Of a stretch of 64,000 bases of DNA, positions 1-64,000 are shown in pieces (position 1 is the stretch's first letter; each line of letters starts with the position of its first letter). A program made the position numbers and the translations under genes. The DNA is from Oscillospiraceae bacterium (lineage in GTDB: Bacteria > Bacillota > Clostridia > Christensenellales > Aristaeellaceae): assembly GCA_031255415.1 (NCBI GenBank), contig JAIRSO010000018.1, positions 1-64,000 on the forward strand, given 5' to 3'. The notes beneath the pieces are model-generated. The model saw nothing but the letters and a program-made list of their open reading frames with translations. It made no database searches and was not told the DNA's origin.

Positions 1-711
1 CAGCTCACGCATGATAATAACGACGGTCTGCCCGGCCGGCTCGACGCGCGCGAGGCTTATCCTAATTACGATTGGGGTGCGATACGCATCTGGGCTTGGG
101 GGCATCAGAAGCTGGCGGATTACCTTATTACCCGCGAGGATGTTGACGCGGGCAGACTGGTCGCGACTGGACACTCTCGCGGCGGCAAGACCGCGCTGGC
201 GGCGGCGTTGTTCGACGAGCGTTTCGCCGCGTGTTGCGCTAACAACTCCGGCGCTGGCGGATGCGGGTGCTTCCGGTACCTAGGAGACAGGAACGGGCTC
301 AATCAGGATGACGGCGTCGTTGAGAGCATGGGACGCGTCGGTTCGGCGTTCCCGCACTGGTGGGGGCCTGGGTTCAAGGCGTTCGAGGGCGAGGAGCGCC
401 CCGACGCGATGGGCAGGGAGAATGAATTGCCGTTCGATCTGCACACGCTCAAGGCGTTGATCGCCCCGCGCGCGCTCATGAGCTGCGAGGGGCTGGACGA
501 CTCTTGGGCGAACCCGTTCGGCTCTTGGCTGACGTGGAAGGCGGCGCAGCCCGCGTTCGACTTGCTGGGCGGGCGGAGCTATATCTATTACCGCGAGGGC
601 GGGCACGGGTTTGGCGAAGAGGATTGGCTTGCCGTCGCGGACTTCTGCGACGAGTTATTCTTTGGCAAGCATACCGCTAGGGCGTGGAACGCGCGTGACT
701 TTTCCGACTGA
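1..711 (+). CDS. Glucuronoyl esterase-like (CE15-type) alpha/beta hydrolase, 5'-truncated by window edge
   Basis: Frame 1 is open from base 1 ([42 protein letters not shown]...) and continues into the listed ORF 208..711. GHSRGGK nucleophile elbow and late GGHGFG. Confidence 0.75.
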
Positions 712-737
712 ACGCGGCTATAAGGGGGACTGTTAAT

Positions 738-2201
738 ATGGATACGATCACTATCCGCCCCGGCAGGAGCGCGGGGACGATCAACCGGAACATCTACGGG
801 CACTTTTCGGAGCATCTGGGCAGATGCATTTACAATGGCATGTATGTAGGTGAGGACTCGCCTATCCCGAACGTCAACGGGATGCGGACGGACGTAGTTG
901 ACGCGCTTAAACGGATACGGGTACCCGTTCTGCGTTGGCCTGGCGGATGCTTTGCGGACGAGTATCACTGGCGCGACGGGATCGGCCCGAAGTCCGCGCG
1001 CAAACGCATGGTCAACACTCATTGGGGCGGGGTGGTGGAGGATAATTCTTTCGGTACTCATGAGTTTATGGAGTTGTGCAGGCAGATTGGGTGCGAGCCG
1101 TACGTGAACGGCAACGTTGGTTCCGGAACCGTCCGCGAGATGAGCGAGTGGGTGGAGTATCTCAACAGCGACGGCGATTCCACTGTGGTAATGGAGCGCT
1201 GGGCTAACGGGCGCAAGGAAGCTTACGGCGTGAAATATTGGGGTGTGGGCAACGAAAACTGGGGCTGCGGCGGGAACATGAGGCCGGAGTATTACGCCGA
1301 TCTATTCCGTCGGTTCCAGACATACTGCCGCGACTATGGCGATAATAAGCTGACTCGTATAGCTTGCGGCCCCAACGGCGGCGATTATAACTGGACCGAC
1401 ACGCTCATGAAGCAGGCTGGCCGATACATGGACGCGTTGACTCTGCATCACTATACCGTGCCTGGCGACTGGCGCGATAAAGGCTGGGCGACTGAAGCGG
1501 ACGAGGAGCGTTATTATCTCACCTTGAAAAAGGCCGACGCTATGGACGGGATCATCGCCGGGCATCTTTCGGTAATGGATAAGTATGATCCGGATCATCG
1601 CGTCGGGCTGATCGTTGACGAGTGGGGATGCTGGCACAATGTTGAGCGCGGCACCGTGCCGGGATTCCTCTATCAGCAGAACACGATGCGCGACGCTGTC
1701 GTCGCCGCGCTGACGCTCAATATATTCAATCGTCATTGCGATCGCGTCGTAATGGCGAACCTGGCGCAGACGGTCAACGTATTGCAAGCGGTTATACTGA
1801 CCGACGGCGCGGATATGCTGCTCACTCCTACCTATCATGTGTTCGATATGTACAAGGCGCATCAGGACGCTTCGGAGGCGGGGTGCGGCGTATACTGCGG
1901 CAGGCTGCCTAACGGACTGGAGCGGATCAGCGCGTCCGCGTCCGTCAAGGACGGCGTGATAACCCTGACCGCCGCGAATCTATCCATGACCGAAGCCTCC
2001 GACGCGAGGGTATCTATTGAAGATAAGCGTCCCGCTTCGGCGTCCGCGCGGATCATGGCCGGAGGGATCAACGATTGCAACACGTTCGACGTTAAGGCCG
2101 CGGTCGAACCTGTCCGGCTTGACGTATCCGTTGATAACGCCGGGACTATCGCGCTGACTCTGCCGCCGTGCTCGGTCGCGTCGCTGACGATCCATGTCTG
2201 A
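738..2201 (+). CDS. Alpha-L-arabinofuranosidase, GH51 family
   Basis: 487 aa; [65 protein letters not shown] are GH51 motifs. Confidence 0.93.
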
Positions 2202-2466
2202 CGGAGCGCGAGTATGCCGACGCTGTCTGCTCGTTGACGATCCGTCTCAAGCGGATATGCACCGGACAGTATCGGATTATGTCGCGTTGATGCCGTCCGT
2301 GCAGCGCGCTGGCGAGAGCGTGTATAAGTCGCGGCTGGAGTCGTGCGCGGCTTGCGCGCATATTATATCCGGAGTATGCCGGCTCTGCGGCTGTTACGCT
2401 GAAGCGAGGGCGGCGAAGCGGCGCATGGCGTGTCCCGACTCGCCAGCGAGGTGGGGCGCGGTGTAG
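2194..2466 (+). CDS. DUF6171-type small Cys-rich (zinc-ribbon-like) protein
   Basis: 90 aa with [28 protein letters not shown]; start overlaps the GH51 stop by 8 nt. Confidence 0.6.
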
Positions 2467-2512
2467 CCGTGAGTGCGGATGGATTCTCCGGTTGGATGGT
2501 TATATCCCGCGC

Positions 2513-2542
2513 GAACGCCCCGTCATGGCAGACGGGGCGTTC
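2513..2542. terminator. Perfect 12-bp stem hairpin between convergent genes (bidirectional terminator-like)
   Basis: gaacgccccgtc-atggca-gacggggcgttc; no long T tract. Confidence 0.5.
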
Positions 2543-2563
2543 GCCGCGCTTGATGGACGCGTA

Positions 2564-3292
2564 TCAAAATGGCGGGAGCGTCGCTGGGCAATAGGGGGCG
2601 TGCATATTCAAATACGAAGTGTTGCCGTCGCACGAATACGTGAAGGCTGGGCATTCAAAGTTCGACGGGTAGCTCCATGACTCGGTGCCATTAATATAGC
2701 CGTCAATATTCCAGTCGACGGTCTGCAGATACCTGAACGTATGGTATATGGCTTGCCATAGGTAAGCGAGCTGTGAGCAGCCCTGATTGAAATCACTGCA
2801 GTTTCCCGGAGGGCCTTGCGGGCCTGGCGGTCCTTCACCCTGCGGGCCTTGCGGACCGCGCGGGCCTGTCGGACCTCTTGCGCCTCTCGGGCCTGGCGCT
2901 CCTACTTCACCCGTCGGGCCTGTCGGCCCGGGGCCGCCGATGGGTCCCGCTGGTCCGGTAGGCCCTTGCGGACCGCGCTGGCCTTTTGGCCCTGTGGGGC
3001 CTGTAGGTCCGACGAGCCCGGGCTGCCCGACCACCGTGCTTGCGGGGCCGGTTGGACCTCTGCCTCCAGTCGGGCCTGTTGGCCCAATAGGACCCTCGAG
3101 GCCGGGAGGCCCTTGCGGACCGCATCTATTCTCCCCTCTTTCGCCCGTTAAACCCCTTGGGCCGCGAGGACCTTGGCAGCCGCGCGCGCCTTCCGGCCCC
3201 GGCTGAGGCAGACAGTTGGGCGTATATAATATGTCGGGCGGCTTCGGGAGGATCAGATTATTATAGTTATTAACCATCTCTGTCAGGTTCAT
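2564..3292 (-). CDS. Collagen-like triple-helix repeat protein 3
   Basis: 242 aa, uninterrupted Gly-X-Y triplets ([19 protein letters not shown]...) then a Cys/aromatic C-terminal domain. Confidence 0.88.
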
Positions 3293-3334
3293 CGATTTCT
3301 CCCTCCCGGCGAGTCTGATGATTAAAGCCGACGC

Positions 3335-4036
3335 TTAGCATGGGCCGCTGCGGACGTAACGTGACCCGTTGGCGTCATATAGGTGTGTCGGGCAGACGAA
3401 CGCTGAAGGCCATTGCCATAGCGCGCCGGGTACCCCGTTGCAATCGGAATGGTTGGGAGTTAAAGCGTCGAGGAACTTGGCGTACCTGAATGAATGGTAT
3501 ACCATCTCCCAGAGCAGTGTCATGTCCGTGCATCCACCGTTGCAGCTCCCAACCGGGCCTGTGGGGCCTGTTGGGCCGGTGGTGTTTACAGGGCCGGCTG
3601 GGCCTTGCGGCCCTACGGGGCCCCTCGGCCCTGTAGGGCCTTGATCTCCGGCTGGGCCTGTCGGACCCATCATACCGGCGTCGCCGCTTATTCCCCGGCT
3701 TCCGGTTACGCCTATCGGCCCCTGCGGGCCTCTGGGGCCTGTCGGGCCTGCGGGGCCGCGCGGGCCTTGCGAACCCGCGCCGCCTACCGAGCCTGTCGGG
3801 CCTCTGTCGCCGCGCGGACCCGCGCATCCGCGCGGACCTCTGGGGCCGACGGGGCCTGTTATGCCTATGCCGGGCGGACCTTTATCGCCTAAAGGGCCTC
3901 TGGGACCCGTCGGGCCGCGGCGTCCGGTTTCCCCCACCGCGCCGCGCGGGCATGAACCGCACGCGCCGCATGTTTTCAGCGCGCAGCGGGGAACCTCGCC
4001 GTCTCTGTATAGGAACGGCCTGAATTCATCATACAT
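3335..4036 (-). CDS. Collagen-like triple-helix repeat protein 2
   Basis: 233 aa; N-term MYDEFRPFLYRDG; Gly-X-Y repeats; C-term LLWEMVYHSFRYAKFLD...WQWPSAFVCPTHLY. Confidence 0.88.
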   Translation of the reverse strand: MYDEFRPFLYRDGEVPRCALKTCGACGSCPRGAVGETGRRGPTGPRGPLGDKGPPGIGITGPVGPRGPRGCAGPRGDRGPTGSVGGAGSQGPRGPAGPTGPRGPQGPIGVTGSRGISGDAGMMGPTGPAGDQGPTGPRGPVGPQGPAGPVNTTGPTGPTGPVGSCNGGCTDMTLLWEMVYHSFRYAKFLDALTPNHSDCNGVPGALWQWPSAFVCPTHLYDANGSRYVRSGPC

Positions 4037-4056
4037 GCGGTCGATGCGCCCCCTTG

Positions 4057-4779
4057 CTACGGGTAGTCGTTACATGGCGGGGCTGACGGCGGCGTGGGAA
4101 TGCCCGCTCCGTTGTAGAACATTCCCGGACATCTGATTCCGTAATAACTTGAAGGCCAGAGCCATCTGGGGATGTCGGGAAAGAACGTAAGGTTGAGAAT
4201 CCTGGCGTACTTGAACAGATGGTAAGCGGCTTGCCATAGCGCTAGCAGTTGCTGGCAGGTGTTGTAGTTGCCGCATTCGCCTGGAGGGCCTGGAGGGCCG
4301 GGAAGGCTCGCCGGACCCGTAGGACCCGCCGGACCCGCAGGGCCTGGCAGCCCCGTGAGACCCGTGATGCCAGTCGGTCCTTTCGGGCCAGTCGGGCCGG
4401 TTGACCCGGCTATGCCTGGATCGCCTCTTTCGCCCGGCAGCCCCTGATCGCCCGTCGGGCCTGTCGGGCCTGTCGGGCCAGTTGGGCCAGTCGGGCCTCT
4501 GGGGCCTGTTGCGCCTGTCGGGCCTTCGGGGCCTGTTGGGCCTTTCGGGCCGTTGGGGCCTCTGGGTCCTGTCGCGCCGCGCGGGCCTGTGCAGCCTTGT
4601 CCGCGAGGCCCTGTATCACCCTTTAGCCCGCGCGGGCCGACCGTCCCCCGCCCTCCCGCGACTCCGTCGGGACCGTGCGGACACGGACATCCGGGCGCGC
4701 ACGGCGCGGCCTCATACGCCTTTATTAACCCGTCGCAGGGTATATTTGTCGATATGAACGGGCCTATATCGTCATACAT
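4057..4779 (-). CDS. Collagen-like triple-helix repeat protein 1
   Basis: 240 aa; N-term [15 protein letters not shown]; Gly-X-Y repeats ([13 protein letters not shown]); C-term [17 protein letters not shown]...[16 protein letters not shown]. Confidence 0.88.
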
Positions 4780-4914
4780 ACGGATCGGATACCCCCTTGC
4801 GTCAGTCCGGGTATCTGTAAGTCAATCGCACTGTCAGATTATGTAAACCAGGGTGATGTGTGCCTGTATAGCCGAAGCGGACTTTTCCGTTTCGGCGTGG
4901 CCAGCCGCGCGCTG

Positions 4915-4943
4915 TTGACAAACCAGTGTTACCCATGTATACT
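4915..4943 (+). promoter_or_regulatory. SigmaA-type promoter TTGACA-17-TATACT for HAD gene
   Basis: TTGACA 4915-4920, 17-nt spacer, TATACT 4938-4943, 7 nt before ATG 4951. Confidence 0.75.
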
Positions 4944-4950
4944 GCCACGT

Positions 4951-5631
4951 ATGTTTTCGACCGTTGCTTGGGACTGGAACGGCACCCTGCTCGACGACTT
5001 GGACGCGGCCGTCGGCGCGGTTAACGCGCTGCTCGAGGCGCGCGGTTTGGCGGCGCTGGATAACGCTCGCTATAAAGAAATATTCACCTTTCCAGTGATT
5101 GATTTTTATCGCCGCGCGGGGTTCGCGTTCGAGATTGAGTCGTTCGAGGATGTGGCGGCGCGGTTCGTGGAATCGTATATGAAGCAAAGCCGGACGTGCC
5201 GGCTGTTCGACGACGCGCCCCGCGCTCTGGAAAGACTGCGCGAAGCGGGGCTATCGCAGGTTCTGCTGACAGCGTCGTATGAACAAATGCTGCTGGCGCA
5301 GTTGAGCGCGTTCGATATTAAGGATTGCTTCGACGAGTTGATCGCGCAGAAGGACGCGCTGGCGCGCGGAAAGACCGACTCCGCTAGATTGTACATGCGC
5401 GATAAAGGTATCGATCCGCGGGAAATGGTGTTGATCGGCGATTCGGAACACGATTGCGACGTTGCGGATGAACTAGGCGCGGCGTGTATATTAGTGCCCA
5501 GAGGGCATCACGGGCGGGATAGGCTGGAAGCGCGGATGAAACGATCGGGATCCCAAGGCGTTGTTCTGGATAATCTTACCGACGCGGCGGAATGGATCGT
5601 CGATGGATTGTCGGCGCGACGCGGACTATGA
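4951..5631 (+). CDS. HAD family hydrolase (phosphoglycolate phosphatase-like)
   Basis: MFSTVAWDWNGTLLDDL...; VLIGDSEHDCDVADELGAACILV. Start reset from 4858 because the promoter lies inside the longer ORF. Confidence 0.85.
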   Translation: MFSTVAWDWNGTLLDDLDAAVGAVNALLEARGLAALDNARYKEIFTFPVIDFYRRAGFAFEIESFEDVAARFVESYMKQSRTCRLFDDAPRALERLREAGLSQVLLTASYEQMLLAQLSAFDIKDCFDELIAQKDALARGKTDSARLYMRDKGIDPREMVLIGDSEHDCDVADELGAACILVPRGHHGRDRLEARMKRSGSQGVVLDNLTDAAEWIVDGLSARRGL

Positions 5632-5664
5632 ACCGGATGAGGTAATATAACAATAGTTTCGTCT

Positions 5665-5825
5665 GCCGCTTCGCGGCTTACGCGGGGTTGACGGTGGGTT
5701 GACGGTGGGTTGACGAAGGGTTAGCGAAAGGTTGGGTACGCTGGGGCGCTGCCCCAGACCCCGCAGGGGGGCTTCAGCCCCCCTTGACCCCCTGACCAGC
5801 GTGCCGCTGGACCCATGTGCCGCTG
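5665..5825 (+). repeat. Dispersed triple-hairpin repeat, copy A (with 11-bp tandem ggttgacggtg-type segment)
   Basis: Core 5741-5825 ctggggcgctgccccagaccccgcaggggggcttcagccccccttgaccccctgaccagcgtgccgctggacccatgtgccgct, matching 58033-58117 (inverted) and 58248-58332. Confidence 0.9.
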
Positions 5826-5891
5826 TAAGTCTTTTTCCTCCCGGGTTGCTCTTACGATAGCTATCAACCTCTACATGTATAACCCTTAAAC

Positions 5892-6782
5892 CTACTTCCT
5901 CCCCTTACCCGTAAAGAACACCGCAATCAGCCCTGGCCCTGTGTGGCTCCCTATTACAGGCCCCGCATAGCCTATCTTTACATCCTTCACTCCTACTTCC
6001 CTTATCAGCGCTTCCCGCACTGACTGCGCGTCCTCTAGGCAATCCCCGTGGCATAGATACATTATTTGCCCTTCCGGCTCCACTATATCTTCCCTTACCT
6101 GTTCTACCAACCTCTTTAGCGACCTCTTTCTTCCCCTAACCTTCCCGCTTGCTACCAACTTCCCATCCAGATCCATATGTATCATCGGCTTAATATCGAA
6201 AATACTTCCTATTACCTCTGTCGTCGCCGAGATCCTCCCCCCGGCTCTCAAATGGTGAAGATTATCCACCGTCACTAAATGACAATACCTCTTCCAATTA
6301 TCTTCTACCCACTTCTTCAGCTCGTGCACATCCAACCCTTGATCCCGCTTCTCTGCCGCGTGCGTTACGAACAACCCTTCCCCTAACGACGCTGCTTTTG
6401 TATTCACTACGTACAGCGTCCTCTCTGGAAACGTCTCCCTCAACTCCATCGCGGCTGCGCATGCGGATTCATACGACCCGCTCAACCCTGCTGAAAACGC
6501 CATATACAGCACGTCGCTTTTTTCTAGCAACTGCCCCATTTTTTCCATATACCTTTGAATCGATATCTGCGTCGTCGTCGCGTGCGCTCCATCCCTTAAC
6601 GCTTGATAGAAATCGTGCATCTTTCCTGCGCCGCGCTGTTCGGCTTCCGTTTGCCCGTCCAGGTTTTCTACCCCGTTCACGGTATATCCTAGCGCAACCG
6701 ACTCTACTCCCAGCTCGCGCATGAACTCCTCGGTCATGTCGCAGGTGCTGTCGGTTAGCAGCGCGTATTTTGGTTCGTTCAT
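5892..6782 (-). CDS. DegV family protein
   Basis: MNEPKYALLTDSTCDMTEEFMRELG...; YMAFSAGLSGSYESA; IGSHTGPGLIAVFF. Start at 6782 with gagaggtg SD. Confidence 0.92.
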   Translation of the reverse strand: MNEPKYALLTDSTCDMTEEFMRELGVESVALGYTVNGVENLDGQTEAEQRGAGKMHDFYQALRDGAHATTTQISIQRYMEKMGQLLEKSDVLYMAFSAGLSGSYESACAAAMELRETFPERTLYVVNTKAASLGEGLFVTHAAEKRDQGLDVHELKKWVEDNWKRYCHLVTVDNLHHLRAGGRISATTEVIGSIFDIKPMIHMDLDGKLVASGKVRGRKRSLKRLVEQVREDIVEPEGQIMYLCHGDCLEDAQSVREALIREVGVKDVKIGYAGPVIGSHTGPGLIAVFFTGKGRK

Positions 6783-6872
6783 ATTAATCACCTCTCGCGG
6801 ACAGTTTATCATTTGTGAACGAAAAGTCAAGCTCCTCTCCCCAAAGTTCAGATTCACGCCTTGTTTTCCTTA

Positions 6873-6985
6873 TACCGCCGCTCCTCGCCCCTTCGTTCCA
6901 TCGTCCCTTCGTATCCTCGTTCCCCCGTCCCTTCGTTCCTCGTTCCATCGTCCCCCCGATCCATTCAAACCATCATAACAATCAT
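6873..6985. repeat. Pyrimidine-rich low-complexity tract with degenerate cccttcgttcc units
   Basis: cccttcgttccatcgtcccttcgtatcctcgttcccccgtcccttcgttcctcgttccatcgtcc. Confidence 0.7.
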
Positions 6986-7195
6986 TACCATTCATAAACG
7001 ACTCATGAAAAGGCCATGCTGATTCTGTTCGCGGATGACGGACGCTGACGCGTGATCTTAAATCGATTACGCACCCGCCTTGATTGGCGCTTCAGCGTTT
7101 AACGGCGCAGGCTGGCTTCTAGAAATTGCCTGTGTATTCCCGCTGAACCGTGGCACAATAGTCCACGTGACTACCCGGAATGGAGGTGAAACAGC

Positions 7196-7396
7196 ATGGC
7201 AAGCACGTCGAACGTGAACGTTGCGGGCGCGAAAGCGGCTCTGGACAACATGAAGTTCGAAATCGCTCGCGAGTTGGGCATCAACCTGAAGCAGGGTTAC
7301 AATGGCGACCTGACTTCGCGCGAGAACGGCTATGTCGGTGGCTTTATGGTCAAACGCTTGATCGAACAGGCCGAACGGCAGATAGCCGGCAAGTAA
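7196..7396 (+). CDS. Alpha/beta-type small acid-soluble spore protein
   Basis: 66 aa; LDNMKFEIARELGINLKQGYNGDLTSRENGYVGGFMVKRLIEQAERQ. Confidence 0.96.
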   Translation: MASTSNVNVAGAKAALDNMKFEIARELGINLKQGYNGDLTSRENGYVGGFMVKRLIEQAERQIAGK

Positions 7397-7507
7397 CCAT
7401 CCGGAACATGGAGGTTCCCCTCCTATGTTTCCAACGGGGACGGGTTATCCGCCCCTGATGATCCTCGCAATGGGCAGTGACAATCAACAGTAGTTGGAGG
7501 AACGACA

Positions 7508-7768
7508 ATGTTCAATCAGAACCAGGCGTCCACCCAGTACCCCAAGCCGGCGCAGGCCGCTTCTTCCTCAAGCTCTTCGGGAACCACGATGGTCCCCGAG
7601 GCCCGCGACGCTCTGAACAACATGAAGCATGAGATCGCCAGCGAGCTGGGGATCAACCTCAAGCAGGGTTACAATGGCGACCTGTCCAGCCGTCAGGCCG
7701 GTTATATCGGCGGCTACATGGTCAAGAGGCTCATCGAGCAGGCTGAGCGCAGCATCAGCGGTCAGTAA
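7508..7768 (+). CDS. Alpha/beta-type small acid-soluble spore protein
   Basis: 86 aa; LNNMKHEIASELGINLKQGYNGDLSSRQAGYIGGYMVKRLIEQAERS with a Ser-rich N-terminal extension. Confidence 0.96.
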   Translation: MFNQNQASTQYPKPAQAASSSSSSGTTMVPEARDALNNMKHEIASELGINLKQGYNGDLSSRQAGYIGGYMVKRLIEQAERSISGQ

Positions 7769-8152
7769 CACGCGGACTCGCGGACGGCGGTAATCACCCC
7801 TCCGCTTGACTCCGAAGTGAATGCTGGGATGGCGCGTCCGGGAAGCATGCCTCCGTCTGGATTATGGATTCAGTTGAATCCAACTCCATCCTCGGATGAT
7901 CATGAACCCTTCCCGTTCGGGTTATGCGCGCTACCGGGCTATGGACATGATCCAGCCCAGTCGGTATTGCGGGGCGTGCCCCTCAACCGAATCAGCGCCC
8001 AGCCTCGCGTCACAGCGGCGGACAGCGCTCCGGCGCGGCTGCCATCCCTCGCACTGTCCTTTTAATGGAAGGGCTACCGTTCCTTTCATACCAAAGGGGG
8101 ATCGACTGGATTTTTCGCCGGTCGGTTCCTCTTTCTTTACGCCTCGCCATTG

Positions 8153-8181
8153 TTGACAATAATCCCTTGCGTTGATACAAT
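8153..8181 (+). promoter_or_regulatory. SigmaA-type promoter TTGACA-17-TACAAT for rpn-like gene
   Basis: TTGACA 8153-8158, 17-nt spacer, TACAAT 8176-8181. Confidence 0.75.
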
Positions 8182-8203
8182 ACCCTTGGAAGGTGTGATC
8201 AAT

Positions 8204-9202
8204 GTGGCCGGCGATCTTCCCAGGCTGAACTACCACGACCACTTCCGCCCAGCTAACGACGTGGTCTTTTCCGTGATGTGCGGCCACAAGGAGATATTCT
8301 GCCCTTTGGTTAGCGCCGTTACCGGCCGGAACATAGTATTAAAAGAGGGGCCTCGCACGCAGGCCGAGATGCGCGAGGACGACGCGCTGCTGGCGGCTAT
8401 CCGCTTCGATTCGTTCGCGCGGGATACGGATGAGAAGCTCTACAGCGTGGATATCAATCGTTCATACAGGCAGGCGCGCGAGGTGAGCCGGACGGTTTAC
8501 TATGCGTGCCGCGCGATATCTACGCAGGACGTGTCCAGGATGCGGTATGAACTGCTCAATCCTGTCCATATATCCTTTATCTTTACCGACCATAAGGAAA
8601 AGCGCCCGGTGCGCCGCGTAAAGCTGTTGTTCACGGATACTCACGAGGTATACGACGATCTGATTGAGATAACGCTCGTATACGTGCCGACCGTCGTTAA
8701 AGAGGGAAACGGATGCGGGAGTCTCTATACTTTCGCTCGTTTTTACTCCATAGCTAGCCAGGCGGCGGCGGATAATTTCTGCAATGAGTTTGGACGCACG
8801 GATCTAGGCAAGGAGTTGATCAGGATGTATAACAACACCACCGCGAATGCCAACAATTTGTACAAAATCGAGAAGTCGAGCTACTTTACCGAAAGGCTCA
8901 ACGAGGCGCAGTTGGAGGAAGAACGGAAAGAGTATAGGCTCATTGGCATGCGTGAAGGCGAGCGTAAAGGCATGATCAAAGGCATGCGTGAAGGCGAACG
9001 CAAAGGCATGATTAAAGGCATGCGTGAAGGCATGCGTGAAGGCATGCGCGAGGGCGAGCGTAAAGCGCTTTTTGGTGTGGCGCAAAAGCTTCGTACCTCT
9101 GGCGCTCCGATGGAGATGATTACGGGATTAACAGGCCTAACTGAGGACGAGGTGAGGCGGCTGCGTCCCGATATCGAGCAAGGAGCTAATCAGGATGTAT
9201 AA
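8204..9202 (+). CDS. Rpn family recombination-promoting nuclease / PD-(D/E)XK nuclease family transposase-like protein
   Basis: NDVVFSVMCGHKEIFCPLVSAVTGRN...; IRFDSFARDTDEKLYSVDINR; LIEITLVYVP; charged C-terminal GMREGERKG repeats. GTG start with ggaaggtg SD downstream of the promoter. Confidence 0.82.
   Translation: MAGDLPRLNYHDHFRPANDVVFSVMCGHKEIFCPLVSAVTGRNIVLKEGPRTQAEMREDDALLAAIRFDSFARDTDEKLYSVDINRSYRQAREVSRTVYYACRAISTQDVSRMRYELLNPVHISFIFTDHKEKRPVRRVKLLFTDTHEVYDDLIEITLVYVPTVVKEGNGCGSLYTFARFYSIASQAAADNFCNEFGRTDLGKELIRMYNNTTANANNLYKIEKSSYFTERLNEAQLEEERKEYRLIGMREGERKGMIKGMREGERKGMIKGMREGMREGMREGERKALFGVAQKLRTSGAPMEMITGLTGLTEDEVRRLRPDIEQGANQDV
8825..9202 (+). other. Candidate internal in-frame translation start giving the 125-aa C-terminal tail (RpnS-like)
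   Basis: aaggag (8810-8815), 9 nt, ATG 8825, in frame with the parent gene; the same SD/spacing precedes the standalone copy. Confidence 0.45.
8943..9065 (+). repeat. Intragenic repeats encoding GMREGERKGMIK / GMREG units
   Basis: ggcatgcgtgaaggcgagcgtaaaggcatgatcaaa repeated, then ggcatgcgtgaa units; copy number differs in the downstream paralogue. Confidence 0.85.
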
Positions 9203-9470
9203 CAATACCACCGCGAACGCCAACAATTTGTATAAAATTGAGAAGTCGAGCTACTTTACCGAAAGGCTCAACGAGGCGCAGCTGGAGGAAGAAAGGAAAG
9301 AGTATAGGCTCATTGGCATGCGAGAAGGCATACGCGAGGGCATGCGTGAAGGCGAGCGTAAAGCGCTTTTTTGTGTGGCGCAAAAGCTTCTCGCTTCCGG
9401 CGCTTCGATGGAGTTAATCACGGGATTGACAGGCTTAACCGAGGACGAGGCACTGCAATCGCGGGGATGA
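9195..9470 (+). CDS. Standalone copy of the Rpn C-terminal tail domain (91 aa)
   Basis: MYNNTTANANNLYKIEKSSYFTERLNEAQLEEERKEYRLIGMREG identical to the parent tail; SD aaggag 9 nt upstream; start overlaps parent stop (ATGTATAA). Confidence 0.75.
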   Translation: MYNNTTANANNLYKIEKSSYFTERLNEAQLEEERKEYRLIGMREGIREGMREGERKALFCVAQKLLASGASMELITGLTGLTEDEALQSRG

Positions 9471-9504
9471 GCCGCCTCCCGGTACAATGCCTCATCCCCG
9501 CGAT
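9458..9504. terminator. 14-bp perfect stem hairpin between convergent genes
   Basis: atcgcggggatgag ... ctcatccccgcgat, overlapping the stop of the 9195..9470 ORF. Confidence 0.6.
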
Positions 9505-9522
9505 CCATTTATTTACCCTGCC

Positions 9523-10362
9523 TCAATGCTCGCTAATCATCCGGTCATAATGTCGTTTCGTCCAGTTCGGGTTGATGATATGCGCTTCCGCCCAGCCTTC
9601 CGGCGGTCCGGACAGTATCAACCCGCCGTCGACGCGGATGGTTGTGCCCGTGATGTACCCCGCCTTATCCGACGCTAGGAACGCTACCAACTCGCCGTTA
9701 TCGCGCGGGGTGCCCATACGCCCCAGCGGCACGGCTTTCTCCAGCCCGATCATGCCCGGACGCGGCTCTCTCGCCGGACGCACTCGCGTCGCGCCTGGCG
9801 CGATGCAGTTGACCCGGATGCCATACGGCGCGAGATCCAGCGCTATAGACTGACACGAGCGGTTTATCGCGGCCTTCAGGCCGCCGTATACCACGTCCTC
9901 CGCGTAAGCGCGTTCGCCTCGCGTCGAGGTCGTGAAGAATATGCTGCCCTTTATCCCGTCTCTAACCATATGTCTTGCCGCCGCCCCAGCCAGAAGCAGG
10001 TACCCCGCGAAGTCGATGCGCATCATCTCCTCGATCTCTTCCGGGGTGACTGTGAGTATGCTATGCCGCGAGTCTTTCGCAGCGTTGCAGCACATAACGT
10101 CTATCCGACCGTAAGCCGCGCGCACTTCGTCAACTAGTTTCGCGGGCAGACTGGTGTCCTGGAACGACGCTTGATAGATGAGGCAGCGCCGACCTAGCGA
10201 TTCAACTTCAGCGCGTGTTTGTTCAGCGCCGTCGGGGTTTCGGTTGTATGTGATCGCCACGTTGTAGCCGTGTTCTGCCAGCACGATGGCTATGCCCTGG
10301 CCAATGCCGCTGGATCCTCCCGTGATAAGCGCGACTTTGGCAGCCTGTTTATCCTGACTCAA
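9523..10362 (-). CDS. SDR family NAD(P)-dependent oxidoreductase
   Basis: ALITGGSSGIGQGIAIVLAEHG, YGGLKAAINRSCQSIALDLAPYGIRVNCIAPG, GTTIRVDGGL. Confidence 0.93.
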   Translation of the reverse strand: MSQDKQAAKVALITGGSSGIGQGIAIVLAEHGYNVAITYNRNPDGAEQTRAEVESLGRRCLIYQASFQDTSLPAKLVDEVRAAYGRIDVMCCNAAKDSRHSILTVTPEEIEEMMRIDFAGYLLLAGAAARHMVRDGIKGSIFFTTSTRGERAYAEDVVYGGLKAAINRSCQSIALDLAPYGIRVNCIAPGATRVRPAREPRPGMIGLEKAVPLGRMGTPRDNGELVAFLASDKAGYITGTTIRVDGGLILSGPPEGWAEAHIINPNWTKRHYDRMISEH

Positions 10363-10472
10363 ACGGATGTACCTCCATCATTGCCGATATAAATGATTCG
10401 CCGGGTATGAGTATAACGCATGGCGGGTGCGGGATCAACCATAAACCGGGAACAGCGCCGTCATAATCAGAG

Positions 10473-10575
10473 CGCCCCTCTTTGTTAATAATGCCCCATG
10501 CAAAGAACGCCCACTCTACCAAGAACATCCCCACTGTCACGAAGCGTGAGTGGGGATGTTATCAACAAAGAGGCG
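10473..10575. repeat. Imperfect long inverted repeat / two-tier hairpin
   Basis: Outer arms cgcccctctttgttaat / atcaacaaagaggcg; inner arms aacatccccact (10524-10535) / agtggggatgtt (10549-10560). Confidence 0.65.
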
Positions 10576-10628
10576 TCATTAACAGAGAGCGCACTCAACG
10601 GAACAAACCGCCGGCACGCTCTCCAAAC

Positions 10629-11618
10629 TCACCACATCTTAACGATGTTAACGTCCTTAAAGTAATGCATGACGATATCCTCCGCGCCGCTGCCGGACTC
10701 CGCCATCCCGTAAGCGCCCCACTGCGACATACCGACTCCATGTCCGTACCCTTTACCCGACATGATAACAGTGCCGTCCTCAAGCTTGACCTCGTCCAAC
10801 AGCGTGGAGCGCATCTCCATGCTGCCCAGCGCGATCCGCAGCGGCGGAGCCTTCACGGACTCGCCGTTTATAACCAGCGTTATCGCGCGTCCCGATTCGC
10901 CTTTCTCGCCGATCTCTATGCCGGTCATCTCGCCGGATAGATTCGCCGCCTTCATCACGCTCTCGGGACTGAACTGCGCCGTCCATTGCCTCGCGTCCTC
11001 CGGCGCGGAAGCGGACTCGTTCCCCTGCGCCACTTGCGTATAAGGCGGCTCGTCCTTCTCGTAATCGAGTCCTTCCTTCGCCAGCGCGGTCTTACCTCCC
11101 GAGTGCGCGTGGAACCACGCGTAAGGGAACTCGCCGCCCGACTCGCCTTGGCTCACCAGAACCATGCCCCGAGTCTCCTCGATGGCCTGCTTGACGCGCT
11201 CGTTAACGCCGCTCTTGTCATACGCCTGCGCTTCCTCGATATCGGTGGATACGTCCGCGCCCTCGTACTTGGATTCCTTCTCCGTCATGAACCTTAGCGT
11301 AAACGTGCGCGCCAGTATCGCCTGCGCCTTGAGCGCCTCCATAGGCCAATCGCTGCGCATCTCGCCCGCGAGCACCCCCGCGAGATAATCCTCGATCGAT
11401 TGCTTCTCTACTGTGCCCGTATCGGTAACGTAGACGTTGATCATCGGGACTTCGCCGCCAAACTCCGTGATCCGCTCGGGCAGCGGGGGTTTCCCAGCCT
11501 GCCCGCCGTCGGCTCCGGGCGCGGGCGGCTCGACCGCTGTCGCGCAAGCGGACAGCGCTAGCGCGAGAGTCAGCGCCATCAGCATCCATCCCGTCCTGCT
11601 TCGGTGCGATGTAAACAT
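10629..11618 (-). CDS. spoIID: SpoIID/LytB domain protein (stage II sporulation protein D-like)
   Basis: EDYLAGVLAGEMRSDWPMEALKAQAILARTFTLRFM, HSGGKTA, GYGHGVGMSQWGAYGMAESG. ATG 11618 preceded by gaggagg. Confidence 0.88.
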   Translation of the reverse strand: MFTSHRSRTGWMLMALTLALALSACATAVEPPAPGADGGQAGKPPLPERITEFGGEVPMINVYVTDTGTVEKQSIEDYLAGVLAGEMRSDWPMEALKAQAILARTFTLRFMTEKESKYEGADVSTDIEEAQAYDKSGVNERVKQAIEETRGMVLVSQGESGGEFPYAWFHAHSGGKTALAKEGLDYEKDEPPYTQVAQGNESASAPEDARQWTAQFSPESVMKAANLSGEMTGIEIGEKGESGRAITLVINGESVKAPPLRIALGSMEMRSTLLDEVKLEDGTVIMSGKGYGHGVGMSQWGAYGMAESGSGAEDIVMHYFKDVNIVKMW

Positions 11619-11621
11619 AAC

Positions 11622-11671
11622 AACCCTCCTCAAAATGGGTTTAATCCCAGTCTACCCATTCGAGGAGGGTT
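11622..11671 (-). promoter_or_regulatory. Hairpin occluding the spoIID Shine-Dalgarno
   Basis: Minus strand: aaccctcctcgaatgggt-agactgggattaa-acccattttgaggagggtt-gttATG; 10 bp + 7 bp stem with the SD in the 3' arm. Confidence 0.65.
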
Positions 11672-11725
11672 TATGCGAGCGCGGCGGCGCTCCGATCCGT
11701 TAGGATCCCAGCGCCTCGCGGACGG

Positions 11726-12184
11726 TTATATCTCTTCCTTAAGCCACCGCATCTGATCCTCCAGCATGCGCCGGAAGTTGGCGCGGTAGTCCGCCACAGC
11801 CGTCCTAAGCGCGTCGTTCTCCGCGTTGAGCGCGGTCTCCTCGCTGCGCGCGGAGCGCATGATCTCGTCGGCTTCGTCGCGAGCCTGGCGCAGGGTCTCC
11901 TCCGCGCGTTTCTTGGAATCGTTGATCGTGTCGTCGCACACGCGCTGCGCGTTGAGCAGCATGTTGCGCACCGTCTCCTCGGACGGCGAGGACGCGCCCA
12001 GCCCGCCCGCCGGCCTTCTGGGCGATGACGACTGCTCCTGGCGCAGGCTCTTGATCTCCTTTTGCAGCCGTTCCAGCTCGTCCACTATCTCGTCCAGGAA
12101 CCTATCCACCTCGTCCGGATCGTATCCGCTGCCCGGCACGACCTGGAACTCTTTCTGTTCGATCATCGCGATTGTCACCGCCAC
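11726..12184 (-). CDS. DivIVA domain-containing protein
   Basis: MIEQKEFQVVPGSGYDPDEVDRFLDEIVDELERLQKEIKSL then coiled coil. Confidence 0.92.
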   Translation of the reverse strand: MAVTIAMIEQKEFQVVPGSGYDPDEVDRFLDEIVDELERLQKEIKSLRQEQSSSPRRPAGGLGASSPSEETVRNMLLNAQRVCDDTINDSKKRAEETLRQARDEADEIMRSARSEETALNAENDALRTAVADYRANFRRMLEDQMRWLKEEI

Positions 12185-12226
12185 GCGCGCCGCCTCCCTA
12201 TCATGACTTCTCGTCGTATTATATAC

Positions 12227-13009
12227 TTACAGAGCCGTGCGTATCCATACAACGCTGAACCTGCCTTTACGGTTCACGCCCGTTCTTTCTTTTAACAACG
12301 CGCGACCCAGTCCGCGAACCGACAGCAAGCCGCCTTCGCCGACCTTCGCGTCCGCGTCCGGCTCGGGCAGATGGTTGAGCTTCACCCGGCCTTCGCGGAT
12401 CAACGCCTGCGCCTGTCCGCGCGAGAGCTTGAACGCCGACGCGACGCACGCGTCCAGCCGGAACGAGGGTATAGTGTCGCGGAACTCGCGCCGATCCCGT
12501 TCTTGATCCGGCATGGACGACTGCGGATCGTGTTCCAGCGCGCACTTTAGCTTGACGCGCCCCGCCGAGTCCAGCGAATCCGCGATATAACCGGCCACCT
12601 CGGCCAAACAGAACAGCAACGCGTAACCGCCGTTCATAACAATATCGCCGAACCGCGCCCTGTCCTGCACGACTGCCAGCGAAGCGCCCAGCAGATCCCT
12701 GTGCGACGGACTGCCGTAAGCCTCCGCCCACGACGCGCGCACGCACGACACAGGCCAATCCAAAACAGCACCGCCATCGCGATAATCGTCCCCTCGCGGC
12801 GTTATCGCGCCGACGCGCCTCTCCGCGCCATCATACCCGCCCCAGAACGCGACCGACATGCCGTGCCTATTCGCGGCGCGAAGCGCGGCGCTCTGCTGAG
12901 CCGGATCAAGGAAAAGCGTAAACGCCATTCCGCCGCGTCCGCTTACTCGCGCGGCTAGCTCGTTCAGTCGGCGCTCGAGCGCGTCCGCGCCGGACGGATC
13001 ATCGCGCAT
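12227..13009 (-). CDS. YlmH family RNA-binding (S4 domain) protein
   Basis: FLDPAQQSAALRAANRHG; S4 domain RLDACVASAFKLSRGQAQALIREGRVKLNH. Confidence 0.88.
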   Translation of the reverse strand: MRDDPSGADALERRLNELAARVSGRGGMAFTLFLDPAQQSAALRAANRHGMSVAFWGGYDGAERRVGAITPRGDDYRDGGAVLDWPVSCVRASWAEAYGSPSHRDLLGASLAVVQDRARFGDIVMNGGYALLFCLAEVAGYIADSLDSAGRVKLKCALEHDPQSSMPDQERDRREFRDTIPSFRLDACVASAFKLSRGQAQALIREGRVKLNHLPEPDADAKVGEGGLLSVRGLGRALLKERTGVNRKGRFSVVWIRTAL

Positions 13010-13309
13010 TCATAACCGCGCGGCTAACCATAACAGTATCGCGCGCGCGGCCTGGAGCAGTAACAACGCGATCAGCGGCGACACGTCTATCGGCAGCCGC
13101 GCGAGCAGGCGCTTCGCGGAAACCGCCAGCCGCCTGTCCAGAAACCTGCGCAGAGGATCGAGCAACGGATCGAGCGCCCGCGAGACGAATTTCGCCGCCT
13201 TGTGCCCGCGCGGCAAAAGCCACATAACGGCAAAGTCGATAACCATGGCGAACGCCAGCAACTGTATGAACAGCGCCACGCCCCGGATTACCGCGCTAAG
13301 CCACAACAT
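13010..13309 (-). CDS. YggT family membrane protein
   Basis: MLWLSAVIRGVALFIQLLAFAMVIDFAVMWLLP...LDPLLDPLRRFLDRRL...DVSPLIALLLLQ; position between ylmH and sepF. Confidence 0.85.
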   Translation of the reverse strand: MLWLSAVIRGVALFIQLLAFAMVIDFAVMWLLPRGHKAAKFVSRALDPLLDPLRRFLDRRLAVSAKRLLARLPIDVSPLIALLLLQAARAILLWLAARL

Positions 13310-13325
13310 CCCGGCTAACCTCCCG

Positions 13326-14048
13326 TCAAGACTGCGCCGCGACGGCCTGATACCTCGAGACCGGCTGGCTATCGGAACTGGATACCTCGACGTTAGGCGG
13401 CGCGAATAAATAATTCCGGTGGGATACGCGCTGAACATGCCCGCCTATCGCGTAAGCCGCGCCGCCGAGCATATCTATCACGCGCTGGCACTGCGCGTCG
13501 TCTATCGATTCGCAGTTGAGTATGACGCTGCGCTCCTCGAGCACGTAGCCGATGATCTGCTGCGCGTCGTCCTTGCGCCTGACGTACACGATGATCTCGC
13601 TGTGCCTGGACGGCGAGGACGAAGCGCCGCCCGCGTAGCCGGACGCGGACGCGGAACCGCCCGCCTGGGAGCCGTACGAAGCGTCGCGAGCGGCGGATCC
13701 GGCGTTACCGCGCGCGGGCATCTGCACGACGTTGTCTATAGGCGAGCGCCTGGAGGCGGCGGAGTCGTATGATCCGGCGGAGCCGGACGAGCCTGGCGCG
13801 CCGTATCCCGAACCGCCGGACGCGCCGTAAACCGTGCGAGGCGCGCCTTTGCGCGGCGGCGAGCCGCCCGAACCGCTTGAGCGCGTTGAATATCCATTAG
13901 ATCGGCCCGCGCCCCTAAACGGCTCGTCCTGGTCGAAACCGTTGTCGGCGAATGGCTCGTCATAGTCGTCGTAATCATCCTGGGCCCGGTCCTCGGGATA
14001 CAGGCCTATGGCTGATCCCAGCCGGTGTAACATCTCCCCAAGCGACAT
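13326..14048 (-). CDS. sepF: Cell division protein SepF with long Gly/Ser-rich linker
   Basis: MSLGEMLHRLGSAIGLYPEDRAQDDYDDYDEPF; C-term VILNCESIDDAQCQRVIDMLGGAAYAIGGHVQRVSHRNYLFAPPNVEV. Confidence 0.92.
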   Translation of the reverse strand: MSLGEMLHRLGSAIGLYPEDRAQDDYDDYDEPFADNGFDQDEPFRGAGRSNGYSTRSSGSGGSPPRKGAPRTVYGASGGSGYGAPGSSGSAGSYDSAASRRSPIDNVVQMPARGNAGSAARDASYGSQAGGSASASGYAGGASSSPSRHSEIIVYVRRKDDAQQIIGYVLEERSVILNCESIDDAQCQRVIDMLGGAAYAIGGHVQRVSHRNYLFAPPNVEVSSSDSQPVSRYQAVAAQS

Positions 14049-14061
14049 GTCCGGATCCCCC

Positions 14062-14883
14062 TTAACGTATTTGCGCCGTTGGCGCGGAACCGAGTCCCGC
14101 AGCCCCGATTGGGTTGGGACGCTGTCCCACTCCCTGACGCGGGCCGAATATCGCACTGCCCATTCGAACCATCGTTGCGCCCTCCCCGGCGGCTATCATG
14201 GCGTCCCCGGACATGCCCATTGACAGATGCGCCATGCGGACGTTCGCTATCGCCTCCGCGCGTATCCGCTCGAACAGGCCGCGCATGCTCCGGAACAGCG
14301 CGCGCAGCAGCGCCTCGTCGTTTGATAAAGGCATCACCGCCATTAACCCCTCCACCCGCAGGTTGGGCAGCCGCGCGAACGCGCGTACGGCGTCCATGGT
14401 TTCTTCTGGCGGGACCCCGCCCTTTTGCGCCTCGCGGCCTATGTTGACCTGAACCAGGCACGCGGCGGTCAGGTTCCGTTTCCCGGCCTGGCGGTCAATC
14501 TCGCCCGCAAGTTCGATCCGGTCCAGCGACTGGATCAAGGTCACCCTCCCTATTATATCGACAACCTTGTTGGTTTGCAACCGTCCAATCATATGAATCG
14601 GCGGATTATCGTATTGTTCGACTCGACATTCGACGGCATGCGCCATTTTTTCGCGGATATCCTGCGCGCGGTTCTCGCCTACGCCTATGATTTCGCCGCG
14701 CGGCAGCATCGAGATTATCTCGATAGGCACGGTTTTAGTAACGGCCAGCAAGCCCGGCGGGTTGTCGGGATCGCGCGCGTTGAGTTTGAGCGCCGCGTTG
14801 ATCGCGCGCACGCGGGCGGTTATCTCCTCGCGCGTTAGCTGGCTCTGCCGCGCGTCGCTTCGCCCGCCGGAGTCGTGTTCCAA
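14062..14883 (-). CDS. YggS family pyridoxal phosphate-dependent enzyme
   Basis: LLAVTKTVPIEIISMLPRGEIIGVGENRAQDIREKM; HMIGRLQTNKV; LSMGMSGDAMIAAGEGATMVRMGSAIFGPR. Confidence 0.94.
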   Translation of the reverse strand: MEHDSGGRSDARQSQLTREEITARVRAINAALKLNARDPDNPPGLLAVTKTVPIEIISMLPRGEIIGVGENRAQDIREKMAHAVECRVEQYDNPPIHMIGRLQTNKVVDIIGRVTLIQSLDRIELAGEIDRQAGKRNLTAACLVQVNIGREAQKGGVPPEETMDAVRAFARLPNLRVEGLMAVMPLSNDEALLRALFRSMRGLFERIRAEAIANVRMAHLSMGMSGDAMIAAGEGATMVRMGSAIFGPRQGVGQRPNPIGAAGLGSAPTAQIR

Positions 14884-14962
14884 CTTAAACGTCCCCCTTG
14901 CGCCGCGCCGGGCGGCGCGCCTAAGCGCGTTGATCCGCCGTCCGCGTCCGTCGGTTCTATGG

Positions 14963-16240
14963 TTAGAATCTCCTGATACGCTGGCCTTCCGCCAGCGTGC
15001 CGCTTTGCACGGGTCTGACGATAGCCTCCCTCGCGTCGCTGGACAGCACCGTCACTGGGATGAACACGGCGGGGTTCATATCCAGCACCACGCCGATCTG
15101 GCCCTCTTTCGCGCGCAGAGCGTCGGACGGCACTAGCAGTCCGCGCACCGCAGGCTCGCCCACCGTCGCCTTAGCCCTGCGCATATTCAGGGTGGGAGCC
15201 GCGTCCGCGTCGATGTAGAACCGCACCAGCAGTTCGCCGCCCGTGCGCGTGGTGGTGGTCACCTTCGCGTCGTAGACGATATCCTCCAGGCCTTCGAACG
15301 CGATCTTGAACGGCTCGTCCGGCTGGGGCTTCCAGTTCTTATCCGTCGTAAGCGCAGCGACGTAGAACCCTTGAGGCCTGACCAGCTTGTACACCCTTTC
15401 CCTCGCGCGTTCGGCGGCCGTCTGCTCGGGCGGCGCGCCGTTCCACACGCCGCGCGCCAAAGCCGGGGTCAGCGACTCTATCGTTTCGCCCGACAGCATC
15501 CGTTCGTATCCGTCCGTATAGAAACTTACTATGCCCGGGGTATCCGCTATATAGGTTATGGTCCAGCTCTCGATGCGTTTGCGCAGGGTCTTTTCCTCGT
15601 CCGTGTAGCGGTTCAGCGCCGCGTCGTTGGGGAACTTCTGTTTCAGATACGACTGCCTCTCGCTCATCGCGCTTTCCAGCTGGCGCTTGAGCGACAGCAG
15701 CGAGGCGGCCTCGCCGGACGACGTTTGAGACGCGGCGCGTATCCGGCTTACCAGCAGGCTGATATCGTAGTCCAGCGCGGTCAGCCTTGTGTCGGGATAC
15801 GTGCTCTGATCCAGCAACGTCCGGTAATACGCCTTGATGTTTTCCAGCTGCCTGTTCAGGTTGTTCACGTCCGACTGGTTGTAAGCGGACGAATACACCT
15901 GCGCTATCTGCGCGCCGCGCGAGACCAGCGCGCCGTCGTCCGCGAGGTACTTAAGTCCGGCGGACGCGCTGTCCATATCGAACAGCGTCTCCTCGCGGAT
16001 CAATATCGCGTCGACCTGGTACGCGCGCCCCGTCTGCCCGGCGGCTACCACGGCGGTGCGGCGCAGCGCGGTCTGGCTTAACTGCCACACAAACAAGCCC
16101 GCCAGCGCGAACACCGTCAGCAGCAGCAGCCCTCCCAGGCGCGTTTTACGTTTCCCGCGTCCGCGCGGGGCGGACATGTTCCGGGGCGGCGGTCTGCGGC
16201 TGGACCCGCGCCGCGCCGCGCGAATGGGTTCGCGGTTCAT
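14963..16240 (-). CDS. HlyD family efflux/secretion periplasmic adaptor-like protein
   Basis: Single N-terminal TM, coiled coil, C-terminal VPSDALRAKEGQIGVVLDMN...VTVLSSDAREAIV. Confidence 0.7.
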   Translation of the reverse strand: MNREPIRAARRGSSRRPPPRNMSAPRGRGKRKTRLGGLLLLTVFALAGLFVWQLSQTALRRTAVVAAGQTGRAYQVDAILIREETLFDMDSASAGLKYLADDGALVSRGAQIAQVYSSAYNQSDVNNLNRQLENIKAYYRTLLDQSTYPDTRLTALDYDISLLVSRIRAASQTSSGEAASLLSLKRQLESAMSERQSYLKQKFPNDAALNRYTDEEKTLRKRIESWTITYIADTPGIVSFYTDGYERMLSGETIESLTPALARGVWNGAPPEQTAAERARERVYKLVRPQGFYVAALTTDKNWKPQPDEPFKIAFEGLEDIVYDAKVTTTTRTGGELLVRFYIDADAAPTLNMRRAKATVGEPAVRGLLVPSDALRAKEGQIGVVLDMNPAVFIPVTVLSSDAREAIVRPVQSGTLAEGQRIRRF

Positions 16241-16294
16241 AGGCGGCCTCCCGGCGTTAGTTGAGACTTCATACCTATATAACGAATCAGCGGG

Positions 16295-17053
16295 CTAATT
16301 GTTTTCCTCCAAACCCAGCCTCAGCCGTTCCAGTACGCGCCGCTCCATGCGCGACACGCGCATCTGGGACGATCCCATCCTGCGCGCCGTCTCGCTCTGG
16401 CTGCGCTGCGCCGCGAAACGCAGAGCCAACAGCCTGCGCTCGTCCGGCGGCAGTCCTGCCATCGCGCGCGTCAGAAGGTCTCGATCCTCGACGCGCTCGA
16501 ACCCGGATTCCTCCGCGCCGACCGCCATGCCCAGCCCGCCCGGCTCGCCGTCCTCCGGCTCGGCGGACGGCGCGTCCAGCGACAGCGCGGAGACCGCGCG
16601 GCGCGACTCTATGGCTTCCAGCGCCGTTTCCTCCGCCACCCCCGTCTCGCGCGCAATCTCTTGCACGGTAGGCTCGCGACCCAGGCTTGCCGCCAGCGAG
16701 TCCCGCGCGGCGCGCATCCTGCCGTATAACTCGAAATGGTTGCGCGACAGGCGCATCACGCCCGCTTTATCCCGGAAGTAGTTGCGCACGGCTCCCGTCA
16801 GCGTCGCCGCCGCGAATGTCGCGAACCGCGCGTTCTTTTGCGGATCGAACCGTTCTACCGCGCCTATCAGCGCCACGGACGCGACCTGCGTTAGGTCGTC
16901 CAGATCGACGCCGCGTCCCGCGAACCTTCGCGCGACCCGCCCCGCCAGATACAGGTAATGCTCCGTCAGCGCGTTGCGCTCGTTGATCCCCCGCGAGGCG
17001 AAGTAATCGACCCACAGCGCATCGGGTTCGCGCGGCGCGAGTTCAGCCGCCAC
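16295..17053 (-). CDS. RNA polymerase sigma factor, SigB/SigF/SigG family
   Basis: LTEHYLYLAGRVARRFAGRGVDLDDLTQVASVALIGAVERFDPQKNARFATFAAATLTGAVRNYFRDK; region 4 LPPDERRLLALRFAAQRSQSETARRMGSSQMRVSRMERR. Confidence 0.9.
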   Translation of the reverse strand: MAAELAPREPDALWVDYFASRGINERNALTEHYLYLAGRVARRFAGRGVDLDDLTQVASVALIGAVERFDPQKNARFATFAAATLTGAVRNYFRDKAGVMRLSRNHFELYGRMRAARDSLAASLGREPTVQEIARETGVAEETALEAIESRRAVSALSLDAPSAEPEDGEPGGLGMAVGAEESGFERVEDRDLLTRAMAGLPPDERRLLALRFAAQRSQSETARRMGSSQMRVSRMERRVLERLRLGLEENN

Positions 17054-17480
17054 GGTACGCTTCCCCCGCGTCCCCGGCGTTGTAGTCCATTTCCATATGG
17101 ATGGCGTAAACGCCGCGCTCGTCGCTGTGCAGCCGCGCGGACGCGGCTAGCGTCTCCAGTATGCCTTTAGCCAGCGCCTCGCTCTGCGCGTCCTCGCCGA
17201 GGCTCGCCGTTTGAACCGGATCGTCCGCGTTCTCCGCGCGGATCGACTCGAACGCGATAGCCAGCCGGCCGCGATCCCAACTACAGGTCATGCGCAGCGC
17301 GTCCGCAGCGGCGCGCTGATGCGTTAGGCAGTAGCACGCCTCGTCCGCCGCGATGCGCGCGTCCTCTAGCATGTCCAGCCCGAACCCGCACCGCGCGCAC
17401 ACCCCCGACAGCGTCATCCGCGCTATCAGCAGCATATCGTCCCGCGCCGGTATCGTCAGTTCGACCACTCCGCCTGTCAT
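17043..17480 (-). CDS. ATP-binding anti-sigma factor-like protein (SpoIIAB/RsbW type)
   Basis: VELTIPARDDMLLIARMTLSGVCARCGFGLDMLEDARIAADEACYCL; stop overlaps the sigma gene start by 11 nt. Confidence 0.7.
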   Translation of the reverse strand: MTGGVVELTIPARDDMLLIARMTLSGVCARCGFGLDMLEDARIAADEACYCLTHQRAAADALRMTCSWDRGRLAIAFESIRAENADDPVQTASLGEDAQSEALAKGILETLAASARLHSDERGVYAIHMEMDYNAGDAGEAYRGG

Positions 17481-17718
17481 ACGGATGATCCTATCGCGGG
17501 CGGAAGGCTTTGTCAAGAAATTGACAAAATCTGTAAAAAAATACACAATTTCTTAATGATTGCCGCGCGTTCGACAGCCTCGCGCGAGGTTAACCGATCA
17601 ACCTAATCCGACCGTGAGCGCGGAGGTTTCGGCGCGGCTTAGACGGCGTTATAACCTGGATAATGGGCATGTTTTGGCATATCGACTGAAAACCGCGGTT
17701 GATTGTCTGAAAAAGTGC

Positions 17719-17748
17719 TTGACAGACCGGTAAACCTGATGATAATAT
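17719..17748 (+). promoter_or_regulatory. SigmaA-type promoter TTGACA-18-TAATAT; palindrome aaccgcggtt just upstream
   Basis: TTGACA 17719-17724, TAATAT 17743-17748; palindrome 17691-17700. Confidence 0.55.
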
Positions 17749-17832
17749 TTATCTACTACACGCCGCGGCGAGCGCGGCGCAATGGTACGCTCATAAACGA
17801 TCGCAACCAATTCGTTAAGGAGGGTTATCCCG

Positions 17833-19200
17833 ATGAAGAAACTGCTTGCTCTCGCGCTGGTTCTGGCGTTGACGCTGGGCGCTGCTGGCGCGATGGCCGA
17901 GACCGTGCTCAAGCTGGGCATCTACCCGATCGATACCGACGAGCGCGGCGTGGAAACCCACGAAAACACGTTTATCCCCGCGTTTGAGGCTGCGCATCCG
18001 GACGTGACGATCGAGCGCGCGCCTTACGATTTCAACCTGCAGACGATACTCCCGCTGCTGGAGAGCGGAAACGCGCCCAGCGTCATCACCACGTATTTTA
18101 CCGAGATACCCAAGCTGGCGGGCAATGATTTCCTGGAGGATATAACCGATATACTGGAGGAGCGCGGCTGGCTGGAGCAGATCAACCCCGCGATCATCGG
18201 GCCGTCGTCGTATGAAGGCCGCGTGTACGGCATACCCAGGAACTTCTACGGCATGGGCATGATGCTCAACGTCGAGCTGTTCGAGGAAGCCGGATTGGTC
18301 GACGAAGACGGGACGCCGCTGTATCCCAAGACGTGGGACGAGTTCGTCGAGACCGCCGCCAAGATCAAGGACGAGACGGGCGCGGCGGGGTTTGTACTGC
18401 TGGGAGCGGACAACGCGGCCGGCTGGCATTTCACGATACTGTCCTGGTCGTTCGGCGCGCAGATGCAGACGCTCGAAGACGGAAAATGGATCGCGCATCT
18501 CAACGACGAGCCGGTGGTCAAGGCTCTGCAGCTGGTCAAAGATCTGAAGTGGGAGCACGACGTACTTACCGCCGATCCGACCGCTGAAAACTGGGCGACT
18601 GGATTCCAGCAACTGGGAACGGGAGCCGCCGCGATGTACATGGCGGCGGACGACGCGGTAGCCCAGCCCACCGCGAACTACGGCCTGCCCATCGACAAAC
18701 TGATGATGATCGGCATGCCCGCAGGACCCGCAGGTACCGTGATGCTCACGGGCGGGAACCTGTTCGTGTTCCCCAAGGGCACGCCGAAGGACGAGATCAA
18801 CGCCGCGCTGGATTATTTGGAGATAATGGGATACGCGCCTGTAGTGAGCGATATAGCGCGCGAGGGACGCAAGGCGGATTATGAGTCCAACGTAGCCAAC
18901 GGCGTGCCGGTCATGAAGGGCCTTAACGTGTGGACAAACGACGAATACAACGCGATGATAGACGAGCTGTACGCGCAGTATGTAAACGTTGATCCGGCGC
19001 TGTACGCGTCGTACTACGAAGCCGCCGCGAAGCCCGGCGCGCTGCACGCCGAAGAGCCGATGCAGACGCAGGACATGTACGCGGAGCTGACCAAAGCGCT
19101 TCAAGCGGTAATAGTGGACGCGGACGCTGATCCGCAGGCTCTGCTGGATATCGCGCAGGAGAATTTCCAGGCTCTGCTGGACGAGCAGGTGAATAAGTAA
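17833..19200 (+). CDS. Extracellular solute-binding protein of carbohydrate ABC importer
   Basis: Signal peptide MKKLLALALVLALTLGAAGAMA; NTFIPAFEAAHPDVTIERAPYDF; GGNLFVFPKGTPKDE. Confidence 0.9.
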   Translation: MKKLLALALVLALTLGAAGAMAETVLKLGIYPIDTDERGVETHENTFIPAFEAAHPDVTIERAPYDFNLQTILPLLESGNAPSVITTYFTEIPKLAGNDFLEDITDILEERGWLEQINPAIIGPSSYEGRVYGIPRNFYGMGMMLNVELFEEAGLVDEDGTPLYPKTWDEFVETAAKIKDETGAAGFVLLGADNAAGWHFTILSWSFGAQMQTLEDGKWIAHLNDEPVVKALQLVKDLKWEHDVLTADPTAENWATGFQQLGTGAAAMYMAADDAVAQPTANYGLPIDKLMMIGMPAGPAGTVMLTGGNLFVFPKGTPKDEINAALDYLEIMGYAPVVSDIAREGRKADYESNVANGVPVMKGLNVWTNDEYNAMIDELYAQYVNVDPALYASYYEAAAKPGALHAEEPMQTQDMYAELTKALQAVIVDADADPQALLDIAQENFQALLDEQVNK

Positions 19201-19212
19201 TATATGCCCAGG

Positions 19213-19244
19213 CCGGGGGCGTTGGGAAACGTCCCCGGTTTTTT
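19213..19244 (+). terminator. Rho-independent terminator between binding protein and permease genes
   Basis: ccgggggcgtt-ggga-aacgtccccgg-tttttt. Confidence 0.85.
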
Positions 19245-19283
19245 GCAGGGCTGGGGACGGAGGACGCGCCGGGAGGTTATATC

Positions 19284-20369
19284 ATGCGGGCATTATCATG
19301 GATGGTACTGGGGCTGGGCGGGCTGTGCTTACTGCTGGGGATACTGGCGCTCGCTGGGATCGCGCCGGTTTTGTACGGAGGCTGGCTGCTCACGGCGGGG
19401 ATCGCGGGCCTATTCGCCGGATGGTATCTCTCGCTGTCCGCCGGCATGCTCGAGTCGGCTGGCGGCGGCGAACAAGCGCGCCTGCGTCTGCGCCGCCTCT
19501 CGCGGCTTAAGTATGACCTGGGCGCTTGGTTTATTATGGCTCCGTGCGCTATACTGTTCCTGTTCTTTATATACGATCCGCTGATCGAGAGCGTCCGCTT
19601 GTCGTTCTTTGAGACGAAGGGCATGACCACGGTTCGGTTCGTCGGGTTCCAGAACTATCGAAGGATGCTGATCCATCCGGACTTTTGGCCATCGGTGCGC
19701 AATAGCTTTATGTATACGTTCTGGTCGCTGGCGATCGGGTTCATGGTTCCGATCGTCATGTCGGTGATCGTCAACGAGATGATCATCGGCAAGAACCTCG
19801 CGCGCACCGCGATATACCTGCCCGTGATCGTGCCGGGGCTGGCGACGGTCGTGCTGTGGCGGTTCATATTCAGCGCGGAGGCCTCCGGCGGCATGAATAT
19901 GCTGCTTGCTGCGCTGGGTCTGCCCCGGACGACGTACCTATCCAATCCCTCCATTGTAATACCCATCATAGTGCTGACGATGACATGGAGAAACGCCGGC
20001 TCGACCACGCTGATATACCTCGCCGGACTGCAGAGCATCGATCCGCAGCACTACGAGGCCGCGATAATCGACGGCGCGGGGGTATGGAGGCGCTTGATCC
20101 ATATTACCATACCCAATATATACAACCTCGCGCGCACGCTGCTGATACTGCAGATCATCGCCGTGTTCCAGATTATCTACGAACCGCTGGTCATGACTAA
20201 CGGCGGGCCGAACAACGCGTCCGTGTCGATGATGCAGGTGGTGTACCGCTACGCGTTCGAGCGGTTCGACTATTCGCACGCGACGGCTATGTCGGTGATT
20301 ATCGCCGTCATTCTGCTGGCGCTGACGCTGGTCTATAACAGGATCGGAAAGCCTAGCGAGGCGTATTGA
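19284..20369 (+). CDS. Carbohydrate ABC transporter permease (MalF/UgpA type) with extra N-terminal hydrophobic segment
   Basis: PSVRNSFMYTFWSLAIGFMVPIVMSVIVNEM...; EAAIIDGAGVWRRLIHITIPNI; TNGGPNNASVSMMQVVYRYAFERFDYSHATAMSV. Confidence 0.92.
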   Translation: MRALSWMVLGLGGLCLLLGILALAGIAPVLYGGWLLTAGIAGLFAGWYLSLSAGMLESAGGGEQARLRLRRLSRLKYDLGAWFIMAPCAILFLFFIYDPLIESVRLSFFETKGMTTVRFVGFQNYRRMLIHPDFWPSVRNSFMYTFWSLAIGFMVPIVMSVIVNEMIIGKNLARTAIYLPVIVPGLATVVLWRFIFSAEASGGMNMLLAALGLPRTTYLSNPSIVIPIIVLTMTWRNAGSTTLIYLAGLQSIDPQHYEAAIIDGAGVWRRLIHITIPNIYNLARTLLILQIIAVFQIIYEPLVMTNGGPNNASVSMMQVVYRYAFERFDYSHATAMSVIIAVILLALTLVYNRIGKPSEAY

Positions 20370-20384
20370 TCGGAGGCGGGAGCA

Positions 20385-21344
20385 ATGTCAACGCCCAATA
20401 CCATGCCCGGGACGCGCAAACGCGGCGCGGGTCGCGTGTCCGGCAAGACGGACGGCTTGATCCGGCAGTACGATCTGCGCAAGCCGCCCGTCGCAGCCGC
20501 GTATACATTAATGATGATCGTCGCCGCGCTGGCGGTCGCGCTTTCGGTCGCGCCGCTGATATGGACGATACTGGGCGGGTTCAAGACGATGCAGGAGTTC
20601 TCGCGCGGTGTGAAGACGGTCGGCGCGGACGGCAAGAATAAATGGGTGATGGCGTTCCTGCCCGTTAGTTTCTCGCTGGACGGGTATATCGAGACGTGGC
20701 GGCAGACCAAGTTCATGAGGAATTACTTAAACAGCCTTTACGCCGTGCTGGGATGCTGCGCCAGCGCGCTGCTGTTCAACGGGCTGATGGCTTACGGGCT
20801 GTCCAGGCTGAAACCCAGGGGATGGAGGGTCGCCGACGCGCTGGTGACGGGCAGTCTGCTGCTGCCCGGCATGATCAACATCGTGCCGCTGTTCATCAAC
20901 CTGACGCGGCTGGGGCTTACCCGCTCGTTCATACCGCTGTGGCTGGGGGTGGGCGCGAGCGCGTTCACGATCATACTGTTCAAGAACTTCTACGACGCGA
21001 TGCCCTCGAGCCTGTTCGAGGCCGCGCGGCTGGACGGATGCTCCAATCTGCAGATGTTTTTCCGAATAGTCATGCCGCTGTCTATGCCGATCAACATGGT
21101 CGTGCTGATATTCACGGTCAACGGGGCGTGGAGCGACTTCCTGCTGCCGTACCTGCTGCTGAACAACTCGCCCAGCGCGACCGTTATGGTAAGGCTGTTC
21201 GAGTTCAGGGTGGCGACCGCCGGGGTGACCGCGATAGAGGTTCTGCGCGCGACGGTGTTCTCGATACTGCCGCCGATAGCGCTGTTCATCATCTTCCAGC
21301 GCCAGATCACCTCCAACGTAATGGCCTCCGGCATGAAAGGATGA
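20385..21344 (+). CDS. Carbohydrate ABC transporter permease (MalG/UgpE type)
   Basis: YLNSLYAVLGCCASALLFNGLMAYGLSRLK...; SSLFEAARLDGCSNLQMFFRIVMPLSMP. Confidence 0.92.
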   Translation: MSTPNTMPGTRKRGAGRVSGKTDGLIRQYDLRKPPVAAAYTLMMIVAALAVALSVAPLIWTILGGFKTMQEFSRGVKTVGADGKNKWVMAFLPVSFSLDGYIETWRQTKFMRNYLNSLYAVLGCCASALLFNGLMAYGLSRLKPRGWRVADALVTGSLLLPGMINIVPLFINLTRLGLTRSFIPLWLGVGASAFTIILFKNFYDAMPSSLFEAARLDGCSNLQMFFRIVMPLSMPINMVVLIFTVNGAWSDFLLPYLLLNNSPSATVMVRLFEFRVATAGVTAIEVLRATVFSILPPIALFIIFQRQITSNVMASGMKG

Positions 21345-21347
21345 GCG

Positions 21348-22751
21348 ATGAGAATTTTTAAGGCGTGCGCCGCGCTGGTTCTGGTTTTAGCGGCGATCCC
21401 CGCTTCGGCGTCCGCTCGGACCAACGCGATACTCGCGCCGCTGCCGGACGCGCTCCCTCGATCCGGATCGTGCGAGGTATGGATCGACGGCGAGCGGTGC
21501 GACACGATCGACACGGCGGTTAATCACTGGCGCGCGTGGACGTCCAACCCGATAACGGAGCTTACGCCCGTCGCGCTCTTTGAGATGACGGGTCCGGTAA
21601 GCGTAAAGGTTCGGTTTATCGGAGCGGAGATAACCGAGGTTGTCGTGCGTCCGTTATCGCTGGGTATCGTTCCGGCGATAGACGGGGACACGGCGTCGTT
21701 TGAACTGAATGCACCCGCGAACGTCACCGTCGAGTATAACGCGCAGGTGAAAGGCGCTCTGCATATGTTCGCGATGGAGCCTGATCCGGAGCCGATCAAT
21801 CCGGACGCGGAAGGCGTGATCTACTTCGGGCCTGGCGTGCACGACGCGCGGCAGGTGGTTTTGCGCGGCGGGGATACCGTGTATCTAGCGCCGGGAGCGG
21901 TTCTGCGCGGGCAGATAAAGGGCGATTACGTTGACGATGTGAGGATACTGGGGCATGGGATCATCGACGGCGGCGCGTTCGACCGCTGGGACGATACGCT
22001 GGTACCGATCGACCTGACCGGATGCCGGAACGTCGTGATAAGCGGGCCGACCATCCTCGATCCCTCCGCGTGGACGCTGAACGCGTATCTATGCCAGGAT
22101 GTATTGATAGAGGACGTGAAGATAATCGGCGCGCGGTCGAACAGCGACGGGATAACGATCCAATCGTGCGAGAGGATAACCGCGCGTAACTGTTTCGTGC
22201 GCGGATGGGACGACAACCTGGTGGTGAAGGGTTATGACGCGGACGCGAGGGATATCCTGTTCGAGGACTGCGTGTTATGGACCGATCTCGCGCAGTCGAT
22301 GGAGATAGGTTACGAGACGCGCGCCGACGTAATCGAGAATATCTCGTTCAAGGATATAACCGTTCTGCACAACTTCCACAAGCCTGTGATGTCGATCCAC
22401 AACAGCGACAACGCGCTCGTGCGCAATGTATTATTCCAGAACATAGTGGTCGAGGACGCGCAAATGGGTCAAGGCGACGGTACGCCCTCGTTCATCGAGC
22501 TGACCACGTCCAAGTCGCAGTGGTCGAAGTCGGAAACGAGAGGGAATATACGGGATGTGACGTTCGACGGCGTGAGCGTGATCAGCGGACTGGATCGCGT
22601 GATAAAGGTTTTAGCAGCTAGTAAGGATTGCACGATAGACGACGTGGTGTTCCGCAATCTCAACATACTGGGGCGGCGCGTGGAGAGCGTGAAGGACGTG
22701 AAGTTTACCCGAACCAATAAAGTTGGGGAGAATATTGTGTTCGAGCCTTGA
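21348..22751 (+). CDS. Glycoside hydrolase family 28 (polygalacturonase-like), secreted
   Basis: Signal peptide; ILGHGIIDGGAFDRWDD; NSDGITIQSCERITARNCFVRGWDDNLVVKGY; parallel beta-helix pattern. Confidence 0.85.
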   Translation: MRIFKACAALVLVLAAIPASASARTNAILAPLPDALPRSGSCEVWIDGERCDTIDTAVNHWRAWTSNPITELTPVALFEMTGPVSVKVRFIGAEITEVVVRPLSLGIVPAIDGDTASFELNAPANVTVEYNAQVKGALHMFAMEPDPEPINPDAEGVIYFGPGVHDARQVVLRGGDTVYLAPGAVLRGQIKGDYVDDVRILGHGIIDGGAFDRWDDTLVPIDLTGCRNVVISGPTILDPSAWTLNAYLCQDVLIEDVKIIGARSNSDGITIQSCERITARNCFVRGWDDNLVVKGYDADARDILFEDCVLWTDLAQSMEIGYETRADVIENISFKDITVLHNFHKPVMSIHNSDNALVRNVLFQNIVVEDAQMGQGDGTPSFIELTTSKSQWSKSETRGNIRDVTFDGVSVISGLDRVIKVLAASKDCTIDDVVFRNLNILGRRVESVKDVKFTRTNKVGENIVFEP

Positions 22752-22797
22752 GGTGGTTGATTTGCCGATGGAGGCGGAGAGCGCTCCTCCGACGCTA

Positions 22798-22941
22798 GAG
22801 GCGTTCCCATGGGATGCGCCGCTAGGGCAGATGGGGTGTTTCCAGGAGAGACGCCGCTAGCGGCATAGGGGGTGTTTCCAGGAGAGACGCCGCTAGCGGC
22901 ATAGGGGGCGTTCCCAGGAGAGACGCCGCTAGCGACAAAGG
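22798..22941. repeat. 36-bp tandem repeat, four units (units 2 and 3 identical)
   Basis: gggtgtttccaggagagacgccgctagcggcatagg at 22834 and 22870; variants at 22798 and 22906. Confidence 0.92.
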
Positions 22942-22946
22942 GGGCG

Positions 22947-24323
22947 TTATTCCTCGCGTTCCACGAGCGTGACCATGATCTCCGGCATCTGCGGCGAGAA
23001 CGTGAACGCGCTCAAATTATTCACCGCGCACTGCACCGGCAGTATCGCGTCGCCCGCCGACAACCCCGACGCGTCAACATATAGATGAATATCGTCGGCG
23101 GTTACTCGCTCCATCTCCAGATACGGGCCGGACAGCGTCACGCTCATCGCGCGCAGCGGTATGCGCGAGTCGAGCGCCGCGTCCGTTCCCCTTACCTCCA
23201 CCCTCACATCCGAATACGTATGCGTATGCGTGGCCTCCCTCACCGCCGCCAGTATAACCACCTCGGACGCGCTCGAGTACTTCAACTCCGGCGCAAGCCT
23301 CAGCCCGCTGCGCCCCTGCACCGCCTCCGACGCTCCGCTCACGTCTATCGGCGTTTCAACGTATATGGTCTGCAGCCGCTCCAGCGCGGCTGCCGGCCCC
23401 GCCACCATCACGGTCTGGGGCACCATCATCGTCCTGTTAATCTCATAACCGTGCGCTGGGGTGCCGCGCACCGCTATCGACGTATCTATTGGAAGCTCCT
23501 TCATAGGGTACACGTCCACGTCAACGCGCACGCTCTGCATATTCACCAGCTCGCTGGTGACGCGCATCAGCGGCGACTGGATGGGATTCCCGGCGCTGTC
23601 CTGCAGCTCGATCAGCGCGGATATGCTGTTATGCGTGCGGCTCAAGTCCAGCGTCTCTATCGGCAGTTTGACGGATGCTCTGGCCACTTGATCCACCAGC
23701 GACCGCGGCCCGCTCACCGTCACCTGCGCGGGATCGGCTGTAGGCGTATCGAACCACAGCGGCGTGGACGCGGCTCCAACCGGAGAGACCTCCACCGGGA
23801 TCCTGCTGCGCTGCCCATACTCCTCCACGTTGACCGTGATGGACGCTGGAGTAAACTCCAGCACCGTGCCGTATGTCGTGAGCGCTTGGCTGAACTTGAT
23901 CTCCTGATTCTCCCCTGCCTGGGTGATCCTTGATAGATCGAGGCGCGGCGCGAAGTTCTGCGCCGTCACGGTTTGATAATTCCTCTGCGCCACCCTAACG
24001 CGCATCTTGACCTTTATCGGCGCGGACGTTAGATCGTCCGTGACGGTCAGCGCGCGCGACTGCAGCGCTTCTAATCCCACCACCGTCACCACCGCGTCCG
24101 CGATGGTCTTCTCGCGCTGAACGTCTTCGTCGCCCGCGATCAGCACCGCCCACACCAGCAGCGATATCAGCAGCGCGCAGACCTTCAGCCATGGATGCGT
24201 GCGCATCGACCGCCACGCCTTCCCGGCGGTGACGGACAGCGGATCCGTAAGCTGAACCGATCCGCGCCTGGCTTCAACGGCAGGCCGGGCGCTTTGCGGC
24301 GCGCGGGGTTCATTGGGCAGCAT
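22947..24323 (-). CDS. cdaR: YbbR-domain protein, CdaA regulator CdaR
   Basis: N-terminal TM, repeated VTVSGPRSLVDQV / VMVAGPAAALERL YbbR repeats; overlaps cdaA. Confidence 0.85.
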   Translation of the reverse strand: MLPNEPRAPQSARPAVEARRGSVQLTDPLSVTAGKAWRSMRTHPWLKVCALLISLLVWAVLIAGDEDVQREKTIADAVVTVVGLEALQSRALTVTDDLTSAPIKVKMRVRVAQRNYQTVTAQNFAPRLDLSRITQAGENQEIKFSQALTTYGTVLEFTPASITVNVEEYGQRSRIPVEVSPVGAASTPLWFDTPTADPAQVTVSGPRSLVDQVARASVKLPIETLDLSRTHNSISALIELQDSAGNPIQSPLMRVTSELVNMQSVRVDVDVYPMKELPIDTSIAVRGTPAHGYEINRTMMVPQTVMVAGPAAALERLQTIYVETPIDVSGASEAVQGRSGLRLAPELKYSSASEVVILAAVREATHTHTYSDVRVEVRGTDAALDSRIPLRAMSVTLSGPYLEMERVTADDIHLYVDASGLSAGDAILPVQCAVNNLSAFTFSPQMPEIMVTLVEREE

Positions 24324-25179
24324 CGCGGTTCCTCCGTTTCGCCCTCGAGGCCAGGAAGCTTAACAGCGGCATAGAGGGCGGGGCCGTGGCGAATATAGGC
24401 GTGATAGCCTGTTCCAGCGTGCGCGCGTCCAAATGCCGCGTCAGTTTCCCAGCGCGAGCCATGGATATAACGCCCGACTCTTCGGACACGATCAGCGCGG
24501 TCGCGTCCGTCTGTTCCGATATCCCAAGGGCGGCGCGGTGGCGCGTGCCCAGTTCCTTTGATATGTTCCGATCCTCGCTGAGTCTTAGGAAGCAGGCGGC
24601 GGCTACGATGCGGTGCTCCCGGATTATCACGGCTCCGTCGTGCAGAGGGGTGTTCGGCTCGAAGATGTTCTCTATCAGCGGCGCTGTGATCAGCGAGTCC
24701 AGACGCGTGCCGCTCTCTATGATGTCGGCCAGCCCCGTGCGCTGCTCGATCACTATCAGCGCGCCTACCTTGCGCCTGGCGAGGTTCGTCATCGCGGCCA
24801 CCAGTTCGGATATAACCCGCAGGTGATGATCCGGATCGTCCGGCGCGCGCAGTTTATCCCATAGGTTCGTGCTGCCTATCTGCTCCAGCGCGCGCCTTAG
24901 CTCCGGCTGGAACAGCACGACCACCACCACCGCGCCCGAGTTCACCACCAGGTCTATGATCCGGTTCAGCGCCGTCAGATGCAGCAGCACGCTCAATCTG
25001 CTCGCCGCGAACAGGAACGCCAATCCCTTGAGCACCTGGCTGGCGCGGGTCTCCCGTGTCAGCAGAAGCAGCTGGTACAGCAGGAACGCCACTATCAGCA
25101 CGTCCGCCGCGTCCGAGACGCGGATGCTGCTGAATATGCTGCGTATCAGCGAGAAATTCTCCTGCCAAAACTCCGCCAT
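24310..25179 (-). CDS. cdaA: Diadenylate cyclase CdaA
   Basis: VVVVVLFQPELRRALEQIG, LHDGAVIIREHRIVAAACFLRLSEDRNISKELGTRHRAALGISEQTDATALIVSEESGVIS. Confidence 0.96.
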   Translation of the reverse strand: MAEFWQENFSLIRSIFSSIRVSDAADVLIVAFLLYQLLLLTRETRASQVLKGLAFLFAASRLSVLLHLTALNRIIDLVVNSGAVVVVVLFQPELRRALEQIGSTNLWDKLRAPDDPDHHLRVISELVAAMTNLARRKVGALIVIEQRTGLADIIESGTRLDSLITAPLIENIFEPNTPLHDGAVIIREHRIVAAACFLRLSEDRNISKELGTRHRAALGISEQTDATALIVSEESGVISMARAGKLTRHLDARTLEQAITPIFATAPPSMPLLSFLASRAKRRNRDAAQ

Positions 25180-25352
25180 CGGCCGTTCTCCTTCGCGGGC
25201 TTCGCGCCGCCGCGCCTTATCAGCGCCTCGCGCGCCGTATCAACAGTATACACCACCGCTCCCTAAAGAGTAAACGACATACACCCCCCGGTTAATCCGA
25301 TTTTCTCTCGCAATCCTGTAACGAATTTATTACGTTTTCATCCGAAAACCCC

Positions 25353-25381
25353 TTGACTGCGAAATCAAACCGTAATATAAT
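25353..25381 (+). promoter_or_regulatory. SigmaA-type promoter TTGACT-17-TATAAT
   Basis: TTGACT 25353-25358, TATAAT 25376-25381. Confidence 0.75.
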
Positions 25382-25433
25382 TCGTTCTATAAGGGACGGG
25401 CAACGCCACAACGGTTCGGGAGGTGCGCGGAAG

Positions 25434-26987
25434 GTGCAAAGGAATCAATTGAGGAAACTCTGGGCATTCGCGCTGGCATTGACGCTGGCGGCTTCGCGGC
25501 TTATCATGATCGCGCCTGGGGCGCTGGCCGATGAGATCTGGTATACCCGTTCTGGCACCAGATTGCGCTCGCAGGCCGCGACCAGCGCGAGCGCTATCAT
25601 CACGATAAAGGGCGGCGAGGAGGTATCCGTGGTCAGCCGATCCGGAGGATGGTCGAAGGTGCGCTACGGATCGCACTCCGGGTATATCCGGTCGGATCTG
25701 CTGGTTCAGATCACCCGCTCCGGTTATATCCCGCTGCAGAAGGGCAACGAGTGCCCGCAGGTTAAGGACGTACAGACAGCCCTGCGCGATCTGGGATACT
25801 TCTCCGGCTCGTGCAACGGCAAGTTCGGGGACGATACCGAGGCGGCTGTCCGAGCGTTCCAGAAACGCAACGCTATCAGCGCGGACGGCGTGGCGGGAGG
25901 AGAGACCCAACGCGTGCTGTATTCCGGCGCGGCGCGCGCGGCGGAGAGCGTTTCAACAAGCTCGTTCGTCAACGTCTCCAGCGCGTCCGGCGCGTCCGGT
26001 TCGACGATCGTCGCGGCGTCCGGCTCCACTCTCAAGAAGGGTATGTCGGGCACGGCTGTCAAAGCCATGCAGACGCTGTTAAAGAACCTGGGTTATATAA
26101 CCTTTGCGCCGGACGGGGTGTTCGGCAGCGGCACGGAGAAGGCCGTCATGGAGTTCCAATCCCGCAACGGACTATCCGCCGACGGCAAGGTAGGCGCGGC
26201 TACGCTCAGCGCGCTGTCCAGTTCTAGAGCCGTCGCGGCTAAGGCTCCGGCCTCTTCCGGCGCATACGCTAAGCTCACGCTCAAGAAAGGCGACGCTGGC
26301 TCCGAGGTCACTAAGATGCAACAGAGGCTGCGCGAGTTGGGTTACATCAACTTCGCCGCGGACGGTAAGTTCGGAACGGGCACGCGCAACGGCGTAGTCG
26401 CTTTCCAGAAGGCGAACAGCCTGTCCGCGGACGGGATAGCCGGCCCCGGCACCCTGACGATGCTGTACTCCTCGTCGGCTAGAACGGCTCCGGCTGGAAC
26501 GGTATCGGGATCGTCGTCCGCCTCGTCGTCGTCCGGCTCCGGGCCGTCGTCCGGATCGGTGAAGCTGCTGCACTTCTTCGACGTGGTCAAGGTCAAGTAC
26601 CCGTCGGGCACGATCGTCACGGTGTACGATCCCGCCAGCAAACAGTCGTGGAAATTGAAATTCATGTCGATGGGGCGGCACGCGGACTCCGAGCCGTTGA
26701 GCGCGTCGGATACCGCCGTGATGAATAAAGCGTTCGGCAACACGACCACCTGGACGCCTAAGGCCGTATGGGTGAAATTCCCCGACGGGGTGTGGAGCAT
26801 GGCCACCATGCACAATACCCCGCACCTAAGCTCCACCATCAGGGATAATAACTTCAACGGGCATCTGTGCGTGCACTTCCTGCGCGACATGGACGAGGTG
26901 AGCAAGAACGATCCCAACTACGGCGTGCAGAACCAGAAAGCCCTGCGCGCGGCCTGGAAAGCGCTGTCAGGGCAGACGGTGGATTAA
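25434..26987 (+). CDS. Secreted SH3 + triple peptidoglycan-binding domain protein with uncharacterised C-terminal domain
   Basis: SH3 (TRSGTRLRSQAATSASAIITIKGGEEVSVV), three PG_binding_1 repeats (MQTLLKNLGYITFAPDGVFGSGTEKAVMEFQ etc.), C-term HADSEPL...MHNTPH...GHLCVHFL. GTG start with ggaggtg SD. Confidence 0.82.
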   Translation: MQRNQLRKLWAFALALTLAASRLIMIAPGALADEIWYTRSGTRLRSQAATSASAIITIKGGEEVSVVSRSGGWSKVRYGSHSGYIRSDLLVQITRSGYIPLQKGNECPQVKDVQTALRDLGYFSGSCNGKFGDDTEAAVRAFQKRNAISADGVAGGETQRVLYSGAARAAESVSTSSFVNVSSASGASGSTIVAASGSTLKKGMSGTAVKAMQTLLKNLGYITFAPDGVFGSGTEKAVMEFQSRNGLSADGKVGAATLSALSSSRAVAAKAPASSGAYAKLTLKKGDAGSEVTKMQQRLRELGYINFAADGKFGTGTRNGVVAFQKANSLSADGIAGPGTLTMLYSSSARTAPAGTVSGSSSASSSSGSGPSSGSVKLLHFFDVVKVKYPSGTIVTVYDPASKQSWKLKFMSMGRHADSEPLSASDTAVMNKAFGNTTTWTPKAVWVKFPDGVWSMATMHNTPHLSSTIRDNNFNGHLCVHFLRDMDEVSKNDPNYGVQNQKALRAAWKALSGQTVD

Positions 26988-27130
26988 CGCGCATAGCGGC
27001 AAGCAGGGAATGGCAAGCGGCGCGCGGGACGCGCCGCGTCGCTCGAAACGGACTGCCGCAGCGTAATCGAACGACCATACCCGCGCATACGTACATACTA
27101 CACCGCGTCTGTAAGGAATAGAGGGATATT

Positions 27131-28321
27131 GTGCCGAATGATTTCGCGAACGTAGATAACGGCGGAGCCGGGCTGCCCGGCTCGCCCGTCGATCCCGTCC
27201 GGCTGGGATTCCCCGCCCTGCTGGCCGCGTTTGGCAGGACGGAGCCGATCGCCGCTGCGCGCGAACTGCGCGCCGGGAACATCAACACCACATACCTGGC
27301 GATCCTGGACGGCGGCGAGAAGCTTACGCTCCAGAAGATCAACCGCCACGTGTTCAAACAGCCGGAGATGATTATGTCCAACATCCGGCGCGTCACCGCG
27401 CACCTGCGCGGCAAACTCCCGCCGGACGCGCCCGATCCGTCGCGGCGCGTGCTGTCGTTCATGGAAAAGGCCGACGGCTCTATGATCGAGTGGGACGCTT
27501 CCGGCGAGCCGTGGAGATGCTACAGATTCGTGGAAGGCGCGACCGCGTACAACGCGGCGGTCAAGCCCGAGCACCTGTGCGAGACGGGACGCGCGTTCGG
27601 CGCGTTCCAGCGCGACTTAGCGGACTTCCCGATCGAAACGCTTAGCGAGACGATAACGGGCTTCCACGATACGCCTAAGCGTTACTCCGCGTTTATCCAG
27701 GCCGTAGAGGCGGATCGCGTCGGACGGCGCGCGGCGGCCTCGCGCCAGATCGAGGCCGTGCGGGATCGCTCCAGCCTGGCCTCGCGCATCGTAGACCAGT
27801 TGAGCGGCGGCGCTCTGCCGCTGCGCGTCACCCATAACGATACCAAGATCAATAACGTGCTCATCGACGATTCAACCGAAGAAGCCATATGCGTGATCGA
27901 TCTGGATACCGTCATGCCGGGATCGTCGCTGTACGACTTCGGCGATATGATCCGCTTCGGCGCGTCTTCGGCGGCGGAGGATGAGCCGGACGTTTCCAAG
28001 ATTGATCTTGATATGGGCAAGTACGAACAGTTTGCCAAGGGGTTTATCGATAAGACGCGCGGGTTCTTGAGCGACTCCGAGTTGATCGCGCAGCCGCTGG
28101 GCTGCCTGGTCATCACATACGAGCTTGCGATGCGGTTCTTGACGGACTATCTAGACGGGGATCGATACTTCCGCGTCTGGGATCCGGAGCATAACCTCAT
28201 CCGCGCCAGGGCGCAGTTGCGCCTCCTCGAGGACATGGAATCCAAGTATGACGCGATGACAAGCTATATAAAGGAAAACATCGTCTTAAACGACGGATCG
28301 CGCGATCAATCGCGCCGCTGA
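27131..28321 (+). CDS. APH-fold kinase, N-acetylhexosamine kinase (NahK)-like
   Basis: ELRAGNINTTYLAILDGGEKLTLQKINRHVFKQPEMIMSNI; LRVTHNDTKINNVLID; VIDLDTVMPGSSLYDFGDMIRFG. Confidence 0.78.
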   Translation: MPNDFANVDNGGAGLPGSPVDPVRLGFPALLAAFGRTEPIAAARELRAGNINTTYLAILDGGEKLTLQKINRHVFKQPEMIMSNIRRVTAHLRGKLPPDAPDPSRRVLSFMEKADGSMIEWDASGEPWRCYRFVEGATAYNAAVKPEHLCETGRAFGAFQRDLADFPIETLSETITGFHDTPKRYSAFIQAVEADRVGRRAAASRQIEAVRDRSSLASRIVDQLSGGALPLRVTHNDTKINNVLIDDSTEEAICVIDLDTVMPGSSLYDFGDMIRFGASSAAEDEPDVSKIDLDMGKYEQFAKGFIDKTRGFLSDSELIAQPLGCLVITYELAMRFLTDYLDGDRYFRVWDPEHNLIRARAQLRLLEDMESKYDAMTSYIKENIVLNDGSRDQSRR

Positions 28322-28367
28322 CCGTCTCGCGTCGCGCGGTTTATATGGTTATGGGATCATATGAATA

Positions 28368-28407
28368 GAAACGCCTCCGCGTCGCATCATAATCGCGGAG
28401 GTGTTTC
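28368..28407 (+). promoter_or_regulatory. Hairpin occluding the Shine-Dalgarno of the small ORF at 28410
   Basis: gaaacgcctccgcg-tcgcatcataat-cgcggaggtgtttc, 14-bp stem with one G-U; ggaggtg SD is in the 3' arm; ATG 28410. Confidence 0.7.
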
Positions 28408-28409
28408 TT

Positions 28410-28604
28410 ATGCGCTCAAGATCCAGAAAACCCATGTTTATCCGTACAAAACAGTTCAACGCGCTGAATCAAGGCAAACGGCGCGCGATGGACGACATGG
28501 CCAGGCACAGCGACGCGGTGCGCGGCGACGTGCTGGGCAGCTATACGGGCACGCCCGCCGACTCGAAAGACCTTGAACCCGTTCAGGACGCTGACGATCT
28601 GTGA
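28410..28604 (+). CDS. Small conserved hypothetical protein (64 aa) with GSYTGTP...PVQDADDL tail
   Basis: MRSRSRKPMFIRTKQFNALNQGKRRAMDDMARHSDAVRGDVLGSYTGTPADSKDLEPVQDADDL with a good SD. Confidence 0.7.
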   Translation: MRSRSRKPMFIRTKQFNALNQGKRRAMDDMARHSDAVRGDVLGSYTGTPADSKDLEPVQDADDL

Positions 28605-28743
28605 TTTGTAGCCTGCGGGCTTAATAGACCCGCGAAGCCGCAGCTTCTTTGGAGTTGGTCGGCTGTAAGGTAGATTCTGGATGGAACGGGACGGTCTTGG
28701 CTTTGTGGATCGTTAGTTTGTTGGCGCGTCGCGTCGAGCTTTC

Positions 28744-28827
28744 CGGGGCTCCGCCCCAGACCCCGCAAAGGGGGTTTCACCCCCTTTGAACCCCTGACCA
28801 GCGTCCCGCTGGACCGATGTGGCGGTG
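28744..28827 (+). repeat. Dispersed triple-hairpin repeat, diverged copy D
   Basis: ggggctccgccccagaccccgcaaagggggtttcaccccctttgaacccctgaccagcgtcccgctggaccgatgtggcggtg. Confidence 0.85.
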
Positions 28828-28894
28828 TGATGGGTTTGACTCATCGTCGGGGTCTGGATTGGAGATACCGTATCCGCTGTAAGGAGTGGCTGTT

Positions 28895-30331
28895 ATGACC
28901 AATACGCATGGCGGCGTTATGCCGCGAAGGGTTTCGGCGCGCGGCGCGTCTAAGCCGCGCGCCGTCTGGACGGGTCCTGTCTGCCTGATGCTTGTCGGCG
29001 CGCTCGCCGCTTTGGCTATGTGGGCGCAGCACCAGGTTAAGGCTTACGAGGCTTTCCAGCATATGCGCTCAGTCGTCGCCAGCTCGGCGTTTTACGACGG
29101 CGTTAGCGTTGACGGCGTGCCCCTCTCCGGACTCACCCTTGACCAGGCTCTGGAACGGCTCTCCGCCCGCGACCAGATTGAGGATCAGTCCTTTGAGATA
29201 TTCGTCACGGCGGGCGACGCCCGCTGGCGCATTTCCTCCGACGAGGTTCCCCTCCATCGCAACACCGAAACGCTGATCCGCCAGGCTTACGCTCTGGGAC
29301 GATCCGGCACGCTTGAGGAACGCTACGCTGAAATCACGGCTATGTCCTCCGCCGGCGTGAATTACGAATCCCAAATGTGGTACGAAAAGAGCGCGGTTCG
29401 CACGCTTACCGATCAGGTTGCGCGCCGCCTTACCATCGAAGGCCACGACGCGCAGGTCGCGGACTTCAATTTCTCCACCCGTCAGTTCACCTTCACCGAC
29501 GCTCTCGCCGGGCAGATCGTCGACCCTGATCTTCTCTTTACTCAAGTCGCCTCCGCCCTTGACTCCCGCGATTACGGCGCGGTCATCGAGGCTCCTATCG
29601 TCCATGTCGAGCCTTCCGTTACCCGCGAGGAGGTTCAAGCCTTATACGGCAAGGTGTCGGGCTTCACCACCTCCACCACTGGCAACGAGAACCGCAACAC
29701 CAACATCTCGCTTGCAGCCCGCGCTATTAACGGTACGGTCGTCCAGCCCGGCGATATCTTCTCTTTCAACGACGTTACCGGACAGCGCACTTACGCTAAA
29801 GGCTACCGTGAAGCGGGCGCTATCCAGAACGGTACGCTCATCGACGAGGTGGGCGGCGGCGTGTGCCAGGTGTCCACCACTTTGTTCAACGCGCTTGTCC
29901 GCTCCGGCCTTGACATTTCCATGCGCAACCCCCACGCCTGGCCTGTCGATTATGTTAATCGCGGCGAGGACGCTATGGTCAACTGGCCCGATAAGGATAT
30001 GCGCATGAAGAACAATACCGGCGGGCCTATCTATATCATCGGTTCATACGCGAACCGTACCCTTACCTTCGAGATCTACGGCAGGAAACTGGGCGACGGC
30101 GTTACTATCGATCTTTATAGCCAGACTACAGGCTCAACCCCTCCCGCCGAGACCGTTTACACGCGCAACCCCTCTCTCGCCCCCGGCACGGAGACCGTCA
30201 CCCGTTCCGCGCGCACGGGCTACCGCGTCACCACTTACAAAGTGACGTACCAATACGGCAGGGAGATCGCGCGCGAGGCGTTCTATAAATCCGAGTACCG
30301 CATGTACGGAAAGATGGTGGAGTATAACTAA
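28895..30331 (+). CDS. VanW family protein
   Basis: FSFNDVTGQRTYAKGYREAGAIQNGTLIDEVGGGVCQVSTTLFNALVRSGLDISMRNPHAWPVDYVNRGEDAMVNWPDKDMRMKNNTGGPIYI. Confidence 0.93.
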   Translation: MTNTHGGVMPRRVSARGASKPRAVWTGPVCLMLVGALAALAMWAQHQVKAYEAFQHMRSVVASSAFYDGVSVDGVPLSGLTLDQALERLSARDQIEDQSFEIFVTAGDARWRISSDEVPLHRNTETLIRQAYALGRSGTLEERYAEITAMSSAGVNYESQMWYEKSAVRTLTDQVARRLTIEGHDAQVADFNFSTRQFTFTDALAGQIVDPDLLFTQVASALDSRDYGAVIEAPIVHVEPSVTREEVQALYGKVSGFTTSTTGNENRNTNISLAARAINGTVVQPGDIFSFNDVTGQRTYAKGYREAGAIQNGTLIDEVGGGVCQVSTTLFNALVRSGLDISMRNPHAWPVDYVNRGEDAMVNWPDKDMRMKNNTGGPIYIIGSYANRTLTFEIYGRKLGDGVTIDLYSQTTGSTPPAETVYTRNPSLAPGTETVTRSARTGYRVTTYKVTYQYGREIAREAFYKSEYRMYGKMVEYN

Positions 30332-31219
30332 ATGAGCGGCAAGCGGTTGCTGGGCGCGCTGGAGGGCGGCGGCACCAAGATGGTGTGCGCCGTGGGTTTC
30401 GACGACGGAACCATACTCAAGCGCGAGTCTATCCCCACGTCCACGCCGGAGGAGACGCTGCCCAAACTCGCGCGGTTCTTCCATAGCGAGGGTATCGAGG
30501 CGCTGGGCATAGGCAGTTTCGGGCCGGTCGATCTGCGCGAGGATTCCGACACGTATGGTTACATAACGGCTACGCCCAAACTTAGCTGGGTGGATACGCC
30601 GTTTTTGCCGATCCTGCGCGACGCGCTGTGTATTCCCGTTGGGTTCGAGACGGACGTTAACATGGCCGCTATCGGCGAGCATGTCGTCGGCGCGGGACGC
30701 GGGTTATCCAGCCTTGTGTATCTTACCGTCGGGACCGGGATCGGCGCGGGGGTCATTATCGATAACCGTCCTTTGCACGGGCTGGTGCATCCGGAGATGG
30801 GGCACCTTCTGCTGAAACCGGCTCCAGGCGAGACTTGCCCGGATGGATTCTGCCCCTATCACAAGGGATGCCTGGAGGGATTGGCCTGCGGGCCTTCGAT
30901 CGAGAAACGATGGGGGAAACGCGCGGACGAACTGCCCGAGGATCATCCGGCGTGGGCGCTGGAATCCGAATATCTGGCTCAATGTTGCGCCGATATGATA
31001 TTCGCTTTATCGCCGGAGCGGATCATACTGGGCGGTGGCGTGATGCATCAGCGGCATTTGTTTCCCGCGATTCGTTTGAGGACGATCGATCTGCTGGGCG
31101 GGTACATACGCAGCGGCAGGATTCTGGACGATATCGATAACTATATCGTCGCGCCTGGATTGGGAGACGATAGCGGGATAGTCGGAGGGTTGATCATCGC
31201 GGCGCGGGAACTGGGGTAG
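30332..31219 (+). CDS. ROK family sugar kinase (fructokinase-like)
   Basis: LGALEGGGTKMVCAVG; IGSFGPVDL; LTVGTGIGAGVIID; GHLLLKPAPGETCPDGFCPYHKGCLEGLACGPSIEKRWG. Confidence 0.9.
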   Translation: MSGKRLLGALEGGGTKMVCAVGFDDGTILKRESIPTSTPEETLPKLARFFHSEGIEALGIGSFGPVDLREDSDTYGYITATPKLSWVDTPFLPILRDALCIPVGFETDVNMAAIGEHVVGAGRGLSSLVYLTVGTGIGAGVIIDNRPLHGLVHPEMGHLLLKPAPGETCPDGFCPYHKGCLEGLACGPSIEKRWGKRADELPEDHPAWALESEYLAQCCADMIFALSPERIILGGGVMHQRHLFPAIRLRTIDLLGGYIRSGRILDDIDNYIVAPGLGDDSGIVGGLIIAARELG

Positions 31220-31239
31220 TTTGAGATAAACGGTTGCAC

Positions 31240-31312
31240 CGCCGCGCGGGGAGAGGGAGGCTTGCCTTTGCCGCTTCGGGACAGGGCAGCCGTTCCACAT
31301 GCCCGCGCGGCG
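31240..31312. repeat. Structured intergenic inverted repeat (nested)
   Basis: cgccgcgcggg (31240-31250) / cccgcgcggcg (31302-31312), with inner ggcttgcc / gggcagcc. Confidence 0.55.
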
Positions 31313-31350
31313 TTCGTTGCCCGTATATCTATTTAAATTTTGAATAATGG

Positions 31351-31378
31351 TTGACATTCCTCACAACCTTGCTATACT
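31351..31378 (+). promoter_or_regulatory. SigmaA-type promoter TTGACA-16-TATACT for ffh operon
   Basis: TTGACA 31351-31356, TATACT 31373-31378. Confidence 0.7.
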
Positions 31379-31442
31379 GTATAGGTTGCCGCAATTGCGG
31401 GCGGCGGTATTTTCGCGCGATCGTAATCGGGGAGGGAATCAA

Positions 31443-32771
31443 GTGGCGTTCGAGGGCTTGACCGAAAAGCTCCAGTCCGTGATGAAACGCATCGGCGGAC
31501 GCGGCAAGCTGTCCGAACAGGATGTGCGCGACGCCATGCGCGAGGTGCGCCTGGCTCTGCTGGAGGCCGACGTAAACTTCCTGGTCGCGAAGGATTTCAT
31601 CAAGCGCGTCACCGATCGATGCGTGGGGAGCGAGGTCTCCGAAAGCCTCACGCCCGCGCAGCAGGTCATCAAGATCGTCAACGAGGAGCTGACCGCGCTG
31701 ATGGGCGGCGTGTCCTCGCGCCTGACCTGGTCCAGTTCGCCGATATCGGTATACATGCTGTGCGGACTGCAGGGAGCGGGCAAGACGACCTTCGCGGGCA
31801 AGCTCGCGCTGTGGATGCAAAAGGAAGGCAAGAAACCGCTGCTGACCGCGTGCGACATATACCGCCCAGCCGCCATACGCCAGTTGAGCGTGGTCGCCGA
31901 GTCGGTCAAAACGCCGCTGTTCGAGCGCGGCGCGCAGGATCCCGTCAAGACCGCGAAGGAAGCCGTCGAGCACGCGCGCGATAAAGGCTATGACGTGGTT
32001 ATTCTGGACACCGCCGGTCGCCTGCAGATCGACGAAAACCTGATGGACGAACTTGCGCGCATAAAGGCCGCCGTGCGCCCGCAGGAGATACTGCTGACCG
32101 TCGATGCGATGATCGGACAGGAATCGGTCAACGTCGCCGATACGTTCAACAAGAAATTGGGCATAGACGGCGTTATCCTGACCAAACTGGACGGGGATAC
32201 GCGCGGCGGCGCGGCGCTCTCCATCCGCGCGGTCACGGGCAAACCGATCAAGTTCACGGGCTACAGCGAGAAGATGGACTCCATCGAGCCGTTCCACCCT
32301 GATCGCATGGCCTCGCGGATACTGGGCATGGGCGACATGCTCTCGCTGATTGAGAAAGCGCAGGAGACGTTCGACCAGCAGGACAGCGATAAACTAACGT
32401 CCAAACTGCGCCACGCGTCCTTCACCCTGCAGGACTACCTCGACCAGATGCAGCAGATGAAGAAGATGGGCTCTTTGGAAAACATCCTGGGCATGCTCCC
32501 CGGCGTAGGCGCGAAGGTCAAGGATATGAAGATCGACGGCGACGCGATGAAGAAGCCAGAAGCCATCATCCGCTCGATGACCCCCGAGGAGCGCAGGAAT
32601 CCCGGCATACTCAACGCGTCGCGGCGGCGCAGGATCGCCAGGGGCAGCGGGTATACCGTGCAGGATGTGAACCTGGTGATCCGCAACTTCGAGAACGCGC
32701 GCCAGATGATGAAACAGATGATGGGGAAGAATCGGTTCGGGCGGTCGAAGATGAGGCTGCCGGGACTGTGA
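31443..32771 (+). CDS. ffh: Signal recognition particle protein Ffh
   Basis: CGLQGAGKTTFAGKLALWMQ, DTAGRLQIDENLMDEL, TKLDGDTRGGAALS, C-terminal M domain. GTG start. Confidence 0.98.
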   Translation: MAFEGLTEKLQSVMKRIGGRGKLSEQDVRDAMREVRLALLEADVNFLVAKDFIKRVTDRCVGSEVSESLTPAQQVIKIVNEELTALMGGVSSRLTWSSSPISVYMLCGLQGAGKTTFAGKLALWMQKEGKKPLLTACDIYRPAAIRQLSVVAESVKTPLFERGAQDPVKTAKEAVEHARDKGYDVVILDTAGRLQIDENLMDELARIKAAVRPQEILLTVDAMIGQESVNVADTFNKKLGIDGVILTKLDGDTRGGAALSIRAVTGKPIKFTGYSEKMDSIEPFHPDRMASRILGMGDMLSLIEKAQETFDQQDSDKLTSKLRHASFTLQDYLDQMQQMKKMGSLENILGMLPGVGAKVKDMKIDGDAMKKPEAIIRSMTPEERRNPGILNASRRRRIARGSGYTVQDVNLVIRNFENARQMMKQMMGKNRFGRSKMRLPGL

Positions 32772-32840
32772 TCGCGGCGGATCAGTCGGTTTACTGGAAC
32801 CGGTTGAGTATATATGAATCAATAAGGAGGCTTACCCTGT

Positions 32841-33128
32841 ATGGCTGTCAAGATCAGACTCAAGCGCATCGGCATGAAGAAACGCCCGTTCTACCGCGTG
32901 GTCGTCGCCGACGGGCGCAGCCCGCGCGACGGACGGTTTATCGAGGAGATCGGATACTACGATCCGATGACGCAGCCGGCGGTCGTAAAGGTTGACGCGG
33001 ATAAAGCTAAACTGTGGCTGGGACGCGGCGCGCAGCCGACCGACACCGCGCGCATCCTGCTAAGGAAAGCCGGCGTTCTGCCCGGCGGCGTAACCGGCAA
33101 GCCGGAGACGGCGGCGGCGGAGGCGTAA
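32841..33128 (+). CDS. rpsP: 30S ribosomal protein S16
   Basis: [43 protein letters not shown]. Confidence 0.98.
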
Positions 33129-33131
33129 GCC

Positions 33132-33359
33132 ATGCCGGAATTGCTAGGCTATATCGCGCGATCGCTGGCTTCGCACCCCGAGTCCGTCGAGATCGTCGAG
33201 ACGACGGGCAGCGAATCGGTGATACTCGAGCTGCACGTGCACCCTGACGACATGGGCAAGGTTATAGGCAGACAGGGTCGCGTCGCGCGGGCTATCCGCA
33301 CGGTCATAAAGGCCGCCACTTTGAAAAACCCGCTGCCCGTATTCGTCGAGATCGTGTGA
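33132..33359 (+). CDS. khpA: KH domain RNA-binding protein KhpA/YlqC
   Basis: VHPDDMGKVIGRQGRVARAIRTVIKAA; position after rpsP. Confidence 0.93.
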   Translation: MPELLGYIARSLASHPESVEIVETTGSESVILELHVHPDDMGKVIGRQGRVARAIRTVIKAATLKNPLPVFVEIV

Positions 33360-33371
33360 CGGGCTAAGGCT

Positions 33372-33905
33372 ATGCTGCAGCCTTATATTCAGATAGGCCG
33401 CGTCGCGCGCGCGCACGGTCTGCGCGGGGAGATGCGGGTCGAACCGTTCACGGATGATCCGGCGCGGTTCGGTTCTGCCGACGCGCTGCCGATGGTGTAC
33501 TTGGAGCGGGGCGGCGCGTTCGAGCCGCGCCGAGTGTTATCAGCGCGCGTAAACGGGAAAAGCGGCGCGGTGATCGCGCTGGACGGGGTTTGCGACAGGG
33601 ACGGAGCCGAGGCTCTGCGCGGGCAATGGCTGTACGTCGATCGAGACCACGCGGCGAAGCTCGATCCGGACGCGGATTTCATCTGCGACTTGATCGGGTG
33701 CGAGGCGCGCGATGAAACGGGCGCGTTGATCGGCAGGCTGGAGGACGTGCTTCAGCCCGGCGGCAACGACGTTTATGTGATTAAAACCGAGGCGGGTACC
33801 ATATTGGCGCCCGCGCTTAAGTCTGTCGTCACGGACGTGGACGTGAGCCGCCGCCTGGTCACGATCAGCCGAGAGCGAATGAATGAGACGGCTGTGTTCG
33901 ACTGA
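33372..33905 (+). CDS. rimM: Ribosome maturation factor RimM
   Basis: IQIGRVARAHGLRGEMRVEPFTDDPARF; DVLQPGGNDVYVIKT. Confidence 0.95.
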   Translation: MLQPYIQIGRVARAHGLRGEMRVEPFTDDPARFGSADALPMVYLERGGAFEPRRVLSARVNGKSGAVIALDGVCDRDGAEALRGQWLYVDRDHAAKLDPDADFICDLIGCEARDETGALIGRLEDVLQPGGNDVYVIKTEAGTILAPALKSVVTDVDVSRRLVTISRERMNETAVFD

Positions 33906-34657
33906 TGCGGATAAAGATACTGACGCTGTTTCCGGAGATGTTCCGCGCGCTCGACTCGAGCATCGTGGGTCGCGCGCGCCGATCCGGGCTGATATCGATA
34001 GAGACGATCGACATACGCTCGTTCACGAAGGATAAGCATCGCAAGACGGACGACTACGCGTTCGGCGGCGGGCCGGGGCTGGTGATGTACGCGCAACCGA
34101 TCATCGACGCTATGGGGTTCGCGTCGCGGCCTCCGTTCGATCCCGCGAACGGGAGGAGGGTTTCGCTGTCGCCGCGCGGGACGGTGCTGAATCAGCGCGC
34201 GGCGGAGCGTCTGGCGCGGTATGACGATCTGATACTGTTATGCGGACATTACGAAGGTATCGACCAGCGCGCGCTGGACGCGTGCGTTGACGAGGAGATA
34301 TCCATCGGGGATTACATCCTGACGGGCGGCGAGCCCGCGGCTATCGTGCTGATCGACGCGGTCGCGAGATTGATACCCGGCGTGCTGGGTTCGATCGAGT
34401 CGGCGCGGGACGAGAGTTTCTCAAGCGACGGGTTGCTGGAGTACCCGCAGTACACGCATCCGAGGGTTGTCGGCGGGGTAAGCGCGCCCGACGTGCTGTT
34501 AAGCGGCAACCATGCCGCTATCGCCGCGTGGAAGCGGGAGCAGTCGCTGCGCGTCACGCTGGAGCGCCGTCCGGAACTGCTGGAGCGCGCCGCGCTCACG
34601 GACAAGGAGCGGCGGCTGATCGAGTCGTGGCGGCAGAACGGCTCGGGAACTGGATAA
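33905..34657 (+). CDS. trmD: tRNA (guanosine(37)-N1)-methyltransferase TrmD
   Basis: MRIKILTLFPEMFRALDSSIVGRARRSGLISIETIDIRSFTKDKHRKTDDYAFGGGPGLVMYAQPI; LCGHYEGIDQR; SIGDYILTGGE. Confidence 0.98.
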   Translation: MRIKILTLFPEMFRALDSSIVGRARRSGLISIETIDIRSFTKDKHRKTDDYAFGGGPGLVMYAQPIIDAMGFASRPPFDPANGRRVSLSPRGTVLNQRAAERLARYDDLILLCGHYEGIDQRALDACVDEEISIGDYILTGGEPAAIVLIDAVARLIPGVLGSIESARDESFSSDGLLEYPQYTHPRVVGGVSAPDVLLSGNHAAIAAWKREQSLRVTLERRPELLERAALTDKERRLIESWRQNGSGTG

Positions 34658-34746
34658 CCGCGCGCGATTTATTCGTTATTTATACGGGGTGCGCGGCGCG
34701 TGTCCGCCGCGATCCGGTTACGGTTTACGCAAAGGAGGCGCCGCAC

Positions 34747-36291
34747 ATGCCGGGACGTTTGACGTTTCGTATCATCGCGTGCTGCACGCTGATCGCCGCG
34801 CTTTTGGTTCGCGCGCCGGCGGGACGAGCCGCCGATCCGGGAGCGGCGCGCCGGGGCGGAGTATGGACGGACGCGGCGCTTCAGCTGTCGTTCGGCGCTG
34901 ACTCGTCAACGCTGCGCCCCTCCGAGCCGCGGCCTAACGGCGCGCTGCTGGTTCTCGCCGCCGATTCGGAGTACATGCCCGGCAGCGGCTCGGTCTCGCA
35001 GAATCCGGGCGCAGCGCTGGACGAGCTGAACGCGGAGCTGACAGCCGTCGCGGATGATCTGGCCTCGCGGCTGGACGGCAATCCGCTGACGATAACGGAC
35101 GATCCGAATCGCGCGGGGCTGATCGTAAAGCTTCGCGCGAGTTATCCTTTCGCCGGGCAATACGGGGGTTATCTAAGCGCGTATAACTGCGAGATGACGA
35201 TAACCGTTATAGATACGTCAACGAGAGGGACGATCGCGTCCGTTACGATACTGTCCGAGTATGGCGAGGCGATAGACGTGTCGCAGTTCGTGGAGGGCAC
35301 GACAACCATATGGAAGAAACTGCCCCTGCCCAGCGAGTACGATCAGGCGGGGGAGCTTGCCGCCGCGTTGTTGGAATACTTGGGTTCGTCGGAGCCGGAG
35401 CCGCCCGCGCCTGCCGCGACGGGGATAGAGGGCGCGCTGGCGTATCTAGCCAGCGAACCGATCAACAACCTTTACGAGTATCTGCGCGGCGGAAATACGC
35501 TGTCTCGCGGCGCGTCCGGCGAGAACGCGAGGACGTTCCAGGGCATGCTGATCGATCTGGGCGCGGAGATTGCAGCCGACGGGCAGGCGGGTTCGCAGAC
35601 GATCACGGCTTTCCAATCGGTATTCCAGAACGCTCTGCGCGAGACGGCTGGCAATACGCTGGATCAGCGCGCGTTCGAGTCGCTGGTGTTCGCGATGGTC
35701 GCCAGCCGGGACGCGCGGGTTGCGCGTGCGTTGTATCCCGACGCGCAAACCGAACGCGTTGACATGCTTCACGCTGAACGGTTGTTTAATAATCAGAAGT
35801 ATTATTCGGCTTACGCCATATACGAGTCGCTGGGGGCGTTCGAGGACAGCGCGGCGCGCGCCGTGTTATGCGTGCAATCCTGGCCTCCGGTAGGCGCGCT
35901 GGAGCGCGCGGGCGCGTACCGAAGCACGCTTGCGGAGCTGAAGGTCGTCTCGACGCATCCATCCGGCACGGGCGCGCTGGTTAAGATTTACGCGCGAGAC
36001 GGTACGTTCGCGGCGTCGCTGTTCCTGCCCGGCGGCGGCGATACAACCATTGGTATCGCGCCGGGGGAGTATGAGGTTCGCGTCGGATCGGGGAAGGCTT
36101 GGTTCGGCGCGGAGGAGGCGTTCGGCATGGACGGCGCGCGTTACTCGACGCTGGAGTTTGGCGGCGCGGATAAACTGATGGTCATCGAACAAGGATACTC
36201 GCACGTGCTGACGCTGCTGGCGAACGAGTTGACCGGAGGCGCGGCTGCCGTAGGAGCGGACGATCTATCGTGGGACGCGTTCACGCGCTGA
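34747..36291 (+). CDS. Secreted hypothetical protein with peptidoglycan-binding-like domain
   Basis: Signal peptide MPGRLTFRIIACCTLIAALLVRAPAGRA; NTLSRGASGENARTFQGMLIDLGAEIAADGQAGSQTITAFQSVFQ. Confidence 0.65.
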   Translation: MPGRLTFRIIACCTLIAALLVRAPAGRAADPGAARRGGVWTDAALQLSFGADSSTLRPSEPRPNGALLVLAADSEYMPGSGSVSQNPGAALDELNAELTAVADDLASRLDGNPLTITDDPNRAGLIVKLRASYPFAGQYGGYLSAYNCEMTITVIDTSTRGTIASVTILSEYGEAIDVSQFVEGTTTIWKKLPLPSEYDQAGELAAALLEYLGSSEPEPPAPAATGIEGALAYLASEPINNLYEYLRGGNTLSRGASGENARTFQGMLIDLGAEIAADGQAGSQTITAFQSVFQNALRETAGNTLDQRAFESLVFAMVASRDARVARALYPDAQTERVDMLHAERLFNNQKYYSAYAIYESLGAFEDSAARAVLCVQSWPPVGALERAGAYRSTLAELKVVSTHPSGTGALVKIYARDGTFAASLFLPGGGDTTIGIAPGEYEVRVGSGKAWFGAEEAFGMDGARYSTLEFGGADKLMVIEQGYSHVLTLLANELTGGAAAVGADDLSWDAFTR

Positions 36292-36349
36292 CGCGGTTAC
36301 GGGCATGTATCGATAGGGTTTTTACCGAAGGGTTGTATAAGGAGAACAA

Positions 36350-38650
36350 ATGGTTCATGTAGTGAATAAACCCTGCGCGTTGCGGGGCGGCAAGCCCGTA
36401 CTGCTGGGACCGTGGCGGCGTGAAACGGAATCGACCGGGACGATGGCCGAGTCCGTGCTGGCGGCGCATGGCGGCGAACGCGTGAAGTTCGACAGCCTCA
36501 TCTCGCACGACATCACGTATGTGGGGATCCTTCAGACCGCGCGCGCCATCGGGTTGACGCGGTTCCCCGTGCCGTATGCGCTGACCAACTGCCACAACAG
36601 CCTGTGCGCTGTGGGCGGCACGATCAACGAGGACGATCACCGCTACGGGTTGTCGGCTGCGAAAAAGTACGGCGGTATATACGTGCCCGCGAACATGGCG
36701 GTCATACACCAGTACGCGCGCGAGACGCTGGCGGGCGGCGGCAGGATGATACTTGGATCGGACAGCCACACGCGGTTCGGGCCGTTCGGCTGTATGGGGA
36801 TAGGCGAGGGCGGCGGCGAGTTAGTTAAACAACTATTGGGCGTGCCATACGACATGCCGGACGCGCCCGTCGTGCTGGTTTACCTGACCGGGGCGCTGCG
36901 CGCTGGCTCCGGTCCGATGGACGCGGCGCTTGCGCTGTGCGCGCAGGTGTATTCGCAAGGTATCGCGCGGAACAAGATACTGGAGTTTGCTGGCCCGGGC
37001 GTTGCGTCGCTCTCGATGGACGAGCGCATCGCGCTGGACGTTATGACCACCGAGACCGCTTGCCTTTCCAGTATATGGGAGACGGACGGGTTGACGCGCG
37101 AGTATCTCGCCAAACGCGGACGCGGCGGCGACTACCGCGAGATGTGCCCGCGCGAGGACGCGCGTTACGACGCGCTGATCGAGATCGACCTGGACACGAT
37201 CGAACCGATGATAGCGCTGCCGTTCCATCCGTCGAACGCGGTCGCGATCGACCAATTCTTGGGCAATCCTAGCGATTATCTCAAGCGGGTCGAGGAGGAG
37301 GCGCTGTCGCTGACCGACGGTCAAGTCGCGCTTAATCTGCGCGGTAAACTGCGCGACGGCGGATTCTGGGTGGATCAAGGGATTATAGCGGGATGCGCGG
37401 GCGGACTCGCGTCGAACCTTGCGGCCGCGGCCGCGATTATGTCCAGCGGGTCGATTGGCGACGGCGCTTTCAGCCTGTCGGCGTATCCGGCGAGCGTGCA
37501 GATCGCTCTGGCGCTGGACAAGAGCGGCGTGCTGGCTAGGCTGACCGCCGAGGGCGTTATCGTCAAGCCGTGTTTCTGCGGGCCGTGTTTCGGCGCGGGG
37601 GACGTTCCGGCACACGGCGCGTTCTCGATCCGGCACACGACGCGCAACTTCCCGAATCGAGAGGGTTCAAAACCTGGAGATGGACAACTATCATGCGTGG
37701 CATTGATGGACGCGCGGTCGATAGCGATGACCGCGCGCAACGGCGGACGCTTGACTCCCGCGACCGATATCGGCGAAACCTATCCGCTGGACGAGGAGAA
37801 GGCGTTGATTCGCACGGCGGACGGCGAGTGGGACGGTAGGTTATACGACCGCAGGGTGTACAATGGATGGGGCAGGCCGCAGTATGACGAGCGGCTTGAG
37901 TTGGGTCCGAACATCACGGATTGGCCCGCGATGACGCCGCTTGGCGAACATATGCTGGTCGAGTTCGCGGCGGTTATCATGGACGACGTGACGACAACCG
38001 ACGAGCTTATCCCGTCGGGCGAAACGTCCAGCTATCGATCCAATCCGATACGGCTGGCGGATTTCACGCTATCGCGCCGCGATCCGCAGTATGTGCCGCG
38101 CGCGAAGGCGATCCAATCCATCGAGCGCGAACGCTGCGGGGGCGTGAAGTCGATGACGCTGTTGGATACGTTGAGGAAAGTCGCCGAACGCGATCCCAAT
38201 TATACGGCAATCGATCTGCTCTGGTCGACAAACTTCGGCTCCGCGCTGTTCGCGCGCCGGCCTGGAGACGGCTCCGCGCGCGAACAAGCCGCGTCCTGCC
38301 AGCGCGTGCTGGGCGGCTGCGTTAACCTATGCGAATCCTACGCGACTAAGAGATACAAGGGAAATTGTATAAACTGGGGAATTGTGCCGTTCACACTCCC
38401 GGAAGGTGTGAAGATCAGCCTTGAGCCTGGGGACAGGATGTTTATTCCGGACGTCCGCGCGAGTGTGCTTCAAGGGCGCGAGACGTTCGCCGTTCTGCTG
38501 ATAAGGCGCGGCAACGTTGGATCGGCGGAAACGATATCGATAAAACTGGAAGGTTTGAACGAGCGCGAACGGCAGATTCTCGCGGCGGGCTGTCTAATAA
38601 ATTTCATGAGCGATAACTATGTGAGCGAGGATGACGCGGATGAAGTATGA
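36350..38650 (+). CDS. Aconitase superfamily hydratase (YbhJ-like / aconitate hydratase)
   Basis: 766 aa; ILGSDSHTRFGPFGCMGIGEGGGELVKQLLG; IIAGCAGG and CFCGPCFGAGD Fe-S ligand motifs; swivel domain with AVLLIRRGNVGSAETI. Confidence 0.82.
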   Translation: MVHVVNKPCALRGGKPVLLGPWRRETESTGTMAESVLAAHGGERVKFDSLISHDITYVGILQTARAIGLTRFPVPYALTNCHNSLCAVGGTINEDDHRYGLSAAKKYGGIYVPANMAVIHQYARETLAGGGRMILGSDSHTRFGPFGCMGIGEGGGELVKQLLGVPYDMPDAPVVLVYLTGALRAGSGPMDAALALCAQVYSQGIARNKILEFAGPGVASLSMDERIALDVMTTETACLSSIWETDGLTREYLAKRGRGGDYREMCPREDARYDALIEIDLDTIEPMIALPFHPSNAVAIDQFLGNPSDYLKRVEEEALSLTDGQVALNLRGKLRDGGFWVDQGIIAGCAGGLASNLAAAAAIMSSGSIGDGAFSLSAYPASVQIALALDKSGVLARLTAEGVIVKPCFCGPCFGAGDVPAHGAFSIRHTTRNFPNREGSKPGDGQLSCVALMDARSIAMTARNGGRLTPATDIGETYPLDEEKALIRTADGEWDGRLYDRRVYNGWGRPQYDERLELGPNITDWPAMTPLGEHMLVEFAAVIMDDVTTTDELIPSGETSSYRSNPIRLADFTLSRRDPQYVPRAKAIQSIERERCGGVKSMTLLDTLRKVAERDPNYTAIDLLWSTNFGSALFARRPGDGSAREQAASCQRVLGGCVNLCESYATKRYKGNCINWGIVPFTLPEGVKISLEPGDRMFIPDVRASVLQGRETFAVLLIRRGNVGSAETISIKLEGLNERERQILAAGCLINFMSDNYVSEDDADEV

Positions 38651-39851
38651 TAAACCTATAACTATGCGCCGCGCGATCGTCGAGATGGACGGCGACGAGA
38701 TGACCCGCGTACTATGGCGGAAAATCAAGGATACGCTGATATCGCCGTTCGTGTCGCTCAACGTCGAGTATTACGACCTGGGGTTGCCAGAACGGGATCG
38801 AACCGGGGATGTGGTGACTCGTGAAGCTGCAAAGGCTATAAAGCGGCTAGGAGTGGGAGTGAAGTGTGCGACAATCACGGCAAACGCGCAGCGGGTGGGA
38901 GAGTATCATCTAAAACAGATGTGGCCCAGCCCTAACGCGACGTTGCGCGCCGCGCTGGACGGCACCGTGTTCCGCGCGCCGATTACGGTAAGGAACATCG
39001 CTCCCGCCGTGCGGACTTGGAAGAAACCGATCGTTATAGCGCGTCACGCTTACGGAGATATATATAAAGGCGTGGAGATGCGGGTACCGGGTGCGGGATT
39101 GGCGGAGTTGGCGTTCACCAGCGACGATGGTAATCGTTCGGTTGTGCCGATACATCGTTTTGATGGCGCGGGCGTGCTTCAGGCCGTCCACAATACGGAC
39201 GCTTCCATTGAGGCGTTCGCGCGGGCGTGCTTTCGTTTCGCGTTGTCCTCCGGTCAGGATCTCTGGTTCGCGTCTAAGGATACGATAAGCAAGCGTTACG
39301 ATCACCACTTTAAGGATGTGTTTGAGCGCGTCTACGAGACGGAGTATAGGGACGCGTTCACAACCGTTGGTATTCATTATTACTATATGCTGATAGACGA
39401 CGCGGTCGCGCGGGTGGTGCGTTCGGAGGGCGGATTCGTTTGGGCGTGCAAGAACTACGACGGCGATGTGATGAGCGACATGGTGTCAGCGGCGTTCGGC
39501 TCGCTGGCGATGATGACCAGCGTGCTGGTCAGTCCGAACGGTCAATTTGAGTACGAGGCAGCGCATGGTACGGTGACGCGCCACTACCGTAGGTTTTTGG
39601 CTGGCGAGACGACCTCGACCAACCCGATTGCGACGATATTCGCATGGACTGGCGCGCTGCGTAAGTCCGGCGAGATCGACAGCAACACGGAATTGGTAGG
39701 TTTCGCCAACAAATTAGAGCGCGCGTGCATCGATACGATCGAGGGTGGTCAAGCGACGCGCGACTTAACATCGTTGAGCGTCGAGCCGATGGAGGCATTG
39801 TCAACGGATGAATTCCTCGCTGCCATCAAAGCGCGCCTCGCCAAAGACTGA
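38640..39851 (+). CDS. icd: NADP-dependent isocitrate dehydrogenase (IDH1/2-like type)
   Basis: VEMDGDEMTRVLWRKIKDTLISPF; KCATITANAQRVGEYHLKQMWPSPNATLRAALDGTVFRAPI; AAHGTVTRHYRRFLAGETTSTNPIATIFAWTGAL. Confidence 0.93.
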   Translation: MKYDKPITMRRAIVEMDGDEMTRVLWRKIKDTLISPFVSLNVEYYDLGLPERDRTGDVVTREAAKAIKRLGVGVKCATITANAQRVGEYHLKQMWPSPNATLRAALDGTVFRAPITVRNIAPAVRTWKKPIVIARHAYGDIYKGVEMRVPGAGLAELAFTSDDGNRSVVPIHRFDGAGVLQAVHNTDASIEAFARACFRFALSSGQDLWFASKDTISKRYDHHFKDVFERVYETEYRDAFTTVGIHYYYMLIDDAVARVVRSEGGFVWACKNYDGDVMSDMVSAAFGSLAMMTSVLVSPNGQFEYEAAHGTVTRHYRRFLAGETTSTNPIATIFAWTGALRKSGEIDSNTELVGFANKLERACIDTIEGGQATRDLTSLSVEPMEALSTDEFLAAIKARLAKD

Positions 39852-41733
39852 CGCGAAGCGCGGGTCAACGAAAACCAGCACAACGTCACGCGTTTTGGTT
39901 GTGGCGGAGAAACCCTCCGTCGCGCGCGACTTAGCGCGGGCGTTGTCGGCGCGCTCGGCGGGCAGCGGTTGCATTACGGGCGGCGGGTACGTGGTCACAT
40001 GGGCGGTTGGACACCTGGTCACACTGCGCGAGCCGGACGAGATCAACCCGCAGTGGAAACGCTGGCGGGATGTTGATTTACCCTTATTGCCCGCGACAAT
40101 ACCGTTAAAAGTGATACCTCAAACAAAATCGCAATACGAAATTGTGAAAAACTTGATGAATGATCCGTCGATTGAACGGATCATCTGCGCGACTGACGCG
40201 GGTCGCGAGGGTGAATTGATATTCCGATATATATACAAAATGGCGGGTTGTGATAAACCGTTCGATAGGTTGTGGATCTCCAGTATGACCGACGAGGCGA
40301 TTCGGGAGGGATTCGCGAGGCTTAGGCCTGGTTCGAGCTGCGACGCGTTGTATGAGAGCGCGCGCTGCAGGTCGGAGGCGGATTGGCTCGTCGGTATGAA
40401 CGCCAGCCGCGCGTTCACGCTAAGGTACAACGTTTTATTGTCGATCGGCCGCGTGCAAACTCCCACGCTGGCGCTGCTGGCGCGCCGCCGTAAGGCTATC
40501 GAGTCTTTCGTGCCCAAACCTTACTGGATTGTAACGGCGGATTTTGGGGATTATACAGGCAATCTGATCGATCCGGAGACCGGCGAGCCGCGCGTCTGGG
40601 ACGTGTCGAAGGCGCAAGCGGCGGCTGACGCGGTGCGAGGTAAGTCGGCTCGCGTCGAATCGGTAGAGAAAACTAAGAAAACGGACTTGCCGCCACAACT
40701 GTTGGACTTGACAAGCCTTCAACGTGAAGCGAACAGGTTGTTAGGGTTAACGGCGAAGCAGACGCTTGAAGCCGCACAATCGTTATATGAGAAGCACAAA
40801 TTGATCACATACCCGCGAACGGACAGCCGATATCTTTCGGATGATCTAGCGCCAAAACTCCCCGGGGCGATGCGAGGCGCTCAAGCCGCGTTCGGAGAAT
40901 TGTCGCCTTTTGTCGCGCCGTTGTTGAGCAAACCGCTTCCTAAAAACCGTAGGGTGTTCGATGTGTCAAAGGTGACGGATCACCACGCGATACTTCCGAC
41001 TGGCAAAACTTCCGGTTTGGACAAACTCACGCCTGCCGAGCGCGGCGTATATGGCGTGTTGTGCAAGAATCTTGCGGCGGCGTTCTCGCCCAATCATGTA
41101 TACGAGCAGACTCGCGTAACTACCGTTAGTGGTGAACACGCGTTTATCAGTATGGGACGCGTCGTGATTCAAGATGGATGGAAGGCGGTCTACAAGCGCG
41201 GCGACAACCCTCCCGGGGAACAAACCCTGCCCGCGCTAGCTGTCGGCGACACGCGAATAATACGCGATGTGGTTGTGAAAGAGGACAAGACGAAGCCGCC
41301 CGCGCCGTTGACCGACTCTTCCCTGCTGTCAGCGATGGAGCACGCGGGTCGCGAAATCGAGGACGAGGCGCTGCGCGAAGCGATGCGGTCGGGTGGTCTG
41401 GGAACCCCCGCAACGCGCGCCGCGATCATCGAAAGACTGATCCAGGTGGGCTACGCGGTGCGAAAGGGCAAAACGATAGTCGCGACGGACAAAGGGATGC
41501 GCTTGATCGAAGTGGCGCCAAGATCCGTCACGGAGCCGGAAATGACGGGCAAGTGGGAGAAGGCGCTTAGCGATATAGCCGCAGGGCACGGTTCGGTGGA
41601 GAGATTCCGCGAAGCGGCTCGTAAGATGGCGGCCAGGCTAGTTCAGCAAGCGCGCGAGTCGCAAGCTTCGGTGGTGTTTGAAGCGGAGCCTCCGAGGGCG
41701 GCATATAAAACCTATAGGCGATCTTCACGATAG
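39808..41733 (+). CDS. topB: DNA topoisomerase III (TopB, type IA)
   Basis: VLVVAEKPSVARDLARAL; ICATDAGREGELIFRYIY; LRYNVLLSIGRVQTPTLALLA; ITYPRTDSRYLSDDL. Confidence 0.95.
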   Translation: MNSSLPSKRASPKTDAKRGSTKTSTTSRVLVVAEKPSVARDLARALSARSAGSGCITGGGYVVTWAVGHLVTLREPDEINPQWKRWRDVDLPLLPATIPLKVIPQTKSQYEIVKNLMNDPSIERIICATDAGREGELIFRYIYKMAGCDKPFDRLWISSMTDEAIREGFARLRPGSSCDALYESARCRSEADWLVGMNASRAFTLRYNVLLSIGRVQTPTLALLARRRKAIESFVPKPYWIVTADFGDYTGNLIDPETGEPRVWDVSKAQAAADAVRGKSARVESVEKTKKTDLPPQLLDLTSLQREANRLLGLTAKQTLEAAQSLYEKHKLITYPRTDSRYLSDDLAPKLPGAMRGAQAAFGELSPFVAPLLSKPLPKNRRVFDVSKVTDHHAILPTGKTSGLDKLTPAERGVYGVLCKNLAAAFSPNHVYEQTRVTTVSGEHAFISMGRVVIQDGWKAVYKRGDNPPGEQTLPALAVGDTRIIRDVVVKEDKTKPPAPLTDSSLLSAMEHAGREIEDEALREAMRSGGLGTPATRAAIIERLIQVGYAVRKGKTIVATDKGMRLIEVAPRSVTEPEMTGKWEKALSDIAAGHGSVERFREAARKMAARLVQQARESQASVVFEAEPPRAAYKTYRRSSR

Positions 41734-43547
41734 GCCTTCCAGACGGATTCAAACCAAAGATCACGATTTGGGAACGCTCTTACAGGGATTGCACGCGATA
41801 CGGACTTGATATGATCGGCACGCGTTTCGATGACGCAGTTAGGTTGTTTGTCGTTATGAGGAAGATAACCTCCGGTTTTATCAATGATCAGTCCCGCGCC
41901 AGTACTGCCGTAGTAGCCTGACGAGAATATCATAGAGTCAATGGCCGCGTCGAGGGTATGTAACATATCGTTAAGCTTTATTTGCGTTGCTAGATCGTCG
42001 CGAGACAATAGTACGTTGTTGTCAAGGGAGTATTGCTGCGCGTTGCGCCGTAGTTCATGCAACTCAACGCGTAATGAAGCGAGCGCGTCTACATCTCTAA
42101 GGTGTGCGCCAATCATGCTCATTTGCGACTGAAAGTAGTGAGTGTGTTCAGAGGGGTTGGGATATATGGGTATAGTTGTTTGGTTTAGCAACGCATCTAC
42201 AACTGGATGTTGGATTAACCTGTTCGGGTGCAAAGCGATATGCTGTGCCGCGCGCATCGAACCAACCTGTGCGGAGTTTAGCGCCGATCCGCCCGGACGA
42301 TACGCGCCGAATGTGCCCGCCGCTTCTCCAACTGCATACAAACCACGGATGGTTGTTTGCCAGTTATGGTCAACGCTTAATCCGCCGTTGCAGTGCTGCG
42401 CGCATACGTCGATACGAAGAGGAGTTGTATAGAGGTCGATACCATGCGCGCGGTACAACTCTATTGCGGGTTGATTCATATGCGCTAACCGTTCAATCGG
42501 CGTTCGCTGCGACGCGCCGGATTTTTGAAGGTATGATCGCGTCTCGTCATCTAACAACCGAACGTCGTCTGACCAACCTGACGGATTATGCATGTAGTCC
42601 AAATAGACGCGCCGCCCGAACGTGTGTATCTGCCGATGCGCCAGCAGGTCAATTCGCGACGAGTCGCACAACTTCCGCGTGTCGAACGGCCACTGATATC
42701 CCTTGAGGAACATTAGCCTAATAGCCTCTCGCGGCGACAAATCATCCAGCAGAAACTCGCGTTCAGCACCCGTTTCGTCTATCGAAATGTAACGTGGCAA
42801 CGACTGTTGGTAGTTACCAGACACGTTCCAACGAAAATCAGTTGACGCTAACCCATACTGCCATTGGTGTAAATTGGATGCGGACGCGCCCGCCATCAAC
42901 GCCATTCCGGACATGCCTGTGTGGCCGATCGGATATACCGACGACAAATAGATGTATGCTGGTCCGCCTGTCGCGAGGATGATATCCGCGCAGCGGATCG
43001 TGTGAAATGCGCCGTCATCCGTATCGAGGCAGAGCACGCCTACCGCGCGTCCGTCAGCGACTAGTATCCTGAACGCCATTGTGTTGTCGAGGATGTGCAA
43101 GCCTTTTCGGCGTATGGACGCTTCGAGTGCTTCAGTCATCAGCCGCGAGGTTAACGGCCCGGCAGAGGTAGCGCGCGAACGGGAGTCATGATCGGTCTGG
43201 TATCCGGCATACTCCCCGTAGTTGTTGCACGGAAAAGGCGCGCCCAAACTTACTAGCTTGAAGAACGATTGGACTGAACCCGCCGCTTCCGCTAACGCTG
43301 TGTCCGCGTTCACACCTTCCGATAGTAAATCACGAGCCATCGCTTCGGGTGAGTCGCCTGCCGAGCCTGATAGCGACAACTTATAGTAGGTTTGCTTGTC
43401 GCTTCCGGCGTTGCGGGAGGTACCGCAATTCATCGATTCCGTGATCAGCACAACATCGCGCGCGCCTAGATCGAGCAGCCAATCAGCCGCATTTAGCCCG
43501 GCGCAGCCTGATCCTATTACAACCGTTAACGCTTCACTGAAACGCAT
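41712..43547 (-). CDS. FAD-binding oxidoreductase, fumarate reductase/aspartate oxidase-like flavoprotein
   Basis: VVIGSGCAGLNAADWLLDLGARDVVLITE; ILATGGPAYIY; GLYAVGEAAGTFGAYRPGGSALNSAQVGSMRAA. Confidence 0.85.
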   Translation of the reverse strand: MRFSEALTVVIGSGCAGLNAADWLLDLGARDVVLITESMNCGTSRNAGSDKQTYYKLSLSGSAGDSPEAMARDLLSEGVNADTALAEAAGSVQSFFKLVSLGAPFPCNNYGEYAGYQTDHDSRSRATSAGPLTSRLMTEALEASIRRKGLHILDNTMAFRILVADGRAVGVLCLDTDDGAFHTIRCADIILATGGPAYIYLSSVYPIGHTGMSGMALMAGASASNLHQWQYGLASTDFRWNVSGNYQQSLPRYISIDETGAEREFLLDDLSPREAIRLMFLKGYQWPFDTRKLCDSSRIDLLAHRQIHTFGRRVYLDYMHNPSGWSDDVRLLDDETRSYLQKSGASQRTPIERLAHMNQPAIELYRAHGIDLYTTPLRIDVCAQHCNGGLSVDHNWQTTIRGLYAVGEAAGTFGAYRPGGSALNSAQVGSMRAAQHIALHPNRLIQHPVVDALLNQTTIPIYPNPSEHTHYFQSQMSMIGAHLRDVDALASLRVELHELRRNAQQYSLDNNVLLSRDDLATQIKLNDMLHTLDAAIDSMIFSSGYYGSTGAGLIIDKTGGYLPHNDKQPNCVIETRADHIKSVSRAIPVRAFPNRDLWFESVWKAYREDRL

Positions 43548-43548
43548 A

Positions 43549-44310
43549 TTACAAAATCCTGATGTGGTAGCCGCCGTCAGCGTTCAGCACCTGTCCGGTT
43601 GTGAAATCCAACAACCCGGAGCACGCCGCGCGCACCATACGCGCTACATCCGATGGTTCGCCCATACGCTTAATCGGTGTTAATCCGTTCGCGATCATCG
43701 ATTCATATCTCGCTTTGACGCCGCTGGTCATGTCGGTTTCGATCACGCCGGGTCGAATCTCGAACACGGGGATCCCCTCCGGCACGAGCCGCGCGGCGAA
43801 TAGCTGCGCGGTCATCGATAATCCTGCCTTCGATACGCAGTATTCGGCGCGGTTGATCGACACGGCGTAAGATGATATCGATGTAATAAATATTATTCGG
43901 GGTGAATAGTCCGGCGGAGCTTGCTTCTGTTGCGCCAGCATCGCCTTTGCCGCGTACTGCGCCAGGAAGAACGCTCCTCGCAGATTGATCCCCATCACGC
44001 GATCGTAACTATCTTCAGTTGTGTCAAGCACGTCGAGACGAACCGAGGGCGCAACGCCCGCGTTGCTAACGTATACATCCAAACGGTTGTAGTCGTTGAT
44101 CACACGATCGATCAACGCGCGGCGCTGTTCATCGATGCTCACATCGCACAGTTGGTATGGGCGATCCTCCGGCAGATTCCCAGGGCGCTCTGCACCGGTT
44201 CCGCTGTATATAACCGTGTAACCATCTTCCCACAGCGCGTCGGCTATACCTCTGCCGATACCGCGCGTCGAGCCGGTTACAACCGCTGTTTTTGTACGTA
44301 TAACGCTCAT
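43549..44310 (-). CDS. SDR family oxidoreductase (3-oxoacyl-ACP reductase-like)
   Basis: TAVVTGSTRGIGRGIADALWEDG; VSNAGVAP; YCVSKAGLSMTAQLFAARL; VLNADGGYHI. Confidence 0.92.
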   Translation of the reverse strand: MSVIRTKTAVVTGSTRGIGRGIADALWEDGYTVIYSGTGAERPGNLPEDRPYQLCDVSIDEQRRALIDRVINDYNRLDVYVSNAGVAPSVRLDVLDTTEDSYDRVMGINLRGAFFLAQYAAKAMLAQQKQAPPDYSPRIIFITSISSYAVSINRAEYCVSKAGLSMTAQLFAARLVPEGIPVFEIRPGVIETDMTSGVKARYESMIANGLTPIKRMGEPSDVARMVRAACSGLLDFTTGQVLNADGGYHIRIL

Positions 44311-45626
44311 CTTGTAACAACCTCCCGATACTCCGCGTCGCGTATGGCACAACCCGCAGGCTTGCCTTGCCGCAACAACCCGGCACACTGCCCGCAGGTC
44401 AAACACACCTTTTTAGCGTCCAACCCTCCGGAATGGAGTATATCGTTCGCGAAGTCGGGGTAAGCCAGCGCCATACGTCCGAACCCAGCCATGTTACAGT
44501 GATTCCCGGATACCATTCCAGCCGCCAGCGCGGGCGCGAATTGCCGCGGATACGAGAACGCCGAACCGACAACCGATAGTTGAGGAAACGCCTTCTGCAC
44601 AGCCGATACACAACGCATCATACGGGATAATCCAACTAAAGGATGTTCATCAGGCACGTAACCGCCCGCGTCGTATGGCCTGTTCACATGAGGATTCTTG
44701 TATGGATTGCCGATTGTAATATTTATGATGGGCAAGTTAAATCGATCGGCCAGCTTTCCTATAACCTTTAGTGGTTCGGATAGATCCGGCGTTAGCTCGC
44801 TTTCGGGATTGACGTGCGGCTTTACGCCAAAACCAAACGGATGTGGGAATCCGTCGTAAACGTTGATGCGCGTGGTTAGTATCATGTCGGCGGAGACACT
44901 CGCGCGCGCTGACTCCATCGCGTTGCACAGGAAGCGGGATCGGTTCTCCAGACTGCCGCCATAGTCGCCAGGCCGGTTGTACGCCGACAACAGTTCGTTT
45001 ATTAGATAACGATGGCACGCTTTTATGTCTACGCCGTCGAAGCCCGCGCGTTCAGCCAGCGCGGCGGTCAATCCATACAACGATTCGGTTTGTCTTAGCT
45101 CGTCGTCGGTCAGAATTGCGGACGCGGGCAGCGGCTCACTCTCGTACAACGGATTATTGTAAGCGATACGCGGCTTAGGCGAACCGTCCGGTTTAGAGTA
45201 CCGTCCCGAATGAGTCGCCTGCATAATGATTAATGGAGCGTAACCGTTAGCGCGGACGCCCGTTTCGCGTATCCTCTCGACGAGTCGCTTGTACGCGTCA
45301 AGGTTGTGTTCGGTTAGCATCAATTGGCGCGGATTCGCTCGCCCTTCGCAAGCGACCGCGACAGCCTCAAACCAAATCAGCGCTGCGCCGCCAGCCGCGA
45401 ACCGTTCGTATCGCCGATATGTCAACTCCCCCGGCGCTCCGTCCGGCGTGCCGTCGGCTCCTTCCATTGGTTGTATCGCTATTCGATTGGGCAACGTATG
45501 GTTGTGCACGATCAGCGGATTTGCCAGCGCGGACAGCTCGCCGCCTAACGGCAGCCACGCCGATTCACGCGCGGCGGTCTGTTCGAGTTCGGTTATCGAT
45601 CCATAATGGAATCGCTCGTGGGGCAT
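44307..45626 (-). CDS. NADH:flavin oxidoreductase, old yellow enzyme family
   Basis: NPLIVHNHTLPNRIAIQPMEGADGTPDGAPGELTYRRYERFAAGGAALIWFEAVAV; AGFDGVDIKACHRYLINELLSAYNRPGDYGGSLENRSRF; C-term CLTCGQCAGLLRQGKPAGC. Confidence 0.92.
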   Translation of the reverse strand: MPHERFHYGSITELEQTAARESAWLPLGGELSALANPLIVHNHTLPNRIAIQPMEGADGTPDGAPGELTYRRYERFAAGGAALIWFEAVAVACEGRANPRQLMLTEHNLDAYKRLVERIRETGVRANGYAPLIIMQATHSGRYSKPDGSPKPRIAYNNPLYESEPLPASAILTDDELRQTESLYGLTAALAERAGFDGVDIKACHRYLINELLSAYNRPGDYGGSLENRSRFLCNAMESARASVSADMILTTRINVYDGFPHPFGFGVKPHVNPESELTPDLSEPLKVIGKLADRFNLPIINITIGNPYKNPHVNRPYDAGGYVPDEHPLVGLSRMMRCVSAVQKAFPQLSVVGSAFSYPRQFAPALAAGMVSGNHCNMAGFGRMALAYPDFANDILHSGGLDAKKVCLTCGQCAGLLRQGKPAGCAIRDAEYREVVTR

Positions 45627-45834
45627 GTCGTCAGCCTCCAAACGGGTTATTCATTTTAGGATAATCAGCCGGGCGCGCGTTGTCAAGGCGCGCGAAGCGG
45701 GGTTGATTCGCGCGTTTAGGTGTGATACATTCTATAATATTAGCCGCCGCGCGCGTTTCCATGGTTTGGATGGCGGCGCGGTGCGTATACTACTAAACGA
45801 TTCCGCTCATGAATCAGCGGCGACCGGAGGCTGC

Positions 45835-46611
45835 ATGTTCGTCGAAGCGCGCGGTGTGAACGTCCATTATGAACAGTCCGGGCGGCAAGGGCCGGACGTT
45901 CTGCTGCTGCACGGCTGGGGATGCGACATTTCGTTGTGGCGGCCTATCATCGAACGGTTGTCGCAGCGCTGCCGCGTGACCACGCTGGACTTCCCCGGCC
46001 ACGGCGGGAGCGAGCGCCCGCCCGAACCGTGGGACGCGAAAGCCTTCGCCGCGATGACCGCCGAGTTTATCGAAAAGCTGGGCATAGCCGGATGCTGCGT
46101 AATCGGGCACTCGCACGGCGGGCGCGTCGCCCTGCGCCTGGCGCTGGATCGTCCGGAGTTGATCGGTAAACTGATCCTCACCGGATCGGCTGGGCTTAGA
46201 AGCAAGCCGACGCTGAAGCGCCGCGCGCGTTCTGTTTTGTACAAAATACTGCGAGGCACGCTTGACGGATTGGAAAAACTCCGCATATTCGGCGGCATGC
46301 CCGAACGCGCGAGAGCCGCTCTGCGCGGCGCGTTCGGCTCCGCCGATTACAAGGCGCTGGACGAGGATATGCGCCGCACGTTCGTGCTGTTGGTTAACAC
46401 GAACCTGGAGCCGGAACTGCCGAACGTCCGCGCGAGCACATTGTTGTTATGGGGGGATAAGGATACGGAAACCCCATTGTGGATGGGTCGCTTGATGGCG
46501 GAACGCATCCCGGACGCGGGGCTGGTCGTGCTGGAAGGCGGCAGCCACTTCGCGTACATCGAACAGCCGGATCGGTTCTGCCGTATCGCGGCGCGGTTCA
46601 TACTGGATTGA
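45835..46611 (+). CDS. Alpha/beta fold hydrolase
   Basis: VNVHYEQSGRQGPDVLLLHGWGCDISLW; VIGHSHGGRVALRLA; start with ggagg SD. Confidence 0.9.
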   Translation: MFVEARGVNVHYEQSGRQGPDVLLLHGWGCDISLWRPIIERLSQRCRVTTLDFPGHGGSERPPEPWDAKAFAAMTAEFIEKLGIAGCCVIGHSHGGRVALRLALDRPELIGKLILTGSAGLRSKPTLKRRARSVLYKILRGTLDGLEKLRIFGGMPERARAALRGAFGSADYKALDEDMRRTFVLLVNTNLEPELPNVRASTLLLWGDKDTETPLWMGRLMAERIPDAGLVVLEGGSHFAYIEQPDRFCRIAARFILD

Positions 46612-46644
46612 ATGGTAAAATGATACAACAAAAGGGAGTTACTT

Positions 46645-48288
46645 ATGATTGACGGGACGGACTTCCTGATCGGTTTGCCCTTCTGCCTGACCGCCGGGTT
46701 GGCGACCGTGCTCGCCGCGCGCGTCCCGCTGCACCTGATGCAGTTGGAAAGCTACCAACTGCCAGGCTACCGGCGCGCGGTCGGCGACAATCCGCTGCGC
46801 GCTCTGCTGCCGGGGATCGCGTGCGCGATGTTCAGCGCGCTGATGTTCGGACTCGCGTCGCTTCATTTTATATGGTACGCGGAGCCTCGCGCGCTGACGA
46901 TCCATAACGCGGTAGCGTCACTGTGGATGATCGCCGCGATGCTGGCTAGCCTGGCGTTCAGCGCGGCGGTCGAGCTATATATCCGAAAGAAGCCGGCGAA
47001 GAAACCATTGGTTGTGACAAACCGCATGAAACGGCTCGCCGCGTCGCTGGGGATCGTCACGTTCGCGATAGCGTGCCTGATGGCGTTCGTGCCGCGCTGG
47101 ATCGGGGCGGTTCCGCTGCTGCCGATATTCACGCCCGCGCTGGCGGCGCTCGCCGCTATTTGCGTGGAGCCCGTTGAAAAGCATATAAACAACGGGTTTT
47201 TCAAGGACGCGCAGCGCATGTTGAACGAGCGCCCGGACTTGATCCGCATAGGCGTGACTGGCAGTTATGGTAAAACCTCGACCAAATTCATGCTCGCGGC
47301 GATACTCGGCGAGAAGTACAACGTACTGGCGACTCCATCCAGTTTTAACACGTCGATGGGCGTGACGCGAGTCATTCGCGAACAGTTGAAGCCCGAACAC
47401 CAAGCGTTCATTGCGGAGATGGGCGCGCGACATATCGGCGACGTCAAGGAGTTGTGCGAATTGACTCGACCGACGATCGGGATCATCACGTCCGTCGGGC
47501 CGCAGCACCTGGAGACGTTCAAGACCCAGCGGAATATTACCGATACCAAGTATGAACTGATACAAGCCCTGCCGGACGACGGACACGCCGTGTTCGTCGC
47601 CGACGGCGCGATAGTCGAAGAGTTGTACAACAAAACGGAAAAACCGCGCAAGCACCTCGCCGGGGAACGCGCAGGCGGCGAGGGGGTCAGGGCGGAGTCT
47701 ATCACTACTGGATCGTGGGGCAGCAGGTTCACGATCGTGTTCGCGGACGGAACGAAGACGGCCTGCGAAACCAAACTGTTGGGCGCGCATAATATCAGCA
47801 ACCTGTTGCTGGCGGCTACGGCAGCCAAACTGCTGGGGCTTACGCCCGCGCAGATCGCGTCCGGTATCGCTAAGATACAGCCGATCGAGCACCGCCTTCA
47901 GCTGCTGCCCAGCGCGAACGGCGTGACGGTCATCGACGACGCTTTCAACAGCAACCCCGCCGGGGCGAAGGCCGCGCTGGCTGTGCTTAGCACGTTCCCG
48001 CCGCGCCGCGTGCTGGTCACGCCCGGCATGGTCGAGCTGGGCGACGAGGAGGACGCGCTCAACCGCGCTTTCGGCGAGTCGATGAAAGGCTCGGCGGATA
48101 TCGTCATACTCGTGGGCGCGAAACGCGCGCGGCCTATACTCGACGGACTCAAAGCCTCCGGTTTTGACGAAGCCTCGATACACCAGGCGGAGGACCTGAA
48201 CGCTGCGCGCGAGATCCTCGCCAAGCTATTGCAACCCGGCGACACGGTGCTGTTCGAGAACGATTTGCCCGACAACTATCAGTCGTAG
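46645..48288 (+). CDS. murF: UDP-N-acetylmuramoyl-tripeptide--D-alanyl-D-alanine ligase family protein with N-terminal membrane domain
   Basis: RIGVTGSYGKTSTKFMLAAIL; EMGARHIGDVKELCELTRPTIGIITSVGPQHLETF; VTVIDDAFNSNPAGAKAAL. Confidence 0.88.
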   Translation: MIDGTDFLIGLPFCLTAGLATVLAARVPLHLMQLESYQLPGYRRAVGDNPLRALLPGIACAMFSALMFGLASLHFIWYAEPRALTIHNAVASLWMIAAMLASLAFSAAVELYIRKKPAKKPLVVTNRMKRLAASLGIVTFAIACLMAFVPRWIGAVPLLPIFTPALAALAAICVEPVEKHINNGFFKDAQRMLNERPDLIRIGVTGSYGKTSTKFMLAAILGEKYNVLATPSSFNTSMGVTRVIREQLKPEHQAFIAEMGARHIGDVKELCELTRPTIGIITSVGPQHLETFKTQRNITDTKYELIQALPDDGHAVFVADGAIVEELYNKTEKPRKHLAGERAGGEGVRAESITTGSWGSRFTIVFADGTKTACETKLLGAHNISNLLLAATAAKLLGLTPAQIASGIAKIQPIEHRLQLLPSANGVTVIDDAFNSNPAGAKAALAVLSTFPPRRVLVTPGMVELGDEEDALNRAFGESMKGSADIVILVGAKRARPILDGLKASGFDEASIHQAEDLNAAREILAKLLQPGDTVLFENDLPDNYQS

Positions 48289-48299
48289 GAGGTAGCGTC

Positions 48300-49535
48300 A
48301 TGAGAAAGACCATGGCAGTGCTGTTCGGCGGACGCAGCGTTGAGCACGACGTGTCGATCGTGTCGGCGGTGCAATGGATGGCGGCGGCGGACGCGTCGAG
48401 GTATAACGTCGTTCCGGTGTACCTATCCCACGATGGATCGTGGTACACGGGCGAACCGCTGAAAGAGTTGAGCGCGTATAAACCGTTCAGTCCATTAGCG
48501 CCCGGGATCGTCAAGACGCTGCCCGATCTGACCGCCAACGCGAGGACGTTGTTGTCCGTATCCGAAAAACCGCGCCTGTTCGGCGGTTCCAGGCCAGAGC
48601 TAAAGGTCGTGGCGGCGATCGACGTTGCCGTTCCGATATTCCACGGCCTAAACGGGGAGGACGGAACCGTTCAAGGCGTGCTCGAACTGATGAACGTGCC
48701 GTATACATCCAGCGGTTTGGTCGGATCGTCGGTGGGCATGGATAAGATCGCGATGAAACAGCTGTTCCGGGGCATGGGATTCCCGATCCTTGACTTCCAA
48801 TGGACCTCGCGCGGCGAGTGGGACGCGCGGCGTGAGGATGTGTTAAGCGGGATCGAGGCGAAAATGGTTTACCCGATGTTCGTAAAACCCGCGAACCTTG
48901 GCTCTTCGATAGGCATAGCGAAGGCGAAGGATCGCGGCGAACTCGCGGACGCGATGGAAGTCGCGCTCTCGTATGACAGGCGCGCGCTGGTCGAGCCGGC
49001 CGTGATCGACCCGATAGAGGTGAACTGCTCCGCGCTGGGGTTTGAGGAAGACGCGGAGGTATCCGTCTGTGAAATGCCCGTGAGCTGGCAGGAATTTCTA
49101 ACGTTCGAGGAGAAGTATATACCGGACGCGGACGGATCGAAACTATCCGGCGGCGGCAAAACCGGGAGCAAGTCGCCGGGAGGCATGGCTAACGCGAAAC
49201 GGCGCATCCCGGCTCCTATAAGCGACGAGCTTACGCGGCGCGTCCAGGGTCTGAGCAAGGACGTGTTCCGCGCTCTCGACTGCAAGGGAGTCGTGCGGAT
49301 CGATTATATCATCGAGCCAGCGACCGGCGCGCTCTACGTCAACGAGATCAATACGATACCGGGATCGCTGGCGTATTATCTGTGGGAAGCGTCCGGACTG
49401 CCGTACCCGAAACTGATCGACCGCATGGTCGAGCTGGCTGAACGCGCTCACGAGCGCAAGAACGCGGCGAAGTTCGGATTCGACTCGACGATACTCCAAT
49501 CCGTCTCGATCGGACGCGCGGCTGCGAAACGCTGA
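48300..49535 (+). CDS. ddl: D-alanine--D-alanine ligase
   Basis: VLFGGRSVEHDVSIVSA; VPIFHGLNGEDGTVQGVLELMNVPYTSSGLVGSSVGMDKIAMK; VRIDYIIEPATGALYVNEINTIPGSLAYYLWEASG. Confidence 0.94.
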   Translation: MRKTMAVLFGGRSVEHDVSIVSAVQWMAAADASRYNVVPVYLSHDGSWYTGEPLKELSAYKPFSPLAPGIVKTLPDLTANARTLLSVSEKPRLFGGSRPELKVVAAIDVAVPIFHGLNGEDGTVQGVLELMNVPYTSSGLVGSSVGMDKIAMKQLFRGMGFPILDFQWTSRGEWDARREDVLSGIEAKMVYPMFVKPANLGSSIGIAKAKDRGELADAMEVALSYDRRALVEPAVIDPIEVNCSALGFEEDAEVSVCEMPVSWQEFLTFEEKYIPDADGSKLSGGGKTGSKSPGGMANAKRRIPAPISDELTRRVQGLSKDVFRALDCKGVVRIDYIIEPATGALYVNEINTIPGSLAYYLWEASGLPYPKLIDRMVELAERAHERKNAAKFGFDSTILQSVSIGRAAAKR

Positions 49536-49623
49536 CCGATTCAGTCGATCCCGCTGGGTTAGCGATGTTTGTTACCCATACATACACAGCGCGCGGGGCG
49601 CGCCGCTAAGTGGAGATACCGCT

Positions 49624-50019
49624 ATGTACAACCATCAGGAACCCGATACCCCCATAGGCGCGGTGATATCGAACAACCCTGTCGTGAACCTTACGGCGAC
49701 TATCGCGTCGGCGTCGTTCATGGCAGGGCTGTTCCTGTGCTTCGCCGATACCCGCAGTAAAACTATCCGGCGTTACTCCGTGCAGTCGGTGGGGCTGGGC
49801 GCGGCGTGGATCGCGTTCGCTATGGCGGTGTGGATACTCGCGCTGCTCGTTTCGTATATACCGATCGCGGGCGGCGCGCTGGAGACGGCGCTCTACGTCG
49901 TCGGCGGGATTGGCACGATTGTTTGTTTTATCACGCGCGTGCGCATGATGTTCAGCGCGTATAGGGGGCTGGCATACGCGCTGCCCGTCGTCGGCGCTAC
50001 TCTAAGGAAGTTTGAGTAG
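49624..50019 (+). CDS. Small hypothetical membrane protein
   Basis: 131 aa, about three hydrophobic segments; gtggag SD; 3' end overlaps the convergent MFS gene. Confidence 0.6.
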   Translation: MYNHQEPDTPIGAVISNNPVVNLTATIASASFMAGLFLCFADTRSKTIRRYSVQSVGLGAAWIAFAMAVWILALLVSYIPIAGGALETALYVVGGIGTIVCFITRVRMMFSAYRGLAYALPVVGATLRKFE

Positions 50020-51454
50020 CGCTCTGATACTTCCGGCTCGCAGCCATTATTACCAGCGATACGCAGAACAACAGCGCTATCGATAGTATCGAGTATGAAC
50101 TGCGCCCGGTGAACGCCTTCGTCATCGCGTACAGCAACGGGCCGACTATCGCGGCGAATTTTCCGAATATCTCAAAGAACCCGAAATACTCGCCCGCGTG
50201 ATCCTGCGGCGCCAGTTTCCCAAAATACGACCGCGACAGCGCCTGAATCCCTCCCTGCACGGAGCCTACCATCGCCGCTAGTATCCAGAACAGCACCGTT
50301 GACGACGCTACGGCGCTTACATACTCGGGGCGCGCGTTCCACGCGGCTTCCGGTATCGACGCGTCCATCAGCGCCTGGTTGATTACGGTTAGATTGCCCG
50401 TTCGCGCTATCGCCGCGCCATGCTCGGCTAGCGCCTCCAGTTTGACCGGGATCTCCGCGCGCTCGATCAGGTATCCCATAAAGAACCCAACCACGCATAT
50501 CGCGGCGTATATAACCACCGCGATGGTCAGCATGTTCAGCGACCCAACCCTCTTGGCGAACCGGCTGAACAGTATGCTGAACGGGAACGCCACGATCTGC
50601 GTCACCAACAGCGCCAGTATCATCCCGATCATGCCCAGCCCCAACTGCGTGCCGTAACTCGTCGCCAGGCTGATGATCGTGCCCACGCCGTCGATATAGA
50701 AGAAATACGCGGCGAGGAACAGCAGCAGGCCTTTGTTGCTTACGATCTTCTTCGCGGTGCCGGCGATGCTCGACAGCGTCTCGCGCAGCACGCCGTCCTT
50801 GGGCTTCTCAACGAAACCAACCTGCTTCACGTTCCTTAGGAACGGTATCGAAAATACACCCCACCACGCGACCGTCAGCAGTACGGACAGCTTCACCGCG
50901 GTCGTCGTGGTCAGCCCGAACGAACCGCCGAACTGGATCAGCGCGATACTGATCAGGAACGGTATCGTGCTGCCGCCGATGTATCCCATCGCGTAGCCCC
51001 AGCCGGAGACGCGATCCATCCGGTCGGGCGTGGTAACGTCGGGCAGGAAACTATCGTACAGCAGACAGCTTCCGCTGAACCCTATGTGCGAGAATATGTA
51101 TCCAACCAGAAGAAACCGCCAGTTGTCGGATACCGCGCACAGTCCCGTAAACACAAGCCCGATCGCGAGGAATCCGCCAAACAACTTCTTTTTGTATCCC
51201 TTGTAGTCGGCGAAAGCGCCCGCTATCGGAGCCATGACCGCCACCGCCAGTACGGATATCGTCGTCCCTATGCTCCACCAATAGTCGCCGCCGCGCGGAT
51301 CGTCCACCAGTCCGGTGAAGAAGGCGCTGAACACCGCCGCCATCATGATCGTGGCGTAAACGGAGTTCGCCCAGTCGTAGATGATCCAGCTTCGCTCCAG
51401 CGGGGTGAAGCGTGATCTCGCGCGCGACTCGCGCGCGCCGGGCATTGCGTTCAT
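49997..51454 (-). CDS. MFS transporter, UMF1-type
   Basis: LERSWIIYDWANSVYATIMMAAVFSAFFTGLV; DRVSGWGYAMGYIGGSTIPFLISI; GSVQGGIQALSRSYFGKLAPQDHAGEYFGFFEIFGKFAAIVGPLLYA. Confidence 0.92.
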   Translation of the reverse strand: MNAMPGARESRARSRFTPLERSWIIYDWANSVYATIMMAAVFSAFFTGLVDDPRGGDYWWSIGTTISVLAVAVMAPIAGAFADYKGYKKKLFGGFLAIGLVFTGLCAVSDNWRFLLVGYIFSHIGFSGSCLLYDSFLPDVTTPDRMDRVSGWGYAMGYIGGSTIPFLISIALIQFGGSFGLTTTTAVKLSVLLTVAWWGVFSIPFLRNVKQVGFVEKPKDGVLRETLSSIAGTAKKIVSNKGLLLFLAAYFFYIDGVGTIISLATSYGTQLGLGMIGMILALLVTQIVAFPFSILFSRFAKRVGSLNMLTIAVVIYAAICVVGFFMGYLIERAEIPVKLEALAEHGAAIARTGNLTVINQALMDASIPEAAWNARPEYVSAVASSTVLFWILAAMVGSVQGGIQALSRSYFGKLAPQDHAGEYFGFFEIFGKFAAIVGPLLYAMTKAFTGRSSYSILSIALLFCVSLVIMAASRKYQSATQTSLE

Positions 51455-51502
51455 GGCTGACCCTCCCGATGATTAATGAATGGCGCGGGATACGCGATCC
51501 GC

Positions 51503-52228
51503 TCAACCCAGCGGCGAGCGCGCCGGCTCGCCCGCTCTTCGCGGATACTTGTCCGGGCATGATCGAACCGCCAGCGCCATTGCTAGCACATGCCGCGATC
51601 CGGTTCCCGGCACTCCCGCCGATACCGGATCAAGAAGCCTCGCGCCTAGCATAGCCGCCGCTCTCCTCGCCCCGGGATACTCGTCCTCGACAGCCGGGCC
51701 TTTATGTGCGATCAGCATACCGCCCGCCCTCAACAGCGGCACGGCTAGTTCCAATAATACGGACAGCGGCGCGACCGCCCTGCATAGCGCCAGATCATAC
51801 CCGCCGCGCCTCTCCTTCATTCTGCCGAAATCCTCGGCGCGCGCCCTCGCCACCTCGGTGTTTAATCCCAACGCCTCCACCGCGCGGCGCAGGAACGCGC
51901 ATCGTTTCTCCATCGAGTCCAATAACGTAAAGGTTATATCAGGCCGCGCTATAGCCAGCGGCACGCCGGGGAATCCAGCCCCCGTTCCAACGTCCACCGC
52001 GCGCTTACCCTTGATCCTCGTCGTCAGAGGCGTTAACGAATCCAAATAAAGCCGCTGGATGTAGTCCGGCGCGTCCAGGTCGCGCGTGAGATTCTGCCGC
52101 TGATTCTCGTCGCGGAGCATCTCGTCATACAGCCGGAATTTTTCAGCCGCGCCGGACGGCAGCGCGATACCCATCCCGGCGCAGCCTTCCTCCAGCGTCC
52201 CGACGAACGTCCCCGTATCGCCAGGCAC
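51503..52228 (-). CDS. rsmG: 16S rRNA (guanine(527)-N(7))-methyltransferase RsmG
   Basis: NLTRDLDAPDYIQRLYLDSLTPL; AVDVGTGAGFPGVPLAIARPDITFTLLDSMEKRCAFLR. Confidence 0.95.
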   Translation of the reverse strand: MPGDTGTFVGTLEEGCAGMGIALPSGAAEKFRLYDEMLRDENQRQNLTRDLDAPDYIQRLYLDSLTPLTTRIKGKRAVDVGTGAGFPGVPLAIARPDITFTLLDSMEKRCAFLRRAVEALGLNTEVARARAEDFGRMKERRGGYDLALCRAVAPLSVLLELAVPLLRAGGMLIAHKGPAVEDEYPGARRAAAMLGARLLDPVSAGVPGTGSRHVLAMALAVRSCPDKYPRRAGEPARSPLG

Positions 52229-52232
52229 TATA

Positions 52233-53171
52233 TCATTCGCCCAGCATCGCCGCGCCTATTATCCCCGCGTCGTTGCCCAGCGTCGCCAGTTCTATATCCG
52301 CGTACGGCAGCGTTCTGAAGAAGATGTAATTCTTCAGCGCGAGCCTTACCGCGTCCAGCAGGAACGCGCCCGCCTTCGATACGCCGCCGCCCAGCACGAT
52401 CATATCCGGATCGATGAAACTGATGATCGAGTTGATCCCTTGCGCCAGATAGTGCGTATACTGGTCAAACACCATCATCGCGGTGGGATCGCCGTCCTTG
52501 GCGTGATCCACGATCATCTTGGCGGTCAGGTTCGACGGGTTCTGTTCCGCCTCTATCGCCAGAGCGCTGTGCGGATGCGTGCGTATCGCCTCGCCGCCCA
52601 GCCGGATCATCCCCGTCGCGGACGCGTAGCGTTCCAGACAGCCGCGCTTGCCGCACGTGCACATCTCGCCGTCCGCGACGAAGGTTAGATGCCCTAGCTC
52701 GCCGCCTACCCCGTGCGCGCCCGTGTATATCTTCTTATTGATGATGATCCCGCCGCCCAGCCCCGTGCCCAGCGTCAAAAAAACGGAGTTGGGCACGCCC
52801 GCGCTGACCCCGGCCATAGCTTCCGCCAGCCCCGCGACGTTCGCGTCGTTATCGATGTACAGCGGCTTATCGATCGCCTCGCGGAACACGCGCTCCAGCG
52901 GCACGTCGTGCCAGCCCAGATTCGTACAGAACACCACCATGCCGCCTATCGCGGTGCCCGGCACGCCCACGCCTATCGAGCGCAGATCGTCCGCCTTGAA
53001 TCCCGCTTCATCCAGCGCGCGCCGCGACAGCGATATCATGTCGTCCACTACGGGCCGCCACGGACGCGACGCGAGCGTGGGCGATTCCGCCTTATGCAGT
53101 ATCTTTCCCTCGTCCGTTACTACCCCTACCGCGATGTTCGTCGCTCCCAGGTCTATGCCGATCCTGACCAT
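52233..53171 (-). CDS. ROK family glucokinase
   Basis: RIGIDLGATNIAVGVV; LTLGTGLGGGIIINKKIYTGAHGVGGELGHLTFVADGEMCTCGKRGCLERYAS. Confidence 0.94.
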   Translation of the reverse strand: MVRIGIDLGATNIAVGVVTDEGKILHKAESPTLASRPWRPVVDDMISLSRRALDEAGFKADDLRSIGVGVPGTAIGGMVVFCTNLGWHDVPLERVFREAIDKPLYIDNDANVAGLAEAMAGVSAGVPNSVFLTLGTGLGGGIIINKKIYTGAHGVGGELGHLTFVADGEMCTCGKRGCLERYASATGMIRLGGEAIRTHPHSALAIEAEQNPSNLTAKMIVDHAKDGDPTAMMVFDQYTHYLAQGINSIISFIDPDMIVLGGGVSKAGAFLLDAVRLALKNYIFFRTLPYADIELATLGNDAGIIGAAMLGE

Positions 53172-53203
53172 ACAGCGCCAGCCTCCTCGAGGTTAATAAT
53201 TAT

Positions 53204-54163
53204 TCACCAGTCCGATTCTCCGGGCAGAGACGGCGGCGTGTTCGCGGACTCGCTGACCATGGACATGAGCCGTTTATCCAGCTCCACCGCCGCGTTATAG
53301 CCCGTATGTTTTAACGTATAGTTGCGCGCCGCGACCTCTATGACTATCGCCAGGTTCCTTCCAGGCTGCACGGGGATCACCATCAGCGGCACCTGCACGC
53401 CCATGATCGCGCTGTGCTCGGTGGTCAATCCCAATCGATCGTACTCGCGATCCTTCACCCACATCTCCAGATGGATCACCAGGTCGATCGACTTGCTGCG
53501 CACTACCGCGCCTATGCCGTACATCGCGCGTATATCGATGATGCCTATGCCGCGTATCTCCATGAAATGCCGGACCATCTCCGGCGCTTCGCCCACCAGG
53601 CGCTGATCCGTCACGCGCCGTACGTCCACCACGTCGTCCGCGACCAATTGATGACCGCGCTTGACCAGCTCCAGCGCGGACTCGCTCTTGCCCACGCCGG
53701 ATTCCCCGGTAAGCAGTATGCCCACCCCGTACACGTTCACCAGCACGCCGTGCAGCGTCTGCCGGGGCGCTAGCTGCGCGTTCAGGAACAATATGCACCC
53801 GCTGACAAACCGCATCGTCGATAGCGCGCTCTGGTACACGGGTACGTCTTTCGCGCGCGCGAACGCCTCCATGTCGGGCGGGCAGCGCATACTGCGGCAC
53901 AGTATGATGCACGGTATATCATACGAGAAAAACCGCTCCAGCCGCTCGTGCCTCACGCCGGGCGGCAGGCTCTCCAGGTACGTCATCTCCACGCGGCCTA
54001 TCACCTGCGGCCCCTCGTGCGGGAAATACTCGAAGAACCCCGCCAGCTGCATGCCGGGCCTGTTCAGATCCGTGGCCTTGATATCCCATCCCTCGCGCGC
54101 GGAGGGTACCAGCACATCCAGGTTCAGCGCCTCCACGAACCGTTTCGCTAGGATCATATCCAT
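53204..54163 (-). CDS. hprK: HPr(Ser) kinase/phosphatase HprK
   Basis: VYGVGILLTGESGVGKSESALELVKRGHQLVADDVVDVRRV; MEIRGIGIIDIRAMYGIGAV. Confidence 0.97.
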   Translation of the reverse strand: MDMILAKRFVEALNLDVLVPSAREGWDIKATDLNRPGMQLAGFFEYFPHEGPQVIGRVEMTYLESLPPGVRHERLERFFSYDIPCIILCRSMRCPPDMEAFARAKDVPVYQSALSTMRFVSGCILFLNAQLAPRQTLHGVLVNVYGVGILLTGESGVGKSESALELVKRGHQLVADDVVDVRRVTDQRLVGEAPEMVRHFMEIRGIGIIDIRAMYGIGAVVRSKSIDLVIHLEMWVKDREYDRLGLTTEHSAIMGVQVPLMVIPVQPGRNLAIVIEVAARNYTLKHTGYNAAVELDKRLMSMVSESANTPPSLPGESDW

Positions 54164-54975
54164 CCTTCCGCCAGCAGCGACTCTATGACCGCCGCCGGAC
54201 CGCACTCGCCGCATTCGCCGCAGACTCGATCCGCGCGCCGCTTCACATCCTTGCGCGCGTTGCCCGTCGCTACGCTCATCCCCGCCCACTCCAGCATCGT
54301 CAGATCGTTGAGCGAGTCGCCGAACGCCAGCGTATCCTCCGGTTTGAATCCCATCTCGCCCGCCAGATACCGCAGCGCGTTCCCTTTGGACACGTCCGGG
54401 TGCGATATCTCCAAAAACTGCGGCTCCGACGTGGTGAATTTGACTACGCCATTGAGATCCTCGTTCGCCTGCTCGATCAGCGAGGGCACGCGCGCTGGAT
54501 CGTCTACGCCCAGCAGTTTGATCGCGGGCTTGTCGAGGAACTGGATCATATCGTCCACCTTGACGCTGCGCAGGCCGGAGGATTTAGCGTAAGCGGTCGC
54601 GTACCCGCACTCTTTATCGTATACGAAGCCGTCGCTCGAGTATGCCTGTACGTATACGCCGCGCGCGCGAAGCCAGCGCACCGCCGCGTGGACGGCCTCG
54701 ACCGGCATGGCGGTTTCGCGGATAACCGCGCCGGTTCCGTTACACACCTGCGCGCCGTTGCACGAGATGTATCTATCCTCCGCGGTCAGTCCGCCGCATA
54801 ATTCCTCCGCGTATGGACGCATAGAAGCGCCGCTTCGACCGGACGCGATGATGATCCGCGCGCCAGCCTCGCGCGCTGCGCGGAATGCCGCCACCGTGCG
54901 CGGAGCTAGGGCGAACGTGACGCGCGGCACCAGCGTTCCGTCCAGGTCGGATACAATCGTGAGTATCCTGCGCAC
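54154..54975 (-). CDS. Cof-type HAD-IIB family hydrolase
   Basis: IVSDLDGTLVPRV; SKGNALRYLAGEMGFKPEDTLAFGDSLNDLTMLEWAGMSVATGNA. Confidence 0.93.
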   Translation of the reverse strand: MRRILTIVSDLDGTLVPRVTFALAPRTVAAFRAAREAGARIIIASGRSGASMRPYAEELCGGLTAEDRYISCNGAQVCNGTGAVIRETAMPVEAVHAAVRWLRARGVYVQAYSSDGFVYDKECGYATAYAKSSGLRSVKVDDMIQFLDKPAIKLLGVDDPARVPSLIEQANEDLNGVVKFTTSEPQFLEISHPDVSKGNALRYLAGEMGFKPEDTLAFGDSLNDLTMLEWAGMSVATGNARKDVKRRADRVCGECGECGPAAVIESLLAEGWI

Positions 54976-54976
54976 G

Positions 54977-56401
54977 TCAGTTGATCTGGGGCAGCGAGGC
55001 CGCCGCGATGCTCTGCCCGACGCGCCTGTTGGATTCGTCCGGCAGATGCAGGGTAAGCTTCCCGGCTAAATCGGGATCGACCGCCGATAAAGCGCGCAGC
55101 GCCTCGACCACAACGCGCTCGCCGCCCACCCCGGACGTTACCCGCCCCAGTATCAGCACGTGCTTAATCTGATAGAACCGCGCGTACCAAGCCAGCGTCC
55201 AGCCCAGATACGCGCCGATCGTGTCGAATATAGCCAGCGCGCCGGCGTGGCCTTTCTCGGCGTTGGCTTGAACGGCCTTCAGTTTCTCTGCGGGGGTAAG
55301 CGATTCGTCCAGTTCGATCCCGGCTGCCGGAGCGAGTTTCGCGGCGGCGTCCTGGCTGAAATACTTTACGCCGCAGCCGTAGTCGCCGGACCATTCGTCT
55401 ATCATAGCGCGAGGGTTAGCGTCAACGGGCACAAACGCCAGTTCATTCAACCAACCCGTAATGTTTCCGTCGTGATCGACGAATCCGCCCGCCTCGCTCG
55501 TGCCCATAGCTATGCCAAGCACGCTGTTTTCGTTGAGATCCATAGCTCCGGCAAGCGCGGTTACGTCGCCGTCGTTCGCCACTTCCAGCGGAACGTCGCC
55601 GATAGCTTTAGCGGCGCGGATATATATATCGTTGACATGCGCGTTGAATTCGTTAATGGGTACTTTGAGGAATAGAGAGGCGACGCGGGTGCGGTTGGCG
55701 ACATAAATGCCCGCGCTGCTGACTCCGATACCGTCCACGCGGGGCATGTGCTCCGCCGCGGATCGGAACGCCGCCAGGATTCCGCTGTAATGATAAGCGG
55801 GGTCGGCTTGGGTTTTGGGGTGCCAGATTACTTCCTCGCTGTATACAGCCTCGCCGTCAATGACTGCCGATACCTTGCGGTCGCTGCCGCCAGCGTCGAA
55901 CCCTATCCGGCATCCGTCTAAATGGCGGCCAACCGTGCGCGCGCCTGATTTGTCGGGCGGGACGCGGTCAAGGGGGACGGATTCGACCGTGAAAGGCCGC
56001 TCGTAAACGCGGGACATAAACTCCGCGTCGAATGCGCGAAGCCCGCCGGGTTTGTAAGCCCCGCGTATGTAATCAACGATATAGTCAGGGGCGCTGATAC
56101 GGAACCTGAATCCGCCGTAAGCCCAGAGCATGGTCTTGACAAGGCGTTCGACAAGGGTGCGGTTGATATCATGCCAATCGGAGGAGTCGGAACGTAAGCG
56201 GAGCCGGTGCGAGGTGGTGTGATTAAGCTCGCGCTCCAGAGAGATCGCGACAGGGACGCTATTGTCGTCGGTGAGGCTGGATTCGTAAGCGTTAAAGAAC
56301 GCGGCCATAGGGAGGAATCCGGGATCAAGCGGAGCATGGTAAGGCAGTTTGGATCGAATACGATCCAGAAACTCAGTAAGACGCGTAACGATCACTCCCA
56401 T
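54977..56401 (-). CDS. ROK-like sugar kinase with N-terminal extension
   Basis: CRIGFDAGGSDRKVSAVIDGEAVYSEEVIW; GIGVSSAGIYVANRTRVASLF; VLGIAMGTSEAGGFVD. Confidence 0.75.
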   Translation of the reverse strand: MGVIVTRLTEFLDRIRSKLPYHAPLDPGFLPMAAFFNAYESSLTDDNSVPVAISLERELNHTTSHRLRLRSDSSDWHDINRTLVERLVKTMLWAYGGFRFRISAPDYIVDYIRGAYKPGGLRAFDAEFMSRVYERPFTVESVPLDRVPPDKSGARTVGRHLDGCRIGFDAGGSDRKVSAVIDGEAVYSEEVIWHPKTQADPAYHYSGILAAFRSAAEHMPRVDGIGVSSAGIYVANRTRVASLFLKVPINEFNAHVNDIYIRAAKAIGDVPLEVANDGDVTALAGAMDLNENSVLGIAMGTSEAGGFVDHDGNITGWLNELAFVPVDANPRAMIDEWSGDYGCGVKYFSQDAAAKLAPAAGIELDESLTPAEKLKAVQANAEKGHAGALAIFDTIGAYLGWTLAWYARFYQIKHVLILGRVTSGVGGERVVVEALRALSAVDPDLAGKLTLHLPDESNRRVGQSIAAASLPQIN

Positions 56402-57945
56402 TCAATAGAAGCCGGAGGCTTCGTAGTGATATCGTAAACGACGCGGTTGACATGCGGCGACTCGTTGACAATACGCGATGATACGCGGGCAAGCACATCG
56501 TAAGGTATGCGAGCCCAGTCGCTGGTCATGAAGTCGTCCGTAGTAACCGCGCGGATAGCGATAGCGTTCTCATAAGTGCGCTCGTCACCCATCACGCCGA
56601 CGGATCGAACGCCCGTGAGCACCGTCAAGTATTGCTGGATGGAACGGGCGAGTCCAGCCTTGGAGATTTCGTCACGAAGGATTGCGTCGCTAGAACGGAC
56701 GATAGATATTTTGTCGCGAGTAACTTCGCCTAAGCAGCGGATGGCAAGGCCAGGGCCAGGGAACGGTTGCCGCCAGACTATCGATTCAGGAAGGCCGAGT
56801 TTCTCGCCGACAGAGCGGACTTCATCCTTGAATAACATGCGTAAAGGTTCGATGAGTCCGTTGAATCCAATGTTGGATGGAAGGCCGCCAACGTTATGGT
56901 GGCTTTTGATGACCGCCGCGCCGGCTGCGTGTCCGCTTTCAATAACGTCAGGGTAAGTGGTGCCCTGGGCAAGGAATTCGATGTTATGGAGAGAGGAGAG
57001 TTTGGAGGCTTCCGAGGCGAAGACCTCAACGAAAGCCGCGCCGATTATCTTGCGTTTGAGTTCGGGGTCGGTAACGTTTTTAAGGCGTGAGAAGAAAAGG
57101 TCGGATGCGTCGGTTTGAATAAGATGGAGGTCAAAGTTGTGTGTGAAGGCGGCAAGGACTTCAGAGGTTTCGCCCTCGCGCATGAAGCCATGATCAACAT
57201 AAACACAAGTGAGTTGCCGGCCGATTGCGCGGGATAAGATTGCGGCAGTAACGGCGCTGTCCACGCCGCCAGAAAGGCCAAGGAGGACGCGGGATGAGCC
57301 GATAAGGGTGCGGAGTTCAGGGATTGTGCGCTGGATGAACGCTTCCATGGACCAAGAGTTGGAAGCGCCGCATATATTGTATAAGAAGTTATGTAAGAGG
57401 GTGCGGCCATGGTCGGTATGGGTTACTTCAGGGTGGAATTGAACGCCGAAGAGGTTAAGGGATGGGTTGGAGATGGCCGCGATAGGGCAATTGTCGGACG
57501 AGGCAAGGACAGAGAAGCCAGGAGGGGTATGGGTGACAAGGTCAGTATGGCTCATCCAGCAAGAAGTAGTAGCAGGAATGGATTCAGTAAGCGCGCATAA
57601 GTTTTTATTGAGTTGGATAGAGACGCGTCCGTATTCGCGGAGGGCGCCAGGTTCGATGGAACCGCCCAAGTGGTGCGACATCCACTGCATGCCGTAACAG
57701 ATGCCGAGGGTAGGGACGCCAAGGGTGAGTAAAGCAGGGTCGGCAGAAGGTGCGGAAGGAGCAAGGACGGATGAAGGGCTGCCGGATAAGATCAAGCCAA
57801 TAGGGGGGGAGGAGCGGAGCGAAGATGCAGGGGTGGTGCAAGGGAGTACCTCGCAGTAAACGCCCGCTTCGCGGACGCGGCGAGCGATGAGCTGGCAGTA
57901 TTGGCCTCCGAAATTAAGGATGACGACGCGCTGATTGTCAAGCAC
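56392..57945 (-). CDS. guaA: GMP synthase (glutamine-hydrolysing)
   Basis: VVILNFGGQYCQLIARRVREAGVYCEV; GICYGMQWMSHHLGG; LGLSGGVDSAVTAAILSRAIG; FPGPGLAIRCLGEVT. GTG start. Confidence 0.98.
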   Translation of the reverse strand: MLDNQRVVILNFGGQYCQLIARRVREAGVYCEVLPCTTPASSLRSSPPIGLILSGSPSSVLAPSAPSADPALLTLGVPTLGICYGMQWMSHHLGGSIEPGALREYGRVSIQLNKNLCALTESIPATTSCWMSHTDLVTHTPPGFSVLASSDNCPIAAISNPSLNLFGVQFHPEVTHTDHGRTLLHNFLYNICGASNSWSMEAFIQRTIPELRTLIGSSRVLLGLSGGVDSAVTAAILSRAIGRQLTCVYVDHGFMREGETSEVLAAFTHNFDLHLIQTDASDLFFSRLKNVTDPELKRKIIGAAFVEVFASEASKLSSLHNIEFLAQGTTYPDVIESGHAAGAAVIKSHHNVGGLPSNIGFNGLIEPLRMLFKDEVRSVGEKLGLPESIVWRQPFPGPGLAIRCLGEVTRDKISIVRSSDAILRDEISKAGLARSIQQYLTVLTGVRSVGVMGDERTYENAIAIRAVTTDDFMTSDWARIPYDVLARVSSRIVNESPHVNRVVYDITTKPPASIEWE

Positions 57946-57973
57946 GGCATTGCCTCCCTATAAGGATGGCGTT

Positions 57974-58002
57974 ATTATACTAAACAGGGCAATGCTTGTA
58001 AA
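57974..58002 (-). promoter_or_regulatory. SigmaA-type promoter TTTACA-17-TATAAT for guaA
   Basis: Minus strand TTTACA (58002-57997), 17-nt spacer, TATAAT (57979-57974). Confidence 0.7.
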
Positions 58003-58032
58003 GCGAGGGGTAAGTCGAAGGCAAAAGCATGA

Positions 58033-58184
58033 CAGCGGCACATGGGTCCAGCGGCACGCTGGTCAGGGGGTCAAGGGGGGCTGAAGCCCCCCTGCGGGGT
58101 CTGGGGCAGCGCCCCAGCGTTACCCAACCCCGCGTCAACCCCGCGCAAACCCCGCGTCAACCCCGCGTAAGCCGCGCAAGCGGC
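58033..58184 (-). repeat. Dispersed triple-hairpin repeat, copy B (inverted)
   Basis: Core 58033-58117 is the reverse complement of copy A core; flanked by ccccgcgtcaa-type tandem units. Confidence 0.9.
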
Positions 58185-58247
58185 ATGAAGTTTCTTTGCC
58201 CCTTCGGGGCTAGGATAAACGTTGGTTACGGGTGGGCGGAGGAGGCG

Positions 58248-58332
58248 CTGGGGCGCTGCCCCAGACCCCGCAGGGGGGCTTCAGCCCCCCTTGACCCCCT
58301 GACCAGCGTGCCGCTGGACCCATGTGCCGCTC
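58248..58332 (+). repeat. Dispersed triple-hairpin repeat, copy C
   Basis: ctggggcgctgccccagaccccgcaggggggcttcagccccccttgaccccctgaccagcgtgccgctggacccatgtgccgct. Confidence 0.92.
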
Positions 58333-58487
58333 TGATGTTTTGTCTGCGTTGTTATTTGCCGCCGCTGTTTGTGCCACCGCTTCGCGGCCTACGCGGGGTT
58401 AACGCGGTGGCGTGGGGGTAAGTAACTTTGCGCAGGTACAGCTTCTCGGCTCACGGATGCAAATATGTAATGTTGGAGGACATTTCT

Positions 58488-59042
58488 ATGAAACTCTATT
58501 ATGCTCGTCATGGCGAGACTGACTGGAACTCCCTTAACAAAGTCTTAGGCGTTACTGACGTTCCTCTCAACTCTAACGGTAAAGCTCAAGCGCTTGGTCT
58601 TGCCGACCAATGCTTGCGTTTAGGCGACATTGATATTATCATATCATCCCCGCTTTCCCGCTGTGTTGAAACCGCCTCTCTTATCTCATCGCGCACCTCT
58701 ATCCCTTTCTCTACTGACAACCGCCTTTCTGAGTGGAACTATGGCAAATACGAAGGGGTTGACCGTATGGGCACATACTCCCCATCCAAACCCTTATTCC
58801 AGCATGCTAAAATGGGTTTTTGCGAACGTGTTGGCGAGACTGGCGAATCTCTTCTTCAGTTATCCCACCGCGTCTATTCTTTCCTTGACGACCTCCCTAC
58901 TCTTTATTCTGGACGCAATCCTCTTCTTATCACGCATGGCGGGGTATGCCGCGTCCTTGAAACCTATTACAAGAGCATGACTCCTCTTGAATTCTCACAA
59001 TATTTCACAGACAACTGCGAGCTCCGCCTCTGGATAATATGA
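58488..59042 (+). CDS. Histidine phosphatase family protein (phosphoglycerate mutase-like)
   Basis: MKLYYARHGETDWNSLNKVLGVTDVPLNSNGKAQA; SPLSRCVETA; LLITHGGVCRVL; ggagga SD. Confidence 0.92.
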   Translation: MKLYYARHGETDWNSLNKVLGVTDVPLNSNGKAQALGLADQCLRLGDIDIIISSPLSRCVETASLISSRTSIPFSTDNRLSEWNYGKYEGVDRMGTYSPSKPLFQHAKMGFCERVGETGESLLQLSHRVYSFLDDLPTLYSGRNPLLITHGGVCRVLETYYKSMTPLEFSQYFTDNCELRLWII

Positions 59043-59097
59043 CAAAAATCCCCCTCTATTTTCGTCACCCATCCCCCGCCAAAAAACGGCGCGCCTA

Positions 59098-59126
59098 TTG
59101 ACAACGCGCCCCTCATGTGGTTTAAT
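59098..59126 (+). promoter_or_regulatory. SigmaA-type promoter TTGACA-17-TTTAAT for cupin regulator/pot operon
   Basis: TTGACA 59098-59103, TTTAAT 59121-59126. Confidence 0.65.
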
Positions 59127-59233
59127 AAACATCGCTTGCTTGTTTAGTATTCCTGAACCAAGCATATATCAAAGCAAAAGTATTGGATTGCTAAACACGC
59201 CCCCCCTCCCCACTACCGGAAAGGAGCGCTTGC

Positions 59234-59776
59234 GTGGAGATCGGTGAAAAACTCAAGCAACTGCGCCTCCGGCTGGGGCTGACGCAGGAAGAGCTCGCGG
59301 ATCGCTGCGAGCTTAGCAAGGGATTCATTTCCCAGGTGGAGCGCGACCTTACTTCGCCCTCCATCGCTACTTTAGTGGATATCCTCCAGGGACTGGGCAC
59401 AACCCCGCGCCAGTTCTTTGCGCAGGACAAAGCGGAGCCGGTCGTGTTCTCGCAGAGCGATATGTTCGTTAAGCCTGACACTGACGACAAGACCGGCTCT
59501 GTTACCTGGCTCGTCCCCAACGCCCAGGGCAACACTATGGAGCCGATCCTTGTGCGCATCGAGCCTGGCGGCGAGACCGCGCTTGACGATCCTCATGAGG
59601 GCGAGGAATTCGGATACATCCTATCCGGATCGATCGACGTTAAGCTGGGCGGTGTGACCTACCGCGCCAAGGCTGGCGACTCGTTCTATTTCAGACCCTC
59701 TTCGGAGCATTCCCTGTCCAACGCGGGCAAATCGGCCGCCCGCGTGCTATGGATCTCCACCCCTCCCAGTTTTTAG
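59234..59776 (+). CDS. XRE family transcriptional regulator with C-terminal cupin domain
   Basis: IGEKLKQLRLRLGLTQEELADRCELSKGFISQVERDLTSPSIATLVDIL; cupin HEGEEFGYILSGSIDVKLGGVTYRAKAGDSFYFRPSSEHSLSN. Confidence 0.94.
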   Translation: MEIGEKLKQLRLRLGLTQEELADRCELSKGFISQVERDLTSPSIATLVDILQGLGTTPRQFFAQDKAEPVVFSQSDMFVKPDTDDKTGSVTWLVPNAQGNTMEPILVRIEPGGETALDDPHEGEEFGYILSGSIDVKLGGVTYRAKAGDSFYFRPSSEHSLSNAGKSAARVLWISTPPSF

Positions 59777-59798
59777 CTGAAATAACATATGTCTCGAG

Positions 59799-60896
59799 GT
59801 GACGCGCGCCGTGCAGGATAAGTCCCCGCCCAGCGGGATAGACGACTACCATCTAATCGAGCTGGTGGACGTCACCAAAGTTTTTGATACCACTGTTGCG
59901 CTTAGCCGGATGAACCTTTACGTCCGCCGGCGCGAGTTTGTTACCTTACTTGGCCCCTCTGGCTGCGGTAAATCTACCACTTTGCGGATCATTGGCGGGT
60001 TTGAGCAGCCTACGGATGGCAAGGTGCTCTTTGAGGGTGAGGACATCACTCGCCTGCCTCCTTACAAGCGGCGCGTCAACACGGTATTCCAGCGTTACGC
60101 GCTGTTCCCGCACCTTAACGTGTTCGATAATATCGCGTTCGGGCTGACGATCGCTAAGGTTCACAGGCCTGAAATAACTCGCCGGGTGGGCGCTATGCTT
60201 GATCTGGTCGGGCTTCGCGGTATGGAGAGGCGCTCTGTTGACGCGCTCTCTGGCGGGCAGCAGCAGCGCGTGGCTATTGCGCGCGCGTTGGTCAACGAGC
60301 CGGAGGTATTGCTCCTTGACGAGCCTCTAGGCGCGCTGGATCTGCGTCTGCGCAAAGACATGCAGCTGGAGCTTAAGAAGATGCAGCAGCGCCTGGGCAT
60401 AACGTTCCTATACGTTACGCACGACCAGGAAGAGGCGCTGACGATGAGCGATACTATCGTGGTTATGCGCGAGGGACGCATCCAGCAGATCGGCACGCCC
60501 AAGCGCATATACGACGAGCCGAAGAACGCTTTCGTCGCCGCGTTTATCGGAGAATCCAACATACTGGACGCGGTGATGATCCGCGATGAGCGCGTGAGGT
60601 TCTGCGAGCGCGAGTTTATATGCGTGGATCGCGGGTTCGGACAGAACAAGCGGGTGGACGTGGTTCTGCGTCCGGAAGACCTAACCCTTGTGCCTGCCGA
60701 ACAAGGGATGCTCTCGGGGGTGGTTATGTCGGTGCTGTTCAAGGGCGTGCATTACGAGATGATGATTGACTGCGGATGCGGCGCGCTGAAGGTACACTCG
60801 ACCAGCATGGCTCCGGAGGGCGAGAGGGTTGGGCTGTCGGTGGTGCCGTTCAACATCCATATTATGGAGAAGGTTGGGGAGGCTTGCCCCGCCTGA
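59799..60896 (+). CDS. potA: Spermidine/putrescine ABC transporter ATP-binding protein
   Basis: [81 protein letters not shown]. Confidence 0.96.
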
Positions 60897-60912
60897 CCGT
60901 TGAGGTTCTGAT

Positions 60913-61728
60913 ATGAAGCGTTCGTCCTTCGCGGCTCCATACGGGTTGTGGATGCTCGTGTTCACGATCGTGCCGATATTCATCATCGTGTACTACGCGT
61001 TCACGATAAACGGCGCGGTTACGCTGGATAACTTCCGGATGTTTCTGGAGCCGGAGTTTGTGGGGATACTGACGTTCTCGCTTTGGCTGGCGTTTTTGTG
61101 CACGCTGCTGTGCCTGTTGTTCGGGTACCCGTGCGCGCTGTTCCTGGCTGGACGCGACATGCGGCGCGCAACGCTGTTTGTCGTGCTGTTCGTGATCCCG
61201 ATGTGGATGAACTTCCTTCTGCGCACCTACGCGTGGATGACCCTGCTGGAGGATACCGGGCTGATCAACCGGTTCCTGGAGTGGATCGGCATAGGCCGCA
61301 AGCGGCTGATGTATACGGAGAACGCTGTATTGTTCGGGCTGGTATACAACTTCCTGCCGTTCATGATATTCCCGATATACTCCGTGCTGGTTCGCTCGGA
61401 TCGGAACCTTGAGGAGGCGGCGCAGGATCTGGGCGCTAACGCTTGGCTGGTGTTCCTAAGGGTGACGCTGCCGCTGTCGCTGCCGGGGGTGGTGTCGGGG
61501 GTGTCGATGGTGTTCATGCCGGCGGTGACGACGTTCGTGGTGCCCAGGCTGCTGGGCGGCGGATCGTTCATGATGTTCGGCGATCTGATAGAGAATCAGT
61601 TTCTGACCACCGGGGATTGGAACTTCGGCTCCGCGCTCTCGCTGATCATGATGGGGCTGATATTCATCAGCCTGGGCATACTCCATCGGTTTAATCCGGA
61701 CGCCGAGTCGAACGGCGCGGTCTGGTGA
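60913..61728 (+). CDS. potB: Spermidine/putrescine ABC transporter permease PotB
   Basis: RTYAWMTLLEDTGLINRFLEWIGIG; LEEAAQDLGANAWLVFLRVTLPLSLPGVVSG. Confidence 0.94.
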   Translation: MKRSSFAAPYGLWMLVFTIVPIFIIVYYAFTINGAVTLDNFRMFLEPEFVGILTFSLWLAFLCTLLCLLFGYPCALFLAGRDMRRATLFVVLFVIPMWMNFLLRTYAWMTLLEDTGLINRFLEWIGIGRKRLMYTENAVLFGLVYNFLPFMIFPIYSVLVRSDRNLEEAAQDLGANAWLVFLRVTLPLSLPGVVSGVSMVFMPAVTTFVVPRLLGGGSFMMFGDLIENQFLTTGDWNFGSALSLIMMGLIFISLGILHRFNPDAESNGAVW

Positions 61729-61738
61729 GGAGGCTGGC

Positions 61739-62536
61739 ATGGCTTGGCGCCGGTTGAGGATGACATACCTGGGCATTGTGCTGGCGTTTCTATACGCGCC
61801 GATCATCGTGCTGATCGTGTACTCGTTCAACGCGGCGGAGACGCGCGCGGTATGGGGCGGCTGGTCGCTCAAGTGGTACGCGGAGTTGTTCCACAACAAG
61901 AGCATCATGGACGCGCTGAGCGTGACGGTCTCCGTTGCGGCTCTGGCGACGCTGGCCTCGCTGGCGCTGGGCACGCTAGCCGCGATAGGGATGCACTCGA
62001 TGCGCGGCGGGTTAAGCCAGGTCTTCGTGCAGGTGACGAATCTGCCGATGATGACGCCGGATATCGTCACTGGCATATCCCTAATGGTGCTGTTCATATT
62101 CGCGAAAGCGCCGCGCGGGTACGGGACTATGCTGCTGGCGCACATCACGTTCGACGTGCCGTATGTGATATTCTCCGTACTGCCCAGACTGCGCAGGATG
62201 AACAAGCACATGTACGAGGCCGCGCTGGATCTGGGCGCGACTCCATCGACCGCGATGAGGCGGGTGATCATGCCCGAGATAATGCCGGGCATGGTGACGG
62301 GCGCGCTGCTGGCGTTCACGATGTCGCTGGACGATTTCGTGATCAGCTACTTTACGTCGGTGCGCACGGCGAACCTAAGCGTGCTGATATACTCGATGAC
62401 GCGGCGCAAGGTTCCGCCGACCGTCAACGCGCTGTCCGCGATCATGTTCGTCACAGTATTAACGTTATTGCTCATACAGAACCTGCGCGAGGCGCGCGCT
62501 GGCAAATCTAAACCGAAAGGAGCCGGGAGTCAATGA
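61739..62536 (+). CDS. potC: Spermidine/putrescine ABC transporter permease PotC
   Basis: LGIVLAFLYAPIIVLIVYSFNAAETRAVWGGWSLKWYAELFHN; YEAALDLGATPSTAMRRVIMPEIMPGMVTGALLAFTMSLDDFVISYF. Confidence 0.95.
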   Translation: MAWRRLRMTYLGIVLAFLYAPIIVLIVYSFNAAETRAVWGGWSLKWYAELFHNKSIMDALSVTVSVAALATLASLALGTLAAIGMHSMRGGLSQVFVQVTNLPMMTPDIVTGISLMVLFIFAKAPRGYGTMLLAHITFDVPYVIFSVLPRLRRMNKHMYEAALDLGATPSTAMRRVIMPEIMPGMVTGALLAFTMSLDDFVISYFTSVRTANLSVLIYSMTRRKVPPTVNALSAIMFVTVLTLLLIQNLREARAGKSKPKGAGSQ

Positions 62537-63576
62537 AGTCGAGGGTATGGGTTGTCTTAATCGCGCTGGCGATCACGCTGTGCGCCGCGTCCGCCGCGCT
62601 GGCTGGCGGCGAGGTCAACGTGTACAACTGGGAGGATTACATCAGCGAGGACGCGCTGGAGTTGTTTGAGGAAGAGACCGGCATAACGGTCAACTATATG
62701 CGTTTCACGACGAACGAGGACATGTTGGTGCAGGTTCGCGCCGATCCGACCAACTACGACGTGATATTCCCTAGCGACTATATCATCGAGCGGCTGATAT
62801 CGGAGGATCTGCTAGAGGAACTGGACTGGCGGAATATACCCAACGCGTCGTACACGCTGGACTGGCTGAATAGCCCGTCGTATGATCCGCAGGGGAAATT
62901 CTCCGTGCCGTACATGTGGGGCACGGTAGGCGTCCTGTACAATACGCGGATGGTGAGCGAGCCGATCGATAGCTGGACCGCGATGTGGGATCAGCAGTAC
63001 GAGAACAACGTGTTCATGATGGACTCGATACGCGACACGATAGGCGTGACGCTGAAGATGCTGGGTTACTCGATGAATGAGCGCGGGCAGGACGCGCTGG
63101 ACGCGGTGAGGGATAAACTCATCGAGCAGAAGCGCGCGGGGATCGTTAAGGCGTATCAGGTGGACGAGACGAAGGATAAGATGATCGCGGGCGAGGCGGC
63201 GATGGGCGTGGTATGGTCGGGAGACGCGGCATACGCGATAGGTTACAACGAGGATCTGGCGTATGTAGTGCCCAAGGAAGGCTCGAACATATGGGTGGAC
63301 GGGATGTGCGTGCCCAAAGGCGCGCGCAACAAGGAGAACGCGGAGATATTCATCGACTTCATGTGCCGTCCGGACGTGGCGCTGATGAACTTCGAGGAGA
63401 TATGGTACTGCACGCCGAACGCGGGGGTAATAGAGTTGCTGGACGAGGAGACGCTGGCGGACGAGACCGTATTCCCGCCGCAGGACGTTATTGACAGGTG
63501 CGAGTTCTATCAGGATATAGCCAGCGATATAACGCGGTTTAACAGGATTTGGCTGGCGGTTAAGTCGGCGAGGTAG
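62533..63576 (+). CDS. potD: Spermidine/putrescine-binding protein PotD
   Basis: VNVYNWEDYISEDALELFEEETGITVNYMRFTTNEDMLVQVRADPTNYDVIFPSDYIIERLI; FSVPYMWGTVGVLYNT. Confidence 0.96.
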   Translation: MKSRVWVVLIALAITLCAASAALAGGEVNVYNWEDYISEDALELFEEETGITVNYMRFTTNEDMLVQVRADPTNYDVIFPSDYIIERLISEDLLEELDWRNIPNASYTLDWLNSPSYDPQGKFSVPYMWGTVGVLYNTRMVSEPIDSWTAMWDQQYENNVFMMDSIRDTIGVTLKMLGYSMNERGQDALDAVRDKLIEQKRAGIVKAYQVDETKDKMIAGEAAMGVVWSGDAAYAIGYNEDLAYVVPKEGSNIWVDGMCVPKGARNKENAEIFIDFMCRPDVALMNFEEIWYCTPNAGVIELLDEETLADETVFPPQDVIDRCEFYQDIASDITRFNRIWLAVKSAR

Positions 63577-63613
63577 GGGACGAGCGCCCCTTGCGCAACC
63601 TAACAAATATTCT

Positions 63614-63660
63614 AAAGGAACGTTCCCTTTGCCGCGATGCGATAGAGGGGACGTTCCTTT
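63614..63660. terminator. Bidirectional terminator hairpin between potD and rqcH
   Basis: aaaggaacgttccc ... gggacgttccttt. Confidence 0.65.
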
Positions 63661-63687
63661 TCGAAGCGCCGGAGAAGACGTTTACAA

Positions 63688-64000
63688 TTATTCTCCCTTG
63701 CCGTTGATCAGCGCGATCGCTCGAACCGACGACTCGTCCGGCGTAACGTAGTATGTCTTCTGATTCGTGTACGTCACGAATCCTGCCGCCGCTCCGCCGG
63801 GTTTCTTTACATACTTGCGAAGCGTCGCGTCCACCGGAACATTCGCCGACGCTCTGCCTTTGCTGTACCAGGCCGCCAGCATCAGCGCCTCGCTCATCGT
63901 CTTGTCCGGCAGATCCCCGCCGTGCCTGGCTACTACGTGCGATCCCGGCATATCCTTCGCGTGGATCCACGTCATGTCACCGTCCGCCGCCGCCGTTATC
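63688..64000 (-). CDS. rqcH: RqcH/NFACT family protein, C-terminal NFACT-R domain (truncated by window edge)
   Basis: MTWIHAKDMPGSHVVARHGGDLPDKTMSEALMLAAWYSKGRASANVPVDATLRKYVKKPGGAAAGFVTYTNQKTYYVTPDE; frame open to base 64000. Confidence 0.88.
   Translation of the reverse strand, partial: ITAAADGDMTWIHAKDMPGSHVVARHGGDLPDKTMSEALMLAAWYSKGRASANVPVDATLRKYVKKPGGAAAGFVTYTNQKTYYVTPDESSVRAIALINGKGE

Follow-up and report, generated by a model that had tools for sequence, protein, structure and literature searches.

A gene for a putative Rpn-family nuclease, whose C-terminal tail is encoded a second time directly behind it, lies in the 64,000-nucleotide stretch of DNA analysed here (the window). Comparison with loci of the same layout in Clostridia and enterobacteria gave no pair in which the tail of the nuclease and its free-standing copy have the same length, and nearly all of these length gaps are made up of whole four-residue repeats. 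The locus is best read as a unit of toxin, intragenic antitoxin and retained antitoxin of another specificity; we give this reading about an even chance, the role of the extra copy being inferred. Of the antitoxins encoded within their own toxin genes, those of Rpn loci are the best described, and the mismatch in repeat number offers a way to address why many of these loci carry a second, separate antitoxin gene.

According to the main text of a preprint (Zhong et al., 2023; PMC10327210), the Rpn genes of E. coli specify both RpnL and an antitoxin, RpnS, whose start codon is internal to the gene. RpnS also occurs as a separate gene, ypaA behind rpnE and a second copy behind rpnC, with independent origins, and the YpaA protein is made in K-12 (PMC10327210). 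The layout of nuclease, intragenic antitoxin and downstream copy is already published for rpnE-ypaA and rpnC. In E. coli, repeats of four residues make the dimerisation helix longer and determine specificity: RpnC_S carrying one additional 4-aa repeat fails to block RpnC_L, whereas the matched pair blocks (PMC10327210, Fig. 4D), a rule drawn from one E. coli protein (RpnC) and one added repeat. Fusion and loss of tails are reported as well; the length-mismatch pattern described below was not found in the main text of the preprint.

The nuclease gene of the window (8204..9202, plus strand; 332 aa) starts with GTG and stops with TAA at 9200-9202. An SD-like AAGGTGTGAT stands ahead of GTG 8204, and 22 nt 5' of this codon ends a promoter-like site (8153..8181, plus strand; TTGACA-17 nt-TACAAT, with TG ahead of the -10) that agrees with 11 of 12 consensus positions, a consensus match only; judged by these two signals, GTG 8204 is a sound start. 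Homology to Rpn and PD-(D/E)XK nucleases, proposed in an earlier note on this DNA, is carried by the orthologs and falls under the profile cut-offs in the window protein itself, which scored 21.5 bits against PF12784 (PDDEXK_2; cut-off 27.4) over residues 53-167 (8360..8704, plus strand) and 26.3 bits against TIGR01784 (cut-off 52.1). The PF12784 cut-off was passed by L056, the ortholog in a sister species (30.1 bits), and by L060, from another genus of the same family (29.2 bits), both 48% identical overall. The candidate active site, assigned by motif only, consists of D69 and D83-x-N85, conserved across the three sequences, with N at position 85 in the window nuclease and Q in both orthologs. 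When profiles were aligned with E. coli Rpn, the window subfamily (A3, three sequences) matched by its tail end alone (67%), and the sister subfamily A4 over 221 columns at 97%.

The tail gave further signs of kinship, as it matches positions 191-269 of TIGR01784, the Rpn C-terminus, and has variable 4-aa repeats in its first helix, as in Rpn, with a long helix predicted at 3-49. Its modelled structure (pLDDT 70) is a helix of ~47 residues followed by a small bundle; the best PDB match of this model in Foldseek was RpnA-S (7TH0; prob 0.99, TM 0.75 by target, E 0.19), which is also the sole PDB sequence match of the window tail (E 0.26), a result supportive rather than strong for an RpnA-S-like fold. 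Based on the ortholog PF12784 scores, the shared D69/D83-x-(N/Q)85, the TIGR01784 tail match and the 7TH0 fold and sequence match, the locus was filed as a predicted PD-(D/E)XK nuclease of the Rpn group (COG5464 / TIGR01784 / PF12784). Marginal PADLOC matches and sub-cut-off Pfam matches on the tail were dismissed as chance on helical sequence, and those to FliH and Yae1 as reflecting charged G-x-x-x-G repeats.

Inside the nuclease gene, a Shine-Dalgarno AAGGAG (8810..8815, plus strand; duplex -13.8 kcal/mol) stands 9 nt ahead of ATG 8825 and is the strongest of the gene, the sites of the 29 other in-frame starts all being weaker; from this ATG an RpnS-like tail of 125 aa (8825..9202, plus strand) would be translated. 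The same AAGGAG recurs at 9180..9185 (plus strand), again 9 nt ahead of an ATG, with homology to the parent beginning 1-2 nt upstream of it (GCAAGGAG), and opens the free-standing copy RpnS' (9195..9470, plus strand; 91 aa), whose ATG lies inside the parent stop (ATGTATAA) so that the two frames overlap by 8 nt. For this copy too, a long helix and a small bundle are predicted, and 7TH0 is the best PDB match. Two repeats, 8808-8993/9178-9363 (88%) and 9017-9152/9315-9450 (86%), form this duplication and are the strongest in the region, the spacing from parent to copy being 370 nt in the first and 298 nt in the second. The recurrence of the tail, the shared ribosome-binding site and spacing, the overlap with the parent stop and the internal start kept in the parent, all described in the earlier note, were seen again in the present analysis.

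Parent and copy are identical over the first 41 residues, before the repeats, and the first 43 codons hold 7 synonymous and 0 non-synonymous differences, in agreement with the earlier count. Between EYRLIG and ERKALF, the parent tail has 36 aa, or 9 units of the types MREG/ERKG/MIKG (8948..9055, plus strand), and the copy 12 aa, or 3 units (9318..9353, plus strand), six fewer than the parent; the length gap between them is exactly 72 nt, that is, six 4-aa repeats. Over 34 codons of the C-terminal bundle the two differ by 7 non-synonymous changes. A perfect inverted repeat of 14 bp (9458..9504, unstranded) overlaps the stop of the copy and is a possible terminator between the rpn unit and a convergent SDR gene beyond it; the terminator scan did not call it, and a strong T run is absent there.

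Elsewhere in the window, two adjacent small ORFs (7196-7396 and 7508-7768) directly upstream of the rpn locus resemble, by eye, small acid-soluble spore proteins of the alpha/beta type. Three adjacent genes on the minus strand (2564-4779) encode proteins that resemble collagen, with long G-P-T/G-x-y repeats and, at the end of each, a similar domain containing cysteine.

Across the full alignable tail, the window pair gave Sd=20 and Nd=10, a dN/dS of about 0.10, and the pooled value for 24 pairs was 0.33 (bootstrap 0.25-0.44). Protein-level (purifying) selection on both window copies is supported by these figures, which uphold what had been suggested for the copy from its first codons. In most pairs, including those of unrelated tail types, the stretch of DNA homologous between parent and copy starts at the Shine-Dalgarno site of the internal start, as in CGGAGGTGATCGGCATG, GGAGGTGATTGGCATG and AAGGAGTTGATCAGGATG, and in AAGGAGAGATTAATG of K-12 rpnE/ypaA. 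This site is the strongest in-frame one at most loci, the exceptions being L053, L054 and L117, with a median of -15.8 kcal/mol vs -3.5 for 319 other starts. Judged by where homology begins, by the strength of these sites and by the pooled dN/dS, the copies are genes and not random duplicates; the idea that the tail was copied out as a second gene is borne out, the tail-only ORF of the window being derived from its own parent. The least probable of the readings weighed here is that nuclease activity or replication slippage yields tandem tail duplicates that drift and are then lost, with the mismatch produced by a fast 12-bp minisatellite. Such debris would suit the fast change of repeat number also seen among unlinked tails, the broken state of some copies (the second copy of L047, and L051, where the copy has an in-frame stop), the missing copy at the ortholog L056 and the loss of the nuclease body at the sister site described below. 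However, a free copy beside a constrained parent predicts a dN/dS of at least about 0.5, above both the window value and the upper pooled limit, the copies start at a Shine-Dalgarno site and not at random points, and equal length, common in the unlinked control that follows, is absent in linked pairs.

The lengths of parent tail and copy were equal in 0 of 49 distinct pairs, a set curated by hand from mechanical alignments and made up of 30 pairs from Clostridia, 8 repeat combinations of E. coli rpnE/ypaA, 7 of rpnC and 4 pairs from Klebsiella/Photorhabdus; L089, L091, L101, L146, L263 and L293 were left out as partial or weak. Nearly all length gaps are multiples of four residues, to which rpnC adds a constant 2-aa offset, and the copy is the shorter of the two in 35 pairs and the longer in the other 14 (P 0.004 by sign test). 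Extra repeats number 0 vs 1 in rpnE/ypaA of K-12, and (5,1), (5,2), (1,2), (8,4), (1,4), (5,0) and (6,2) in other E. coli alleles. As a control, unlinked parent tails at 75-98.5% identity were of equal length in 72 of 370 comparisons (19%), with a mean equal-length share of 29% over 25 families. The chance of zero matches over 26 independent loci was P about 0.004, phylogenetic dependence being handled only by collapsing related loci. Since no linked pair is equal against 19% of the unlinked tails, the pairing avoids, or at least never keeps, matching length. An avoidance claim from E. coli rpnE on its own was rejected (shuffle P 0.47). Most of the Clostridial loci come from fragmented assemblies, and the 5' part of the parent is missing at L050 and L051; repeat collapse in metagenome assembly cannot explain the E. 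coli part of the pattern, because the E. coli genomes are complete assemblies.

A repeat match between antitoxin and toxin is built in for the internal tail, whereas the copy at 9195 differs from the toxin in repeat number. Given that in E. coli both the length of the dimerisation helix and specificity depend on these repeats (PMC10327210), RpnS' should fail to capture its own RpnL. As stated, the proposal that the copy serves this nuclease as an antitoxin module is not supported, since its repeat helix is six units shorter and a change of one unit abolishes neutralisation in E. coli (PMC10327210). The published repeat rule makes a spare antitoxin for the neighbour the weaker reading, and as copy length differs from that of the parent in the window and in all 49 pairs, the second copy probably does not act as a mere spare for the adjacent nuclease. 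It could still be argued that RpnS' raises the antitoxin dose for its own nuclease, length being irrelevant in this subfamily and binding being governed by the conserved N-terminal part together with the C-terminal bundle. The identity of both copies ahead of the repeats, the stop/start overlap, which suggests coupled translation, and the YpaA protein found in K-12 would fit this; we nevertheless consider it rather unlikely, at somewhat better than one chance in five, since one extra repeat is enough to abolish RpnC neutralisation (PMC10327210), some of the 49 pairs should match if matching were useful, and the C-terminal bundle differs too.

Within the window genus, a downstream copy follows 16 of 24 testable rpn genes (14 of 21, plus L010, plus L320 against L321). 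Two copies occur at L009, L068 and L050, and three at L269, in a genome elsewhere in the family; in the arrays behind one nuclease at L050 (G001:C67:1-987) and L269, repeat number differs per copy. Convincing cases number 7 among 102 loci of other Clostridia, a set that takes in the remainder of the family, and 4 among 77 loci of Enterobacterales; L066 was rejected as an Rpn gene. In E. coli rpnE alleles L150-L154 and others, an intact ypaA is labelled in RefSeq as a pseudogene or 'missing N-terminus', which hides antitoxin genes. No relative of the window protein, and none of the A4 subfamily, was found on viral contigs, and a copy followed none of the 18 distinct phage-borne parents of enterobacterial type. 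Many contigs start or end inside rpn genes or tails (C9, C25, C59, C75 and C97 of G000; C5, C17, C67 and C87 of G001), from which it appears that rpn tail arrays probably break assemblies and that true copy numbers are higher.

The window's own genome has copies at four unrelated tail types, and L056, the ortholog closest to the window gene, lacks one, which argues that downstream copies arise independently; L060 also lacks a copy, but has little downstream sequence. At the syntenic site of the sister genome G001 (G001:C89:14631-14759), window positions 7904-8342 align, to about codon 46 of the nuclease, and the rest of the nuclease and the tail copy are gone beside the SDR gene; across the same SDR gene lies a different rpn gene with its own tail copy (L255). 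Conservation of the tail-only ORF in close relatives, raised in the earlier note, was found only in part: it is absent at the orthologs of G003 and G016 and deleted at the G001 site, and independent copies follow about two thirds of the rpn genes of the genus.

In another reading the copy is a reservoir for recombination with the parent tail, through which repeat number and C-terminal bundle are exchanged and the specificity of the toxin changes, the copy's own protein being secondary. In the single-copy E. coli rpnE alleles L161 and L162 the nuclease ends in a C-terminus of the downstream type (DRDQ/LVLAATQLSEADLAANNH), which fusion would predict, and tail exchange likely happens; fusion and loss in the preprint (PMC10327210), copies that share the 5' part of the parent and not its 3' part (copy 2 of L009, copy 1 of L068) and the arrays of two to three copies point the same way. 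On the other hand, purifying selection and the retention of Shine-Dalgarno sites point to copies that function as proteins, a swap by deletion consumes the copy, and the E. coli change can be read either as fusion or as fresh duplication. A donor role is unlikely in our estimate, slightly less so than drifting debris.

In the favoured three-product reading, RpnL (8204-9202) would be a PD-(D/E)XK nuclease toxin, RpnS from ATG 8825 its intragenic antitoxin, with a helix length necessarily matched to RpnL, and RpnS' (9195-9470) a duplicated and separately translated antitoxin, most likely kept for its other specificity, toward an older or foreign Rpn variant. Continued protein-level selection on the copies suggests that they retain some target to neutralise, the simplest candidates being Rpn variants whose repeat number differs, former versions of the same gene among them. 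Additional antitoxin from a copy of equal length would blunt the toxin, and a mismatched copy would persist without that cost, so that only copies not silencing the resident toxin would remain. Several points count against this reading: the window Rpn family may tolerate a repeat mismatch, rapid slippage of the repeats is enough to make unequal lengths likely, recombination and not selection might remove copies of equal length, and orthologs without a copy exist (L056, and L060 with its short downstream sequence). More tentative, with perhaps one chance in three, is the general claim that copies are held to another repeat length since an additional copy of matching length would disable the defence, with the extra copies forming a layer of second-specificity immunity (or tail swapping) in Rpn systems of Firmicutes and Proteobacteria. 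The mismatch in the window genus, as in E. coli, turns the question to which toxin each copy blocks, and bears on how repeat-coded specificity could diversify under phage pressure without self-poisoning or a silenced defence.

Among known systems, the closest is rpnE-ypaA (rpnE_S') of K-12, where a tail-only gene likewise lies behind a nuclease gene with an internal start and has the same Shine-Dalgarno site, homology starts at that site and repeat numbers are unequal. It belongs to another subfamily and phylum, and differs in the size of the copied tail (61 residues vs 91 in the window), in the repeat difference (one vs six) and in the junction, a 12-nt gap in K-12 vs the 8-nt overlap of the window. 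E. coli rpnC/rpnC_S' is alike in that the same tail type was duplicated independently behind its own nuclease, with lengths unequal in 7/7 combinations seen, but rpnC_S' has a rebuilt N-terminus (MEIKTRRETRQ...) and lies ~70 nt past the parent stop. RpnA-S (7TH0) shares with the window tail a long first helix followed by a small helix bundle; it has 49 aa without inserted repeats, whereas in the window tail ~50 residues predicted as helix precede the bundle. In the orphan immunity genes and displaced tips of CDI/Rhs systems, a toxin gene is followed by extra specificity modules with a shared 5' part and a differing 3' part. Their proteins are unrelated to those of the window locus, and the comparison is one of working principle: the part that is copied is the toxin tip in CDI/Rhs and the antitoxin and dimerisation tail in the window locus.
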